A stretch of 64,000 nt of DNA, from assembly GCF_024749285.1 (NCBI RefSeq), contig NZ_CP087196.1, positions 2,666,001 to 2,730,000 of the forward strand, read 5' to 3'. How positions within the stretch are numbered: the first letter of the stretch is position 1; every line of letters begins with the position of its first letter. The position numbers were made by a program, and so were the translations under genes. The stretch is from Pseudomonas sp. B21-015. GTDB lineage: Bacteria; Pseudomonadota; Gammaproteobacteria; Pseudomonadales; Pseudomonadaceae. This document shows positions 1 to 64,000 of this stretch, in pieces. The notes below the pieces were generated by a model, which saw nothing but the letters and a program-made list of their open reading frames with translations, made no database searches and was not told the origin of the DNA.

Positions 1-134
1 AACGCCCCCATGTCTCCATCCCAGCTTCCGGAGATGAGTTGGTATTTCTGACCGGGCTCGATGTGCCCATGGCACTCGTTGCACTTGTGCACCTTGCGAG
101 CGGTGGGCGTGGATTCCGTTTGAAAATCGAACAT
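1..134 (-). CDS. Small phage zinc-binding protein (3' end outside window)
   Basis: Reading the minus strand from an ATG at 134 gives MFDFQTESTPTARKVHKCNE and continues into the window edge. A CxxC pair (KCNECHG) followed by GHIEPGQKYQLISGSWDG looks like a small treble-clef or zinc-ribbon protein common in phage early regions. A good ribosome binding site (GAGGAATCGCT) precedes the ATG. It is the most distal visible gene of the leftward early cluster that also holds the annealing-like gene at 332-1295. The C-terminus is missing, so the rest of the zinc site cannot be seen and no specific function is assigned. Confidence 0.6.
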   Translation of the reverse strand, partial: MFDFQTESTPTARKVHKCNECHGHIEPGQKYQLISGSWDGDMGA

Positions 135-331
135 AGCGATTCCTCGCCCGCCGTTCACCGGCAGGCCGATAGGTATAAATTGTCAGGTCTAATTCGGGTG
201 GTGTATCGTTTCAGCTGTTCACCCTGCTACATGACTCTTTACCGGCCCATGGATGGCGAGGTCATGTGCAGGGAGAACACTCTTTCGCTATACGCCGCTC
301 ACCGGCAGGCTGTGAGTTGTCAATCGGGGGC

Positions 332-1295
332 TTATAACTGGACGAGGTCGGCGGGGACGCTGACTGTTATACCGGTCTGGGCGAATACGACGGCTCGGCA
401 CACAGCGACCTCGCGTGTTTGACCGGGCTGGCGATTGCAAGGATCGCGCGTGGCGTCAGCCAGCCATGGGTAGCTGTGCCCGCGTTCGACCCAGACCCTG
501 TACTTCTCGATCAGGTGGTCGACGTCGAAGTGACGGGCGAAGGGCAGTTGCAGCTGACTGGCGTCGGGCTGCTGGGCGCCCTCGATGCTGTCTATTGTCC
601 AGGCCAGTGCCGGACCAGCCAGTTCCTCGGTGCGGAGGCTCAGCTTGCGTACAGCGGTGTCGTGGATCTTCTTGAGTTCCTGGGCGGACTGGGCGCCGGC
701 CATGGTGTCGATAACCGACCTGATGAATTCCAGGCGCTCTTGCTGCTGGCGCTCGATCTCTTGCTGCTTGTCTTCTGCCTTGGCGATCGCCACTTCATCG
801 CGAACAGTCTCGACATACGCTGCATCGTCGAACATGCCCATGTGGATGTCTGCTGCAAAGCCCAGGGGCTGCAAGCATTTTCCAATGGCGTCAGTAAGCG
901 ACTTTTTCGCTGCTTCCCAGTCGGTAATGATCTTGCCTTGCTGCAGCAACACGAACGGCGTGTGACCGTAGCGCTGAACAGTGCATTTCTGGCCCTCTTT
1001 ACCCAGATACCAAAGCTCAATCTTCACTGTGTGCAGCTTGGCGTTAATGAGCGGGGCGCCGGGCCATTCCTTGGTGGGGGCCTGGAGCGGTGCACCCTCG
1101 TCGAAGCGTTCCTCAAGGACAGTCCAGCCCCAGCCTTCACCGCACGGCCCGAAGATCTCAGTAGCCTTGCGCATCAGGTAGGTTGGCTTGATGGCGGTGC
1201 CTTTGAAGCCGCCCATGCCGGTGAAGTTCTTGGTGGCGCTCGGATCAGTGGTATCGACCAGATCCCAGATCCCAGATCTGCATATTCGTGGACAT
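332..1295 (-). pseudogene. Phage single-strand annealing (Rad52/ERF-superfamily-like) protein with frameshifted start
   Basis: The body (from IWDLVDTTDPSATKNF to the stop at 332) is about 310 residues with KATEIFGPCGEGWGW near the start and KKSLTDAIGKCLQPLGFAAD in the middle. This arrangement resembles phage Rad52/ERF-type annealing proteins, a family match made by eye. The natural start appears to be the ATG at 1295 (MSTNMQIWD), preceded by AAGGAA. That frame meets a 7-bp unit present three times at 1258-1278; with two copies MSTNMQIWDLVDTT would run straight into the body, but with three it hits a stop. An upstream in-frame start exists (about 1318) but lacks a ribosome binding site. Middle residues are also rich in Q/E coiled coil. 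Probably inactive or only weakly expressed. Confidence 0.6.
1258..1278. repeat. Three tandem copies of a 7-bp unit (CCAGATC)
   Basis: Plus-strand CCAGATC occurs three times in a row inside codons 6 to 12 of the annealing-like gene. Because 7 is not a multiple of 3, each gain or loss of a unit shifts the reading frame. Two units would give an intact gene. It is either a fixed slippage mutation or a phase-variable tract. Confidence 0.9.
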
Positions 1296-1337
1296 GAGTG
1301 TTCCTTGCCGCGATGCACGCAGCGTTGAAATGGTGGG

Positions 1338-1454
1338 TTACTGAGTGACGCGATCAGCCAGAGCGCTGAGCAGCATCAGGAAGGTGAAGATGGCGATCGC
1401 CGGGAGTGAGCCGCGCCAAATCAGCAGGCGCCTTGCCCGCTGGCGTCGGGTCAC
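1338..1454 (-). CDS. Tiny single-span membrane protein, phage early cluster
   Basis: A 38-residue frame starts with GTG at 1454 in the GTGA overlap with the stop of the upstream HTH-type gene and ends with TAA at 1338. The sequence has an arginine-rich start (TRRQRARRLL) and one hydrophobic stretch (SLPAIAIFTFLMLLSALA), so it probably sits in the inner membrane with a basic cytoplasmic tail. Translational coupling to the upstream gene and the short gap to the annealing-like gene place it in the leftward early operon. No family is recognised; the function is unknown. Confidence 0.5.
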   Translation of the reverse strand: MTRRQRARRLLIWRGSLPAIAIFTFLMLLSALADRVTQ

Positions 1455-2014
1455 GGGATAACCTCAAGACTGAGGAGTCGTTCGCCCAGGGTGATACGTG
1501 CGGCGACCTTGTCTCGATCAACACCGGTGACGCTGGCAATCTCGCCAAGGGTGCATCCTTGACGCCGCAGTCTGGCGCAGCGCTTGTCAGCGGTACGGTC
1601 ATCAATCTGACCGACAGCAACTTCACCAAGGCCGGCAAATTGAAACGCGGCGTGAAGTACGCCAAGCCTCTGACCAAGACTGAGCGCGACCAGAACTTCA
1701 ACGTAAACGGCCTGGTCGGGGGCAAGGACTACGTGGGCGGGCGATTCCGCGGGAACTGGCAGTTCTCTATCGATACTCCGGCCGATGGCGAACTTGATCA
1801 GGTCGACCCATCGGGCAACGTGTCGGTTGCGGTGCTCATGACCCAGGTGCAGGCCCTGACCATCGGCCAGACCGCGTACATCGTGAACAACCTGCCTTAT
1901 GCGGTGCCGCTTGAGTACGGACATTCGAAGCAGGCGCCCGGCGGAATGGTCCGAATCACTCTGGCCCGCTTTCAACGGATCGTCGACGAAGCCATCAGGA
2001 ACAACCAGGTATGA
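1406..2014 (+). CDS. Phage gp10-like (HK97-type) tail/connector protein, N-terminus uncertain
   Basis: From about 1725 the frame reads YVGGRFRGNWQFSIDTPADG and then QTAYIVNNLPYAVPLEYGHS plus a C-terminal RFQRIVDEAIRNNQ. This is the conserved part of HK97 gp10-like minor tail or head-tail connector proteins. The first 100 residues do not look like the family, and the first 60 lie antisense to the leftward HTH gene, so the true start is unclear and the 5' part may come from a deletion junction. Its stop overlaps the ATG of the tail terminator gene (ATGA at 2011), as expected in a tail operon. Confidence 0.6.
   Translation: MSRAKSAGALPAGVGSRDNLKTEESFAQGDTCGDLVSINTGDAGNLAKGASLTPQSGAALVSGTVINLTDSNFTKAGKLKRGVKYAKPLTKTERDQNFNVNGLVGGKDYVGGRFRGNWQFSIDTPADGELDQVDPSGNVSVAVLMTQVQALTIGQTAYIVNNLPYAVPLEYGHSKQAPGGMVRITLARFQRIVDEAIRNNQV
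1451..1602 (-). pseudogene. Small phage helix-turn-helix protein, start frame broken
   Basis: The frame ADKRCARLRRQGCTLGEIAS followed by VTGVDRDKVAARITLGERLL reads as one helix-turn-helix, of the kind found as small regulators or terminase-like HTHs in Pseudomonas prophages. It ends in a TGA (1451-1453) overlapping the next gene's GTG. No start codon lies upstream in this frame. An ATG at 1602 in the neighbouring frame (MTV...) would join it after a single inserted base, so a one-base deletion near 1595 is likely. The gene abuts oppositely oriented tail DNA, which may be a deletion junction. Confidence 0.4.
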
Positions 2015-2430
2015 GCCATAACCTCATTGCCTCGATCTACGAGGCCAAGCTGATCAATTGGGCGAAGGCGTTGCCAGTACCGCTGAAGGTTGTCGTCGAA
2101 AACGAGGCTTACACGCCGGTGGACGGCGCCACCTACCTGAAGGCGTTCACGCTGCCGGGCGACACCGCAAGCAACACGCTCGGCGGTGACCACAAGCTGT
2201 ACACCGGTGTATTTCAGGTCAGCGTCGTGACGCCCTCGGGTAAGTATCGCGGTGCGGCCGGTGCACTGGCTGACCAGATCGCCGCGTTGTTCCCGCTGTA
2301 CGAACGGAACACGAAGGGCGCACTGACCGTCGTGACCATGACGCCAGTTGACCCTGGCCCAGGCATTCCCGACGACACAACTTTTACTGTACCCGTGTCG
2401 TTCATGTACCGCGCGGACACGGGTCTATAG
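2011..2430 (+). CDS. Phage tail terminator-like protein (DUF4128 type)
   Basis: The 139-residue product (MSHNLIASIYEAKLINWAKA at the start, VPVSFMYRADTGL at the end) has the length and layout of DUF4128 tail terminator or tail completion proteins, which cap the growing tail tube and join it to the head. It follows the gp10-like gene with a 4-bp ATGA overlap and precedes the tail tube gene, the order seen in siphophages of the lambda/HK97 type. Nothing in it looks broken. The assignment is by family resemblance and position. Confidence 0.7.
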   Translation: MSHNLIASIYEAKLINWAKALPVPLKVVVENEAYTPVDGATYLKAFTLPGDTASNTLGGDHKLYTGVFQVSVVTPSGKYRGAAGALADQIAALFPLYERNTKGALTVVTMTPVDPGPGIPDDTTFTVPVSFMYRADTGL

Positions 2431-2479
2431 CTGATTTGTTATCACCCCGAGCTCCAATCCGCTCCATTGCCTATGCGGC

Positions 2480-2485
2480 TATAAT
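2480..2485 (+). promoter_or_regulatory. Consensus -10 element for the DUF2625 moron
   Basis: A perfect TATAAT lies 27 bases ahead of the DUF2625 start codon, in the gap after the tail terminator gene. No convincing -35 box is seen 17 bases upstream. It would allow expression independent of the phage late operon. Confidence 0.45.
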
Positions 2486-2511
2486 CGCTTCCTTTTCCCA
2501 AGGATCGGTAG

Positions 2512-3174
2512 ATGAAAAGTTTGGAAGATTTGATAGATAGCCGCGACCCCGCGCTGCCTCTCATTGAAAAAATGCTGGTAGAAGCCACCCTAAACTATCA
2601 GTTACTACCCCCGTCCACCGAGAACGGCCGAGTTCTTTCTGGCCTTCAGGTTACGACCAGATCGACTTTGGGTGCGATCGCCTACGGGACTGGTGGTCTG
2701 CTTATCGACCATGGCTGGTTACGCGTGCTCGGCTCCGGGCATCCTCAGCTGCCACGAAACCTTGTTGATTGGAACGACGGCCGAGCTGATGCTTATCTGC
2801 TGGTCGCGGACGATGCTGCTGGAGGGTTCTTTTCCATCAACGGCGGCGGTTTGGGCGATGATGTAGGAGCGATGTACTACTGGGCGCCCGACACGCTGCG
2901 CTGGGAGCAGTTGGACATTGGCTATACCGACTTTCTTGGCTGGGCCTTGAGCGATCGGCTCGCAATCTTTTACGACGGCCTGCGCTGGGATGGCTGGCGT
3001 AGCGACTTGCAGGCACTGAAAGCCGATCAGTGTTTTTCATTCTTTCCGTTTCTCTGGACTCAGGAAGGCTCAATCGAGGAAAGCCGCCGCACGATGATCG
3101 ATGTTGGCGAACAGTTCGAGATGAATGTCGAACTAGCTCGCAAACTCGACAATGGATCTGCACAACCAGTCTGA
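2512..3174 (+). CDS. DUF2625 family protein (prophage moron)
   Basis: The 220-residue product carries the DUF2625 signature: LQVTTRSTLGAIAYGTGGLL, then GWLRVLGSGHPQLPR, GGFFSINGGGLG and a YTDFLGWALS / FYDGLRWDGW block. DUF2625 proteins are soluble and of unknown function in enterobacteria and pseudomonads. The start is set by AAGGAT six bases upstream of the ATG. It sits between the tail terminator and tail tube genes, which are normally neighbours, with its own TATAAT and a terminator behind it, which is the hallmark of a moron. A role for the lysogenic host is inferred only from this layout. Confidence 0.85.
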   Translation: MKSLEDLIDSRDPALPLIEKMLVEATLNYQLLPPSTENGRVLSGLQVTTRSTLGAIAYGTGGLLIDHGWLRVLGSGHPQLPRNLVDWNDGRADAYLLVADDAAGGFFSINGGGLGDDVGAMYYWAPDTLRWEQLDIGYTDFLGWALSDRLAIFYDGLRWDGWRSDLQALKADQCFSFFPFLWTQEGSIEESRRTMIDVGEQFEMNVELARKLDNGSAQPV

Positions 3175-3228
3175 AGCCAAGCCGAAGCGCCTGGATTATC
3201 CACTCACCATTTCAATCGATGACCAATG

Positions 3229-3252
3229 AACCCGCCACTGAGCGGGTTTTTT
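3229..3252 (+). terminator. Rho-independent terminator after the DUF2625 gene
   Basis: Short hairpin AACCCGC CACT GAGCGGGTT (arms CCCGC / GCGGG) followed by a T tract. It insulates the DUF2625 gene from the tail tube gene that starts at 3277. Confidence 0.8.
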
Positions 3253-3276
3253 CATTTCTGAAAAGAGGAAAAACCC

Positions 3277-3906
3277 ATGGCCGGCATTCAAATGCCCAAC
3301 GGCGCAACTTTCGAAATTGCTTCCGCCTACGGCACTGCAATCCCATTTACTGCGCTGACTAATGCGAACCCGGCGGTGGCCACGGCCGCCGCGCATGGCT
3401 TGGCCGAGGGCGACATTATTGCGGTGAACTCGGGCTGGACGCGATTGGACGGCCGAGCTGTTCAGGTCGGTGTAATCGCCAGCGGCACCTTTGCGCTGGG
3501 CAGCATCGACACCACCAACGTTCAGCAGTATCCGGCCGGCTCTGGTATTGGTTCTGTGCGCGAAGTCACGTCGTTTACCGAAATCTCGCAGATCACCGAA
3601 CTGGCGTCCAGTGGTGGTGATCAACAGTTCCTGACCTACGGCTTTCTGGCTGACGATGACGATCGCCAGATGCCGACCACCAAGAACCCGATCACGCTGA
3701 ACATAACGGTGGCGGACGATCCTTCCAAGCCTTATGTCGATGTCTGCGAGGCTGCTGACGATGACAAGCAGGTGCGAGTGCTTCGTCTCAACCTGCCAGG
3801 CGGTAGCAGCATCATCTACAACGGCTACGTGTCGATCACATCGACCCCGACCATGTCGCCCATCGCTCAGCTACGCAACGTAGTGGGGCGAATGCGGATT
3901 CGATGA
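3277..3906 (+). pseudogene. Phage tail tube protein, 3'-truncated
   Basis: The first 193 residues read as a siphophage tail tube protein: MAGIQMPNGATFEIASAYGT, a middle ADDDDRQMPTTKNP segment, and SSIIYNGYVSITSTPTM near the end. In the family the last stretch is followed by a roughly 30-40 residue beta-rich end that closes the fold. Here it is replaced after about 3858 by the unrelated tail SPIAQLRNVVGRMRIR and a stop. No tape measure or later tail gene follows. I infer a deletion end point inside this gene, so it is probably non-functional. The ribosome binding site (AAAGAGGAAAAACCC) is normal. Confidence 0.7.
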
Positions 3907-4152
3907 TCCGAATGGCGTCTTCTGGCGCTAGAGACGACCTCGTCATGCCTACTCCCTTTAGAATCGTGGTGTAGCTCTGCTCGGGCAGCAGCCTTCAGCG
4001 TTCGTGTGCTGAACGTAGCTGTTAGTTACCAGATGTGCACTTGATTGCAATTACGGAGTATCCGCACATGCCCCCACCTTTCGAGGAAACTGGCGTGATC
4101 AAGTATTCAGAACACTCTTTCTTTGCCCAATCGGCAACGCTCTGTCCGCACG

Positions 4153-4362
4153 TCAAGAACACTGTATTTGGAGGGCAACGTTCTTCTCGGCGCCGATACA
4201 GGCATTGTATGAAGCTTCAATTTTCAGGGGGAAACCCGGTTTGTTCTGAAAATACATGAAGGCAGTCCGGGCGCCACCAATGACGACCGCGATTCCCGCT
4301 CCCATGAAAGCAAGCATCTCTCTTTTATTTTTGTCGACCAGCCATTTCAAGGATGTGCGCAT
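4153..4362 (-). CDS. Small membrane-anchored protein, possibly a truncated gene
   Basis: A 69-residue frame begins MRTSLKWLVDKNKREMLAFM and has one hydrophobic helix (MLAFMGAGIAVVIGGARTAF) after a basic N-terminus, then NKPGFPLKIEASYNACIGAE and a short end. This looks like the membrane anchor of a larger protein whose C-terminal domain is gone. The ribosome binding site is weak. It stands alone between the broken tail tube gene and the island's left repeat. I do not recognise the family. Confidence 0.35.
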   Translation of the reverse strand: MRTSLKWLVDKNKREMLAFMGAGIAVVIGGARTAFMYFQNKPGFPLKIEASYNACIGAEKNVALQIQCS

Positions 4363-4537
4363 CGGTAGCACTCGGGGTGGCGATCTCAAGGGCGAGTTGA
4401 GTTTTGCTGATCTTGGAAAGCAGGGAATGGGGTAGCCTAAGCGGGCATGGTATTCCTCCGTTGATAGGAAAGAGCGTAGCAGTCAGAGGAGGTGTGATCG
4501 TTTAGCAGAAAGCCGGGGGAGCACGGAAAATCAGGAA

Positions 4538-4571
4538 AGTTTTGTAACGGTTACCAAATAGTTTTGTAACG
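4538..4571. repeat. Two 12-bp direct repeats next to the left att copy
   Basis: AGTTTTGTAACG occurs at 4538-4549 and again at 4560-4571, 22 bp apart (two helical turns), just outside the 104-bp tRNA-derived repeat. The spacing and position suit arm-type binding sites of a tyrosine integrase from the element on the left. This is an inference; the cognate integrase is not in view. Confidence 0.4.
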
Positions 4572-4601
4572 CCTTCAAAAAACGAGGACGCCGCTCAAAC
4601 C

Positions 4602-4705
4602 CCAGAAACGACAAAGCCCTGAATAATCAGGGCTTTGTCGTACATAAGATGGCGGAGGCGATGGGATTCGAACTCATGGACCTGTTACAGTCGACGGTTT
4701 TCAAG
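4602..4705. repeat. Left att copy: 104-bp direct repeat with 3' part of tRNA-Ser
   Basis: Base-for-base identical to 14369-14472. It holds the terminator palindrome (4608-4641) and nucleotides 33-88 of tRNA-Ser including the CCA end (4650-4705, minus strand), then diverges exactly inside the anticodon loop. The 5' tRNA half is missing, so this copy is not a functional tRNA. It marks the left border of the island. Confidence 0.9.
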
Positions 4706-4972
4706 TCCGAAGATTAATCCTTATATTTCAATACTTTAAGTTTTATTCATTTCCGCTAGGCAGTATTCATTGATGCTCTGGAGGCCTCTGAAATCAAGGG
4801 GTGGGAACTTATTTGCGGAAACGAATTTGGCCGGTTATTTGGCGTTCTGGGTGGGCTCATGATCGCCCTAAATTTCATAGCTGCAATCGAGAGACTGCGC
4901 TTGATGGAAAGCGACTTTCATCTGAAGTGAGATTTTTGCAGCCAACCTGGTCAGTCGTGACAGGCAGAAAAC
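4706..4972. other. Gene-poor stretch right of left att
   Basis: The only coding-like part is 4760-4930 on the plus strand, a 56-residue frame (DALEASEIKGWELICGNEFG, then GRLFGVLGGLMIALNFIAAI) that opens after a TAG with no start codon. It looks like the C-terminal end of a lost membrane protein. The rest is AT-rich and shows no clear signal. Confidence 0.4.
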
Positions 4973-5158
4973 GGCCGATTCTGTTGAAAAAGTCGGCCAT
5001 GGTTTCAACGGCAGAAAAGTACGCGCTTGAGATTGAAATCTTTACTTTGAGCAGAGGATTCCGGGCTCAGATTTCGCATAGCTGCGTGCAAAAAAGGCGT
5101 TTTCAGCAGTCAGTATGCGGGCAGTCTGGAAGGACCGACTTTTTCAACACAATCGGCC
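4973..5158 (+). repeat. MITE-like element, copy 1 (186 bp)
   Basis: Bounded by 24-bp terminal inverted repeats (GGCCGATT...AAAAAGTCGG) with one mismatch. It matches the reverse complement of 8555-8740 along its whole length without gaps and only about ten mismatches. It has no coding capacity, as expected for a non-autonomous element. The outer base context (AATCGGCCAATAGCGGACGT) recurs at 10558-10577. Confidence 0.8.
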
Positions 5159-5249
5159 AATAGCGGACGTCCAAATTCAAGGTAAGGCTATGCGTAGATC
5201 ACCGTCCAGATGTGCCCTTGTCCCTACAACGCGCCTTTCTACCATCCCC

Positions 5250-5975
5250 TCAGTAAAGCTCACATCGGGTATGCATAATATTTCTAGAAAACTGAGCTGC
5301 TCGAAGGATTGCTCGCTCATTCACCTCAGAGTCTCTCAGCAAGGAAGGTTCATACGAGTAACGTAGGCCTGCAAGATCGTATAGCTCCCTATAAGTTTCA
5401 GCCCCCATATCCTGATTGCAACGTTCACACAACGTTACTAAATTTCTAAAGCTGGTCTCCCCACCCTGGGAATATGGCCTTACATTCTGCAAAGTTAGCC
5501 CGTCGGTTTCTGGGCAGTTCACACACTGATTTCCATCTCTATCTAAGATTCTTTGTTTGAACTTCCCTCGAAAACTCCTTTTCTGAATAGATGCCGATGC
5601 CAGCTCAATATCTGTAAAAGACCCGTAAGGAGAGATCAGGCACTTTCGCTTTTTTATCCAGTGAGCCATGTGTCGCCTTACAAATTTTTCATCTGCAATC
5701 GCCCACCCCTGAATACAAGTCCAGTCGTAGTAGCTTTTTTCGTTATCAACCACAATGTAACTTCTCCCTAATTCCTCTAGAGCTCCAGAAAACACGTCAC
5801 TGTTTACCAATGAAGGCTTGCGAATCTCAAGACCGCTAGAATCCGGTGCGCTACCTAGTGTTAACGTTGAAAAATAACCATAGCCGCCACAGACTAATTT
5901 CAGGTCAAAGGCATATGCAGAGCTCAAATGTTTTTCCTCACAGTTCTTCAGTGGGCGAGTTGGGATAGCCAACAT
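5250..5975 (-). CDS. HNH-like zinc-finger protein with altered first HNH residue
   Basis: The 241-residue protein has an N-terminal domain I do not recognise (1-130) and an HNH/McrA-type finger at about 140-192: CVNC (151-154), LTLQNVRPYSQGG (161-172), RNLVTLCERC (177-186). The two CxxC pairs are the structural zinc site. In active relatives the strand after the first pair reads DH at the Q163-N164 position; here the histidine is asparagine (codon 5484-5486), and the last HNH residue (after CNQDMG) is also not obvious. It may bind DNA without cutting. The gene overlaps the end of the KAP gene by 38 bp, so the two are co-translated and probably work together. Lower GC than the core suggests transfer. 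Confidence 0.75.
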   Translation of the reverse strand: MLAIPTRPLKNCEEKHLSSAYAFDLKLVCGGYGYFSTLTLGSAPDSSGLEIRKPSLVNSDVFSGALEELGRSYIVVDNEKSYYDWTCIQGWAIADEKFVRRHMAHWIKKRKCLISPYGSFTDIELASASIQKRSFRGKFKQRILDRDGNQCVNCPETDGLTLQNVRPYSQGGETSFRNLVTLCERCNQDMGAETYRELYDLAGLRYSYEPSLLRDSEVNERAILRAAQFSRNIMHTRCELY

Positions 5976-8094
5976 AAGAAGGGTCTAGACCGCGCAATGT
6001 GGCTTGAAGGCGCCTGACTGAGGCTGCAAGCCACAGATCGTCCGGAAGCCCAATTTCTGCCACCAATCTATCAACGACCTCTAAAACTGCGTCGGCATCA
6101 ATCATCTCGTTCATGCTGCTTCGATTACTGATATAGCCTGGACGAACCGTTAGGGCAGCGAAGGTCGCGACTGCGTCCATGTTGTCCAGTTGCGCCGTAA
6201 GGCTGCTCCTAAGTTCCTCATCCCATCGTTTACTATTGGCGATGCAATAAACCGCTTCCATATCAGGAAGTCGCCGCAGTGCGGTTCCATCCATCACAGC
6301 ACAGCGATAACGGGGTAATTCTCGCTCCAACAATTTTGACGTTTCGTTTTTGCTGTAGATTACTTCGCCGCCATTCGGGCGTGAATGCTGGGTAAGATTA
6401 TGGGCGTAAAGATGCTTCCGTAAAAGCCATGGCACTATGAGAAGGTCACCATCCGCTATCAAAGCCTCAACGGTTGCTTTAACACGTATCGTGCCTTCAG
6501 CAGCTGATTTCGCGTGCTGCCATAAGATAGTCCCAGCATCATCCACCAAAAAGCCAAGGGTCTCTTCGCTCCTAATCCAGTCTTGCTGCCGAACAAGCGT
6601 ACGGGCCAAAGCTACCCAGAAGACCCTATCGCCGTCATGAGAAAGCTCTGGAAGTAAGTCGCCAAGTCGATCAAACAGCGCGAGAAACTGCTCGCTTTGT
6701 TGCAAATGCAAAAGGACGATTTCCATCTGATCGAAGTTACCGATGCTCCAGATCTTTTCGATTTCAGCCCTAGCCATCATGCCCGGTGGATTACCTAGGT
6801 AGAGCAAGCGTATGAGGTTTCGACGTTTAGCAATCCTTTTGCCGTTGGACTCTTTGGTTTCGTTGCTGAACCTAGGGAAAAGCACTTGTAGAATCTCGCG
6901 ATAGGCATCTGCGCTAGGGCCAAGTATGTCAGTAACAGAGAGTTCTTTATCTTTGTTATTTTGGCGTGAGACACTTCTTTCCAAGAGTTCATGATCGCTG
7001 GGATCATCAATTACGGCTTCAAGATTATTGATGATAAGATCACGTACCGCAGGAGCTTTTGTGAGAAGCCAGCTGTACCCCAGGACATCGTAGGGACATA
7101 TCTCGCCGCGTATAATTTCTTCCAGCACTGCGAACGCACCGACCAGCCGCTTGATTTCACGTGGGGTACGCGCAGCTCGGATTAGTTGTCGAAGAATTTC
7201 CTCTTGGTATGGCTCTATAGCGTCTGGAAGTTTAACGTTGTTGATGCGTAACGAGTTAGCTAGCAGCGCCTTGACATCATCTGCGAACAGCGGACGTAGC
7301 GAGATCGGAAATTGGATTATCTTTTCCAGGTAGCTTTCTCCAGTTCGCCGCCGCTCCGCCAGATCGCTACCTCTTCCAAGCGCTTGTGCCACGCGATCTG
7401 GATCGTAGGCCACTAGATAGGAGATTCCTCTGATGTCACCTACTGCTTTCACAAGCTGGGCCACTGCGCGAACTTCGTCATCCTCAACTCGGTCCAGTTC
7501 GTCTATTAACACAACGACCGGCACGTTCGCCTTAGCAAGCTTCGCTTCGAGTGCTTTTCGTTCCTGATTCGCCGATAGATCCTTTGGCTTGATTAATGCC
7601 TTAAGGCCCTTGATGGCGCATTTTTCCCAAAAAGTAGTAGCGGCGCCGCCACTGCCAAAAGCGTCAATGACGGCAGCAACCGTAGTACCGGTAAACTCAA
7701 TGGATGCCTTATACCGCTCGAGTTGTAGCTGTACCTCTCTTGCTTTCTCGCTGGTACTACGGCCGAGCGCTTCACGTAGGCTACTGAAGTATGCCTGCAC
7801 CAACTCGTCGCGCCCTTTGAAAAGCCAAGGGTTCAAAGTCGCCACTACAACACTATCCAGCTGCTTCAGTTCTGCACTCAGCAAGTTAAGGATACTCGAT
7901 TTTCCGAGCCCCCATTCACCGGTCAGGCCTATGACAAAACCTGTTGCACAGCGGGTGATTTCTCCCTCAGTGCTTCGTTCGGTGTGAACTAGCGCTTTGA
8001 TAAGGCTGGCGATGAACGGGCCACGATCCAATGCATCAGCTTCAGCTTTTTCGATGGCCCGATCTTGGCGCGCCAAGTGATCATTGGTTTCCAT
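5938..8094 (-). CDS. KAP family P-loop NTPase
   Basis: The 718-residue product has a Walker A (GEWGLGKSS, K65), the KAP-type NPW motif (ATLNPWLFKG, about 87-95), a Walker B (VVVLIDELDR, D198-E199) and an arginine-containing sensor region (RTPREIKRLVGAF, about 310). KAP NTPases are STAND/AAA-like switches frequent in phage defence systems. There is no clear transmembrane insert between Walker A and B, unlike many KAP proteins, so it is likely cytosolic. Residues 380-718 are helical and not recognised; they may sense a trigger. It is the first gene of a two-gene leftward operon with the HNH-like protein, inside inverted MITE-like repeats. Confidence 0.88.
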   Translation of the reverse strand: METNDHLARQDRAIEKAEADALDRGPFIASLIKALVHTERSTEGEITRCATGFVIGLTGEWGLGKSSILNLLSAELKQLDSVVVATLNPWLFKGRDELVQAYFSSLREALGRSTSEKAREVQLQLERYKASIEFTGTTVAAVIDAFGSGGAATTFWEKCAIKGLKALIKPKDLSANQERKALEAKLAKANVPVVVLIDELDRVEDDEVRAVAQLVKAVGDIRGISYLVAYDPDRVAQALGRGSDLAERRRTGESYLEKIIQFPISLRPLFADDVKALLANSLRINNVKLPDAIEPYQEEILRQLIRAARTPREIKRLVGAFAVLEEIIRGEICPYDVLGYSWLLTKAPAVRDLIINNLEAVIDDPSDHELLERSVSRQNNKDKELSVTDILGPSADAYREILQVLFPRFSNETKESNGKRIAKRRNLIRLLYLGNPPGMMARAEIEKIWSIGNFDQMEIVLLHLQQSEQFLALFDRLGDLLPELSHDGDRVFWVALARTLVRQQDWIRSEETLGFLVDDAGTILWQHAKSAAEGTIRVKATVEALIADGDLLIVPWLLRKHLYAHNLTQHSRPNGGEVIYSKNETSKLLERELPRYRCAVMDGTALRRLPDMEAVYCIANSKRWDEELRSSLTAQLDNMDAVATFAALTVRPGYISNRSSMNEMIDADAVLEVVDRLVAEIGLPDDLWLAASVRRLQATLRGLDPSYVGYPNSPTEEL

Positions 8095-8250
8095 AATTTA
8101 AGTAGTCGCTTTCCATATGTGAGAAACAATCGCTTTTGGAATGAACTGTTGAATCATCTTGCGCAGAGCCTTTTCTTCCTATGTATACCGGCAGCTTAGT
8201 CGGTGAAATCAAACAATTGCTCATACGAAAATGAGCATGTACTACGCTAA

Positions 8251-8288
8251 TAAAAAGCCCGCCGACACGCTAACGATGACGGAGGGCT
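8251..8288 (-). terminator. Terminator after the 44-residue gene
   Basis: Minus strand AGCCCTCCG ... CGGCGGGCT followed by TTTTT, read after the stop at 8301. The stem is imperfect and the loop about 20 nt, but the U tract is clear. Confidence 0.6.
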
Positions 8289-8300
8289 GTCAGCCTGTAG

Positions 8301-8435
8301 TTAGTCTCCAGGCTTGTGCTTATGGATAGGCAAAGTAGGGTGTTTTTTATCGTTGGGTGGATTCACATGCCGTCTGCGGTCTTCCTTGCCATCATCGCGC
8401 TTTGGCTTCGGGCCTGGCTTGATATCAGTAAACAT
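8301..8435 (-). CDS. Small basic 44-residue protein
   Basis: MFTDIKPGPKPKRDDGKEDR followed by RRHVNPPNDKKHPTLPIHKH and a short end: highly charged, proline-rich, no hydrophobic segment, probably disordered. The ATG at 8435 is chosen because CAGGAG lies 6 bases upstream; a longer frame from 8492 has no ribosome binding site. A terminator follows. The clean gene signals argue for a real gene, but no family or function is recognised. Confidence 0.55.
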   Translation of the reverse strand: MFTDIKPGPKPKRDDGKEDRRRHVNPPNDKKHPTLPIHKHKPGD

Positions 8436-8554
8436 ACGTACTCCTGTAAAGAACGGTAGATGAGAAGCTTTGAAAACGTAGCACATAGCCATTCAACTAG
8501 CTCATTTCGCTTAAACAACCGGCGCCGCTCAAGCCAGCTTGACTGACCGCTTCT

Positions 8555-8740
8555 GGCCGATTCTGTTGAAAAAGTCGGTTCTTCCAGACTGCCCACGCAC
8601 TGACTGCTAAAAATGCCTTTTTTGCGCGCAGCTACGCGAAATCCGAGCCCGGAATCCTCTGCTCAAAGTAAAGATTTCAATCTCAAGCGCGTACTTTTCT
8701 GCCGTGGAAACCATGGCCGACTTTTTCAACAGAATCGGCC
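8555..8740 (-). repeat. MITE-like element, copy 2 (inverted, 186 bp)
   Basis: Inverted copy of 4973-5158 with perfect 24-bp terminal inverted repeats. With copy 1 it brackets the KAP/HNH-like operon and the 44-residue gene. No transposase is encoded. Confidence 0.8.
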
Positions 8741-8878
8741 GTTAACTGCCTTTAGTGAAGTACAGCTTTGGGTCGAAAGTAGCCGGTGACAGCTTCATCA
8801 ATTGACCATACTCCAATCAACCTATTGCAGGTTCCAATTGGGGGCACTGTCGCTGCTTTCTCGAAAGGAATCGACACC

Positions 8879-9094
8879 ATGCCAAGCGATTATTCACTGT
8901 CGGATGTACTGGAAAGGCTGTTCGAAAATCAGCAGGCCTTAGAGGCGGCCATTATGGAGTTGACCCTGCTGATTGAGGAGCAAGGGGCACAGGAAATGGG
9001 CGGAAATGTCCGTGGTGCACTGTGGACCATGGGTGAAAACGCCGGTCATATCAAACAAGGCCTGACTCGATTGAAGAAATTGGACATCGGCTAG
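8879..9094 (+). CDS. Conserved small pseudomonad protein (71 aa)
   Basis: MPSDYSLSDVLERLFENQQA, then a helical body (LEAAIMELTLLIEEQGAQE) and an end GENAGHIKQGLTRLKKLDIG. The start is the ATG at 8879 because GAAAGGAA lies upstream; an earlier in-frame ATG at 8786 has none. The product is short, acidic and fully helical, probably a soluble dimer. I believe similar proteins occur in other Pseudomonas but can give no function. It is followed by a second small gene at 9289 on the same strand. Confidence 0.65.
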   Translation: MPSDYSLSDVLERLFENQQALEAAIMELTLLIEEQGAQEMGGNVRGALWTMGENAGHIKQGLTRLKKLDIG

Positions 9095-9288
9095 GTGCAA
9101 CACCTTTGCCAAGGCTGCCTGAATCCGACTCCAAAGTGCCTATGGGCGCATCGTTCGAGGGTTCTGACGACGATCAGACGCTTGATGCCAAAAAGGCGGA
9201 GAGTTGATTCTGGCAAGCGATGAGCAGACATTTTTTTGCGATTTACTCTGATACGCTGCTGAAGCACTCGTTTACAGGAGTTGTTCGC

Positions 9289-9669
9289 ATGATTGGCAAG
9301 TTAATTTCGACGGGTTTCAGTTTGGCCACCTTGCCCGCACGCCTGACTTTTCGCAGCGTCCGCGCCTTGGCCATGACGCCTGCCGAAGCCAGCCGCCTGC
9401 TGGCGGACATGCGTCAGGCATCGGATCAGGCGGTGCAGGAACTCCAGGGGCTGTTGGCCAACGTCGATGCGGACATGACCCACAAAACGGCGCACCTCAG
9501 TGCTGCCGACAAGCGCCTGGCAGCCGAACTGGCCCTGCACGCCGCCGAACAACACCTGAACATGGCCGCGATCAACATTCTGCGGGCCGTCTGGCTGACG
9601 CTTCACTCGACGCCGAACTTGCCGCCAAGCGAGCTTGATAAGCGGCTTGAACAGACACGTAACGACTAA
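9289..9669 (+). CDS. Helical membrane-associated small protein (126 aa)
   Basis: MIGKLISTGFSLATLPARLT followed by a helical region (PAEASRLLADMRQASDQAVQ, and LAAELALHAAEQHLNMAAIN) and a C-terminal KRLEQTRND. The first 30 residues are amphipathic or weakly hydrophobic and may attach to the membrane. The ATG at 9289 is preceded by CAGGAG at 8 bases, a better start than the upstream ATG at 9220. The heptad-rich middle suggests a coiled coil. No function is known to me. Confidence 0.65.
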   Translation: MIGKLISTGFSLATLPARLTFRSVRALAMTPAEASRLLADMRQASDQAVQELQGLLANVDADMTHKTAHLSAADKRLAAELALHAAEQHLNMAAINILRAVWLTLHSTPNLPPSELDKRLEQTRND

Positions 9670-9841
9670 CAGACCGTTCGGCGGATCGGTCGATCCGAGC
9701 GAGAAATGGGAGCTCAGCATCCTTGAATCGGCGCTTCATGTGCAGGTGGGGTTTATGGAGCGCTTACAATTCGGTTAGTCAGTCCGGTTCACCTCACTGG
9801 CAGCTATTGGCGACAGTTTAGTTGCGACCATCGCAGAGGAA

Positions 9842-10462
9842 TTACACCTCCGTCTGTTCAGCCATTTCTAGGGCATCATCGACCTCGATACCCAGGTATC
9901 TGACAGTGCTTTCAAGCTTCGTATGACCAAGCAGGAGTTGCACAGCTCTCAGGTTCTTCGTCCTGCGATAGATCAGCGATGACTTGGTTCGCCGGAGCGT
10001 GTGAGTACCGTACATGGTTGGGTCAAGACCAATGGTTGTCACCCACGCTTTGACTATTCGAGCGTATTGCCTGGTGGATAGATGGGCTGAGCCGTGCAAC
10101 CGGGTCGGAAACAAGAAGTCCTCGCTGCGGAGGCGGGCCTGATGCATCCAAGCCTCCTGAACTGTTCGGGTTTGCTCTGTGATTTCAAGTTGCACTGGGT
10201 GCTGGGTTTTCTGCTGCATCACGATGGCCCGTGACGACACATGTTCCCCATGGGCTATGTCTCGGACTCGCAGCTTGGTGAAGTCACAGGCACGCAGCTT
10301 GCTGTCGATGGCCAAGTTGAAGAGAGCCAGATCCCGTGTTTTCTCCGCGAGCTGGAGTCTTACCCGAATGGCCCAGATATCTCTGACTCGGAGCGGGGCT
10401 TTCTGTCCGACTAGCTTTCCCTTGTTCCAAGGCTGATGACTATATGTAGCAATGATCTTCAT
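9842..10462 (-). CDS. Short tyrosine recombinase/integrase
   Basis: The 206-residue product is a minimal tyrosine recombinase lacking the long N-terminal arm-binding domain. All catalytic residues are visible: R57 (DSKLRACDF), K85 (MQQKTQH), H154 and R157 (GTHTLRRTK), H180 (LLLGHTK) and the nucleophile Y189 (STVRYLGI). It catalyses strand exchange at specific sites. The full set and normal length for this short family suggest it is active. It lies mid-island with no att site beside it, so it need not be the enzyme that placed the island at the tRNA. Its ribosome binding site is buried in a hairpin (see 10468-10489). Confidence 0.9.
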   Translation of the reverse strand: MKIIATYSHQPWNKGKLVGQKAPLRVRDIWAIRVRLQLAEKTRDLALFNLAIDSKLRACDFTKLRVRDIAHGEHVSSRAIVMQQKTQHPVQLEITEQTRTVQEAWMHQARLRSEDFLFPTRLHGSAHLSTRQYARIVKAWVTTIGLDPTMYGTHTLRRTKSSLIYRRTKNLRAVQLLLGHTKLESTVRYLGIEVDDALEMAEQTEV

Positions 10463-10467
10463 GGTTT

Positions 10468-10489
10468 GTCCTCCACGTTGAGGGAGGAC
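10468..10489 (-). promoter_or_regulatory. Hairpin sequestering the integrase ribosome binding site
   Basis: On the minus strand GTCCTCC and GGAGGAC form a 7-bp perfect stem with an 8-nt loop; the second arm holds the GGAGG Shine-Dalgarno, 5 bases before the ATG. Such a fold would limit translation of the recombinase. Confidence 0.6.
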
Positions 10490-10557
10490 AAGGGTGGATC
10501 AGTCACGGTGCGTGGTGGTCGCTAACCGACCCATAGCTGCCGGTGGCAGCAGGCATA

Positions 10558-10577
10558 AATCGGCCAATAGCGGACGT
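10558..10577. repeat. 20-bp repeat shared with the outer edge of MITE copy 1
   Basis: AATCGGCCAATAGCGGACGT is identical to 5151-5170, the border and flank of the first MITE-like copy. It is probably a remnant of a related repeat, lying between the integrase and the LysR gene. Confidence 0.6.
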
Positions 10578-11495
10578 TTAGATTAGTGAAAATAAATCCG
10601 TCCCCTTTCTCCCCGGAAAAACCCGGGCGCAGAGGAAGTCGACGAATACCCGCACCTTAGGAGAAGGGTGTTTACTGGAAGGCCAGAGTAAATGAAACTC
10701 GCCATTGCGCTCTGTGTGCTCTGGCAAAACGGTCCACAGCTGCCCCTCGGTGAGCGCCTGCCTCACGGAGAACTCCGGCAGATAGGCGATGCCCAGTCCC
10801 CGCAAGGCAAAGCATAAACGGGTTTCGATGGTGTTGCAGATCATCGAAATGGGCAAGGATAACTCGGGCTCCTCAGCAGTACGACGCAAGGCCCAGGTTT
10901 CCAGCTTGCCGCTATTGGGGAAACGGTAGTGCAAGCAGCTGTGCAGCAGCAGATCGGTTGGTACTTTTGGCGTACCACGCGCTGCCAGGTAGTCCGGCGA
11001 GGCGACCAGCAACGAACGGAATGAACCGAGCTTACGGGCCGATAAACGCGAATCCGTAGGCGCGCCGGTTCTGACCACGACGTCGAAACCTTCCTCGATC
11101 ACATCGACCAGGCGGTCGCTGAAGTCTAGGTCCAATTCAATGGCCGGGTACTCACGCATAAAGTCGCCGAGCACCGGATGTACCAGCGAACTGACCAAGG
11201 GCAGGCTGACCCTCAAGCGTCCACGTGGAGCGACGCTGGCTTGCGACAGTTCCAGTTGAGCCGCCTCGATTTCTGCCAGAATCCGACGGCTGCGCTCCAG
11301 AAACAGCATGCCTTCGGCAGTCGGCGTGACGCTGCGCGTGCTGCGGTGAAACAGGCGAACACCGAGCTTCTCTTCCAGCCGCGCCACGCTCTTGCCGATG
11401 GCCGACGCCGACACCCCCAGCATTCGGCCGGCCGCAACGAAACTGCGATTTTCAGCGACCTGCACAAACACCACAAAGCCATTCAAGCTGTCCAT
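10578..11495 (-). CDS. LysR family transcriptional regulator
   Basis: The 305-residue protein opens with a winged HTH (MDSLNGFVVFVQVAENRSFV, SASAIGKSVARLEEKLGVRL, FHRSTRSVTPTAEG) and continues with a LysR substrate-binding domain of the type-2 periplasmic fold. The ATG at 11495 has GGAGGG upstream; earlier ATGs at 11528 and 11507 are less likely. It is divergent from the serine hydrolase and MFS genes, the usual arrangement of a LysR regulator and its target operon, so the 116-bp gap at 11496-11610 probably holds the operator. The inducer is unknown. Confidence 0.9.
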   Translation of the reverse strand: MDSLNGFVVFVQVAENRSFVAAGRMLGVSASAIGKSVARLEEKLGVRLFHRSTRSVTPTAEGMLFLERSRRILAEIEAAQLELSQASVAPRGRLRVSLPLVSSLVHPVLGDFMREYPAIELDLDFSDRLVDVIEEGFDVVVRTGAPTDSRLSARKLGSFRSLLVASPDYLAARGTPKVPTDLLLHSCLHYRFPNSGKLETWALRRTAEEPELSLPISMICNTIETRLCFALRGLGIAYLPEFSVRQALTEGQLWTVLPEHTERNGEFHLLWPSSKHPSPKVRVFVDFLCARVFPGRKGTDLFSLI

Positions 11496-11610
11496 GCTGC
11501 CCTCCATTGCGGATGTTCTGCTCCGCATAAAATGGAACTCTACCCCAGTTTTTCTTTAATCCTAGACTTTCTATCGTGGCGGGGCTCTCCACTCTCAGAA
11601 GGAACTGCGC

Positions 11611-12804
11611 ATGACCCTCCCCGAAATCGCTTTATCCACGGGCACGCTTTCCCGTCAATTGTCCGCGCGCATTGAAGCAACGGTCCAGCAAGCGCTGGAG
11701 CAGCAGCGACTGGTTGGCGCGGTAGTATTGGTGGCCCGCGATGGCGAGTTGGTCCATCGCCAGGCGGCCGGCTGGGCCGACCGCGAGAAGCGGTTGCCGA
11801 TGAGCGTAGAGGCGGTGTTTCGCTTGGCATCGGTCAGCAAACCTATTGTCTCGACGGCGGCGCTGGTGTTGGTAGCGCAAGGCCGTCTCGGTCTGGATGA
11901 CAGCGTTGAGCGGTGGTTGCCCGAGTTTCGGCCACAGTTGGCTGATGGACGTGCTGCCCGCATCACGGTGCGGCATTTGCTTAGTCACACGGCGGGGCTT
12001 GGCTATCGCTTTTTCGAAGCCGATGCGCATGGCCCCTATGCACAGGCCGGTGTCTCGGATGGTATGGATGCGTCCACCGTCAGCCTCACCGAGAACCTGA
12101 GCCGCATCGCCAGCGTGCCGCTGCTGTACGAGCCCGGCACGGCCTGGGGCTATTCGGTGGCAACCGATGTACTAGGTGCTGTGATTCAGCGGGTGCAGGG
12201 CGAGCAACTGGCTGATGCGGTGCGCCAGCTCGTGACTGATCCGCTGCGCATGACCGATACCGGCTTTGCCGCGCTGGACCCATCGCGCGTGCCTACCGCC
12301 TACGTCAGTGCGACTCCCGAGCCCCATGCGCTGGCCGAAGGCGAAATCGTTTCTCCGTTCGAGGGGGCGATCGGCATCCCGTTCAGCCCCGCCCGCATCT
12401 TCAACCCGCAGGCGTTTGCGTCGGGTGGTGCCGGTATGGCCGGAACAGCCGAGGACTTCCTGCGCCTCCTTGAAACATTGCGTCGCGGCGGCGGTGAGCT
12501 GCTGTCCACGGCACTCGTCGAGGAGATGGCACTCGATCAAACCGGCGGCCGGGAATTACCCGCTGCACCGGGGTTCGGCTTTGGTCTGGGGTTCTCGATA
12601 CTGCGCGATCCGGCCTTGGCGGTCACCCCCGAGTCGCCAGGCACCTGGCGTTGGGGTGGCGCCTATGGCCATTCGTGGTGTGTGGATCGACAGCAGAAGC
12701 TGAGTGTCGTCGCCTTCACCAACACGTTGTACGAGGGCATGTCGGGACGGTTCGTAACCGACCTGCGGGACGCGGTATACGGCGTCGCGGAGCTAGGCCA
12801 ATGA
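11611..12804 (+). CDS. Serine hydrolase, class C beta-lactamase / EstB-like esterase
   Basis: The 397-residue product has the penicillin-binding-fold motifs: SVSK (nucleophile S74, K77), YSV (Y181) in place of YxN, and a GHSW-type third motif near the C-terminus (WGGAYGHSW). Family members cleave esters or, more rarely, beta-lactams. There is no signal peptide, which favours a cytoplasmic esterase over a periplasmic beta-lactamase. Its stop overlaps the start of the MFS gene (ATGA), so the pair is co-translated and probably handles one compound by hydrolysis and export. The divergent LysR gene is the likely regulator. Confidence 0.85.
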   Translation: MTLPEIALSTGTLSRQLSARIEATVQQALEQQRLVGAVVLVARDGELVHRQAAGWADREKRLPMSVEAVFRLASVSKPIVSTAALVLVAQGRLGLDDSVERWLPEFRPQLADGRAARITVRHLLSHTAGLGYRFFEADAHGPYAQAGVSDGMDASTVSLTENLSRIASVPLLYEPGTAWGYSVATDVLGAVIQRVQGEQLADAVRQLVTDPLRMTDTGFAALDPSRVPTAYVSATPEPHALAEGEIVSPFEGAIGIPFSPARIFNPQAFASGGAGMAGTAEDFLRLLETLRRGGGELLSTALVEEMALDQTGGRELPAAPGFGFGLGFSILRDPALAVTPESPGTWRWGGAYGHSWCVDRQQKLSVVAFTNTLYEGMSGRFVTDLRDAVYGVAELGQ

Positions 12805-13991
12805 ACTCGGAAGTGCAGGATCGCATGCCTTATGCACCCTTGTTGGCGCTGGCAATGGCCGCCTTCATCACCATCCTTACCGAAGCACTGCCGGCTGGTC
12901 TGCTGCCGCAGATGGCACAGGGGCTGGCCGTCTCCGAGGCGTGGGTCGGGCAAACCGTCACCGCCTATGCCATTGGATCGCTGATGGCCGCCATGCCGTT
13001 AACGGCGGCCACACAAGGATTTCGTCGCCGTCCCTTGCTACTCGCTGCCATCGCCGGCTTTGCCATTGCCAACACGGTCACGACGTTTTCGACCAGCTTC
13101 ACGTTGACGATCGCGGCGCGCTTTCTGGCCGGCGTTGCGGCGGGGCTACTGTGGGCGTTATTGGCCGGCTATGCCGCGCGCTTAGTACCCGAACACCGCA
13201 AAGGCCGCGCCATCGCGATTGCGATGGTGGGCACACCCCTGGCGCTCTCGTTGGGCATCCCGGCCGGAACCTTTCTGGGCAACGTCCTGGGATGGCGCAT
13301 GTGCTTCGGCATCATGAGCCTGCTGGCCGTGCTGCTGATGGCATGGGTGCGCTTCAACGTGCCGGACTTCGCCGGAAAGGCTGAACAAAAACGTCTGTCG
13401 CTGCGCTACGTATTCACACTGTGGGGCATTCGCCCCGTGCTCTTCGTGGTACTGGCGTTCGTCCTTGCGCACAACATTCTCTACACCTACATCGCTCCGT
13501 TTCTGCAAGTGGCCGGCCTGGGGGCGCAGACGGATGTAGTACTGCTGGTCTTCGGAATCACATCGCTGCTGGGAATCTGGATTGTTGGGCTGTTAATCGA
13601 CCAGTACCTGCGTGCGCTGACCCTGGCGAGTACCGCATTGTTTGGCATTTCAGCGATGGTGCTGGGTATAGCAGCCACTGAACCCGTTGCCGTTTTCGTA
13701 GCGATTGGCGCGTGGGGATTAGCCTTTGGCGGTGCCGCAACGTTGTTTCAAACGGCATTGGTCCGAACTGCTGGCGATGCGTCAGATGTCGCACAATCCA
13801 TGCTCGTGACTGCTTGGAACATCGCAATTGCTGGCGGGGGCATTGTGGGAGGTCTGCTACTCGACCGACTCGGCGTAGAAGCATTCCCTCCTGCACTACT
13901 GGTGCTGTTGGTGGCCACGCTGATGGTGACGTGGTCGGCCAAGTTGCGCGGGTTTCCCGTGGTGCAGGGGGTGAAATCCGATGCAATTTGA
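12801..13991 (+). CDS. MFS efflux transporter
   Basis: From the ATG at 12801 the product has 396 residues and about 12 hydrophobic helices with the MFS motif A-like loop after helix 2 (TQGFRRRPLLLA) and the motif-C-like helix 5 (GTPLALSLGIPAGTFLGN). It resembles the AraJ/SotB/CmlA-type drug:proton antiporters of the inner membrane. The 4-bp overlap with the serine hydrolase gene shows an operon. The substrate is unknown; export of a compound changed by the hydrolase is an inference from gene order. It is the last cargo gene before the right island border. Confidence 0.88.
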   Translation: MNSEVQDRMPYAPLLALAMAAFITILTEALPAGLLPQMAQGLAVSEAWVGQTVTAYAIGSLMAAMPLTAATQGFRRRPLLLAAIAGFAIANTVTTFSTSFTLTIAARFLAGVAAGLLWALLAGYAARLVPEHRKGRAIAIAMVGTPLALSLGIPAGTFLGNVLGWRMCFGIMSLLAVLLMAWVRFNVPDFAGKAEQKRLSLRYVFTLWGIRPVLFVVLAFVLAHNILYTYIAPFLQVAGLGAQTDVVLLVFGITSLLGIWIVGLLIDQYLRALTLASTALFGISAMVLGIAATEPVAVFVAIGAWGLAFGGAATLFQTALVRTAGDASDVAQSMLVTAWNIAIAGGGIVGGLLLDRLGVEAFPPALLVLLVATLMVTWSAKLRGFPVVQGVKSDAI

Positions 13992-14368
13992 ATGTGCTAA
14001 TGTGGTAGCAGGCAGCGGCGAACCTCGTTAACAGCGCATCCCAAAGCTTTTGGACGGAAGTGGACCGGCATGACAGCTATCGCCAACCTTTGCCGCGTGG
14101 TTCGAACAGGTCTGCATAGCCCCTTGAGTAGTGTCTGTACGAGATCTGCAATCCATACCCAGTGTCCGCTTCTGGCCCGTTAGCTGCCGCTCCTGATTCA
14201 CAGCTGTTGGCCGGAAGCTGATTATCGATCCTGACCGAATACCCATTTTGCGTGCGAGTCGAGTTTCTTGATCCAGGTAGGAGAGGTCGGTACGGAACGG
14301 GAGGGTTGCGGAAATAGCTCAAAAGATGCGGAAACGATATAGAAATGGTGCAACAGAAATCGCACACT
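13992..14368. other. Non-coding right end of the island
   Basis: About 380 bp with no convincing gene on either strand. A stretch near 14160-14225 (TCCGCTTCTGGCC ... TTGGCCGGAAGC) resembles the palindromic context around the MITE-like copies. Possibly the second attachment arm region. Confidence 0.4.
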
Positions 14369-14472
14369 CCAGAAACGACAAAGCCCTGAATAATCAGGGC
14401 TTTGTCGTACATAAGATGGCGGAGGCGATGGGATTCGAACTCATGGACCTGTTACAGTCGACGGTTTTCAAG
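14369..14472. repeat. Right att copy: 104-bp direct repeat
   Basis: Identical to 4602-4705. It includes the tRNA terminator palindrome and tRNA-Ser nucleotides 33-88, and here continues into the 5' half of the tRNA. Confidence 0.9.
14375..14408 (-). terminator. Terminator of tRNA-Ser
   Basis: Perfect 15-bp inverted repeat (ACGACAAAGCCCTGA with a 4-nt loop) directly downstream of the tRNA on the minus strand. An identical copy at 4608-4641 belongs to the left att repeat. Confidence 0.75.
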
Positions 14473-14504
14473 ACCGTTGCCTTAAACCACTCGGCCACAC
14501 CTCC
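14417..14504 (-). tRNA. tRNA-Ser(UGA)
   Basis: An 88-nt sequence on the minus strand: acceptor GGAGGTG pairs with the 3' end before an encoded CCA, T-loop GTTCGAATC, and anticodon loop CTTGAAA giving anticodon TGA. The long variable arm is typical of serine tRNAs. It serves as the integration site of the island. Confidence 0.95.
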
Positions 14505-14627
14505 GTTTGCGTTGCGGGCGCCATAATACCTGAATGAAACACACTGTCAAACTCTCTGCATGGCTTGTTACAGAGCGTCTGTTATGATCTTTGCGACTGA
14601 ACGTTTCAAACCAACAGGAGTGTCGCC

Positions 14628-15299
14628 ATGCGCGAACAGGATTACGCAGTTAATAACAGCGTGCAGGCTGAGCAGCTAGAGGTTAGCCGCGTCCTGCGCA
14701 ACACTTACGGCTTACTCGCACTCACCCTCGCATTCAGCGGCGTGATGGCGTTTGTCGCGCAGCAGATGCGTGTCGGCTACCCGAACGTCTTCGTGGTACT
14801 GATCGGCTTCTACGGCCTTTTCTTCCTCACCAACAAACTCCGTGACTCGGCGTGGGGCCTGGTTTCTGCGTTCGCGCTGACCGGTTTCATGGGTTTCCTG
14901 CTCGGCCCGATCCTCAATCGTTACCTGGGCATGCAGGGCGGTGCGGAAGTGGTCAGTTCGGCCTTCGCGATGACCGCGCTGGTGTTCGGCGGCCTGTCGG
15001 CTTATGTGCTGATCACCCGTAAGGACATGAGCTTCCTCGGTGGTTTCATCACGGCCGGTTTCTTCGTGCTGCTGGGTGCGACACTGGCGAGCTTCTTCTT
15101 CCAGATCAGCGGTCTGCAATTGGCGATCAGCGCAGGTTTCGTGCTGTTCTCCTCGGTGTGCATTCTGTTCCAGACCAGCGCCATCATTCACGGCGGCGAG
15201 CGCAACTACATCATGGCGACCATCAGCCTGTATGTATCGATCTACAACCTGTTCGTCAGCTTGTTGCAACTGTTCGGCATCATGAGCCGCGATGATTGA
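14628..15299 (+). CDS. yccA: Bax inhibitor-1 / YccA family membrane protein
   Basis: The 223-residue product has seven hydrophobic helices and the family's conserved features (VSRVLRNTYGLLALTLAFSG at the start; GGFITAGFFVLLG; SLYVSIYNLFVSLLQLFGIM at the end). In E. coli YccA is a substrate and modulator of the FtsH protease and protects SecY; BI-1 proteins also move calcium. It sits in the inner membrane. The start is supported by AACAGGAG upstream. A terminator follows. It is the first core gene beside the tRNA-Ser insertion site. Confidence 0.93.
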   Translation: MREQDYAVNNSVQAEQLEVSRVLRNTYGLLALTLAFSGVMAFVAQQMRVGYPNVFVVLIGFYGLFFLTNKLRDSAWGLVSAFALTGFMGFLLGPILNRYLGMQGGAEVVSSAFAMTALVFGGLSAYVLITRKDMSFLGGFITAGFFVLLGATLASFFFQISGLQLAISAGFVLFSSVCILFQTSAIIHGGERNYIMATISLYVSIYNLFVSLLQLFGIMSRDD

Positions 15300-15314
15300 T
15301 CGCCAGCCTTGAGT

Positions 15315-15340
15315 AAAAAACCCGCTTTGGCGGGTTTTTT
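15315..15340 (+). terminator. Terminator after yccA
   Basis: AAAAAACCCGC TTTG GCGGGTTTTTT: a GC stem with T tract on both strands, so it can serve yccA and the convergent lipoprotein gene. Confidence 0.88.
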
Positions 15341-15368
15341 ATTGCCCGAAAATCGGGGCGACCCAAGG

Positions 15369-15698
15369 TTATTCGGTAATGACAATGCTGCCGTCGGCCT
15401 GCTGCCGATAAATAGTGTAGGGCAACAGCATGGTGTCGAGTGCGCCGGAAATGACTACGTCGATCAGCACAAAGGGCGTGCCGTTGTTGTATTGGTACTC
15501 ATTGATGCCCGGGCCTGGAGGCGCATGCAAGCTGCAAAAGTCGTAAGTCACGCCGCTATAGATCCGTGGAATCGCACCGCAGTAGGTTTTCTGTTCCTTG
15601 AGACTCTTCACCGCCGCTTCGTCACTGCGCACCACCGTCTGGAACGTACCGCAACCTGCAAGCATCACCGCTGCCAGTAGCATGGCCTGAGTTTTCAT
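15369..15698 (-). CDS. YceK/YidQ family lipoprotein
   Basis: The 109-residue product starts with a lipoprotein signal (MKTQAMLLAAVMLAGC, lipobox LAGC, acylated C16). The mature part has TYCGAIPRIYSGVTYDFCSL and a hydrophobic VVISGALDTMLLPYTIYRQQ, the pattern of YceK/YidQ small outer-membrane lipoproteins of unknown role. Convergent with yccA. Length and motifs are normal. Confidence 0.85.
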   Translation of the reverse strand: MKTQAMLLAAVMLAGCGTFQTVVRSDEAAVKSLKEQKTYCGAIPRIYSGVTYDFCSLHAPPGPGINEYQYNNGTPFVLIDVVISGALDTMLLPYTIYRQQADGSIVITE

Positions 15699-15754
15699 AC
15701 CGCCAATCCTTCGTCGGAAAGGATCAATCTACGCTTTTGCGAACCAAACAGCAC

Positions 15755-16192
15755 TCACGCCATCGGTGGCAGCCGGCGCTTGACCGGGGTCTTCTTGACG
15801 ATCGCAGTGTTGGTTTCGGCGTGGCTGTTGAGGCGGTCGAGGAGGGTGTCCAGTTGTTCCATCGAGCGTACATGCAGGCGGGCGATGAAGCAGTCATCGC
15901 CGGTGACTTTGTCGCACTCGGTGAACTCAGGGATGGCCTGAATCTGTCGCTCCACTTCCTGCAACTGGCCCGGCAACGGGCGGATGCGGACGATTGCCTG
16001 GAGTTGATAGCCGAAGGATTTGGGGTCGACCTCAACGGTATAGCCCTTGAGTACACCGCGTTCTTCGAGGCGGCGCAGGCGCTCGGCGACGCTGGGCGAG
16101 GACAGGCCGCTGATCTGTGCCAGGGCCTTGAGTGAGCGGCGTGAGTCTTCCATCAATGCGCTGATCAGCACTTGGTCGATGTCATCGGTCAT
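15755..16192 (-). CDS. Lrp/AsnC family transcriptional regulator
   Basis: The 145-residue protein has an N-terminal HTH (DQVLISALMEDSRRSLKALA, SPSVAERLRRLEERGVLKGY) and a C-terminal RAM/AsnC ligand domain (QLQAIVRIRPLPG ... VTGDDCFIARLHV). The family binds amino acids and controls metabolism and amino acid export. The start is the ATG at 16192; the longer frame to 16315 would overlap the divergent promoter. It is divergent from an EamA exporter, the usual target of a local Lrp protein, so the 132-bp gap should contain its operator. Confidence 0.92.
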   Translation of the reverse strand: MTDDIDQVLISALMEDSRRSLKALAQISGLSSPSVAERLRRLEERGVLKGYTVEVDPKSFGYQLQAIVRIRPLPGQLQEVERQIQAIPEFTECDKVTGDDCFIARLHVRSMEQLDTLLDRLNSHAETNTAIVKKTPVKRRLPPMA

Positions 16193-16324
16193 GGCGAAAC
16201 CCCTGTTAGGCAATCGGTTGAATAAGCCTTGATAAAAAAGGCAGAAACCGAGTTTAGCCTGCTTTTTGCACTGGAGAAGCCCCCCCGTGGATTGGCATAC
16301 TTTGGGCTCAAACACAGGAGGTTG

Positions 16325-17221
16325 ATGATGGACAGAACACTACGTCGCGGGTCATTCGAGATGACCGCCGCCATGCTGATATCCGGGACCATTGGCTGGT
16401 TCGTGCTGGTGTCCGGGCAACCGGTGCTGGACGTGGTGTTCTGGCGCTGCGTGTTCGGTGCCGGCACTTTGTTGCTGATCTGCGCGGCGTTCGGCTTTCT
16501 GCGCCCTGGCATTTTGACGTCCACCACCTTCTTGCTGGCGGTACTGAGCGGTGTAGCGATTGTCGGTAACTGGGTGCTGTTGTTCGCGTCCTACTCTCGC
16601 GCCTCGATTGCCATCGGCACGGCGGTTTATAACGTCCAGCCGTTCATGCTGGTGGGGCTGGCCGCGCTGTTTCTGGGGGAGAAAATCACCCTGCAGAAAC
16701 TGTTCTGGCTGGGCATTTCGTTTCTCGGGATGCTGGCGATTGTCAGCGCCCATGGTGAGCAAGGCGAGGGCGGCAACGATTACCTGATGGGGATTGCTCT
16801 GGCGCTGGGGGCGGCCTTGCTTTACGCGATTGCCGCGTTGATCATCAAACGCCTGACCGGCACGCCGCCCCATCTGATTGCCTTGATTCAGGTCTGCACC
16901 GGTGTGTTGTTGCTCGCGCCCTTTGCGCATTTTTCGGCGATGCCGCAAGCACCCAGTGCCTGGGCCAGCCTGGTGACCCTGGGCATCGTGCATACCGGTT
17001 TGATGTATGTGTTGCTCTACGGCGCGATTCAAAAGCTGCCGACCGCCCTGACCGGCGCACTGTCGTTCATCTACCCGATTGCGGCGATTTTCGTTGACTG
17101 GTTCGCCTTCGGTCATCGCCTGGAACCGCTGCAATGGATCGGTGTCGCCGCGATTCTGTTGGCCGCTGCCGGGATGCAACAGGGTTGGAGCCTGAAGCTT
17201 CGGCGGGTGGCTACACAATAA
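16325..17221 (+). CDS. EamA/DMT family transporter
   Basis: About 298 residues with ten hydrophobic helices in two EamA halves (first near 10-140, second near 155-290). Family members export amino acids or metabolites. AGGAGG lies just ahead of two adjacent ATGs (16325 and 16328). Divergent from the Lrp/AsnC gene, which suggests control by it and an amino-acid-like substrate; that is inference from gene order. Confidence 0.9.
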   Translation: MMDRTLRRGSFEMTAAMLISGTIGWFVLVSGQPVLDVVFWRCVFGAGTLLLICAAFGFLRPGILTSTTFLLAVLSGVAIVGNWVLLFASYSRASIAIGTAVYNVQPFMLVGLAALFLGEKITLQKLFWLGISFLGMLAIVSAHGEQGEGGNDYLMGIALALGAALLYAIAALIIKRLTGTPPHLIALIQVCTGVLLLAPFAHFSAMPQAPSAWASLVTLGIVHTGLMYVLLYGAIQKLPTALTGALSFIYPIAAIFVDWFAFGHRLEPLQWIGVAAILLAAAGMQQGWSLKLRRVATQ

Positions 17222-17229
17222 ACGGCCTC

Positions 17230-18270
17230 TCAGATGTTCCAGAGCGGTGCGGTCTTCGCCAGACGCTGGCGCATCTCGCCGATGTTCGCGGTCAATTGTC
17301 GGGTCAGCAATCGGTAGCCATCCAGCGGACTGTAGACCGGCGCATCGAGCGTTGAGTCCGATGGCGGTTCGGCTGGCCGGCTGAGCCGTTGCGAAGCGCC
17401 CGATTTCAATGCCCGAGCCATACCGATCAGTTGCACCCGGATCTGTCGGTGCTCGGCTTTCAATGCCGATTGCAGATGGGCCATTGCCTCGGCGTCATCG
17501 GCATTCGGCCGGCTATTGCCGAGGATTTCCAGGATGCTGATGCACATCCGCAAATTGCGCTGAATCGCATCGAGTTCGGTCATGGAAACCCGCACTTCCT
17601 TGGACACCGAGGGCATCAGTGAGCGCAGTTGCACCATGACTGTGTTCAAGCGATTCATGAGCTTCAGGTGTTCGTCAGCGTTGACAGACTCGCCGTTGAT
17701 GATGCGGCCGTAGATGGCCGCGCAGTCGCGCAACGCATCGGCCAGGTTGTAGCGCCAGGAGTACACCGCGTACAGCGGCAGGGCGAAGGAGAAGGCCAGC
17801 GCCAAGGCGATGCCGATCAGAATATCCACCCCGCGCCACAAGCCATCGGTGACCGGGTTGTCACCGTGCCCCGCGACGATAAACACGGTGATCGCCGACA
17901 ACAGCGCCGTGTAACCACCCTTGCCGATGGCGTGGTACGAGAAGAATCCGCACACCACCGACATCGCGAAATAGGTCAGCCACGGCATCCCGAGCCAGGC
18001 CTGTTGTGCCACCAGCAACAAGCCGACACCGGCCCCGATCAAGGTGCCGATGGCCCGCTCGGCGGCTTTTTTGCCGATATTACCGTGGTGTTGCAAGCCA
18101 CCGATCACCACCAGCATGGTCACCGACGCCCATTCGCCGTGGGGCAGGTGGATGCCGGTGGTCAGCAGGATCGTCGCCAGCAAGCCCAACGAAACCCGCA
18201 CCGCATGGATCAGTTTGGCGTGGCGGTAGCGCCGGTACGGGTCCAGCAACGGACGCAGTATTCGGCGCAA
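17230..18270 (-). CDS. FUSC family inner membrane protein
   Basis: About 346 residues with a block of hydrophobic helices (VSLGLLATILLTTGIHLP, GTLIGAGVGLLLV, LLSAITVFIVAGHG, IGIALALAFSFALPLYA) followed by a helical cytoplasmic part. This is the aromatic-acid exporter/FUSC layout (AaeB, YccS). A TTG at 18270 is the first usual start in frame, but a CTG at about 18303 with GAGGA upstream is possible. It follows the GapN-type dehydrogenase by 47 bp on the same strand, suggesting co-transcription. Confidence 0.85.
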   Translation of the reverse strand: MRRILRPLLDPYRRYRHAKLIHAVRVSLGLLATILLTTGIHLPHGEWASVTMLVVIGGLQHHGNIGKKAAERAIGTLIGAGVGLLLVAQQAWLGMPWLTYFAMSVVCGFFSYHAIGKGGYTALLSAITVFIVAGHGDNPVTDGLWRGVDILIGIALALAFSFALPLYAVYSWRYNLADALRDCAAIYGRIINGESVNADEHLKLMNRLNTVMVQLRSLMPSVSKEVRVSMTELDAIQRNLRMCISILEILGNSRPNADDAEAMAHLQSALKAEHRQIRVQLIGMARALKSGASQRLSRPAEPPSDSTLDAPVYSPLDGYRLLTRQLTANIGEMRQRLAKTAPLWNI

Positions 18271-18317
18271 CAGCGGTGGCAGTCGAAGGCCTCTGATGAT
18301 GCTCAGGCTCGGTGTCC

Positions 18318-19943
18318 TCAGAAGATATAGTCGGTGGTCAGGAAGCTCGAGTTTCGTCCGCTGATGATCTCGCTGATGAGCTCTTTACTGCTTTCCTGGA
18401 ACTTGGTCGCCACCAGGGTCCGGATCGAAAACACTCGCAGCGCATCGTGCACCGATAACGTGCCCTCGGCGGAGTTCTTACGACCGTTGAACGGGTAGGT
18501 GTCCGGGCCGCGCTGGCACTGGGCGTTGAGGTTAATGCGGCCAACCTGGTTGGCGAAAGTGTCCACCAGCCTGCCGACCGCCACCGGGTTGGTGCCGAAG
18601 ATGCTCAGTTGCTGGCCGAAGTCCGATTCCAGGACGTAATCGATCACGGTGTCCAGATGACGGTACGGCACGATCGGCACGACCGGGCCGAACTGTTCTT
18701 CCTGGTAGACGCGCATCTGCGGCGTCACCGGGTACAACACGGCCGGGTAGAAGAACGATGCGCGGGCTTCACCGCCATTGGGGTTGATCACGGCTGCGCC
18801 TTTGCTGACCGCGTCCGCTACCAGCGAATGCAGATAATCGACTTTGCTCGACTCCGGTAGCGGCGTCAGCGCCACGCCGCTGTCCCATGGCATGCCAGGT
18901 TTCAGGGAGGCGAGTTTGGCGTTGAATTTCTCGATGAACGCTTCGACCACGTCTTCGTGGACGAAGAGGATTTTCAGTGCGGTGCAGCGCTGACCGTTGA
19001 ACGACAGGGAGCCGGTGACGGCTTCGCTGACCGCGTTGTCCAGATCCACCTCTGGCAGGACGATGCCGGGGTTCTTCGCATCCAGGCCCAGCGCCGCGCG
19101 CAAGCGGTGAGGTCTTGGATGGAGTTTTTTCAGGTCGCTGGCGGCCTTGTTGGTGCCGATAAACGCAAAGATATCGATCTTGCCACTTGCCATCAGCGCG
19201 CTGACAGTCTCGCGGCCGCTGCCGTAAATGACGTTGATTACCCCGGCCGGGAAGCTGTCGCGAAAGGCTTCCAGCAGCGGGCGAATCAACAGCACCCCAA
19301 GCTTGGCCGGCTTGAACACCACGGTGTTGCCCATGATCAGCGCCGGAATCAGCGTGGTGAAGGTTTCGTTCAGCGGGTAGTTGTAAGGCCCCATGCACAA
19401 CGCCACACCCAGCGGAACGCGGCGGATCTGGCCGAGGGTGTCTTGTTCCAGTTCGAAACGGCTGGAGCGGCGGTCGAGTTCCTTGAGGGCGTTGATGGTG
19501 TCGACGATGTAGTCGCAGGTGCGGTCGAACTCTTTTTCCGAGTCCTTGAGGTTCTTGCCGATCTCCCACATCAGCAACTTGACCACTGCCTCGCGCTGCT
19601 GACGCATGCGCCCGAGGAAGGTTTCGACATGCTGGATGCGCTCGGCCACGCGCATGGTTGGCCACAGGCCCTGGCCGCGGTCGTAGGCGCGGACGGCCGC
19701 GTCCAGAGCGGTCAGTGCAGTGTCGGCATCGAGCAGCGGCGTGCTGCCGAGGATCACTTGTTCATCGCCATTCGCGCCACTCAGGTACACCGGGCTGCGG
19801 ACCTGGGCGAGGGACCCGGACCAGGTTCTCAGTTCGCCATCGACCAGGTATTCGCGCTGTTCGGTCTGGCCGTTGAGGCGGTATTTTTCCGGGATGCTGT
19901 CGGCGGTGGGAAACAGGTTGCCAAGGATCGGTGCTGTGGTCAT
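18318..19943 (-). CDS. NADP-dependent glyceraldehyde-3-phosphate dehydrogenase (GapN-type aldehyde dehydrogenase)
   Basis: The 541-residue protein is an aldehyde dehydrogenase superfamily member with the oxyanion asparagine (PYNYPLNET, N188 region), NAD(P) loop (FIGTNKAASDLKK) and catalytic cysteine C320 (FNGQRCTALK). Length and sequence match the group annotated in pseudomonads as non-phosphorylating GAPDH, which oxidises glyceraldehyde-3-phosphate to 3-phosphoglycerate with NADP. The usual general-base glutamate segment (ELGGK) reads LGLDAKNP here, as in this subgroup to my knowledge. Substrate is by family only. Confidence 0.82.
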   Translation of the reverse strand: MTTAPILGNLFPTADSIPEKYRLNGQTEQREYLVDGELRTWSGSLAQVRSPVYLSGANGDEQVILGSTPLLDADTALTALDAAVRAYDRGQGLWPTMRVAERIQHVETFLGRMRQQREAVVKLLMWEIGKNLKDSEKEFDRTCDYIVDTINALKELDRRSSRFELEQDTLGQIRRVPLGVALCMGPYNYPLNETFTTLIPALIMGNTVVFKPAKLGVLLIRPLLEAFRDSFPAGVINVIYGSGRETVSALMASGKIDIFAFIGTNKAASDLKKLHPRPHRLRAALGLDAKNPGIVLPEVDLDNAVSEAVTGSLSFNGQRCTALKILFVHEDVVEAFIEKFNAKLASLKPGMPWDSGVALTPLPESSKVDYLHSLVADAVSKGAAVINPNGGEARASFFYPAVLYPVTPQMRVYQEEQFGPVVPIVPYRHLDTVIDYVLESDFGQQLSIFGTNPVAVGRLVDTFANQVGRINLNAQCQRGPDTYPFNGRKNSAEGTLSVHDALRVFSIRTLVATKFQESSKELISEIISGRNSSFLTTDYIF

Positions 19944-20219
19944 GTCGCTACCCCGTGTGGATTGGGTGATGCACTGATGAATCGTTTTAGCAGACCTTGG
20001 CCTCGCTTGTCATGACTCATCGACTCATCACATGGTTACAGCAATGTGTGCTGCTTTCGCCGGGCTTTCAAGCGCTGGAGCCTGCGCGCGTTTTGTAATG
20101 AAACTCCCCGTAGCAGCTGCCGAGCCCGCGAGGCTGCGTTCGGCGGCGATCTTTTGCCCTGAAAACACACAAGTAACGATCCCCCGGTTAAACTTCACGC
20201 TCTTTCTAAAGGAGTTCAT

Positions 20220-21107
20220 ATGAGTTATTACCAGCCGGGCATTCTCGCCACCCCCGTTCCGCCTCAAGCTCGTCATATGTTCTTCGCACTTGAATCCGCC
20301 GAGGCACTGCCGGCTGCGCTGGATAACCTGATGCGCCTGGTGGACGGTAAATCGGCGGTGGTCGGTTTCGGTGAATCCCTGGTCAAGGCGCTGCACGCGC
20401 AGATCGACGGGTTGCGCGCCTTTCCTGCGCTGGTCGGTGTCGGCGTCGACAACCCGTCGACCCAACACGCGCTCTGGTGCTGGCTGCACGGTGTTGACCG
20501 TGGCGAATTGCTCAATCGCAGCCACGCGATCGAAGCCGCATTGGCACCGGCCCTGCGCCTGGTGCAGATGAACGAAACCTTCCGCCACATGAATGGCCAT
20601 GACCTGACCGGTTATGAAGATGGCACCGAAAACCCTCACGACGAAGCCGCTGTAGCGGCTGCGTTGCTGGGTGAGGGCGCTGAGGGGCTGGTCGGTGGCA
20701 GCTTCGCCGCGATCCAGCAGTGGCAGCATGACCTGAAGGGCTTTCACGCGATGGCGTCCCATGAGCAGGACAACATCATGGGGCGGCGCCTGAGCGACAA
20801 CGAAGAACTCGACGACGCGCCGATCTCCGCCCACGTCAAACGTACCGCCCAGGAAAGCTTCGCACCTGAAGCCTTCGTGGTCCGTCGCTCGATGCCGTGG
20901 ATCGAAGGCGATCGCGCCGGCCTGATGTTCCTGGCTTTCGGTTTTTCCCTCGATGCGTTCGAAGCCCAACTGCGGCGCATGAGCGGTCTGGAAGATGGCA
21001 TCACCGACGGTTTGTATCGCATCAGCCGACCGATCACTGGCGGCTACTACTGGTGCCCACCGCTCAAGGACGGTCGCCTCGACCTGCGCGCACTGCGCAT
21101 CGGCTAA
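20220..21107 (+). CDS. DyP-type heme peroxidase
   Basis: The 295-residue protein has the DyP signature GYEDGTEN (catalytic D134), the proximal heme ligand H205 (PISAHVKR) and a distal arginine in VVRRSMPW. No signal peptide is present, so it is cytosolic or encapsulated; no encapsulin gene is seen nearby. DyP enzymes use peroxide to oxidise dyes, aromatics or porphyrins. The start is fixed by AAAGGAG 6 bases upstream. It is followed by a Gfo/Idh gene 16 bp later on the same strand. Confidence 0.9.
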   Translation: MSYYQPGILATPVPPQARHMFFALESAEALPAALDNLMRLVDGKSAVVGFGESLVKALHAQIDGLRAFPALVGVGVDNPSTQHALWCWLHGVDRGELLNRSHAIEAALAPALRLVQMNETFRHMNGHDLTGYEDGTENPHDEAAVAAALLGEGAEGLVGGSFAAIQQWQHDLKGFHAMASHEQDNIMGRRLSDNEELDDAPISAHVKRTAQESFAPEAFVVRRSMPWIEGDRAGLMFLAFGFSLDAFEAQLRRMSGLEDGITDGLYRISRPITGGYYWCPPLKDGRLDLRALRIG

Positions 21108-21123
21108 ACCTGCGGGAGTGACT

Positions 21124-22092
21124 ATGAACGTGGTGCGCTGGGGCATGATTGGGTGTGGCAGTGTGGCCGAGCGCAAGAGTGGACCGGCCTTCTACAAGGT
21201 GCCCGGCTCGGCGCTGGTGGCTGTGATGGGGCGGCGTCTGGAGGCGGTGACCGATTACGCCGCGCGCCACGGCATTGCCCGGGTCTACACCGACGCTAGA
21301 GCGCTGATCAATGATCCCGAGGTGGACGCGGTGTACATCGCCACCCCACCCGACAGCCATTACGCCTACAGCCTGCAAGTGGCGGCCGCCGGCAAACATT
21401 GCTGCGTCGAAAAACCAATGTCGCTGAATGCCGGGCAAAGCCGTGAAATGCAAAAGGCCTTTGCCGATGCGGGACTGCACCTGTTCGTTGCCTATTACCG
21501 ACGTTCGTTGCCGCGCTTCCAGCAAGTGCGGCAATGGCTTGCCCAGGGGCGGATCGGCGACGTTCGGCACCTGACCTGGACGCTGACCAAAGCGCCTTCA
21601 CCGAGTGATCTTGGCGGCACAGACAACTGGCGCACCGACCCGGCGATTGCCGGTGGCGGTTACTTCGCCGACCTCGCCAGCCATGGCTTCGACCTGTTCC
21701 AGTACCTGTTGGGCGATATCGTCGAGGTCGCTGGTTTCACCGCGCACCAGTCTGGCCTCTACGCCGCCGAAGACGCCGTCAGCGCCAGTTGGCGCTTTGC
21801 ATCCGGGGCGTTGGGCATGGGCTGCTGGAATTTCGTGGCGGACCGTCGCGAGGATCGGGTGGAGGTGATCGGCAGCCAAGGCCGGATCAGCTTTTCGGTG
21901 TTCGACGAACACCCGGTGCAGCTTGAAGCCGATGAACACCTCAGTCTTTACATCGAGCATCACGAACACGTCCAGTGGCACCACGTGTTGGGCATGAACG
22001 CCCACATCCGTGGCGAAGCGCAACACCCGGCGGTGGCCGAACAGGCGTTGAAAACCGATTGGGTGATGGACCAGATCCTCAAGCGCGGCTGA
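21124..22092 (+). CDS. Gfo/Idh/MocA family oxidoreductase
   Basis: The 322-residue product has an N-terminal Rossmann fold (VRWGMIGCGSVAERKSGPAF) and the family EKP motif (CCVEKPMSLNAGQ) followed by a C-terminal alpha/beta domain with GGGYFADLASHGFDLFQYLL. It is an NAD(P)-dependent dehydrogenase of sugars or related polyols; the substrate cannot be told from sequence. GGGAGTGACT precedes the ATG. Short spacing behind the DyP gene suggests one transcript. Confidence 0.9.
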   Translation: MNVVRWGMIGCGSVAERKSGPAFYKVPGSALVAVMGRRLEAVTDYAARHGIARVYTDARALINDPEVDAVYIATPPDSHYAYSLQVAAAGKHCCVEKPMSLNAGQSREMQKAFADAGLHLFVAYYRRSLPRFQQVRQWLAQGRIGDVRHLTWTLTKAPSPSDLGGTDNWRTDPAIAGGGYFADLASHGFDLFQYLLGDIVEVAGFTAHQSGLYAAEDAVSASWRFASGALGMGCWNFVADRREDRVEVIGSQGRISFSVFDEHPVQLEADEHLSLYIEHHEHVQWHHVLGMNAHIRGEAQHPAVAEQALKTDWVMDQILKRG

Positions 22093-22096
22093 AAGA

Positions 22097-22235
22097 AAAG
22101 ATCGCAGCCTTCGGTAGCTCCTGCTGGTGGGGGCGCATAACCGTGTAGGAGCTGGCGCAGCCTGCGATCTTTTGATCTCGGGGGCGTGATTTCCCTTCTC
22201 TCAACAGCAAAGATCACAGCCTTCGGCAGCTCCTG
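22097..22235. repeat. Pseudomonas intergenic repeats (three copies)
   Basis: GATCGCAGCCTTCGGTAGCT-type units at 22097-22125 and 22208-22235 and an inverted unit at 22144-22172. The first two face each other and can form a stem-loop after the Gfo/Idh gene. Confidence 0.7.
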
Positions 22236-22271
22236 CGCTGACTGGCGGTCCTTGTCAGGTAAAACTCAAAA

Positions 22272-22287
22272 GAGTACAAATGTACTC
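22272..22287 (+). promoter_or_regulatory. LexA2-type SOS operator
   Basis: GAGTACAAATGTACTC: a 16-bp near-palindrome (GTAC-N4-GTAC core) immediately before the lexA2 start. It fits the distinct LexA2 box described for pseudomonads and would let LexA2 control its own operon. Confidence 0.75.
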
Positions 22288-22288
22288 C

Positions 22289-22897
22289 ATGACGACTTTA
22301 ACTCCCCGCCGTACCGCTATCCTGACCTTCATCCGCGATCGAATCGCCGAACATGGTCAGCCCCCGAGCCTCGCTGAAATCAGCGAGGCCTTTGGTTTCG
22401 CCTCCCGTAGCGTGGCGCGCAAGCACGTGCTGGCGCTGACCGAAGCCGGTTTCATCGAGGTCAACCCGCATCAGGCGCGCGGTATCCGCTTATTGAACCA
22501 GCCGCCGCGGCCCGAGCTGCTGGATGTTCCGGTGCTCGGCCGCGTGGCGGCTGGTGCGCCAATTGGTGCCGATGCCGAGGTCCACAGCCGTTTGCTGCTC
22601 GATCCGTCGATCTTCTCGCGGGTACCGGATTACATGCTGCGGGTTCAGGGCGACTCGATGATCGAGGACGGCATTCTCGACGGCGACCTGGTGGGCGTGC
22701 GGCGCAACCCCGAGGCGCTCAACGGGCAGATCGTCGTGGCGCGGCTCGACGGTGAAGTCACCATCAAGCGTTTCGAGCGGGTTGGCGATTCTGTTCGCCT
22801 GTTACCACGCAATCCGGCTTACCAGCCGATCATTGTTCGAGCCGATCAGGACCTGGCCATCGAAGGCGTGTTCTGCGGCCTGGTGAGGCAAGGGTGA
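22289..22897 (+). CDS. lexA2: LexA2, SOS repressor of the mutagenesis cassette
   Basis: About 202 residues with an HTH at the N-terminus (SLAEISEAFGFASRSVARKH) and an S24 self-cleaving domain: cleavage site A88-G89 (VAAGAPIG), nucleophile S123 (GDSMIEDG) and K160 (EVTIKRF). RecA filaments on damaged DNA trigger self-cleavage and release of the operon. The ATG at 22289 lies just after the operator; an ATG at 22280 falls inside it and is less likely. First gene of lexA2-imuA-imuB-dnaE2, with overlapping stops and starts. Confidence 0.92.
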   Translation: MTTLTPRRTAILTFIRDRIAEHGQPPSLAEISEAFGFASRSVARKHVLALTEAGFIEVNPHQARGIRLLNQPPRPELLDVPVLGRVAAGAPIGADAEVHSRLLLDPSIFSRVPDYMLRVQGDSMIEDGILDGDLVGVRRNPEALNGQIVVARLDGEVTIKRFERVGDSVRLLPRNPAYQPIIVRADQDLAIEGVFCGLVRQG

Positions 22898-23514
22898 TGG
22901 GCGCCGTCGTTGCGCTGGATACGCTGTTCAATGGTGGCCAGGTCTGGAAGGGCCGACCTGCGCCACCGGCCGTCAGCCCGCAACCCACGGGGCATGCGGC
23001 GCTGGATGCGGCATTGCCGAGCGGTGGCTGGCCGGAAGCGGCGCTGAGCGAAATCCTCCTGGCCGGGCAGGGCGTGGGTGAGTTGCAACTGGTGTGGCCG
23101 GCGCTGGCGCGGCTGTCGGCGGCAGGTGAGCGCATCGTGCTGGTGGCGCCGCCTTACGTGCCGTATCCCCAGGCCTGGCAGAACGCCGGGGTCGATCTGC
23201 GCCAGCTGTCGATCATCCAGGCCAGTGAGCGCGATGCGCTATGGGCGGCGGAACAATGCCTGCGTTCGGGCAGTTGCGGGGCGGTGCTGTGCTGGCCGCA
23301 CAAGGCCGACGATCGGGCGTTACGACGTTTGCAGGTGGCGGCGGAAACCGGGCAGACCCTGGCGTTCGCCTATCGCCCGCTCAGTGAGGCCATCAACCCG
23401 TCGCCAGCGGCCTTGCGTATTGCCATTGACGCCAAACCTGCTCAGTTGCGGGTGCTCAAGTGCCGGGGCGGGTTGGCCCGTTCGGCGCCGATTGCCTTTG
23501 CTGTGGGGCATTGA
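22894..23514 (+). CDS. imuA: ImuA, RecA-like mutasome component
   Basis: About 206 residues, a RecA/SulA-like protein with GHAALDAALPSGGWPEAALS near the start and a degenerate P-loop region (LLAGQGVGELQL). It acts with ImuB and DnaE2 in error-prone repair. The GTG at 22894 or ATG at 22897 overlaps the lexA2 stop, so it is translationally coupled. ImuA has no proven enzymatic activity; the role follows from the conserved cassette. Confidence 0.88.
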   Translation: MMGAVVALDTLFNGGQVWKGRPAPPAVSPQPTGHAALDAALPSGGWPEAALSEILLAGQGVGELQLVWPALARLSAAGERIVLVAPPYVPYPQAWQNAGVDLRQLSIIQASERDALWAAEQCLRSGSCGAVLCWPHKADDRALRRLQVAAETGQTLAFAYRPLSEAINPSPAALRIAIDAKPAQLRVLKCRGGLARSAPIAFAVGH

Positions 23515-23521
23515 GGTTGCC

Positions 23522-24937
23522 ATGCGCTGGGTTTGCATTCTCTTCCCACAATTGGCGCTGGACGCGGTACTGCGTCAGCGCCCCGACCCCGATGAGCCGT
23601 TGGCGCTGCTGACCGGCCCGGCCCAGCGTCGGGTGTTGCAAGCGGTCAACGGTTCGGCGCGGGCGCTGGGCTTGCGGCCCGGTCAGTCGATGACCGCCGC
23701 CCAGGCCTTGAGCAAAGGGTTCGTCACCGCCGAATACGATGCCGCCGAGATCGAACACTGGCAGCAGTTCCTGGCCGCCTGGGCCTATCGGTTCAGTTCC
23801 CAGGTCAGCGTGCATTACCCGCGAGCCGTGGTGTTTGAAATCGAATCCAGCCTGGGCTTGTTCGGGCCCTGGCCGCAGTTCGAGGCGCGGTTGCGCGCCG
23901 AGCTCGCTGAGCTGGGGTTTCGTCACCGGATTGTCGCTGCGCCCAACCCGGTGGCGGCGCGAGTGCTGGCCAACGTTTATGACGGTCTGGTGGTGCCGGA
24001 CGATGAAGCCTTGCAGCACCACCTCGGGCAGTTGCCCGTCGACCGGGTCGCTCTGGAGCCAGGCGTTGCCACGGCATTGTCGCGCATGGGGCTGCGCACG
24101 TTGAGTCAGGTGCAGGCGCTGCCCCGGCATAGTCTGGCCCGGCGTTTCGAGGCGCAGGTGCTCAAGCATCTGGACAGCCTGTTCGGTGAACGGCGGCTGG
24201 CGCTGGCGTTTTATCTGCCGCCGGACCGGTTCGATGTACGCATCGAGCTCAACTTCGATGTGCAGTCTCATCAGGCGTTGCTGTTTCCATTGCGCAGGCT
24301 GACCGGCGATCTGTCGGCGTTCCTCTGTGGTCGAGACAGCGGTGTGCAGCGTTTTGACCTGCACCTTGAACACGCAGGGTTGCCGGACACGCTGATCAAG
24401 GTCGGCCTGCTCAGCGCCGAGCGCGATCCGGCGATGCTGTTCGAACTGGCCAGAGGAAGGCTGGAGCAGGTTCAGGTCGAGGCCCCGGTGCGCGGTTTTC
24501 GTCTGCGGGCCGAAGATCTACCGGCCTTCGTCCCTCAGTGCCAGGAGCTGTTCGACGATCGTCCGCAGCAGTCCTTGCCCTGGGAGCAACTGCGCGAACG
24601 CTTGCGCGCACGGCTGGGGGATGACGCGGTGCAGGGCTTGCGGTTCCAGGCCGATCACCGGCCGGAGTGCGCGTGGCAGGCCACTGTCGACAGCCAGGGC
24701 TGTGGGGTACTGCCGGCCGTGCAACGTCCGGGCTGGTTGCTGATTGAACCGCAAGCGATACACGAAGGCTCGACGCGCATCCTCATGGGGCCGGAGCGCA
24801 TTGAGTCGGGCTGGTGGGACGGCGACGACGTACGCCGCGATTACTACCTGATCGAAACCCGTACCGGTCAGCAGGGCTGGGCCTATCGGGCGGTGGGTGA
24901 AAACGGTCCGTTGTGGCTGCAAGGCTGGTTCGCATGA
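23522..24937 (+). CDS. imuB: ImuB, Y-family polymerase-like protein
   Basis: The 471-residue protein starts [20 protein letters not shown], where the DxD metal ligands of active Y-family polymerases are missing, so it is the non-catalytic ImuB type that links DnaE2 to the sliding clamp and ImuA. The finger and little-finger region ([40 protein letters not shown]) is recognisable. It starts 7 bp after imuA and its TGA overlaps the dnaE2 ATG. Confidence 0.9.
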
Positions 24938-27900
24938 GTGTCGACTATGCCGAACTGCACTGCCTGTCGAACTTCAGTTTCCAGCGCGGTGCTTCCAGTG
25001 CGCTTGAGCTTTTTCAACGGGCGAAAAAGCAGGGCTATCGAGCGCTGGCGATCACCGACGAGTGCACCCTGGCGGGTATCGTCCGCGCCTGGCAGGCGGC
25101 CAAGGCCGTGGAGTTGCCGCTGATCATCGGCAGCGAAATGCGCATCGAAGATGGCCCGAAACTGGTGCTGCTGGTGGAAAACCTCGAGGGTTACCAAACC
25201 CTGTGCCGACTGATTACCCGCGCCAGGCGCCGCACGCAGAAAGGCCAGTATCAGGTGCTGCGGGAGGATTTCGGCGAGCCGTTGCCGGGGCTGTTGGTGT
25301 TGTGGGCGCCAGATACAGTCGATGACTTTGCGCAGGGCCACTGGCTGAAACAGACCTTCGCCGAGCGCCTGTGGCTGAGTGTTCAGTTACATCGCGGGCA
25401 GGACGACACCCGGCGACTGGCGGCGCTGCTGACCCTGGCGCGGGAACTGCGAATCCCGGCGGTGGCCAGCGGCGATGTGCACATGCACGCCCGTGGCCGA
25501 CGCGCCTTGCAGGACACCATGACCGCGATCCGCCATCACGTACCGGTGGCCGAGGCCGGGTTGCGTCTGCACCCCAATGGCGAACGGCATTTGCGCAGCC
25601 TCGACGCCTTGCGCGATCTCTATCCCCAGGCACTGCTTGACGAGACGCTGATCATCGCCCGGCGCTGCACCTTCGACCTCGGTCAGTTGCGTTATCAATA
25701 TCCCCGGGAACTGGTGCCCGACGGTCATACGGCCACGTCCTGGCTGCGGGTTTTGGCAGAAAAGGGTATTCGGTGGCGCTGGGAAAAAAGCCCCAAGGCC
25801 GAGGTGTTGGCGCAGATCGACAAGGAACTGGAGCTGATTGCCGAGCTGGGGTACGAAAGCTACTTCCTGACGGTTCACGACATTGTGAATTTCGCCCGCA
25901 AGCAACACATTCTCTGTCAGGGGCGAGGTTCTGCCGCCAACTCGGCGGTGTGCTACGTGTTGGGGATCACGGAGATCGATCCGGAGCGGAGCACGCTGCT
26001 GTTCGAGCGTTTTCTCTCCAAAGAGCGCAACGAACCGCCGGACATCGACGTGGATTTCGAGCATGAGCGCCGCGAAGAAGTCCTGCAGTACGTGTTTCAG
26101 CGCTATGGCCGGGCCCGTGCGGCGCTGACGGCGGTGGTCAGCACTTACCATGGTGCCGGCGCAGTGCGCGATGTGGCCAAGGCACTGGGTTTACCGCCGG
26201 ATCAGGTCAACGCCCTGGCCGATTGTTGCGGCCACTGGAGTGATCAGGCGCCGCCCGTCGAGCGCTTGCGTGAAGGTGGTTTCGATCCCGACAGCCCGGT
26301 GTTGCGCCGGGTGCTGAGCCTGACGGGGCAGTTGATCGGTTTCCCCCGGCACCTGTCCCAGCACCCTGGCGGTTTCGTGATTTCCGAGCAGCCTCTGGAC
26401 AGCCTGGTGCCGGTGGAAAACGCCGCCATGGCCGAGCGCACCATCATCCAGTGGGACAAGGACGATCTGGATGCGGTCGGGTTGCTCAAGGTCGATATTC
26501 TGGCGCTGGGCATGCTCAGCGCGATTCGCCGTTGTTTCGATCTGCTGCGTCGGCACCGTGGCCGTGACCTGAGCCTGGCGACGGTGCCGGCCGAAGACCC
26601 GCAAACCTACGAGATGATTGGCCATGCGGACACCATCGGGGTGTTCCAGATCGAGTCCCGGGCACAGATGTCGATGCTGCCGAGGCTCAAGCCCAAGAAC
26701 TTCTACGATCTGGTGATCGAGGTGGCGATCGTTCGTCCGGGGCCGATTCAGGGCGGGATGGTGCATCCCTATCTGCGGCGGCGTAAGGGCGAGGAAGAGG
26801 TGAAATACCCGTCGAAAGAACTTGAAGCGGTGCTGAAACGTACGTTGGGCGTGCCGCTGTTCCAGGAACAGGTGATGCAGATTGCGATTGTTGCCGCCGA
26901 CTACAGCCCCGGCGAGGCCGATCAATTACGCCGCTCCATGGCCGCGTGGAAACGCCATGGCGGACTGGAACCGCACAAGGAGCGTCTGGCCGACGGAATG
27001 AAAAAAAACGGCTACACGGCTGAGTTCGCCGCGCAGATCTTCGAGCAGATCAAAGGCTTCGGCGATTACGGTTTTCCCGAATCCCACGCCGCCAGTTTCG
27101 CCTTGTTGACCTACGCCAGTTGCTGGTTGAAATGCCACGAGCCGGCGGCCTTCGCCTGTGCGTTGATCAATAGCTGGCCCATGGGTTTCTACAGCCCCGA
27201 CCAGATTCTCCAGGACGCTCGCCGCCATCATTTGCAGATTCGCCCGGTGGACGTGCGGGCCAGCGACTGGGATTGCAGCCTGGAACCGATCACCGGCGCG
27301 CAGCCGGCCATTCGCATGGGGTTGCGGATGATCAAGGGCTTTCGCGAGGACGATGCCCGGCGTATTGAGGTCGCACGGTCGAAAGGGGCGTTTGCCGACA
27401 TCGCCGACCTTGGCGAACGGGCACGACTCGATGCCCGGGCCCAGGAGCAACTGGGCGATGCCGGTGCACTGCGCGGGCTGGCCGGTGACCGGCATCGGGC
27501 GCGCTGGGAAGTGGCAGGGGTACAGAAACAACTCGGTTTGTTTGCCGGTTTGCCGAGTCAGGAAGAGCCGGCGGTGTCTCTGCCCAAACCCACCGTGGGC
27601 GAGGACCTGCAAGCCGATTACGCCAGCGTCGGCACCACCCTCGGTCCGCATCCGCTGGCGTTGCTGCGGGGTGAACTCAAGGCCCGGCGCTGTCGCAGTT
27701 CCAGGGAATTGCTGGCGGTCGAGCACGGGCGTCCTGTCAGCGTCGCCGGGCTGGTCACCGGTCGGCAGCGTCCGGGGACCGCCAGCGGCGTGACCTTCGT
27801 GACCCTTGAAGACGAGTTTGGCAACGTCAACGTGGTGGTCTGGCGCGACTTGGCCGAACGGCAACGGCAGGTACTGGTCGGCTCGCAATTGCTCAAGGTC

Positions 27901-28011
27901 GATGGGCGCTGGGAAAAGGAAGGCGAGGTGCGGCACCTGATTGCCGGGCGCTTGAGCGATCTGAGTTCATTGCTTGATGGCATCCATGTGCGCAGCCGGG
28001 ATTTCCGCTGA
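24934..28011 (+). CDS. dnaE2: Error-prone DNA polymerase DnaE2
   Basis: 1025 residues: an N-terminal PHP domain ([20 protein letters not shown]), a C-family polymerase core with catalytic acidic residues ([31 protein letters not shown]), and a C-terminal OB fold ([20 protein letters not shown]). It lacks the long C-terminal tail of replicative DnaE1, as usual for DnaE2. It copies across lesions with ImuA and ImuB under LexA2 control. The ATG at 24934 overlaps the imuB stop. Confidence 0.95.
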
Positions 28012-28273
28012 ATCTGCGCTACTGACCGAATATGCGCGTAGGCGCTGCCGAAGCAGTGTCGGTCACCCGATTGCAGGCGTACCAGTACGCGACTGCTATC
28101 GGCAGGGCATCTGGCGGGCTTGTTGTACGGGCCACTTAGAGGCCACGCGAGAATCAGCTATACCTCTATGAAACCATTGGCGTTGGCAGTGCTCGAAACA
28201 AGCGGGCACGCACCGTCTCCTCACGCCGTTGCACTGCCTGAAGACATGTCATTCACAGGACATAGGCCAGTCG

Positions 28274-30385
28274 ATGCAGTTTCTAGACAATAGTCACGGA
28301 TGTACTGGCTGGAGCGGCGAAATGGCCGGACGCATTCGCGCGTTCGACTGGAGCCTGACTGAGCTGGGGCCCATCGAGACCTGGCCCGGGAGCCTGTGCA
28401 GCGCGGTGCAGTTATTGCTCGCCTCACCGCTGCCGATGGTGATGCTGTGGGGCCGACCCGGTTACATGATCTATAACGATGCCTACTCGAGGTTTGCCGG
28501 TGGGCGCCATCCTTACCTGCTGGGTTCCCCGGTGGAATTGGGTTGGCCAGAGGTCGCCGAATTCAATCGGCATGTGGTGGATATCTGCCTTGCGGGCGGG
28601 ACCTTGTCCTATCACAACAAAGCCTTGGTGCTGTTGCGTGACGGTGTCCCCGAAGACGTCTGGATGGATCTTTATTACAGTCCCGTCGCCAATGATGACG
28701 GGCACCCTGCCGGGGTCATGGCGATGGTGGTCGACACCACTGACCATGTGATTTCCGAACGCCGGCGTCAAGAAGCCGAAAACGCTTACCGCGCCGACAA
28801 CGAAAAGGTTCGCCTGGCCCTCAATGCCGGGGCTTTGCTCGGCTCGTTCGTCTGGGACATCAAGGCCGATGTATTGTCTGGCGACGAACGCTTCGCCCGC
28901 ACATTTTCCTACCCGCCTGATCAGGACCTGGCCAACCTGCCACCCCTCATCGCCGAAATGCAGATTCATCCCGACGACCGCAGTTGGGTTCAGGAGCGGA
29001 TCAATCAGTCAGTGGAAACCGGCATCCCCTATAACGCCGAATATCGGGTTCTGCGTCCCGATGGCAGTTACCTGTGGGTGCTCGCCAGCGGGTGTTGCGA
29101 ATTCAACGAGCAAGGTGAAGCATTCCGCTTTCCGGGGGTGTTGATCGACATCCACGAGCGCAAGATCGCCGAAGAATCGTTACTCAAATTCACCCGCAAC
29201 CTGGAGCAGCGAGTCGCCGACGAAGTCGAAGCGCGACTGGCGGCCGAAGAGCAGTTGCGTCAGTCGCAAAAACTTGAAGCCATCGGCGGTCTCACTGGCG
29301 GCGTGGCCCATGACTTCAACAACCTGTTACAGGTGATCGCCGGTAACCTGCACTTGCTGGCGCGTCACGAGCCGGACAACGCCAACGTGCAACGGCGGGT
29401 CAGTGCCTCGATTGCCGCGGTCGAGCGCGGTGCCAAACTGTCTTCACAGCTGCTCGCTTTTGCCCGTCGTCAGCCCCTGTCGCCAGCCGTCTGCGATCCA
29501 CGGCAGATTTTTGAAGGGCTGGGGGAATTGTTGCAGCGGGCGCTGGGGGAGACCATTCAGATCAATGTGACCCTTTCACCGAATCCCTGGCATATCTATG
29601 TCGACGGCAATCAACTGGAAAACGCCATTCTCAACCTTGCGATCAACGCGCGAGACGCCATGAGTGGCGAGGGGACCATTGCCCTGAGCGCCGAGAACAT
29701 TGCCCTCGACCGCAAGTTTTGCGCAGGCAAGGGCATCGCCGCCGGCGACTATGTTTGCGTTGCGGTGGCTGACACGGGCGTTGGCATGTCGCCTCAAGTG
29801 CTCGCACAGGCCTTTGAACCTTTTTTTACCACCAAGGCCGATGGTCAGGGCACTGGCCTGGGGTTGAGTATGGTGTTCGGTTTCGTCAAACAGAGTGGCG
29901 GGCACATCGAGATTTCCAGCGGCGTCGGACAAGGCACTCGGGTGCAGCTGTATTTTCCTCGCAGCTTGCGTCCGTTGCTCGATGAAACAACGCGCCATGA
30001 TCCGCAGCACCGGGGCGGGCACGAAACCATTCTGGTGGTCGAGGACAACGAAGCGGTGCGCGGCTCGGCGGTGGATTTGTTGCGTGAAGAGGGCTATCAG
30101 GTCCTGACCGCGGCTAACGGTGATCTGGCGATGCAGATGTTGCTCGATGGCGTGACGGTGGACCTGATCTTCACCGATGTGGTCATGCCCGGCTTGATCA
30201 AAAGTTCGGATCTGGCCGCCTGGGCCAAGGTGCAGGATCCTCCGGTGGCGGTGCTGTTTACCTCCGGCCACACCCGGGACATTATTTCGCGCAATCACCA
30301 ACTCAGCCCCGACACTTATTTGCTGAGCAAACCATATGGCCCTGAGGCGCTATTGAGCATGATCCGCAGCGTGCTGAGTGGTTGA
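28274..30385 (+). CDS. PAS-containing hybrid sensor histidine kinase/response regulator
   Basis: About 703 residues from the ATG at 28274. In order: a PAS-like input (MAGRIRAFDWSLTELGPIET), a PAS/PAC domain (ALLGSFVWDIKADVLSGDER ... GSYLWVLASG), a coiled coil, a HisKA/HATPase core with the phospho-acceptor in GGVAHDFNNLLQVI and N/G boxes (NLAINARDAM, DTGVGM, GTGLGLSM), and a receiver domain (ILVVEDNEAVRG; phospho-Asp in LIFTDVVMPG). There is no transmembrane helix, so it senses a cytosolic or light/redox signal. The output partner is not encoded nearby. Confidence 0.9.
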   Translation: MQFLDNSHGCTGWSGEMAGRIRAFDWSLTELGPIETWPGSLCSAVQLLLASPLPMVMLWGRPGYMIYNDAYSRFAGGRHPYLLGSPVELGWPEVAEFNRHVVDICLAGGTLSYHNKALVLLRDGVPEDVWMDLYYSPVANDDGHPAGVMAMVVDTTDHVISERRRQEAENAYRADNEKVRLALNAGALLGSFVWDIKADVLSGDERFARTFSYPPDQDLANLPPLIAEMQIHPDDRSWVQERINQSVETGIPYNAEYRVLRPDGSYLWVLASGCCEFNEQGEAFRFPGVLIDIHERKIAEESLLKFTRNLEQRVADEVEARLAAEEQLRQSQKLEAIGGLTGGVAHDFNNLLQVIAGNLHLLARHEPDNANVQRRVSASIAAVERGAKLSSQLLAFARRQPLSPAVCDPRQIFEGLGELLQRALGETIQINVTLSPNPWHIYVDGNQLENAILNLAINARDAMSGEGTIALSAENIALDRKFCAGKGIAAGDYVCVAVADTGVGMSPQVLAQAFEPFFTTKADGQGTGLGLSMVFGFVKQSGGHIEISSGVGQGTRVQLYFPRSLRPLLDETTRHDPQHRGGHETILVVEDNEAVRGSAVDLLREEGYQVLTAANGDLAMQMLLDGVTVDLIFTDVVMPGLIKSSDLAAWAKVQDPPVAVLFTSGHTRDIISRNHQLSPDTYLLSKPYGPEALLSMIRSVLSG

Positions 30386-30502
30386 TTCTGGATTTTCATT
30401 GTCTGTGCAATTCATGTGGGAGCAGGTGGCGGCAAAAGCTGTGCCCATGCCGGTGCTCAAGGCTACGGCAAGGGTGAGGTGACGCAGGTTGAATCCGTCC
30501 AT
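30350..30502 (-). CDS. Putative small secreted peptide (50 aa)
   Basis: Minus-strand frame MDGFNLRHLTLAVALSTGMG then TAFAATCSHMNCTDNENPES and a short end. It has a convincing signal peptide with an AFA cut site, two cysteines and a GGAG ribosome binding site 9 bases before the ATG. It overlaps the last 36 bases of the convergent histidine kinase gene. It could be the stranded 5' end of a lost secreted protein. No family is recognised. Confidence 0.35.
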   Translation of the reverse strand: MDGFNLRHLTLAVALSTGMGTAFAATCSHMNCTDNENPESTTQHAADHAQ

Positions 30503-30720
30503 TGGTCATTCTCCGCACAGGTTTGGATGGGCGATTCGGATGATCGTCACTCAATGGAGATTGGCGCTCGGGCAAAGGTTTTATTGCTTTTGCGACAGGG
30601 CGACGAACGGACACCGCTGGTCTGATAGGCGGTCGACAGAACACGGTAAGCAAGGCCATTCTGATAGCTGGTGAGCGCAGCCGATCGCGCTTGCTACCGA
30701 TTAACCAACGGAGGTGTTCC

Positions 30721-30963
30721 ATGCCGGTGACTCATGATCTGTATCAGGATCTGAAACTTTCAAAGGAAGAGATCCAGCAAAAACGCACCAAGGATCCGTT
30801 ACTGGATTCACTGATCAACAAGTATTCGCAGGCAGACGCGGAGGTGTTGAAGGCCGAGTCCGCACAATCAGATGCGCCCAGCGATGAGGCACTGAAGAAA
30901 CTCAAAGAGAAGCGCTTGCAGGTGAAAGACAAGATCGTCCAACAACTTCACTCATCGTCCTGA
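30721..30963 (+). CDS. YdcH/DUF465 family small protein
   Basis: The 80-residue product MPVTHDLYQDLKLSKEEIQQ, with KDPLLDSLINKYSQADAEVL and LKKLKEKRLQVKDKIVQQL, matches the DUF465 hairpin of two helices. These cytosolic proteins form small coiled coils; the function is unknown. GGAGG lies eight bases before the ATG. Confidence 0.85.
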   Translation: MPVTHDLYQDLKLSKEEIQQKRTKDPLLDSLINKYSQADAEVLKAESAQSDAPSDEALKKLKEKRLQVKDKIVQQLHSSS

Positions 30964-31073
30964 TGTGCCATGTCGAGCCACCGACGACCGGTGACTGAAA
31001 AATTGGAACGGGGATCAATACCGGCACCTCGAACGATCAGAGTCCGACGTTACGGCTCCACGCGAGGTGCCCC

Positions 31074-31334
31074 ATGCCCCATTCAGCCTTTCCCCATAAA
31101 GAAAAGTACCCCAGCGAAGAACAGGGCGGCTACGACCCGATCCCGACCCATCCTGAACCCCTGAGTCCGGGACGCACTACCGTCAACCCGGAGGAAGAGC
31201 CGGGCATCGATGAACTGCCGGATAATGAAGATATAAGGCCTCTGGAGCAGGACGACGTCACTGACATCGACCCGCAGCGAGTGCGCGAAAAGACAGACAA
31301 TGCGGTACGCGAGGGTGAGATGGATCCGCGTTGA
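31074..31334 (+). CDS. Small acidic disordered protein (86 aa)
   Basis: MPHSAFPHKEKYPSEEQGGY followed by a proline- and acid-rich body (PEEEPGIDELPDNEDIRPLE) ending in NAVREGEMDPR. No hydrophobic core; probably unfolded. I believe homologues are common in fluorescent pseudomonads but know no role. CGAGGTGCCCC precedes the ATG. It lies 110 bp after the DUF465 gene on the same strand and may be co-expressed. Confidence 0.6.
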   Translation: MPHSAFPHKEKYPSEEQGGYDPIPTHPEPLSPGRTTVNPEEEPGIDELPDNEDIRPLEQDDVTDIDPQRVREKTDNAVREGEMDPR

Positions 31335-31357
31335 TTCAAGATCAAAAGATCGCATGC

Positions 31358-32449
31358 CTATTTCAATTTCAATGCCGTACTCAACGGCAACCGCGCCATG
31401 TGCCGCGCTTTCAGCGACCCCAGATACAACCAGTCCCCATACTCGCGTACCGTGGTAATGGGTGAATAATTGCCGCTGCTGGCGTCCTGCAGATTGGCTA
31501 TCACTTTGCCGTCGAGGTTCAGGCCCAGGGCGAAGGCGCGTTTCTCCACCGGTATCGGCAGAACTGTCATTGCCCGCACGATCATCTTGCGCAGCAGAGG
31601 GTAGGGCGCCAAGGTGTCAAGCAGTGCATTGCGCGGTGAATACAGCGCCACCCAGAAACGGTCGCGGCCATTGAATGCCAGGTTGTCCGGCAGCCCCGGC
31701 AAATTGTCGATGAACAGATCGTGGGTTCCGGCTTTCGGCCCGGTCAGCCAATAGCGGCTGATGCGATAGGCGCCGGTTTCGTTGACCAGCACAAACGCAT
31801 CGTCAGGCCCCAGGGTCACACCGTTGGCGAATTCCAGTTTCTCCAGCAGGACCGTCGTCTTGCCAGTCTGGAAGTCATAACGCAGCAAACGGCCGTCGCC
31901 GCCGTGCTCGATGATCGCCTCGCCATCCTTGCCGTAACCCCAACGGCTCGAAGCATCGCTGAAATAGGCGTAATGCCCGGGCTTGTCGATGGCCACGTCG
32001 TTGGTAAAACCGAAGGGCACACCGTTGGCTGTGGTGGTCAATGGAATCAACCGGCCCTGAGCATCGAGCGACAGCAAACCCTTGATGCCGTCAGCGATCA
32101 CCAGCAAACCATTGGGATGCCGCGCAAGGCCTAATGGCCTGCCACCGGTATCAGTCAGCACCTGGGTGGTTTTGCCATCCAGGCTGGTGCGAATCAATCG
32201 GCCGTCATGCAGGCCGGTGATGAGGACGTCGTTCTCCAGCAGCAACGCCTCCGGGCCGTCGATGTCAGCGGCACCGACACGTTCCACGCCTTTGAGTCGC
32301 TGATTGTCGGCGTAGATGCCATCGGCGAGGGAGGGCGCCAGTGGCGGAGTCCAGGCGACCGGCTGAACCTTGGTCGGCAATAACAGCAGCAAGGCGCTAA
32401 TCACGATGATCAGCAGCAACAAGTGCCGAAACTTGAGAGGGCTTTTCAT
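31358..32449 (-). CDS. SMP-30/strictosidine synthase-like beta-propeller protein
   Basis: The 363-residue product has one N-terminal membrane helix (FRHLLLLIIVISALLLLLPT) and a six-bladed propeller of the strictosidine synthase/APMAP type (PLGLARHPNGLLVIAD, GFTNDVAIDKPGHYAYFSDA, FANGVTLGPDDAFVLVNETG, LPGLPDNLAFNGRDRFWVAL). Relatives are lactonases or arylesterases; this one is probably periplasmic, anchored by its N-terminus. Its ATG overlaps the stop of the pseudogene upstream (ATGA), so it was once translated after an SRPBCC protein. Confidence 0.88.
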   Translation of the reverse strand: MKSPLKFRHLLLLIIVISALLLLLPTKVQPVAWTPPLAPSLADGIYADNQRLKGVERVGAADIDGPEALLLENDVLITGLHDGRLIRTSLDGKTTQVLTDTGGRPLGLARHPNGLLVIADGIKGLLSLDAQGRLIPLTTTANGVPFGFTNDVAIDKPGHYAYFSDASSRWGYGKDGEAIIEHGGDGRLLRYDFQTGKTTVLLEKLEFANGVTLGPDDAFVLVNETGAYRISRYWLTGPKAGTHDLFIDNLPGLPDNLAFNGRDRFWVALYSPRNALLDTLAPYPLLRKMIVRAMTVLPIPVEKRAFALGLNLDGKVIANLQDASSGNYSPITTVREYGDWLYLGSLKARHMARLPLSTALKLK

Positions 32450-32873
32450 GCACTGACTCCTGCCGGGGCCAGATGTTTTTGTGCCATCTCGCGTAACGCC
32501 AGCATCGACTCCGCCGATTCGCGCTCGATGCGCCGCTTGAGCAACAGACGATTGGTTATGCGCATCCCCAAGCCGCTGAAGTGGTATTCCAGGGTGCGGA
32601 CAAACCGCGTGCCGTCGCCCTCAACCTCACACTCGTAAGTCACACGACGTACACGCCGAAGTTGAAAAACAACAGGGTCAGCGGCACCGCCAGCCATTCC
32701 AGCGGTTGCACCGGATGCACCGTGCTCCAGAACCCGCCGATGGCCAGCACCCCGAACAGCAACACAAAGGCGCCGTGCAACCAAGGGTTGTAGAGCGGAT
32801 GAATGTCGGCACGGTAGCGCGCGGAACGCTTCGGTGGTCTGCCTCACTGGGTTCACCTGTGATTATTGTTATA
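32446..32873 (-). pseudogene. Fused remnants: fatty acid hydroxylase start joined to SRPBCC end
   Basis: Reading leftward, one frame gives KRSARYRADIHPLYNPWLHG and a two-helix membrane region (AFVLLFGVLAIGGFWSTVHP) ending FFNFGVYVV then a stop at about 32640. This is the N-terminus of a sterol desaturase/fatty acid hydroxylase; the histidine boxes are gone. The next frame starts RVTYECEVEGDGTRFVRTLE and runs to LREMAQKHLAPAGVSA, the C-terminal half of an SRPBCC (START-like) protein. The start of the hydroxylase part is also out of frame with the upstream GTG. I infer a deletion that joined two adjacent genes. The SMP-30-like gene follows at once. Confidence 0.65.
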
Positions 32874-32961
32874 ACCAGCAGATTAGCCGATCCCGCCGCG
32901 CAGGCGCGCCGAACCTTGAGGACACAAGCGCCATGCTCCAGTGCAAGGCGCCCGTATGGCG

Positions 32962-33825
32962 TCAGGTCAACGGGTTCCAGCGCTGGGACCAGTCGTCGTC
33001 CGTCTTGATCACTTCACGCAGCAGGTCGAATGCTCGTTGCAGGGTCGCCGAGTCGCGGTCCCGGGAGTAAACCAGATAGGTCGGGTAGCTGAACTCCGGG
33101 GCTTTTGGCACTGGCTCCAGCACGCCGCTTTCCAGGTAACTCTGGACCACTCGAGTGCGGAAATAACCGCTGCCGCCGTTTTCCAGGATGTATTGCAAGG
33201 CCAGCGGTCCGAGGTTGAAGCTCAGGGCTGCCTTGGCTTTTTCCGGCAGGGCGGCATCGTGCTGGCGACGGAAGTCCGGGCCCCAGTCGATATACACGTA
33301 AGGGTCGGGCCGTCCGGTCAGGCGTACCAGGATGAGCTTTTCTTCCAGCACCTGCTCGACTTGCAGGCCTGGCCAGTACTCGGGCTGATAGACCAGCGCC
33401 GCATCCAGCACCCCCAGCTCCAGTTGACGCAGGAGGTTTTCGCCGTCGCGGATTTCCATGCGCAAGGCGTGGCTGGGAATCTTCTCGCGCAGCTCGCCCG
33501 CCCAACTGAGCATCAACGGGTTGCACAGACTGACCTCGCCACCGATGTGCAGCACGTCGCGGTAGCCCTCGGGCAGTGGCAAGTCCCGGCGTGCCGCTTC
33601 CCAGGTTTGCACCAGTTGATTGGCGTAAACCACAAAGGCCTCACCGTTCGGTGTCAGGCGCGCACCGGCGCGGTTGCGCACGAATAGTGTGCAGCCCAAC
33701 TGACTTTCGAGTTTCTGCACGCGGGCGGTGATCGCGGTCTGGGTGACGTGCAGCTTTTCGGCCGCCGCGGCCAGGCTGCCGTGGCGGACGATTTCCAGAA
33801 AGGTGCGGGCGAGGTCGATGTCCAT
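32962..33825 (-). CDS. LysR family transcriptional regulator
   Basis: About 287 residues. N-terminal HTH (MDIDLARTFLEIVRHGSLAA, VTQTAITARVQKLESQLGCT, LFVRNRAGARLTPNGEAF) and a substrate-binding domain. The start MDIDLARTF at 33825 is the family's usual one; the longer frame to 33918 runs into repeat DNA. It lies head to tail with the hydroxylase/SRPBCC pseudogene, so its original target may be the decayed gene set. Inducer unknown. Confidence 0.92.
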   Translation of the reverse strand: MDIDLARTFLEIVRHGSLAAAAEKLHVTQTAITARVQKLESQLGCTLFVRNRAGARLTPNGEAFVVYANQLVQTWEAARRDLPLPEGYRDVLHIGGEVSLCNPLMLSWAGELREKIPSHALRMEIRDGENLLRQLELGVLDAALVYQPEYWPGLQVEQVLEEKLILVRLTGRPDPYVYIDWGPDFRRQHDAALPEKAKAALSFNLGPLALQYILENGGSGYFRTRVVQSYLESGVLEPVPKAPEFSYPTYLVYSRDRDSATLQRAFDLLREVIKTDDDWSQRWNPLT

Positions 33826-33894
33826 GGGCAGGCCGATGTGGGAGGTGCGGGCATTGTAAGAGCAGCATTTGTCTTCCGATACCGCGTTATCGTT

Positions 33895-33989
33895 CTTCGC
33901 GAGCAAGCCCGTTCCCACATTCGACCTGTGGCGTGAAAAATATCTTTACCCACCACCCAACCCATGTAGGAGCGGGCTTGCTCGCGAAG
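33895..33989. repeat. REP pair (REPIN)
   Basis: CTTCGCGAGCAAGCCCG at 33895 and its inverted partner GGAGCGGGCTTGCTCGCG at 33969, about 45 bp apart, between the LysR and HoxX-like genes. Classic P. fluorescens REP singlets facing each other. Confidence 0.85.
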
Positions 33990-34011
33990 AGGCCCTGTCA
34001 GGCACCGCAAA

Positions 34012-35730
34012 TCAATCGGCCAATTCAACATCCCGAACAATCGCCCAATCGGCTACCAACCGCTGTGGCGTGCCACACGCCTTGCGCTTGAACACAAAGC
34101 TACGGCACTTCTCGGCGAACTGTTTGCGGTTTTGCACCATGTCCTGATGCATTTCTTCCAGCTCGGCATTGCGGCAGTGCTGCATCAATTGAGTATCGAG
34201 TTGGCTTTTGCGCTCACGCACCGCCCGGTACGCCGGATCACTCAACGCACCGTTGGCCCGTTGCAATAACCACAGACCAAACTCGTCCGGGCAGCGCGGG
34301 CCGATTTCCTGGACCATGCCCAGTTGCAAGGCCTGGGTGGCGCTGATCGGCAGACAGTCTTCGGTGAGTTTTTCCGCCATCACCTGGCCAACGGCGCGGG
34401 GCAGGCTGTAGGTCCAGTATTCGGAACCGTACAGGCCCATGGATTTGTAATGGGGGTTGAGCACGATGTCGGACCGGGCGAAGACGATATCGGCAGTCAG
34501 CGCCAGCATCACGCCGCCGGCCCCGGCATTGCCGGTCAGGCCGCTGACCACCAATTGCCGGGCGCTGAGCAGTTCCTGGCAGACGTCGTCGATCGCCTGA
34601 ATGTTGGCCCAGGCTTCCAGCCCCGGAACCGCTGCGGCCTGGATCACGTTGAGGTGCACGCCGTTGGAGAAACTGCCGCGTCCACCCTTGATCAGTAGCA
34701 CTTGGGTGTCCCGGGACTTGGCCCAGCGCAGGGCCTCCACCAGTCGCTGGCATTGTTCGGTGCTCATGGCTCCGTTGTAAAACTCGAAGGTCAGCTCGCC
34801 GACATGGCCTGATTCACGATAGCGGATCGGTTGATAGCTTTCGTTGTTGAAGGGCTCAGAGGCGATCGACCAATCAAGGGTCGGCACCTGCGCAAGCTGT
34901 TCGGCGAGTACATGCCGGGCCGGACGTTTGAAGGTTTCTTCGCCGGGCCGGGGTTTGCATCGCAGCGAACCGATCCACAGGCTGTGATCACCGGTCGCCA
35001 CCAGCACCGCATCGTCGTGCACCGCGAGAATCTCCCCCGGCATGCCGCTGCGCGAATCCAGATGAGCGTCATACAGGTAGTACTGACCGCCGGCCAGGCT
35101 CGCCAATACGCCGGGCTGGCCGTCGGCGGCGTCGATGCAGCGTTTGATGAAACGTGAGCTGTCGTGCCAGCTGAAGATCCGATCGGCTTGCTTCATGTTC
35201 GGCTGCAAGCGGCCAATCACATGGCGCTGGCTGTAATCCAGGGGCACCGGAGCGAGTCCGTCGATGAATTTCTCCACGACTTCGCGGATACAGGCGATCG
35301 CCGCGTCACTGACGCGCCCGTTGTACAACTCGGATTTGCGCAGGTCTTGGGGCAGGTTGAATTCACAGGTGGCCCAGACCGGTCCGGCGTCCATTTCCTC
35401 CACCGCTTGCAACGCGGTCACGCCCCAGCGGCCGAGTTCACGGCTGATCGCCCAGTCCAGCGCACTGGCGCCACGGTCGCCGACGATGCCTGGATGAATG
35501 ATCACCACGGGACGCTGGAGGTTGCTCCACAGTTGCTGCGGGACCCGATCCTTGAGAAATGGGCAGATCACCAGGTCGGCACCGGAGTGTTCGATCTGCT
35601 CGCACACCGCGTCTGCATCGGTGAACAGCACCACGCTGGGCGAGTGACCGGCCTGACGCAAGTCCAGCCAGGCCCGCTGGGTCAGACCGTTGAACGCCGA
35701 TGCCAGCAGAATGATCTTCAATGACCGCAT
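34012..35730 (-). CDS. HoxX-like protein (formyltransferase plus enoyl-CoA hydratase fold)
   Basis: 572 residues from the ATG at 35730. Residues 1-260 resemble a methionyl-tRNA/10-formyl-THF formyltransferase (PVVIIHPGIVGDRGASALDW, ALQAVEEMDAGPVWA), and 280-572 resemble a crotonase (SNGVHLNVIQA, NAGAGGVMLALTADIVFARS). This order is that of HoxX, which makes CO from formyl-THF through formyl-CoA for aerobic [NiFe]-hydrogenase maturation. No hydrogenase genes are in view, so an orphan or repurposed role is possible. A perfect 70-bp palindrome lies upstream. Confidence 0.82.
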   Translation of the reverse strand: MRSLKIILLASAFNGLTQRAWLDLRQAGHSPSVVLFTDADAVCEQIEHSGADLVICPFLKDRVPQQLWSNLQRPVVIIHPGIVGDRGASALDWAISRELGRWGVTALQAVEEMDAGPVWATCEFNLPQDLRKSELYNGRVSDAAIACIREVVEKFIDGLAPVPLDYSQRHVIGRLQPNMKQADRIFSWHDSSRFIKRCIDAADGQPGVLASLAGGQYYLYDAHLDSRSGMPGEILAVHDDAVLVATGDHSLWIGSLRCKPRPGEETFKRPARHVLAEQLAQVPTLDWSIASEPFNNESYQPIRYRESGHVGELTFEFYNGAMSTEQCQRLVEALRWAKSRDTQVLLIKGGRGSFSNGVHLNVIQAAAVPGLEAWANIQAIDDVCQELLSARQLVVSGLTGNAGAGGVMLALTADIVFARSDIVLNPHYKSMGLYGSEYWTYSLPRAVGQVMAEKLTEDCLPISATQALQLGMVQEIGPRCPDEFGLWLLQRANGALSDPAYRAVRERKSQLDTQLMQHCRNAELEEMHQDMVQNRKQFAEKCRSFVFKRKACGTPQRLVADWAIVRDVELAD

Positions 35731-35900
35731 GATTGACTCTTCCTTGAGAATAATAGGCCGCAGGCTCCCAATGAGCCGTCCGTGGCCTTCGATGGAAGCG
35801 CGATAGTAGAGAGTGTGCGGTGGCGAACAAGTGATCGAGATCAAGCTTGTGTCAGTGAGTGTTCCGGGACAGAAGGGACAATGCATGTTTAATGTGGGAA

Positions 35901-35974
35901 CGGGCTTGCTCGCGAAGGCTGCCTGACATTCAACAAAGATGTTGAATGTCAGGCAGCCTTCGCGAGCAAGCCCG
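35901..35974. repeat. Perfect 35-bp inverted repeat (REPIN)
   Basis: Two 35-bp arms without mismatch around a 4-nt loop (AAGA). The outer part is the REP core GGGCTTGCTCGCGAAGG; the inner part is GCCTGACATTCAACA. It lies between the amidohydrolase end and the HoxX-like start and could slow RNA decay or terminate transcription. Confidence 0.95.
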
Positions 35975-36012
35975 CACACACATTGGATGGATGGTGTTTG
36001 GCGATATTTCGT

Positions 36013-37971
36013 TCAGAACGCGAAACAGGAACAGCCAAACGCTCCCCAGAACCCTTGAAAGTCACTGACCGGCGCTGACGACAACCGCGCCCGCTCATGG
36101 CTGTGGGCATGCACCGCGCAAGCGCCCACGCACTGGTGCGCTTGCGCGGTCAGTGGCGCCAGGGGTTTCCAGTGCCCCGGTACATTCACCACCGGCGACC
36201 ACTCAGGCACCACCGGGATTGGCGGTGGCCCCAGTTTTTCGAACTCGACGCTACCATAGACAATCTTGCCGTCGACAATGGTCAGCACCGACTCGATCCA
36301 CTTGATGGCTTCATCTTCGATGTGAAAGTAGTCCGCCGACAGCGCAATCAGGTCCGCCAGTTGCCCGACCTTGATCTGGCCTTTCTTGCCTTGTTCGGAA
36401 GAAAACCAGGCGCTGCCGTGGGTGAAGAGTTCCAGCGCCGTATCGCGGCTCAAGCCTTGCGGGTAGAGCGCCAGCCCGCCGACGGTACGGCCGCTGACCA
36501 GCCAGTACAGCGACGTCCAGGGGTTGTAGCTGGAGACGCGCGTGGCGTCAGTACCGGCGCCCACCGGCACACCCTCGGCGAGCATGCGCGCGATGGGTGG
36601 TGTCGCTTCGGCCGCCTTCGCGCCGTAACGGTCGACGAAGTATTCGCCCTGGAACGCCATGCGGTCCTGAATGGCGATGCCGCCGCCCAGGGCCTTGACC
36701 CGTTCGATGTTCCGGGGAGTGATGGTTTCGGCGTGATCGAAGAACCATGGCAAACCGTCGAACGGAATATCCCGATTGACCTTCTCGAACACGTCGAGCA
36801 TGCGGCTGATGGATTCGTTGTAGGTCGCGTGCAGGCGGAAGGGCCAGCGCTGCTCCACCAGATGCCGCACCACCGGCTCCAGCTCCTGCTCCATGGTTTG
36901 CGGCAGCTCGGGGCGTGGCTCGAGGAAGTCTTCGAAATCCGCTGCCGAGAACACCAGCATTTCCCCGGCACCGTTGTGCCGCAGGAAGTCATCGCCCTGG
37001 CCGTAATGGGAGGTGTTGGTCCAGTGTTTGAAATCGCTCAGTTCTTCCTTGGGTTTCTGGGTGAACAGGTTGTAGGCAATGCGCACCGTGAGCTGTTGGT
37101 CTTTGGCCAGTTGCTGGATGACTTGATAATCGTCGGGGTAATTCTGATAACCGCCGCCGGCATCGATGGCGCTGGTGACGCCCAGTCGATTGAGCTCGCG
37201 CATGAACTGGCGGGTCGAGTTGACCTGATATTCCAGTGGCAGCTTCGGCCCCTTGGCCAGGGTCGAGTAGAGGATCATCGCGTTGGGCCGGGCGATCAGC
37301 ATGCCGGTCGGATCGCCGTTGGCATCGCGCTGGATCTCGCCACCCGGCGGGTTCGGCGTGTCGCGGGTATAACCGACGACTTTCAGCGCCGCGCGATTGA
37401 GCAGGGCGCGGTCGTAGAGGTGCAGGACGAACACCGGGGTGTCTGGCGCGGCCTTGTTCAATTCTTCAATCGTCGGCAAGCGCTTCTCGGCAAACTGGAA
37501 CTCGTTCCAGCCACCGACCACCCGCACCCATTGCGGGGTGGGTGTGCGATCGGCCTGATCCTTGAGCATGCGCAAGGCATCGGCCAGGGAAGGCACGCCT
37601 TCCCAGCGCAGTTCGAGGTTGTAGTTCAGGCCGCCACGAATCAGGTGCAGGTGCGAGTCGTTGAGGCCGGGAATCACCGTGCGCCCATGCAGGTCAATGA
37701 TTTGCGTGCCGGGGCCTTGCAGGGCCATGGCCTGGGCATCGCTGCCGACCACCACGAAGCGCCCATCCTTGATCGCGACGGCACTGGCCTGGGGTTTCTT
37801 GCGGTCGACGGTGTGCAGGCGTCCGTTGTACAGAATCAGGTCGGCGGGGGTGTCGGGCATGGTTTTGCTCCCTGCGGTTAGCGGACTGATCCAGGCACCG
37901 ATGGCGCCTGCCGAAAGACCTTGCAGTACACGGCGGCGACTGAAGTCGTTGTGCTCGTCAGGTGGACTCAT
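36013..37971 (-). CDS. Tat-exported amidohydrolase (YtcJ-like)
   Basis: The 652-residue protein begins with a twin-arginine signal (DFSRRRVLQGLSAGAIGAW). The mature enzyme is a YtcJ-type amidohydrolase-3: LILYNGRLHTVDRKKPQASA, metal ligands HLH in PGLNDSHLHLIRGG, RLHATYNES, FDHAETITP and GAGTDATRVSSYNPW. It probably acts in the periplasm on amide or ester bonds, substrate unknown. The last 45 residues (CVGACAVHAHSHERAR and a cysteine-bearing end) are an unusual addition. The start at 37971 is set by the Tat motif. Confidence 0.88.
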   Translation of the reverse strand: MSPPDEHNDFSRRRVLQGLSAGAIGAWISPLTAGSKTMPDTPADLILYNGRLHTVDRKKPQASAVAIKDGRFVVVGSDAQAMALQGPGTQIIDLHGRTVIPGLNDSHLHLIRGGLNYNLELRWEGVPSLADALRMLKDQADRTPTPQWVRVVGGWNEFQFAEKRLPTIEELNKAAPDTPVFVLHLYDRALLNRAALKVVGYTRDTPNPPGGEIQRDANGDPTGMLIARPNAMILYSTLAKGPKLPLEYQVNSTRQFMRELNRLGVTSAIDAGGGYQNYPDDYQVIQQLAKDQQLTVRIAYNLFTQKPKEELSDFKHWTNTSHYGQGDDFLRHNGAGEMLVFSAADFEDFLEPRPELPQTMEQELEPVVRHLVEQRWPFRLHATYNESISRMLDVFEKVNRDIPFDGLPWFFDHAETITPRNIERVKALGGGIAIQDRMAFQGEYFVDRYGAKAAEATPPIARMLAEGVPVGAGTDATRVSSYNPWTSLYWLVSGRTVGGLALYPQGLSRDTALELFTHGSAWFSSEQGKKGQIKVGQLADLIALSADYFHIEDEAIKWIESVLTIVDGKIVYGSVEFEKLGPPPIPVVPEWSPVVNVPGHWKPLAPLTAQAHQCVGACAVHAHSHERARLSSAPVSDFQGFWGAFGCSCFAF

Positions 37972-38184
37972 GGCAGTGTTCTCCGCTCAGTTCTTCACAA
38001 AAGAAGCAGGGGTTGAACAGCCGATGTCTGACGCATGCGGCCAGCAAGGAATATAGACCGCAAATCCGCTAGCGGCCTGTTTTAAGTGCCTGACAGATCG
38101 GTTAGATTCCCCGCCCGGCTCAAACACGGACGTAGACGATGGCATACGCTGCCGCTCGATCCGAAGGACAAGGACAACTGCTCA

Positions 38185-38781
38185 GTGACATCTCTTAAAG
38201 TCAGTAACCCGAAAGGTATTTTGATCGCAGCGCTGATAGCCACCGGCCTGGTCGGGACTTATCTGTACGCCAGTCAGGGCAACAGCATCCCCGATACCGT
38301 GATGATGACAACTCGCGCTACGGGGGGTAGTGAGCCAACGTTCGATGCCACGAAGTGGTTTCGTAATGGCATGTATGTGCCCCAGGAACTCGACGGCAAG
38401 TTGAATCCGTACATCATGACTCGCAGCAAGCCATTTGTTTTCACCGCCAAGGACAATGAATTTCTGATCCAGGCGGCCATTGAGGCGCTGGAGGATGTTC
38501 GACCTGAAGTGGATACTCAGCCTGTCTGGAATACATGGCCGGTGCTGACCCGGCGTGTGCGTTACAACTACAGCTTCTTCAGTGCCCCGGATAAGCCGGC
38601 GGATCTTTACAATCTTTATCTGCAGGTGAGCTATCGCAAGTTTGTCATCGGCGTTCAGCTCGACGGAGATGAAGGCAACCTCACCTATGACGGTGAAGTG
38701 ACCGAGGTCAACGGCGTAGACCCAGAGCAGGAAGCACATATCAAAGTCTTCGAAGAAATGGATGACGCCGGCACTCGCTGA
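38185..38781 (+). CDS. Membrane-anchored protein of unknown function
   Basis: About 198 residues from a GTG at 38185: TSLKVSNPKGILIAALIATG with one hydrophobic helix, then a soluble part (DATKWFRNGMYVPQELDGKL, TRRVRYNYSFFSAPDKPADL, VIGVQLDGDEGNLTYDGEVT). An earlier start at 38086 would add an unlikely arginine-rich leader. Probably faces the periplasm. No family recognised. A hairpin follows the stop. Confidence 0.6.
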   Translation: MTSLKVSNPKGILIAALIATGLVGTYLYASQGNSIPDTVMMTTRATGGSEPTFDATKWFRNGMYVPQELDGKLNPYIMTRSKPFVFTAKDNEFLIQAAIEALEDVRPEVDTQPVWNTWPVLTRRVRYNYSFFSAPDKPADLYNLYLQVSYRKFVIGVQLDGDEGNLTYDGEVTEVNGVDPEQEAHIKVFEEMDDAGTR

Positions 38782-38793
38782 GCCCTGAAACGA

Positions 38794-38820
38794 CGAATCC
38801 CGCCATATGGGCGGGATTCG
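38794..38820. terminator. Hairpin between convergent genes
   Basis: CGAATCCCGCC with an 11-bp perfect inverted copy and 5-nt loop, between the plus-strand gene ending at 38781 and the minus-strand SCP2 gene. No T tract on the plus side, so strength is uncertain. Confidence 0.6.
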
Positions 38821-38860
38821 CACGCAGCCAGAGAGGCTCCCGAGAGCGGGAGCCGTCGTC

Positions 38861-39175
38861 TTACGCCGGGAACAGCTCGGACAGTTTCATGGCCAGCATC
38901 ATGTCGCCTTCAGCGCGCAGTTTGCCGCCCATGAACGCTTGCATGCCGTCGGTTTCGCCGCTGACGATGCCTTCCAGGGTTTCGCCGTCCATCACCAGAG
39001 TGACCTGGGCGTCCGGGTTCTCGCCTTCTTGCAGCTCGCAGGTGCCGTCTTTGACGATCAACGAGAAGTTCTTGGTGTCGTCGATGCGGAAACCGAATAC
39101 CAGGTCCAGACCGGCAGCAGCGGCTGGGTTGAACTTGGCTTTCATTGCTTGTACGGCATCAGCTACGGAGGTCAT
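38861..39175 (-). CDS. SCP2 sterol-binding domain protein
   Basis: The 104-residue product (MTSVADAVQAMKAKFNPAAA, LDLVFGFRIDDTKNFSLIVK, ITLVMDGETLEGIVSGETDG-like core, MMLAMKLSELFPA) is a stand-alone SCP2 domain, a lipid carrier with a hydrophobic tunnel. It is cytosolic. AAAGGATCG precedes the ATG. Complete and normal in length. Confidence 0.92.
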   Translation of the reverse strand: MTSVADAVQAMKAKFNPAAAAGLDLVFGFRIDDTKNFSLIVKDGTCELQEGENPDAQVTLVMDGETLEGIVSGETDGMQAFMGGKLRAEGDMMLAMKLSELFPA

Positions 39176-39239
39176 GGTTCGATCCTTTCTTGGGTAATTA
39201 GAGCTGGGTGATTACAGCCAGGGTCACAATAGTCCGGAC

Positions 39240-39950
39240 TCAGCGAAACGTGATGAGTTCCGGGGCCTTCAGCAGTTGCAGGTGCGTATGACTGTTGAAG
39301 GAAGCCAGGGCCACCTCGCGACCACGAAACTTGAGCAGGTTGAGCGAGGTGTTGACGATTTGCCAGTTCAGTTCAAAGGCCTGCCTGGCAGGCATTTGCG
39401 TAATGAGGTGGAGCAGGGCGGTGATGGTGCCGCCGGAGGTGAACACGGCAATTTTCTGGGTGTTGTCGGCGTGTTCGAGCAGCCGTTGCAGGCCGGCCTG
39501 CACACGTTCGACGAAGCCCAGCCAGCTTTCCAGGCCCGGTGTGTCATAGGTGCCGGCGAGCCAGCGCTCGATGATCAGGGCGAAGATGCGCTGGAACTCG
39601 GCACGGTTTTGCGCGGCGTTGCGCAGGATATCCAGCGCTTCGGGCTCGTCTTCCAGCATGGCCGGCAGCAGGGCACGGATCACCGCGTCGGCGTCGAATT
39701 CGTTGAACGCGGAATCGATTTCCAGCGTCGGCACCGGCAAACCGACGGCGGTGAGCTGTTCCAGCGCGCTGCAGGCGGTATGTTGCTGGCGGCGCAGGTC
39801 GCCCGACAGGCAGCGATCGAAGCGGACACCGAGTTCGGCCAGGTGCTGGCCGAGGACTTCTGCCTGACGAATACCGGTCGGCGACAGAACGTCATAGTCG
39901 TCTGCACCAAAGGAGGCCTGGCCATGTCGAATCAAGTAGATGCTGCCCAC
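39240..39950 (-). CDS. Histidine phosphatase family protein
   Basis: From the GTG at 39950 the product reads MGSIYLIRHGQASFGADDYD, with the RHG phospho-histidine motif at residues 8-10. Further family residues are CLSGDLRRQQHTACS and the second histidine in VFTSGGTITALLHL, though the usual H of the SHGG motif is a serine-glycine pair here. The family includes phosphoglycerate mutases and SixA-type phosphatases. A longer TTG start at 40013 exists but fits the family less well. Confidence 0.85.
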   Translation of the reverse strand: MGSIYLIRHGQASFGADDYDVLSPTGIRQAEVLGQHLAELGVRFDRCLSGDLRRQQHTACSALEQLTAVGLPVPTLEIDSAFNEFDADAVIRALLPAMLEDEPEALDILRNAAQNRAEFQRIFALIIERWLAGTYDTPGLESWLGFVERVQAGLQRLLEHADNTQKIAVFTSGGTITALLHLITQMPARQAFELNWQIVNTSLNLLKFRGREVALASFNSHTHLQLLKAPELITFR

Positions 39951-40153
39951 GTCCGCGTCATCCCGGTACGTTGAAGGTTTGGCGAGGTTATGAGGATGAC
40001 GGTGAGCTGTCAATGAAAAAACATACGCTTGTTTGAAATGCCCGTTACAGGCCTGTTGCCAGAGGTTTCACGGCTGGTCGTCGGGCCGGTGCATGGGTAT
40101 GCTGGAGGTATCCCGCGCGTGTTTATGCCGCGCATCGTCTTGAAGGAGTCCCT

Positions 40154-41176
40154 GTGGAGCTTTTGTCCGAGTACGCCATTTTTCTGGCCAAGACCGTGAC
40201 CCTGGTAATCGCCATTCTGGTGGTCCTGGCCAGTTTTGCGGCGTTGCGCAGCAAAGGCCGGCGCAAGTCGACCGGCCAGTTGCAAGTCAGCAAACTCAAT
40301 GATTTCTACAAAGGGCTACGCGAGCGCCTGGAGCAAACCTTGCTCGACAAGGATCAGCTCAAGGCCCTGCGCAAGTCCCAGGCGAAAACCGAGAAAAAGC
40401 AAAAGAAGAAACCCGAGGCCAAGCCGCGGGTGTTCGTGCTGGATTTCGACGGCGACATCAAGGCGTCGGCCACTGAAAACCTGCGCCACGAAATCACCGC
40501 GCTGCTGACCCTCGCCACGCCAAAGGACGAAGTGGTGTTGCGCCTGGAAAGTGGCGGCGGCATGGTTCACAGCTATGGCCTGGCATCCTCGCAACTTGCG
40601 CGGATCCGTGAAGCCGGTGTGCCGTTGACCGTGTGCATCGACAAGGTCGCGGCCAGCGGCGGCTACATGATGGCGTGCATCGGCGAGAAGATTATCAGCG
40701 CACCGTTCGCGATCCTCGGCTCGATCGGCGTGGTGGCACAGTTGCCGAACGTCAATCGCCTGCTGAAAAAACACGACATCGACTTCGAAGTACTGACGGC
40801 CGGCGAGTACAAGCGCACCCTGACGGTGTTTGGCGAAAACACCGAGAAGGGCCGCGAGAAGTTCCAGGAAGAGCTGGACATCACTCATCAGTTGTTCAAG
40901 AACTTCGTTTCCCGCTATCGCCCGCAACTGGCCATCGACGAAGTGGCCACCGGTGAAATCTGGCTCGGTGTTTCGGCACTCGACAAGCAACTGGTGGACG
41001 AGCTCAAGACCAGCGACGAATACCTTGCCGAACGGGCCAAACAGTCTGAGCTCTATCATCTGCATTACACCGAACGTAAAAGCCTGCAGGAACGCATCGG
41101 CATCGCGGCCAGCGGTTCGATCGATCGCGTTTTACTGAGCTGGTGGAGCCGCTTGACCCAACAACGCTTCTGGTAA
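40154..41176 (+). CDS. sohB: Inner membrane protease SohB
   Basis: The 340-residue product has a membrane helix (AIFLAKTVTLVIAILVVLAS), a basic linker (KKQKKKPEAKPR) and an S49 protease domain with the Ser-Lys dyad S168 (VAASGGYMMA) and K220 (AGEYKRTL). SohB is a signal-peptide-peptidase-like enzyme whose active site faces the periplasm. GTG start with GAAGGAG upstream. Full length. Confidence 0.93.
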   Translation: MELLSEYAIFLAKTVTLVIAILVVLASFAALRSKGRRKSTGQLQVSKLNDFYKGLRERLEQTLLDKDQLKALRKSQAKTEKKQKKKPEAKPRVFVLDFDGDIKASATENLRHEITALLTLATPKDEVVLRLESGGGMVHSYGLASSQLARIREAGVPLTVCIDKVAASGGYMMACIGEKIISAPFAILGSIGVVAQLPNVNRLLKKHDIDFEVLTAGEYKRTLTVFGENTEKGREKFQEELDITHQLFKNFVSRYRPQLAIDEVATGEIWLGVSALDKQLVDELKTSDEYLAERAKQSELYHLHYTERKSLQERIGIAASGSIDRVLLSWWSRLTQQRFW

Positions 41177-41229
41177 AAACCCGACGAAACCGGGCTTTAC
41201 CTAATGCCAGTCAATCAAGGTGCGAAACC

Positions 41230-41319
41230 TGTGGGAGCGGGCTTGCTCGCGAAGGCGGTGTGTCAGACGACTTCAATGTTGACTGGGCCATTGCTTTCGA
41301 GAGCAAGCCCGCTCCCACA
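41230..41319. repeat. REP pair (REPIN)
   Basis: TGTGGGAGCGGGCTTGCTCG at 41230 and its inverted counterpart GAGCAAGCCCGCTCCCACA ending at 41319, between sohB and the LRR toxin-like gene. Confidence 0.85.
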
Positions 41320-41465
41320 TGGACTGCCTGGTTTCGTCGTTTTGGGCGGTTCTTTTCTGTCTTTATCGGAGAATTTTCCTCGCGGTTTCGGGGACCTTTC
41401 CGGCTTCCTACCCATCCATGCCGGTTTACTGTAGACGTCCTCGACTGACTGCAATGGACTGCACC

Positions 41466-44400
41466 ATGAGTGACTCAACGCTTAACCAGATGAACCTCCC
41501 GGAACCGGTTCCGGCTCCGGGAATGCGCGACGAACTGCGCGCTGTCGTAGACACTGCGCGGCCGCAAACACCGGGTCAGTTTGGCGCGGATCTGTTCAAG
41601 GACAAATGGGGACGGGACATCGATCCGCACACGGCTTTGTTGGTTACCCTCGACTACAACTACAAAGGACATCCTGCACAGAACGGCATCCATCAAGGCC
41701 AGGTGGCCGATTCCCGGACATTGCTGCAGGCGCTGCTCGGCGATTACCAAACGGTGGGGGACGGACGCTTCGGCGAAACCGCCTTTGGCTTGTACACCCC
41801 ACCCGACATCGGTCCGTCCGTGCGTATCGTCGAGCATGTCGACGAGTTCGCTAATCACGGCAGCGGCAACCACCAGACCTATGAAGGGGTCTATCGCCAG
41901 ACCGTTCCGCAAACCTATGGGCCACTCACGCAAATTCCCCTGAAACCCGCCGACTTCAAGCAATGGGTCTGGACGCTGGAGCTCAAGGATTTGTACCAGG
42001 CCTATCTTGAGCGAGCATGGCCCTCGGATGAGGCGATCATGGCCGCCAAGTCCTACCCGCTGAGGACTTCGGTCAAAGCCGCATTTGTCATGAGTGCCTG
42101 GTTGCAACGCCATGAAAACAGCCTTAGCCAGCAAGGCCTGGAGCTGGCCCTGCAGGCGGCGGGACTGCCATCGCATCAAGCCTGGGGCACGCTGACCCTC
42201 AAGCAGTTGCAGGCACCGACCCGGATGCCTTCCTCGATCATGGTCGGGCGCCTTGAGCTTTATCGCTATACGGCGACGGACATCTGGACCTGGCGCGAAC
42301 GCTCCGGCTCAAGGATTTTGTTATACATCCCCGGCAATTCATCGCCGTTGCATGAGTTCATCGATGCTGCACATTTGCAGCGCTGGATCGTGGCGCAGGG
42401 CAAGGGCGATGACACGAAGCGGGCGCTGGCGAGTCACTTTGCCGAGGCGGATCGCGAGGATGGCACCTTCCACGCCGGCGTGTTGACGGCGCTGGAAGGC
42501 ATGGTGGTCTACCCGAATAAACACCGGCTGACTAAAACGGCCGGCCTGTTTAACGACGATGGCTACTGGGACCCTGCTCAATACGTTGGTTTCGAGCAGC
42601 CTTCCTCACTCATCGATCCTTTCGCCCAATTGGTGCTGACCATGAAGCGCGCGGCTCAGGCCAGCGTTGACAGCATTCGTGACGACGCGCAGGTCAACCG
42701 GGACAACTTGAGTGCAGTCGTCGAACCGATCGTGCAATGGGTCAACCGTTTCGGTCCGTTGGCGTTGTTTGTTCCGGGGGGCGAGGGGCTGCTGGCACTG
42801 GCCGGGCTGATCGATGCCGGTTATGGCCTGGACCAGGCGGTCAACGGCGAGACGTCGACACAACGCTCGGAGGGGGTGACTCGCACAGTGTTCGGTTTGC
42901 TTAATGCGCTGCCATTGGCAGCAGCAGGCGCGGCGCATGGGGTCGAAGGTGCCGAGGCCGCGAATCCGCTCGAGAGAGGGCGTGAGCCCATCGATGCAGG
43001 TCAGGAACCGGTTGGCAAATCTGTTCCCGATCTGCCTGTAAACGCACCTCCGGCGCCATTGCCCGCCGAAGCGATGAGTCGCCGGGAGTTGCTTCGGGGA
43101 ATCGGTTCGTCGGTAGCTGGCTTCAGTGACGAAACGCTGGCACAGATCGGCAAAATCAGTGCCGTCGACAACGACATGCTGCGGGTGATGCACACGGGGC
43201 GTCCGCCCACGCCGTTGCTCGGCGACACCATCAGCCGCTTTCGGATCGACCAGGATCTTGAACACCTCGCCGATGGCGAACGCACAGCGCTGTTCAACAG
43301 CCGCTACCAGGCCTTGCAGCAGTCGGATAATGCCTGGGTCGGCTTGTTTCAACGGCAATATCCCGACCTGCCAAAAAGCGCCGTGGAGCAAATGCTCGAC
43401 CGTTATGGCGTGGACCTCCAGTCATCGCCTGACATGGTGGAGGCAAAGAGACTGTTCAGTCGCCTCGACAGCAAAGCCCGCCAGTACCAGCAGCATGTGC
43501 GCTTGAATCGTGCCTATGAGGGGCTTTATCTGCGCTCGATGAGAAATCCCGAGTCGGACACGCTGGCGTTGCATTCACTGCCAAACCTGCCCGGTTGGCC
43601 GAAGGGCCTGCGTATCGACGTGCTCGATGCATCTCTCAATGGGCGGGTGCTGGATCGTTGCGGCCCACTCGAATCCACCGATGTGCGACGCCTGATCAAA
43701 ACCGCCAGTCAGCGCTACGAGGTGGTCAACGTTGCAAAACGTACGGATTTCCATGAGGCGGTACTCGGCGTTCTGTCCGATTCGGAGCGCGCTGCTTTGC
43801 TGTTGCCCGCAGTGGACCCGGTTGGCGCCTTGAAGGGTTACATCGGCGAGCGGGCGTTGTCCCGTTCCGAGCTGATGACCGGGCTGGGCAGGATGGACAC
43901 CGGTTTGCCCTTCGAAACGCAAGGGTTGCGCGGCGGCGGTTTCCCGACGACAGCCCAGGCCGAAGCGCTGACGCAGCAGATGATGCGGCTACAGCTTCAG
44001 GATATTTATCCGGATTTCAGCAATGCCGAGGCCGATGAGCTTTTGCAGCGGGTGGGCGCCGGTGCACAGGCGCACATTGATGGTCTGAAACAGCAATTGC
44101 AGCAACTGAACGCCGACCTGAGCGCCTGGATCGACCAGGTTGCCCAAGACATCGACGACATGGATATCCCTGTTCTGACCGCCGACGATGAGGCGGCGCA
44201 GGGAATGAACGCCCGGCAGATTGCGATCCATAACGCCGAACAGGTGCAAGCGGTGATGGCGACCGAGCAGGACACCAGGAGCGAGCTTGCCGTCGAACTG
44301 GTTTCCATATGGCAAAAGCGCGCGCTTCAGGGCAATCGGATTTACGCCGGTGGTCAGTTAGTGGGATATAGAATGGACATGGCGTTCGAGGACTACCATC

Positions 44401-45380
44401 GCTTGCCTGCGCTCAACGTCAGGTTCAACGAAGTGATCGAGTTGTCGATGCGACGTATTCAGGTGACCGAACGTGAGAGCCTGAATGACTTTCTCGAGAG
44501 CTTTCCAAACCTGCGGATGCTCAATCTGGAAGGGGTCGACCTGAGTGCGTTTCAGGTCCTCAACGCTGAAGATCAGCTAATCAGGGCGTTACCACCGTCG
44601 ATGGCACGATTGCACGACCTGACCTCACTGAATTTACGTTTCTGTGACCTGACCTTCAATGACCGCGCCGCTTCCCAATTGAGTGGCATGATCCGGCTAC
44701 AAGACCTGGATCTGAGTGACAACCCGCTTGATGTCCCGCCGTTGCTCCTGGGAATGACTGATTTGCGTCGGCTGAACCTGAGAAACAGCGGCATTACCAC
44801 GTGCCCGATCGGGATCATGGATCAGCCGTACCTGACTTCGCTCGACCTGCGCGACAACCGCATAGCCCGAATACCCCAGGCCGTCATCAATCAAGCCATT
44901 GCCCGAGGGCGGGTACAAATGGGCGGCAACCCGTTGACGGATGAAGACACACTGTGGCGGTTGATAGACCACCGTGAGCGAACCGGTATCAACCTGTGGT
45001 TGAGCGAACCGCATGCCGACTACGGCGAGCCCGAAGCCTGGCTGCGGGACATCGAAGAACAGCAGCGGGACGCGCGACTGGCGATCTGGCAGCGTCTGGC
45101 CGCCAAACCCTCTGGCACACGTTTCTTGCGAGTCATGGATGGCGTAAGCCTTACGCCGGATTTCCTGGTCAACTACGAGGAAATTCAGGCACGCGCCTGG
45201 CGACTGTTGAGTGAGGCAGACGCTTCGGATGAGTTATGGACCCGCTTGAGTCGTGACGTCGAACTGGCCGAAGACGATGCAGACAATCCAATGGCGATTT
45301 TCACGTCACTGGAAAACCGGGCGAGGCTATATGGGGACTGGGTGGCGATGGGGCGGCCGTTTCCAATGGAGGTGGATTGA
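41466..45380 (+). CDS. LRR toxin-like protein with truncated, cysteine-less NEL region
   Basis: About 1304 residues from MSDSTLNQMNL (an ATG at 41454 is also possible; no strong ribosome binding site). The N-terminal 850 residues match the dermonecrotic-toxin-like (DUF6543) region shared with the 2328-residue protein downstream (RRELLRGIGSSVAGFSDETL; MLRVMHTGRPPTPLLGDTIS; NLPGWPKGLRIDVLDASLNG). LRRs follow at about 960-1165 (LHDLTSLNLRFCDLTF, LQDLDLSDNPLDVPP, LTSLDLRDNRIARIP). After them the start of an NEL ligase domain is visible (FLVNYEEIQARAWRLLSEAD), but where the catalytic CxD should be it reads AEDDADNP, and the protein ends at MGRPFPMEVD. So the ligase is incomplete and inactive. It may act through its toxin-like part only. 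Confidence 0.8.
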   Translation: MSDSTLNQMNLPEPVPAPGMRDELRAVVDTARPQTPGQFGADLFKDKWGRDIDPHTALLVTLDYNYKGHPAQNGIHQGQVADSRTLLQALLGDYQTVGDGRFGETAFGLYTPPDIGPSVRIVEHVDEFANHGSGNHQTYEGVYRQTVPQTYGPLTQIPLKPADFKQWVWTLELKDLYQAYLERAWPSDEAIMAAKSYPLRTSVKAAFVMSAWLQRHENSLSQQGLELALQAAGLPSHQAWGTLTLKQLQAPTRMPSSIMVGRLELYRYTATDIWTWRERSGSRILLYIPGNSSPLHEFIDAAHLQRWIVAQGKGDDTKRALASHFAEADREDGTFHAGVLTALEGMVVYPNKHRLTKTAGLFNDDGYWDPAQYVGFEQPSSLIDPFAQLVLTMKRAAQASVDSIRDDAQVNRDNLSAVVEPIVQWVNRFGPLALFVPGGEGLLALAGLIDAGYGLDQAVNGETSTQRSEGVTRTVFGLLNALPLAAAGAAHGVEGAEAANPLERGREPIDAGQEPVGKSVPDLPVNAPPAPLPAEAMSRRELLRGIGSSVAGFSDETLAQIGKISAVDNDMLRVMHTGRPPTPLLGDTISRFRIDQDLEHLADGERTALFNSRYQALQQSDNAWVGLFQRQYPDLPKSAVEQMLDRYGVDLQSSPDMVEAKRLFSRLDSKARQYQQHVRLNRAYEGLYLRSMRNPESDTLALHSLPNLPGWPKGLRIDVLDASLNGRVLDRCGPLESTDVRRLIKTASQRYEVVNVAKRTDFHEAVLGVLSDSERAALLLPAVDPVGALKGYIGERALSRSELMTGLGRMDTGLPFETQGLRGGGFPTTAQAEALTQQMMRLQLQDIYPDFSNAEADELLQRVGAGAQAHIDGLKQQLQQLNADLSAWIDQVAQDIDDMDIPVLTADDEAAQGMNARQIAIHNAEQVQAVMATEQDTRSELAVELVSIWQKRALQGNRIYAGGQLVGYRMDMAFEDYHRLPALNVRFNEVIELSMRRIQVTERESLNDFLESFPNLRMLNLEGVDLSAFQVLNAEDQLIRALPPSMARLHDLTSLNLRFCDLTFNDRAASQLSGMIRLQDLDLSDNPLDVPPLLLGMTDLRRLNLRNSGITTCPIGIMDQPYLTSLDLRDNRIARIPQAVINQAIARGRVQMGGNPLTDEDTLWRLIDHRERTGINLWLSEPHADYGEPEAWLRDIEEQQRDARLAIWQRLAAKPSGTRFLRVMDGVSLTPDFLVNYEEIQARAWRLLSEADASDELWTRLSRDVELAEDDADNPMAIFTSLENRARLYGDWVAMGRPFPMEVD

Positions 45381-45432
45381 CCCCGGTAGCGTCAAGCCTT
45401 GAGCCCGGCAATGCGGGCTCAAGGCATCACGA

Positions 45433-45927
45433 TCAACGGCGACGGAACAGCGGCAGCGGTTCATCGGTGGCGGCCTGATAGGTCACCGAGAAGTCCTGGA
45501 GACTTTCCAGGGCTTCGTACGGGTCTTTATCGGCGCGCAAGGCAAAGGCGTCGAAACCGCAGCGATGCATGTAGAACAGCTGGTCGCGCAGTACATCGCC
45601 AATCGCCCGCAGTTCGCCTTTGAAACCATAACGGTCACGCAGCAGGCGGGCGTTGGAGTAGTTGCGGCCGTCGGTGAAGGCCGGGAAGTTCAGGGCGATG
45701 ATCTGGAAGTTCGCCACGTCGTCACCGATTTCTTCAGCTTCTTCGTCGGCATCCAGCCACACACCCAGGCCGCCATCGCGGGCCTTGAGCATACGGCTGT
45801 GTTCACGCCACAGTTGCAGCGGGACGATCAGGTCGTCGCAGTTGCTGATCTCGTCGATGTTGAAATCTTTCGGCAGCAAGTGCCAGGTTTCGTCGACGAC
45901 TTCGTTGTTCTTAATTATTCGCTGCAT
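45433..45927 (-). CDS. DUF934 protein, sulfite reductase partner
   Basis: The 164-residue product (MQRIIKNNEVVDETWHLLPK, GVWLDADEEAEEIGDDVANF, ALNFPAFTDGRNYSNARLLR, RCGFDAFALRADKDPYEALE) is the DUF934 protein found directly behind cysI in pseudomonads and relatives, implicated in sulfite reduction. Its start overlaps the end of cysI by 17 bp, so both are made from one message. Biochemical role unknown. Confidence 0.92.
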   Translation of the reverse strand: MQRIIKNNEVVDETWHLLPKDFNIDEISNCDDLIVPLQLWREHSRMLKARDGGLGVWLDADEEAEEIGDDVANFQIIALNFPAFTDGRNYSNARLLRDRYGFKGELRAIGDVLRDQLFYMHRCGFDAFALRADKDPYEALESLQDFSVTYQAATDEPLPLFRRR

Positions 45928-47569
45928 AGACGCGCTCCTTGAAGAGGTCGATGCCGATACGCTGATAAGTGTCGATGAAGCGCTCGTCTTCGGTACGTTG
46001 TTCGATGTACACGTCGATCAGCTTCTCGATCACATCAGGCATGGCTTCCTGGGCGAAGGACGGGCCGAGGATCTTGCCCAGGCTCGCATCGCGACTGGCG
46101 CTGCCACCCAGGGACACCTGGTAGAACTCTTCGCCTTTCTTGTCCACGCCGAGAATGCCGATGTGGCCGACGTGGTGGTGACCACAGGCGTTCATGCAGC
46201 CGGAGATGTTCAGGTCCAGCTCGCCGATGTCGAACAGGTAGTCCAGATCGTCGAAACGGCGCTGGATGGATTCGGCGATCGGGATCGACTTGGCGTTGGC
46301 CAGGGAACAGAAGTCGCCGCCCGGGCAGCAGATGATGTCGGTCAGCAAGCCGATGTTCGGCGTGGCGAAACCTTGCTCGCGCAACTCGCCCCACATGGCG
46401 AACAACTGGCTCTGCTCGACATCGGCCAGAATGATGTTCTGCTCGTGGGAGGTGCGCAACTGACCGAAGCTGTAACGGTCGGCGAGGTCGGCAACGGCAT
46501 CGAGCTGCTTGTCGGTGATGTCGCCCGGCGCAACGCCGGTCGGTTTCAGGGACAGGGTGACTGCCACATAACCCGGCTTCTTGTGGGCCAGGGTGTTGCG
46601 GATGCGCCAGCGGGCGAAACCCGGGTGCTGTTTGTCGAGCTCGGCCAGTTCGGCTGTCTGGTTTTCCAGAGCCTTGTAGTCCGGATCGACAAAGTGTTTG
46701 GCCACGCGATGCACTTCGGCGTCGGTCAGCGTGGTCTGGCCACCGCGAAGGTGTTCCATTTCCGCGTCGACTTTTTGCGCGAACACTTCAGGTGTCAGGG
46801 CCTTGACCAGAATTTTGATCCGCGCCTTGTACTTGTTGTCGCGACGGCCGTAGCGGTTGTAGACCCGCAGAATGGCGTCGAGGTAGCTCAACAGGTCCTG
46901 CCACGGCAGGAACTCGTTGATGAACGCGCCCACCACCGGTGTACGGCCCAGACCGCCACCGACCAGCACACGGAAACCCAGCTCGCCCGCAGCGTTGTGC
47001 ACCGGCTCAAGGCCGATGTCATGGACTTCGATGGCCGCACGGTCGGACGTCGAACCGTTGATGGCGATTTTGAATTTACGCGGCAGGTAGGCGAATTCCG
47101 GGTGGAAGGTGGTCCACTGACGGACGATTTCGCACCATGGACGCGGGTCGATCAACTCGTCGGCCGCGACACCGGCGAACTGGTCGGTGGTGACGTTGCG
47201 CAGGCAGTTGCCGCTGGTCTGGATCGCGTGCATCTGCACGGTCGCCAGCTCCGCCAGGATGTCCGGGATGTCTTCCAGGGCCGGCCAGTTGAACTGTACG
47301 TTCTGCCGGGTACTGATGTGGGCGTAGCCCTTGTCATAGTCGCGGGCAATTTTGGCCATCATTCGCGTCTGGCGCGACGTGAGTTGGCCATAAGGCACCG
47401 CCACCCGCAGCATCGGGGCAAAGCGCTGGATGTAAAGGCCATTTTGCAGGCGCAGGGGGCGGAATTCTTCTTCGCTCAGCTCGCCTGCCAGATAGCGTCG
47501 GGTCTGATCACGGAACTGCTTGACGCGGTCCTCGATGATCCGCTGATCGTACTCGTCGTATACGTACAT
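45911..47569 (-). CDS. cysI: Sulfite reductase hemoprotein subunit (CysI type)
   Basis: The 552-residue protein (MYVYDEYDQRIIEDRVKQFR at the start) has the ferredoxin-like half-domains and the siroheme/4Fe-4S cysteines of nitrite/sulfite reductases (TDIICCPGGDFCSLA and NISGCMNACGHHHVG). With DUF934 next to it, it reduces sulfite to sulfide for cysteine synthesis. The ATG at 47569 is the family start; an upstream extension to 47689 would be arginine-rich and lacks family support. Confidence 0.93.
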   Translation of the reverse strand: MYVYDEYDQRIIEDRVKQFRDQTRRYLAGELSEEEFRPLRLQNGLYIQRFAPMLRVAVPYGQLTSRQTRMMAKIARDYDKGYAHISTRQNVQFNWPALEDIPDILAELATVQMHAIQTSGNCLRNVTTDQFAGVAADELIDPRPWCEIVRQWTTFHPEFAYLPRKFKIAINGSTSDRAAIEVHDIGLEPVHNAAGELGFRVLVGGGLGRTPVVGAFINEFLPWQDLLSYLDAILRVYNRYGRRDNKYKARIKILVKALTPEVFAQKVDAEMEHLRGGQTTLTDAEVHRVAKHFVDPDYKALENQTAELAELDKQHPGFARWRIRNTLAHKKPGYVAVTLSLKPTGVAPGDITDKQLDAVADLADRYSFGQLRTSHEQNIILADVEQSQLFAMWGELREQGFATPNIGLLTDIICCPGGDFCSLANAKSIPIAESIQRRFDDLDYLFDIGELDLNISGCMNACGHHHVGHIGILGVDKKGEEFYQVSLGGSASRDASLGKILGPSFAQEAMPDVIEKLIDVYIEQRTEDERFIDTYQRIGIDLFKERVYAANN

Positions 47570-47860
47570 ATAAGTCCTGTTCTCAGGCTTGGGCTGGTCG
47601 GATGCAGCTGCGTGATCGCTTGCTGTAATCCGATTCTGCCTCGGCAATTCTGCGCGCACGGCCGCGCACTCCCAACGGAGCCGACGCAAGATACCAGTTT
47701 GCAGTTATGCGCAAAAGTGATGTTTGAGTATATGCAAAGAACCAAAACGACTAATGAGAATCGTCGTGGTAAAGCCCTCATTTGTGGTGCGGGCAATCAT
47801 CGTCTTAACTGTGCTCGAGTCTTTATGCAGTCACCGATAAAACCGACAAGAGGCGATGCA

Positions 47861-47974
47861 ATGAGCAACCCAACCAAAGCAAGGAAAAGCGATAGCACGG
47901 TCGATGCCTGGGCGATTTTGTTCCTGATCATCCTGGTCGTGGGTACAGCAGTGTTCTGGGTCAGCCATCAATAA
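47861..47974 (+). CDS. Small single-span membrane protein (37 aa)
   Basis: MSNPTKARKSDSTVDAWAIL followed by FLIILVVGTAVFWVSHQ: one membrane helix after a charged N-terminus. AGAGGCG lies ahead of the ATG. The compact layout and good start suggest a genuine small protein of the kind missed by length cut-offs. Function unknown. Confidence 0.6.
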   Translation: MSNPTKARKSDSTVDAWAILFLIILVVGTAVFWVSHQ

Positions 47975-48091
47975 ACGACCTCGTCCGGGCCCGGCGCCGA
48001 CAATCGTCGGATAAATGCCGGAATAAGCGCCGTTTCAAGGGACTTCGCTGGCTATAATGCGCGGCGAATTTTCGGGGGCTCGGACGATTAA

Positions 48092-49177
48092 ATGTTGAAG
48101 TTTTTCTGTGGTGTAGTGCTGGCGCTTGGTACGGTCCTGGGACCGTGCGCCCAGGCGGCGTCCGTATTGTTCCTCAATCCTGGGACCACCCAAGAGGTGT
48201 TCTGGGTCAGTTACTCGCAGTTCATGCAGGCCGCGGCCAAGAACCTTGGCATGGATTTGCACATCCAGTATTCCGAGCGAAACGCTGAAACCACGCTCAA
48301 GCAGGCCCGTGAAGCCCTGCAAGGGCCGAACCGGCCGGACTATCTGGTGTTCGTCAACGAACTGTATGTCGCGCCCGAAATCCTGCGTCTGGCTCAAGGC
48401 AGTGGCGTGAAGCTGTTTTTGGTCAACAACGCCCTGACCGCAGACCAGATGCGCCTGCTCGGCGCCCAGCCGGACAAGTATCCCGACTGGTTGGGCAGCC
48501 TGGTGCCCAACAATGAAGAGGGTGGCTACCTGATGCTCAAGGAGTTGATTCGTCTGCATCGCCCGGTCGCACCCGGCGAGGTCATTGATCTCGTGGCCTT
48601 TTCCGGCCTGAAGATCACGCCCGCCGCGCAACAGCGTGAGCAGGGCATGATGCGGGCATTGGCCGAACACCCTGAAGTGCGGTTGCGCCAGTTGGTCTAT
48701 GGTGGCTGGACCCGTGAACGAGCTTACGAACAGGCCAGGTTATTGTTCAAGCGTTATCCGCAAACGTCGCTGGTCTGGTCGGCCAACGATGAAATGGCCT
48801 TTGGCGCCATGCAGGCCTACGCCGAAACGGGCGGCCAACCCGGCAAGGATGTACTGTTCAGCGCTATCAACAATTCACCGACCGCGTTACAGGCGCTGTT
48901 GGATGGGCGTTTGAGTGTGCTGTTGGGCGGGCACTTCACTCTGGGGGGGTGGGCCCTGGTGCAACTGCATGACTACGATCAGGGTGTGGACATCAGTCAG
49001 TATGGCGGGCGCGACCGGCAGATTCCGTTGTTGCAACTGATCGATCGGGCACAAGCCAAACGGTTGCTGGCGTTGAGTGCTACTCAGGATTATGGCGTGG
49101 ATTTCCAGAAACTCTCGGCCAAGGGGCGGCCGACGTCGTATCGCTACCCGTTCAGCTTGCAAATCCTGATGCACTGA
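48092..49177 (+). CDS. Periplasmic sugar-type binding protein (ABC/LacI fold)
   Basis: The 361-residue product has a signal peptide (MLKFFCGVVLALGTVLGPCAQA) and a type-1 periplasmic fold (ASVLFLNPGTTQEVFWVSYS, PDYLVFVNELYVAPEILRLA, TSLVWSANDEMAFGAMQAYA). It resembles sugar ABC-transporter binding proteins but no permease or ATPase gene is close, so it may feed a sensor. Start supported by the TTAA-ATG context and signal peptide. Confidence 0.85.
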   Translation: MLKFFCGVVLALGTVLGPCAQAASVLFLNPGTTQEVFWVSYSQFMQAAAKNLGMDLHIQYSERNAETTLKQAREALQGPNRPDYLVFVNELYVAPEILRLAQGSGVKLFLVNNALTADQMRLLGAQPDKYPDWLGSLVPNNEEGGYLMLKELIRLHRPVAPGEVIDLVAFSGLKITPAAQQREQGMMRALAEHPEVRLRQLVYGGWTRERAYEQARLLFKRYPQTSLVWSANDEMAFGAMQAYAETGGQPGKDVLFSAINNSPTALQALLDGRLSVLLGGHFTLGGWALVQLHDYDQGVDISQYGGRDRQIPLLQLIDRAQAKRLLALSATQDYGVDFQKLSAKGRPTSYRYPFSLQILMH

Positions 49178-49194
49178 TTGGCCTGGAAGCAGGC

Positions 49195-49410
49195 TCAGAT
49201 CCCTGCCAGGTGCAGCACCAGTTTGACGATGCCGAACAGCGTCAGGGCGAACACCGCCGTGAACAGAATCCCCAGAATCACGAAGTGACTCGGTTTACCG
49301 TGGGTGAAGTCGCGCGCCCGGTTCTTGCCGCTCTGTACCCCGAAAGCCGCCGCCATGACACTGTGCAGCATCTGCCAGAAGGTGGGCGGCTTGTTGTTCG
49401 GATCGTCCAT
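49195..49410 (-). CDS. DUF2970 small membrane protein
   Basis: The 71-residue product (MDDPNNKPPTFWQMLHSVMA, AAFGVQSGKNRARDFTHGKP, SHFVILGILFTAVFALTLFG) fits DUF2970, with one C-terminal membrane helix. Unknown function. Convergent with the binding protein gene. Confidence 0.88.
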   Translation of the reverse strand: MDDPNNKPPTFWQMLHSVMAAAFGVQSGKNRARDFTHGKPSHFVILGILFTAVFALTLFGIVKLVLHLAGI

Positions 49411-49579
49411 AAAAGCCTCTGACTGCGGTTTGATAGTGGTGTGATGAGGATAGTCAATGCCACGCTTGCAGGCAGTGAATTCGTCGTCCGGGCAATGTTT
49501 ATCAAATAATTATGTACCGCAGAGCGAGTGCGCGGTCGTGATCTCCTGATGTTTCAACACTGACATCAGGAGAATCATC

Positions 49580-52500
49580 GTGTCTGGAATGGACTCATCC
49601 GCAGACAGCGGCTTGCACACCGAACTGATCAAAGACCGGCTGCCCGCCTGGATCAACCATGCGACCGCCGCCAACCTCAAGGCGCTCGGTCGTAGCAGGG
49701 GCCCCGGCCAGTTACCCGCTCACGCCAACCCTGGCTGGTTTGCACGCGCGACGCCCGAGCTGCGCCAGCGCTTGCGCGATAGCCAAGCGCGCAGCCGCGC
49801 CGCCAATGACGCCCTGGCCAGGACCCTCAAGGACCTGAAAGGGATCACCGATTTTTGCGAACCATTGCTCAAAGATGCGCTGCGAAAGACGTTCGCGGCC
49901 GAGCCGGATCTGAAAGACACCCAGCTGTATCACTTGCGCTATCGCCAACCGCCCATCAAGCAATCGTTGTTGCAGGCAGCGCTGGGCAACTTCGAAGCAG
50001 GCATGGCATTCGACGAGGTGGCCCTCGGCGAAACAAGTGCGATCGCGCCACTCGGGGCTTTGCGCACCGAGTACTACGGGGAGACCAAGAGGGACGGCTC
50101 GCGAGCGGCGCGTCACCGGTACACCGAGAAACTCGCCATAACGCCCGCCGCGTTCTCGACCCTGTGTCGCGACCTTGATCTGGGCAAGCAGTATCAGGAT
50201 CACCTCGACGCGATATTCGATTCTGCAGCCAGCAAGGCCCGGGTGCGCGAGCAAATGATCGCGGCACAGAAGGCTGCAATGGAAATGCGTGTGCATATCG
50301 CACGCATCAAGGACGAAATCACCCAGGCGGGCTATGAAACCTTGCTGGCAATACTGAATGACCAGCCCAGGCCGACGTTCAATGGGCGGCCGATCGTCTA
50401 CAGCCAACTGGAAATGCTCGGCTCGTCGTTGAGCGAGATTGTCATCATCGGCACAGCCGCTCGAGGGACCCGGCAACTGCTTGAAAGAGGCGAGCCCTGG
50501 ACCTCCTTGTTACCGCTCAATCCGATACCGCTGCTGAAAAAAAAGCTGAGCGCAAATGAAGAGCGGATCATCGTCTACATCCCGGGTGCACCGTTGTACC
50601 CCATCAAGGAGTACGCCTCGTTCAAGGCGTTCGAGCAGGACTTGCGGCTCAACGTGCGCTCGGCGCAATACCAGCGTCTTCTCACGGGATGGGTGAAGCA
50701 CGATGAGTCGGCTCGTTTTATCGGCAGGGTCAAGGAGGGGCTGTTTACCTACAAATGGAACGCCGACGCCGGTCGCCGAGGCCGTTATGAGCAGATCTAT
50801 GATGACGAGGCCAATCTGCGGCTCAAGGAAACTTTCTTCGGTAGCGAGCTGTTCGGCGAACTCCACGCCCGGCATCTGCAGCGGTTGAAAGCCAATGCAC
50901 GCCTGCTGGCAGTGCCCACCGAGGATGTGGACAACGAAGCATTCTGGGCGCGACTCAAGCATTACGCCGAGTTGGGCCTGGACTTTCTCAACGTCGCGGC
51001 TTTTTTCGTACCCGGGCTTGGGGAAGTGATGATGGCCGTCGCCGCTGTGCAATTGTCCGTCGAGGTCTTTGAGGGCATTGAGGCCTGGGAGGACGGTGAT
51101 AGTGATGAGGCTTGGTCGCATCTCGAATCTGTGGCCATGAATGTTGCCTTCATGGCTGCGCTGGGTGTAGCGGGAGCGGTGGCGAACAAGGCACCGACCA
51201 TTCAGGTTTCTCGCTGGGTCGACGGGTTGGTGCCGGTCAAATTGCCCAATGGTGAAGCGCGGTTGTGGAAGCCGGACCTTACACCTTACCGAAGCACGCT
51301 GACCCTCGATCCCCAGGCCAGCTCCAATGCGTTGGGACAATATGAGATCGGCGGCAAGATCTGCATCAAGCTGGAAGGTCACGTCTATGAAAAGACCTTC
51401 GACAGTGAGGCGCAGCAATGGCGTATCAAGCATCCGTCCAACCCGGACGCTTATCAGCCGCTGATGCAACACAATGGTCGCGGTGCCTGGCGCCACAGCC
51501 TGGAACGTCCCCTGGAATGGGATCGCAGGACCCTGTTACGGCGCATGGGCCAGGAAACCGAAAGCTTCACCGATCAGGAGCTTGAACGCATCGCCGATGT
51601 CAGCGGTATCGACGACGATGTATTACGCAAGATGCACGTCGACAATCTGCCAACCCCGCCGTTGCTTCGTGATGCCTTGCGTCAGTTCAAGGTCGATCGG
51701 CAGGTGAACGATCTGATCCGGCAAGTGCGCAGTGATCAGCCCATTAACGATGATTACACCCATCTTCTGCCTTTTGTCAGCGAGTTGCCGGGCTGGCCGC
51801 CCGGTCGCGCTCTGGAGGTTTTCGACGGGACACCAGAGCTGGGGCCTTCGACCCGGTACGGTGTCCAGGACGGTCCAGCGGCGGATACGATCGAACTCAG
51901 CCGCGGCGAAGTGACGGGGGCGGGGTTTCCCGAGCGGATACTGGCGGGGCTCAATGAGCAGGAGATCACCGGCCTGCTCGGCGAACAGGGCGCTCGGGTT
52001 CCCTCGTTGCGGGGGGCTGTGCTCAGGGAACGGCTCGGGGAGCTGGCACTGAGCAAAAAAACGGCGCTGTTCGACAATCTCTATGGGAGCGAGACGTCGG
52101 ACGAGCCTTTGGTGCAACTGTTCAAACGACACCATTCGGGGCTGTCGACAGAGGCCGCCACCGAATTGCTGGCCAATGCCAGCGATCTGGAGCGCGCCAG
52201 AATGCGCGACAGTCAACGGGTGCCCTTGCGGCTGGCCGAAGAGGCCCGCTGGTACGTACAGCAAAGCCGGCTGAACCGCGCCCTGGCCGGCCTGCACCTG
52301 GACAGCATGGCGGCAGCCGATAGCGACAGGCTGGCGCTGCACGCACTGGAGAAGTTGCCGGGCTGGCCGACTGATGTGAGGCTGGAGGTACGCGATGGCG
52401 GGCTGAGCGGTCAGTTGCTCGACAGCATCGGCAGTGAAGACGCTCCCTTTCGTAAATCTCTGGTCAAACAGTCTAGCGGTTACCAGGCCTTCAACGAGCG

Positions 52501-55500
52501 AGGGGAGACCCTCAACAGTGTTCCCCGTCATGGTCGCAATTTTTATGCCTCGATCATGCATGCCTTGCCGGACAGTGCACGCCAATCCCTGAAATTGCCC
52601 CATGTCGGACAGAGTGCCGATCTGGAAAACATGTTGCGGCAATACGCCTTCGATCATCGTAGCGACATGGCGCTCGCCCTTGGGCAGCGTCCGATCAAAC
52701 CCTGGTTCAAACCACCGATGCGGTTAGCGGACGGCCGAATGGGCTATCTCCTGAGCGGGCGTGGAGCAGGGAGCAAGGTGGCCTCTTCGCTCATCGCGCG
52801 GGTGCAGGATATTTTTCCCGGAGCGCAGGAGCTGGAGGCCGAGCTCTTTGTTTATCGATGCCTGATGGAGGGCAAGACCGAGCAACAGACGCTTCATCTG
52901 CTGAACACCAAGGCTCGGGAACTTGAAGCTCTGCGCAGTTCCCTGGATGGATGGGTTGCACAAGACACTCAACCTGCGGATGCGACGCCCTTGAGGCCGG
53001 TCGGGCGGCGACAGGTCGCAGACCGAATCGTCGATTGCTGGCAGCGGTCACTCCTTGGAACAGGAGATGCGTACCAACGGCTGGATCTGCAAAACCTGGC
53101 AGAACTGCCGCCGTTGCCGGACGGGTTTTCGCAAGTCAGCGAGTTGCTGATCGGCGGGCAGGACTTCACCGGCCACCAGGCTGCGACGCTACTGCAGCGC
53201 TTCTCCGAGGTGAAGAAGCTCACGGTACGACTAAGCGAACTCGATGGTTTACCCGACGCGCTAGCGGATTTGCAATCACTCACCGAGCTGACGGTACAAG
53301 GCTACCGCCTGCGATACCCGGTCGAATTTCAGGCGCGCTTGAACGCAATGCCGCAGCTTGAACGGTTGAATCTATTGGGTTCGGGTTATCTCAACAGCAT
53401 CGATGTTTCCCGGCTGACCAGGCTGCGTGGGCTGAACCTGTCCGGGGCGCAATTGATCGAGTGGCCTGTCGGCGTACTGGGTCTTGAGCATCTGGAGCAA
53501 CTGAACCTGCAAGGCAGTTATCTTCATTCACTGCCCACCGAATTGCTTCAGGGGCATGAGCGTCTGTGGCGAGGCTTGACGATGGATTGGTCGACGCTCA
53601 CCCACGAATCCTTCATGGCGACCTACGCCTGGCTCAAGGATAACCCCGGGCATCTGGTTGACGTCGACAGGATGGTCGACAGCTACTGCCGTGGAGCTGT
53701 AAGCCGTGTACTGTCGCATCCGGTTATCAACGCCGCCGAGCAGTTCCGCCGGATTGGAGACTCCAATGATGCGATGCTCAATCGTGTCGGGCAGTTGCGT
53801 CGGCAAGAGCGTGAGCTGGACCAGGTACTCGTTACCTGGCAATCCCGCACACTCAGTGTCGATCAGCGTCAGGTTGACTCGCAGGCTCTATTTTCGACGG
53901 CGCAAAAGCTCAAATCCAACTGGCGTAACGGCTTGCGAGTGCAGTACGAGCCCCAGGCATCGGTGCCCGGGCCTTCCTGGAGGTTGAACTCCAGCGAGTC
54001 GGCCTCGACTCTTGACCTGTCGGGTGTCGCCCTGGGTGGCTTGCCCGTACTTCCGGAAAATGCCTTCGCTCATGTATCGACCTTGCGCATGGGGGGCGTC
54101 AGGGCGCCACTCGATGAGCTCGATGATTTTCTGAGGCGTTTCTCCGGTCTGCGCGAGCTGGATCTCAGCAATAACGCCCTGGTCGGGTTTCCGTCAGCTC
54201 TGGAAGGTTTGTCGGACCTCACCACGTTGAATGCTTCGCGTAACCAGATCCTTGTGACGGCACCTGTTCAGCAATGCTTGAACGCGCTGGAAAAACTCCA
54301 ACACTTGAACCTGCAATACAACCCGGTGCGCACGCTGGATGTCTCGGGGCTGAGCAGTCTGGAAACCCTGGACCTGGGCCACACCGCCGTTCGTGACTGG
54401 CCGGTTGGGATATTGAACCTGCCAGGGCTCAAGCGCCTGGAACTGGGTTACAGTGCAATCAGTGCCGTGCCGAGCGAGGCATGGAGCGGGCACGACAGTC
54501 TGCTGTTCAACACCAACCTTCGCGGTTGCAAATTGACCACCGAAGCGTTTACCCAGGTGCAGGCTTTTGCCCGGCGCAGTGGTAACACGCTTGGTATTCC
54601 GCCGGATGTGCTGCTGGAGGGGAGCACGGGTGGTGAGCCGGAGTATTTTTCCGGTGAGGAAACCCAGGATTCGATCAATCGCGATCTTCTTGGGCCTTTG
54701 GCGACGGACCTGAACCGAAACGATCCGGCGTTTTCCCTGGTTGCCCGCCTGCAACGGCTGGACCCGGCCCTGACCGAACAAACCGCCGAACAGGTCATCG
54801 AGCTTTTGCGGACAAAGGGCTTGCCGTTTCTGGAGATCGACAGCCAAATCACGCAATGGCGTCTGCAGCTCGAAACCTTGAGGCAGCAGCTCAATGACTG
54901 GATCAACATCCGCACCTATCGCGAAGGAAATTATCGGGTGTCGTCGACCTATCGCCGTCGCGCCGCCGACCGGATTTTGGCTGTGTGGCGTCAGCGGTTG
55001 CGAGGCGCACTGGCGGTCTCGGAGGAAAACCGCGGCAGCCTGCTCGACTTGAGTGATATTCCCCTGGGGGGGCTGCCCGCTTTGTCCGGCGATTTCAGCC
55101 ACGTCGGAACGCTGAACCTGACGGGGGTCAGTTCAGGGGGACAAGGGCTCGACCCTTTTTTCAGCGCTTTTGGTCAGGTGCACACCCTGATGCTCAATCG
55201 CAATGGCCTGGATAGCATGCCGAGCGCCATTACCGGACTTGCGCGACTGGAGCGCCTGGAAGCGGCCCATAACAACTTCACCAGCAGCGAGCCACTGCAA
55301 CGCCAGATCACCCGTATGACCGGCCTGCGCTGGCTGGACTTGAGCGAAAACCGCCTGCAGACGATCGATGTCAGTGGGCTCACGCGGCTCGATACCCTGG
55401 ACTTGAATGACAACGACTTGAGTGCGTGGCCGGAAGGTGTGCTGGAACTGCCCGCACTGAGAACACTGAATTTGAGCTACAACCAGTTGAGGGAGCTACC

Positions 55501-56566
55501 GGCAGAGGCCACAACCGGTCATGACGAACTGATGAGAGGTACCAATCTCACCGATAACGTACTGTCGGCGAATGAACTCCGGTATTTGCAGGAGTATGCA
55601 CGCCGGTCCGGCAATAGTCTGGGTTATAACCTGAACGAGATCGACCAGATGATCGAGGACTATGAGCAGGATGAGTGGGATGGCAACGATCATTCTTCCG
55701 GTGAAGAGGGCGAGGACGAACCCGAGGATGAGCAGAAAGAGCGCTGGATGGAAGGCGCCGGGGAATCGACCGCCGACAAGGAAGCCACGTGGGATAGCCT
55801 GAAGGATGAAGAGGGCGGGCAAGATTTCTTTCATCTGCTCTCGCAACTCAGGCACACCAGGGATTTCATGAGTGACCGTGCTGATCTCACCCGTCGAGTC
55901 TGGCAAGTACTCGATGCGGCTCGAAGCAACACCGATTTGCGCAAGGACCTGTTCCTCCGTTCAGAGCGCGGCTACACCTGCGGGGATGGCCGAATTCTTC
56001 GGTTCAGCGATCTGGAGGTCAAGGTGTTCGTATTCAATGCCTTGCAATCTGTTGTAGCTGATCAGGAGGGAAGGGAGCTTTTCAAACTCTCCAGAAATCT
56101 GTTCCGCCTTGGAAAAGTCGAGGAAATTGCCAAGGCCCATGCCGAACGCCCGCCAAAGAAGGATCCGGCCGAAGTGCGCCTGGCCTACCGTATCGGGCTG
56201 ACCGAGCGGCTGGAACTGCCGGCGCAACCGGACTCGATGCTGTATCGGGGGGAATCAGGTGTGACGGCCCATGACATCGATGCTGCTTACACGGCCGTCA
56301 TCAATGCCGAAAACACCCGTGAATTCATGGATGATATCGTGCAGCGCGAATACTGGACCGATTACCTGAAGCGCAAGTACCCGGATGAATATGCTGCACT
56401 GGACAAGCGCCAGGCAGAGGCTGCCGAGGCGCTCGAAACGCGATATCCGGACTTCAGTGAGGACTATCTGACGGAAATAGCGGCGTTGAGTAAAACCAAT
56501 AACGTCGAGTCGCTGGGTTTGGCGATTCAACTGACCGAACGCGAACGCGCCGACATCGGCCTGTAA
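49580..56566 (+). CDS. Giant LRR toxin-like protein with NEL-type E3 ubiquitin ligase domain
   Basis: 2328 residues, GTG start with CAGGAGAATCATC upstream. Residues 1-1100 are a dermonecrotic-toxin-like (DUF6543) region with a hydrophobic part (FLNVAAFFVPGLGEVMMAVA, about 475). Then come three LRR modules, each led by a helical W-rich segment: 1141-1353 (VADRIVDCWQRSLLG), 1436-1672 (KLKSNWRNGLRVQY) and 1792-2010 (AADRILAVWRQRLRG). An acidic linker follows (EEGEDEPEDEQKE), then an NEL domain (about 2087-2328) with nucleophile C2134 (GYTCGDGR) and IpaH/SspH-like ends (YRGESGVTAHDIDAAYTAVI). NEL ligases ubiquitinate host proteins after delivery into eukaryotic cells. No type III secretion genes are near, so the delivery route is unknown. 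Confidence 0.88.
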   Translation: MSGMDSSADSGLHTELIKDRLPAWINHATAANLKALGRSRGPGQLPAHANPGWFARATPELRQRLRDSQARSRAANDALARTLKDLKGITDFCEPLLKDALRKTFAAEPDLKDTQLYHLRYRQPPIKQSLLQAALGNFEAGMAFDEVALGETSAIAPLGALRTEYYGETKRDGSRAARHRYTEKLAITPAAFSTLCRDLDLGKQYQDHLDAIFDSAASKARVREQMIAAQKAAMEMRVHIARIKDEITQAGYETLLAILNDQPRPTFNGRPIVYSQLEMLGSSLSEIVIIGTAARGTRQLLERGEPWTSLLPLNPIPLLKKKLSANEERIIVYIPGAPLYPIKEYASFKAFEQDLRLNVRSAQYQRLLTGWVKHDESARFIGRVKEGLFTYKWNADAGRRGRYEQIYDDEANLRLKETFFGSELFGELHARHLQRLKANARLLAVPTEDVDNEAFWARLKHYAELGLDFLNVAAFFVPGLGEVMMAVAAVQLSVEVFEGIEAWEDGDSDEAWSHLESVAMNVAFMAALGVAGAVANKAPTIQVSRWVDGLVPVKLPNGEARLWKPDLTPYRSTLTLDPQASSNALGQYEIGGKICIKLEGHVYEKTFDSEAQQWRIKHPSNPDAYQPLMQHNGRGAWRHSLERPLEWDRRTLLRRMGQETESFTDQELERIADVSGIDDDVLRKMHVDNLPTPPLLRDALRQFKVDRQVNDLIRQVRSDQPINDDYTHLLPFVSELPGWPPGRALEVFDGTPELGPSTRYGVQDGPAADTIELSRGEVTGAGFPERILAGLNEQEITGLLGEQGARVPSLRGAVLRERLGELALSKKTALFDNLYGSETSDEPLVQLFKRHHSGLSTEAATELLANASDLERARMRDSQRVPLRLAEEARWYVQQSRLNRALAGLHLDSMAAADSDRLALHALEKLPGWPTDVRLEVRDGGLSGQLLDSIGSEDAPFRKSLVKQSSGYQAFNERGETLNSVPRHGRNFYASIMHALPDSARQSLKLPHVGQSADLENMLRQYAFDHRSDMALALGQRPIKPWFKPPMRLADGRMGYLLSGRGAGSKVASSLIARVQDIFPGAQELEAELFVYRCLMEGKTEQQTLHLLNTKARELEALRSSLDGWVAQDTQPADATPLRPVGRRQVADRIVDCWQRSLLGTGDAYQRLDLQNLAELPPLPDGFSQVSELLIGGQDFTGHQAATLLQRFSEVKKLTVRLSELDGLPDALADLQSLTELTVQGYRLRYPVEFQARLNAMPQLERLNLLGSGYLNSIDVSRLTRLRGLNLSGAQLIEWPVGVLGLEHLEQLNLQGSYLHSLPTELLQGHERLWRGLTMDWSTLTHESFMATYAWLKDNPGHLVDVDRMVDSYCRGAVSRVLSHPVINAAEQFRRIGDSNDAMLNRVGQLRRQERELDQVLVTWQSRTLSVDQRQVDSQALFSTAQKLKSNWRNGLRVQYEPQASVPGPSWRLNSSESASTLDLSGVALGGLPVLPENAFAHVSTLRMGGVRAPLDELDDFLRRFSGLRELDLSNNALVGFPSALEGLSDLTTLNASRNQILVTAPVQQCLNALEKLQHLNLQYNPVRTLDVSGLSSLETLDLGHTAVRDWPVGILNLPGLKRLELGYSAISAVPSEAWSGHDSLLFNTNLRGCKLTTEAFTQVQAFARRSGNTLGIPPDVLLEGSTGGEPEYFSGEETQDSINRDLLGPLATDLNRNDPAFSLVARLQRLDPALTEQTAEQVIELLRTKGLPFLEIDSQITQWRLQLETLRQQLNDWINIRTYREGNYRVSSTYRRRAADRILAVWRQRLRGALAVSEENRGSLLDLSDIPLGGLPALSGDFSHVGTLNLTGVSSGGQGLDPFFSAFGQVHTLMLNRNGLDSMPSAITGLARLERLEAAHNNFTSSEPLQRQITRMTGLRWLDLSENRLQTIDVSGLTRLDTLDLNDNDLSAWPEGVLELPALRTLNLSYNQLRELPAEATTGHDELMRGTNLTDNVLSANELRYLQEYARRSGNSLGYNLNEIDQMIEDYEQDEWDGNDHSSGEEGEDEPEDEQKERWMEGAGESTADKEATWDSLKDEEGGQDFFHLLSQLRHTRDFMSDRADLTRRVWQVLDAARSNTDLRKDLFLRSERGYTCGDGRILRFSDLEVKVFVFNALQSVVADQEGRELFKLSRNLFRLGKVEEIAKAHAERPPKKDPAEVRLAYRIGLTERLELPAQPDSMLYRGESGVTAHDIDAAYTAVINAENTREFMDDIVQREYWTDYLKRKYPDEYAALDKRQAEAAEALETRYPDFSEDYLTEIAALSKTNNVESLGLAIQLTERERADIGL

Positions 56567-56583
56567 GCGGATTGATCAAAGAA

Positions 56584-56613
56584 AACGGCCCCTGGATCAC
56601 TCCAGGGGCCGTT
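56584..56613. terminator. Bidirectional terminator between the NEL gene and metH
   Basis: Perfect 13-bp inverted repeat AACGGCCCCTGGA with 4-nt loop, between convergent genes; A-rich on one side and T-rich on the other. Confidence 0.85.
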
Positions 56614-56641
56614 CTTCGTTCAGGCTTTCAAACTCGCCGTA

Positions 56642-60352
<3,711 letters not shown>

Positions 60353-60507
60353 TTGGACTACTCGGTAAGGCCATGACGAAGGGCCGGGATAATAACAAAC
60401 CTGTGCGCTTTTAGAGCATGTGCCGATTTTGCATGAATATCGTTCATGTTGGTGCGCAGGCCAGACCGGTAGAATCGCGGCGTTTTCTCACGATCAGGAC
60501 CAGGGAT

Positions 60508-62793
60508 ATGTCGTATCGCGTCGTCATCAGCCTATTGATGCTGCTTTTAAGCGGGGGCGCCGCTGCGCAAGGTCCGGATATTTCCTACGTCCGCGACATT
60601 CAACCGATCTTCACCGAAAAGTGCGTGGCCTGCCATGCCTGCTACGACTCCGCCTGTCAGCTCAATCTGGGCAGTGGTGAAGGGGCGGCCCGAGGTGCAA
60701 CGAAGGCACTCGTCTATGATGGCGAACGCAGCCAGGCCGCCGCGCCGACCCGGCTGTTTTATGACGCCTTCGGCAAACGTGCCTGGCAGCAAAAGGGCTT
60801 CTATTCGGTGCTCGACGCCCAGGGCAGCCAGGCGGCGCTGATGGCGCGCATGCTCGAACTGGGCCACAAAACCCCGTTGCAACCCAACGCCAAATTGCCC
60901 GAAGACATCGTCCTGGGCCTGAACCGGGAAAACATGTGCGCCATGCCGGCGGAGTTCGGCGGCTACGCCGGCTCCCATCCGAAAGAGGGCATGCCGCTGG
61001 CGGTCACCGGCCTGACCGATCAGCAATACCAGACGCTGCAACGATGGCTGGCCTCCGGTGCACCAATCGATGAGCAGGGCCTGGTGCCCAGCGCCAAGGA
61101 GGCCTTGCAGGTGGTGCAGTGGGAAAACCTGCTCAATGCGCCGGGCGCCCGGGAGAGCCTGGTCGGGCGCTGGTTGTTCGAGCACTGGTTCCTGGCGCAC
61201 ATCTATTTCAAGGACGGCGAGCCGGGGCATTTCTTTCAGTGGGTACGTTCGCGCACGCCGACGGGGCAGCCGATCGATCTGATTAACACCCGCCGACCGA
61301 ATGACGATCCGGGCACTCAGGTCTATTACCGTCTGTGGCCGGTGCAGGGCGTGATCGTGCACAAGACCCACATCACCTATCCGCTGAGCGCGGCGAAGAT
61401 GGCGCGGATCAAAAGCCTGTTTTACAGCGGCAACTGGCAGGTCAACGCATTACCGGGTTACGGGCCGGAGCGACGGGCCAATCCGTTCACGACCTTTGAG
61501 GCAATCCCGGCTCAGGCGCGTTACCAGTTCATGCTCGATAACGCCGAATACTTCGTGCGCACCTTTATTCGTGGCCCTGTCTGCCGTGGCCAGATCGCCA
61601 CCGACGTGATTCGCGACAACTTCTGGGCGCTGTTCCAGGCCCCGGAGCATGACCTTTACATCACCGACCCGAAATATCGTGGCCAAGCCACACCGTTGCT
61701 GGCGATGCCGGGGCAGAACGATGACGTCGGCAGTGTCCTGAGCCTGTGGCACGACTACCGCAATAAACGCAACGAGTACGAAGCCTTGCGCCGCGACAGC
61801 TACGCCGACCTGCCGGCACCGAGCTGGTCGACCCTATGGGCCGGCAATGACAACGCGCTGCTGAGCATCTTCCGGCATTTTGACAGCGCCTCGGTGAACA
61901 AAGGCCTGATCGGTGACGTCCCGCAAACCATTTGGCTGTTCGATTACCCGTTGCTGGAACGCACGTATTACCAGTTGGCGGTCAACTTCGATGTGTTCGG
62001 CAACGTGTCCCATCAGGCCCAGACCCGGTTGTATTTCGACCTGATCCGCAACGGTGCCGAGCAAAATTTCCTGCGTCTGATGCCGGCCGACTCACGGGAC
62101 GGCTACCTCGACGATTGGTATCAGAACGGCGGCAAGTTCAAGATGTGGCTGGATTATGAGTACATCGATAATGACAAACCAACGGCGCTGACGCTGGACG
62201 AGGCGGACCCGAAACGCGACTTCGCCTTGCAGTTGCTGTCCCGTTACGGCGACCTCAACGCCAAACCCGACCCGATCAACCGCTGCGACGGCGCTTATTG
62301 CTCGCGGCCGAACATCGATCTGGCGTTGCAGAACGCCGAACAGGCCCTGAGCCGCCTGACTTCGCGTCCGGCGGCGGGGCTGAAAGTCATCGATCAGTTG
62401 CCGGAAGCCACGATGTTGCGCATCGAGACCCCAAGCGGCAAGCGCGAGGTCTACAGCCTGTTGCGCAACCGGGCCCACAGCAACGTGGCGTTCCTGCTTG
62501 GTGAATCGCTGCGCTATCAGCCGGGGCTCGACACGTTGACCATTTATCCGGGTGTACTCAGCAGTTACCCGAACTTCATGTTCAACATCCCGGCGGGGCA
62601 AGTGCCCGCGTTCGTCGATGCGATGGAAAACGCCAAGGACGCTGCCAGTTTCGAGAATATCGTCGAACGCTGGGGCATTCGCCGCAGCCATCCGCAGTTC
62701 TGGCAGTATTTCCATGATCTGAGCCGCTACATCCACGACACTGAGCCAGTGGAAGAGGGTGTGCTGGACATGAACCGCTACGAGAATCTCTGA
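60508..62793 (+). CDS. cti: Fatty acid cis-trans isomerase
   Basis: 761 residues from MSYRVVISLLMLLLSGGAAA, a signal peptide that exports it to the periplasm. The heme c motif is C39-V-A-C-H43 (KCVACHACYDSACQLNLGSG). Cti converts cis-unsaturated membrane lipids to trans under solvent or heat stress and is a Pseudomonas hallmark. ATG at 60508 with CAGGGAT upstream. Divergent from metH. Complete. Confidence 0.95.
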   Translation: MSYRVVISLLMLLLSGGAAAQGPDISYVRDIQPIFTEKCVACHACYDSACQLNLGSGEGAARGATKALVYDGERSQAAAPTRLFYDAFGKRAWQQKGFYSVLDAQGSQAALMARMLELGHKTPLQPNAKLPEDIVLGLNRENMCAMPAEFGGYAGSHPKEGMPLAVTGLTDQQYQTLQRWLASGAPIDEQGLVPSAKEALQVVQWENLLNAPGARESLVGRWLFEHWFLAHIYFKDGEPGHFFQWVRSRTPTGQPIDLINTRRPNDDPGTQVYYRLWPVQGVIVHKTHITYPLSAAKMARIKSLFYSGNWQVNALPGYGPERRANPFTTFEAIPAQARYQFMLDNAEYFVRTFIRGPVCRGQIATDVIRDNFWALFQAPEHDLYITDPKYRGQATPLLAMPGQNDDVGSVLSLWHDYRNKRNEYEALRRDSYADLPAPSWSTLWAGNDNALLSIFRHFDSASVNKGLIGDVPQTIWLFDYPLLERTYYQLAVNFDVFGNVSHQAQTRLYFDLIRNGAEQNFLRLMPADSRDGYLDDWYQNGGKFKMWLDYEYIDNDKPTALTLDEADPKRDFALQLLSRYGDLNAKPDPINRCDGAYCSRPNIDLALQNAEQALSRLTSRPAAGLKVIDQLPEATMLRIETPSGKREVYSLLRNRAHSNVAFLLGESLRYQPGLDTLTIYPGVLSSYPNFMFNIPAGQVPAFVDAMENAKDAASFENIVERWGIRRSHPQFWQYFHDLSRYIHDTEPVEEGVLDMNRYENL

Positions 62794-62844
62794 AGTGCCT
62801 GCTCCCACATTGGATCAGTTGTGCTTTCCCGACAAAAATACTAG

Positions 62845-63486
<642 letters not shown>

Positions 63487-63503
63487 GGTGTTCGCTGCAA
63501 CAT

Positions 63504-63534
63504 AAAAAACGGTGCCCGTGAGCACCGTTTTTTT
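63504..63534. terminator. Terminator after nfuA
   Basis: AAAAACGGTGC ... GCACCGTTTTT, GC-rich stem with T tract on both sides; likely used by nfuA and the convergent cobM. Confidence 0.88.
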
Positions 63535-63551
63535 ATGGATGATCGATAACC

Positions 63552-63697
63552 TGTGGCGAGGGAGCTTGTCGGATCGCCGCACCGTCCCGCTCGACTGCGA
63601 AGCAGTCGCAATCCAGCCGATGCATTTTCCCGTGATGAATGCGTTGGCTGATTTTGGACCGCTGCGCGGTCCAACGGGAGCAAGCTCCCTCGCCACA
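63552..63697. repeat. Inverted REP-like pair
   Basis: TGTGGCGAGGGAGCTTGT at 63552 and its inverted form AGCTCCCTCGCCACA ending at 63697, enclosing two smaller palindromes (CTGCGAAGCAG, GACCGCTGCGCGGTC). A Pseudomonas repeat family different from the GCTTGCTCGCG type. Confidence 0.75.
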
Positions 63698-63703
63698 AGT
63701 GCT

Positions 63704-64000
63704 TCAGGGCCTGTACAAATGCGCATGCCCCGCGCGATACAGCGACGACTCACTGAAGTGATCGCTGCCCAACACCCGACCCACCAGAATCAGCGCTGTT
63801 CGGCGAAATCCCTTGGCTTGAACCTTCTCGGCAATATCCTCAAGCGTCCCCACCACCCAATCCTGATCCGGCCAGGTCGCCCGGTGGATCACGGCGATCG
63901 GGCAATCAGCGCCGTAGTGTGGCAACAGTTCGGCAAGGATCTTCTCCAGATGATTGACCCCCAAGTGGATCGCCATGGTCGCCCCGTGCTGCGCCAGGCT
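63704..64000 (-). CDS. cobM: Precorrin-4 C11-methyltransferase, C-terminal part
   Basis: The visible end reads MAIHLGVNHLEKILAELLPH, GADCPIAVIHRATWPDQDWV, ALILVGRVLGSDHFSESSLY and RAGHAHLYRP at the C-terminus. This is the SAM-dependent uroporphyrin/precorrin methyltransferase fold of CobM (aerobic B12 route). The N-terminal part lies beyond the window end, so the frame is open at 64000. Confidence 0.88.
   Translation of the reverse strand, partial: SLAQHGATMAIHLGVNHLEKILAELLPHYGADCPIAVIHRATWPDQDWVVGTLEDIAEKVQAKGFRRTALILVGRVLGSDHFSESSLYRAGHAHLYRP

What the first reader, a model, noticed from the sequence alone, without database searches (positions are those of the whole stretch)
5250..8094. 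Two-gene KAP NTPase plus HNH-like cassette: candidate undescribed defence system
The sequence shows a KAP-type NTPase (Walker A K65, Walker B D198-E199, NPW motif) overlapping by 38 bp a small zinc-finger/HNH-like protein, alone on their transcript. KAP NTPases are known in several anti-phage systems (for example in Qat and as Tmn), but I know no described system made of just this pair. It sits in a tRNA island, is more AT-rich than its surroundings and is flanked by inverted mobile repeats. A defence role is inference.
Basis: partly seen in the sequence, partly recalled or inferred. Interest (0 to 1): 0.8.

Follow-up and report, generated by a model that had tools for sequence, protein, structure and literature searches.

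The report
Two solo defence-like genes, chance neighbours
Two defence-type genes, an ATP-driven switch protein and a small DNA-cutting-type protein, sit side by side in a bacterial genomic island, but in the other genomes examined each was found without the other, so they look like two separate mobile genes rather than one new two-gene immune system.

Summary
Both genes are real: a 718-aa KAP NTPase (5938-8094, minus) and an HNH-type protein (5250-5927, minus), in a 9.8-kb segment bounded by a 114-bp repeat of tRNA-Ser DNA and enclosed by inverted 205-nt repeats. Two details change. The 38-bp overlap is an ORF-calling artefact: relatives place the HNH start at a TTG, 10 nt after the KAP stop. 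And the HNH catalytic-position His is Asn here; 52 of 52 aligned relatives have His.

Of 398 genomes of the genus, 9 have a full-length KAP orthologue and 3 the HNH family; only this genome has both. 0 of 12 other KAP loci hold the HNH and 0 of 9 other HNH loci hold this KAP. One further pair, about 96% identical, is inferred from database proteins. KAP loci include prophages; HNH loci include two attC-like cassette arrays and a Gabija neighbour. Best reading: two independent single-gene units, probably anti-phage, recently juxtaposed. Defence is inferred, not shown.

The parts
5938..8094 (-). KAP-family P-loop NTPase, 718 aa: AAA-type N-terminal part, all-helical C-terminal part
   Evidence: PF07693 205.9 bits; Walker A and B conserved in 57 of 57 relatives; model pLDDT 83; dN/dS 0.17
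5250..5927 (-). HNH-family protein, 225 aa, TTG start; unknown N-terminal domain plus zinc-type HNH domain whose catalytic-position His is Asn in this copy
   Evidence: PF14279 and PF01844 above cut-off; start from relatives and DNA; His in 52 of 52 aligned relatives
5928..5937 (-). 10-nt gap between the KAP stop and the HNH TTG start
   Evidence: sequence
5916..5968 (.). Approximate junction of the two modules: DNA similarity of the HNH module to P. baltica ends at 5915 and that of the KAP module to prophage locus L075 ends at 5969
4962..5166 (+). Left MITE-like repeat, with 24-nt terminal inverted repeats
   Evidence: inverted to the right copy, 93%; 6 near-full copies in the genome
8547..8751 (-). 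Right MITE-like repeat, inverted to the left one
4596..4709 (+). 114-bp direct repeat with the 3' part of tRNA-Ser: inner att-like site
   Evidence: 97% to 14363-14476; third copy at G000:C1:2664199
14363..14476 (+). 114-bp direct repeat overlapping the intact tRNA-Ser gene: outer att-like site
14417..14504 (-). tRNA-Ser (anticodon tga), integration target
   Evidence: ARAGORN

Best explanation
The locus is two independent single-gene units that happen to abut inside a tRNA-Ser island, between inverted MITE-like repeats. Unit 1 is a stand-alone, probably soluble KAP-family NTPase. Inferred mechanism: ATP-dependent assembly through the AAA-type domain, a phage-derived trigger sensed by the helical C-terminal region, then arrest or death of the infected cell, by analogy with the single-gene KAP proteins PifA and Tmn. 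Unit 2 is a stand-alone HNH family with an N-terminal domain of unknown kind, most likely acting alone on invading DNA in a McrA-like way; this copy is probably catalytically dead because its catalytic-position His is Asn. Shown: domains, motifs, selection, occurrence of each without the other, mobile context, the Asn. Inferred: defence function, trigger, effect, loss of nuclease activity.
For: Of 398 genus genomes, 9 have the KAP orthologue and 3 the HNH family, 1 has both. 0 of 12 other KAP loci hold the HNH, 0 of 9 other HNH loci hold this KAP. DNA similarity is modular: window 5969-8155 to prophage locus L075 (79.5%), window 5167-5915 to P. baltica L031 (84%). HNH between attC-like repeats in L033 and L035, beside GajA and GajB in L034. 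KAP in viral contigs L075-L078, beside an integrase in L037, L076 and L077. Catalytic His is Asn in the window, His in 52 of 52.
Against: The pair probably exists in a second, about 96% identical strain: P0121 carries 15 of 16 residues of the window's out-of-frame extension, and its changes agree with the C-terminus of P0001 (inference, no DNA read). The gap of 10 nt and the motif next to the KAP stop look like an operon. Contexts of the 78-80% KAP relatives P0002, P0003, P0004 and P0006 and of the 83-91% HNH relatives P0122, P0124 and P0127 were not read. No phenotype is known, and PMC8594841 (passages) raises the possibility that even PifA did not evolve as an immunity system.
Confidence: 0.6

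Rival explanations
1. A genuine new two-gene defence system, KAP sensor or motor with an HNH partner, recently assembled and so far confined to one Pseudomonas lineage; in this copy the HNH would act as a DNA-binding rather than a cutting subunit.
For: 10-nt spacing; both frames open and selected; a second, about 96% identical pair inferred from P0001 and P0121, whose HNH keeps its His.
Against: The families do not travel together: 1 of 398 genus genomes has both, and 0 of 12 and 0 of 9 other loci show the partner. The HNH is alone between attC-like repeats and KAP is alone in L075.
Confidence: 0.17
2. Neither gene is for anti-phage defence: KAP is a prophage or island maintenance factor and the HNH a selfish or recombination nuclease.
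For: KAP loci L075-L078 and HNH loci L080 and L081 are viral contigs, and some loci have integrases nearby. HNH domains also occur in homing nucleases (recalled).
Against: Several neighbours match GajA, GajB, PtuA, PtuB, ThsB and SduA models (10 proteins picked, 7 matched), and the HNH between attC-like repeats fits cassette cargo better than a homing nuclease.
Confidence: 0.23

Closest known systems
PifA of the F plasmid (single-gene KAP phage exclusion)
   Same: KAP P-loop domain, about 720-740 aa, no clear transmembrane segment by hydropathy
   Different: 22% identity, 81 bits; PADLOC PifA model 161 bits against 963 for F PifA, while seven other Pseudomonas KAPs score 115-321; in F, pifC lies directly upstream of the PifA gene, which is not so here
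Tmn (single-gene KAP with two transmembrane segments; PMC11846954, passages)
   Same: KAP-family NTPase, described as a defence system
   Different: no transmembrane candidate in the P-loop region here (best 19-residue window there 1.08; best in the whole protein 1.46)
QatA of the Qat system
   Same: KAP-type ATPase region aligns
   Different: 48.5 bits against NCBIfam's cut-off of 600
RdrA of RADAR
Stand-alone HNH restriction nucleases such as EcoKMcrA
   Different: modest Z; N-terminal 113 residues barely tested by the search; catalytic-position His is Asn in the window
Septu (PtuA with PtuB)
   Same: layout of an ATPase gene followed by an HNH gene
   Different: KAP scores 10.7 bits on the one PtuA model listed; the HNH matches no PtuB model at E 0.1

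Membership tests
KAP P-loop NTPase family (PF07693) | Profile score above Pfam's cut-off | tested here: met
   205.9 bits against 20
KAP P-loop NTPase family (PF07693) | Walker A lysine and Walker B acidic pair | tested here: met
   K65, D198 and E199 in 57 of 57 aligned relatives
PifA | Full-length similarity to F-plasmid PifA beyond that of other KAPs | tested here: not met
   22% identity; 161 bits on the PADLOC model against 963 for PifA and 115-321 for seven other KAPs
QatA | NCBIfam equivalog cut-off of 600 bits | tested here: not met
   48.5 bits
Tmn | Two transmembrane segments | tested here: not met
   Crude hydropathy scan: best 19-residue window 1.46, at residue 540; best in the P-loop region 1.08. 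Tmn itself was not run as a control
RADAR RdrA | RdrA fold over the whole protein | tested here: inconclusive
Septu PtuA and PtuB | Matches to PtuA and PtuB models | tested here: not met
   10.7 bits on one PtuA model; no PtuB match to the HNH at E 0.1
HNH nuclease family | HNH profile above cut-off and zinc-type cysteines | tested here: met
   PF14279 36 bits (27.5), PF01844 30.3 bits (21.4); four Cys kept, one relative gapped at the fourth
HNH nuclease family | Catalytic-position histidine | tested here: not met
   Asn at 148 of 225; His in 52 of 52 aligned relatives. That this position is the general base is recalled
A conserved KAP-HNH two-gene system | Recurrent adjacency in unrelated genomes | tested here: not met
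   1 of 398 genus genomes has both; 0 of 12 and 0 of 9 other loci; one inferred 96% pair
Anti-phage defence gene | Protection against phage | not testable with these tools
   Context only

The most novel reading that the evidence does not exclude
The window holds not one but two undescribed single-gene anti-phage systems: a subfamily of soluble, prophage- and island-borne KAP NTPases of about 720 aa that senses phage with its helical C-terminal region, and a 225-aa HNH family with a new N-terminal targeting domain that spreads as an integron-type cassette, in prophages and beside Gabija.
Probability: 0.4. Interest if true: 0.5.

Novelty: new member of a known kind. Interest (0 to 1): 0.3.

Why it matters
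It removes a tempting false positive: adjacency, a short gap and an island setting looked like an operon, yet in the other loci read each gene occurs without the other. It also leaves two testable leads: a solo KAP NTPase subfamily carried by Pseudomonas prophages and islands, and a solo HNH family that appears to move as a cassette. If either protects alone, defence catalogues would gain a one-gene family, and KAP proteins, whose triggers and effects are poorly known (for Tmn so stated in PMC11846954, passages), would gain another example without evident transmembrane segments.

Tried and rejected
Two-gene KAP-HNH system: rejected as the main reading because the families do not travel together. 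Overlapping genes: rejected. PifA, QatA, Septu and Tmn membership: one defining feature each tested and not met. A constant partner of another kind downstream of KAP: not seen in 12 loci.

Searches that gave little. Plasmid records: 4 partial HNH hits; 25 records with KAP hits, 1 of them covering at least 80% of the query, at 32% identity. Phage records: no KAP match; 24 records with HNH matches, none covering 80%. E. coli genomes: no DNA match for the window KAP gene or for the Serratia HNH gene of L032. PDB by sequence: no KAP match at 1e-3; 15 HNH matches at 0.1, lying within residues 120-192. Phylum sample of 398 genomes: HNH at E 1e-30 and KAP at E 1e-80 only in the window's genome. The 293-genome relatives search at E 1e-50 gave 3 KAP genomes, all seen before. 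The 44-aa ORF at 8301-8435 found no relative in the loci held at E 1 other than its own copy and two matches at E 0.7. The fold rows listed for the HNH model span almost only residues 101-225, so nothing is claimed about the fold of the N-terminal domain.

Literature: eight searches, seen as listings (capped at 5 to 20 or so rows), showed no title or abstract start describing a KAP plus HNH pair as a system. Passages only were read of PMC11846954, PMC8594841, PMC11990801 and PMC10853773. Absence from print is not claimed beyond this.

Rows dropped before counts; 56 of 398 genomes have some KAP match; the 47 others than the 9 have best matches of 38% identity or less and are counted as distant KAPs; 27 of 398 have some HNH match; the 24 others than the 3 have E above 1e-13 and short matches. 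Two of the 9 KAP genomes (G140, G234) are among those 24, with the weak HNH match on another contig than the KAP gene. The 3 includes G034, whose HNH gene lies in two frames. L079 (36 bits) and L082 (17.5 bits) were left out. L036 is a relic of 44 residues, and the HNH frame of L080 ends early. Flanks are short on one side in several loci (for example L036, L076, L077, L078), so absence there is weaker.

Full report
WHAT IS THERE. The window is G000:C1:2666001-2730000 of a 6.59-Mb single-contig genome; the closest named relatives of its two proteins are mostly from Pseudomonas. On the minus strand, 5938-8094 encodes a 718-aa KAP-family NTPase (PF07693, 205.9 bits, cut-off 20). Downstream, 5250-5975 holds an ORF with HNH domains (PF14279 36 bits, PF01844 30.3 bits, both above cut-off). 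Both genes show purifying selection: dN/dS 0.17 for KAP against L075 over 712 codons, 0.12 for HNH against L031 over 223 codons.

TWO CORRECTIONS. First, the overlap. Most HNH relatives are 222-226 aa and align from residue 17 to 20 of the called ORF. There the DNA reads GAGGAAAAACATTTG: a ribosome-binding motif and a TTG start at 5927. The KAP stop is at 5938-5940, so the genes are 10 nt apart and do not overlap. Second, the catalytic-position histidine (residue 148 of 225) is Asn in the window but His in 52 of 52 aligned relatives, including P0121 at 96% identity. That this His is the general base is recalled knowledge of HNH nucleases; on that basis this copy is probably not an active nuclease. 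The four zinc-type cysteines are kept.

THE SETTING. Direct repeats of 114 bp with the 3' part of tRNA-Ser lie at 4596-4709 and 14363-14476 (97%), and a third copy (94%) lies at G000:C1:2664199, outside the window. So two segments lie in tandem at one tRNA-Ser: a 6.4-kb one with a phage integrase and a tail-tube gene, and the 9.8-kb one with the KAP and HNH genes. Within the latter, inverted 205-nt repeats (4962-5166 and 8547-8751, 93%) enclose the two genes. The genome has six near-full copies of this repeat, 78-100% identical to the left one. Two stretches of about 1.6 kb share its ends and carry a similar transposase (L091, L092); the L091 protein matches DDE transposase families (IS1182-like by recall). 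GC is 48.8% for 5167-8546 against 59.9% for the window outside the island.

DO THE GENES BELONG TOGETHER? Of 398 genomes of the genus, full-length KAP orthologues (48% identity or more) were found in 9 and the HNH family in 3, one of them in two frames. Only the window's genome has both. In 398 genomes drawn across the phylum each family was found, at strict thresholds, only in the window's genome. I then read neighbourhoods with profiles of both families. Twelve KAP loci other than the window (L037-L044 from the genus, L075-L078 from viral contigs) gave no HNH, and nine HNH loci other than the window (L031 which equals L073, L032-L036, L074, L080, L081) gave no KAP of this family. Some flanks are short, and L036 is a relic. 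DNA comparison shows the modules apart: window 5969-8155 matches prophage locus L075 at 79.5% and stops before the HNH, while window 5167-5915 matches P. baltica at 84% and stops at the HNH start. P. baltica also has DNA similar to part of the repeat just upstream of its HNH gene (73-77%). Downstream of KAP, 7 of 12 loci have no same-strand ORF of 60 aa or more within 250 nt and the other 5 have differing ones.

EVIDENCE THE OTHER WAY. The pair is probably not unique to this genome. Database protein P0121 (96% HNH) carries an N-terminal extension that matches the window's in 15 of 16 residues; in the window this extension is another reading frame of the KAP 3' end. Its one difference, and one in the C-terminus of P0001 (96% KAP), can be produced by the same DNA without conflict (my inference, as no DNA of that strain was read). 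If so, the junction has survived some divergence with both genes open. The contexts of four other KAP relatives at 78-80% (P0002, P0003, P0004, P0006) could not be read. A recent lineage-specific operon is therefore not excluded.

WHERE EACH GENE LIVES ALONE. KAP: in a viral contig among phage-like genes (L075), beside an integrase (L076, L077, L037), and near genes that match PADLOC models for ThsB (L039) and for PtuA and PtuB (L041). HNH: beside genes matching GajA and GajB (L034), in viral contigs (L080, L081), and between attC-like repeats in L033 (Aquabacterium) and L035 (Vibrio), the former also holding an SduA match. Reading these arrays as integrons rests on the repeats; I did not look for an integron integrase. 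One search scanned 10 neighbour proteins chosen because they looked promising: 7 matched a PADLOC model at 1e-5 and 3 did not, so it is not a rate of defence association.

HOW IT MOST LIKELY WORKS. This is inference throughout. Single-gene KAP proteins PifA and Tmn are known phage-exclusion factors. PMC8594841 (passages) reports PifA acting on T7 and a close relative, cites the earlier proposal that it triggers host death by membrane depolarization, and also raises the possibility that PifA did not evolve for immunity. PMC11846954 says that the Tmn mechanism is unexplored. By analogy the window KAP would sense a phage product with its helical C-terminal region, assemble with ATP and stop the infected cell. 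The HNH family would cut invading DNA on its own, with its N-terminal domain choosing the target; the window copy is probably dead. I put 0.6 on two independent, defence-related units, 0.17 on a true pair and 0.23 on no defence role.

VERDICT. The two-gene system is not supported. Novelty: new members of known kinds (KAP NTPases, solo HNH proteins). Interest is modest, 0.3, with two solo families worth a plaque assay.

Noticed in passing
G000:C1:2664199-2670709 (window 1-4709 and upstream): A second, 6.4-kb segment lies in tandem at the same tRNA-Ser, bounded by the same repeat, with a phage integrase (L094:3437-4486) and a tail-tube gene (window 3277-3906).
   Followed up: partly
L033:9882-10814 and L035:8614-11225: The HNH gene lies between attC-like repeats in Aquabacterium and Vibrio contigs, as a cassette would; the Aquabacterium array also has an SduA match.
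   Followed up: partly
G000:C1:6178868-6184039: Two more copies of the MITE-like repeat lie about 5 kb apart in the same orientation, around other genes, including PAAR-type and toxin-like cargo by my reading of the ORFs.
   Followed up: no
L091:260-1895 and L092:200-1833: About 1.6-kb insertion sequences whose ends match those of the MITE-like repeat and which carry a DDE transposase: likely source of movement for the repeat.
   Followed up: partly
window 2512-3174 (+): A DUF2625 gene (267 bits) lies among phage tail genes of the left segment, possible cargo.
   Followed up: no
window 9842-10462 (-): A short 206-aa tyrosine recombinase in the island; window 9826-10542 is 85.8% identical to two Pseudomonas plasmids.
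   Followed up: no
window 8301-8435 (-): A possible 44-aa charged small protein between KAP and the right repeat; no credible relative in the loci held.
   Followed up: partly
L041:1995-5166: The Septu-like ATPase beside a KAP gene matches PtuB models in its first 200 or so residues and PtuA models over its whole length, and a separate PtuB-like gene follows.
   Followed up: no
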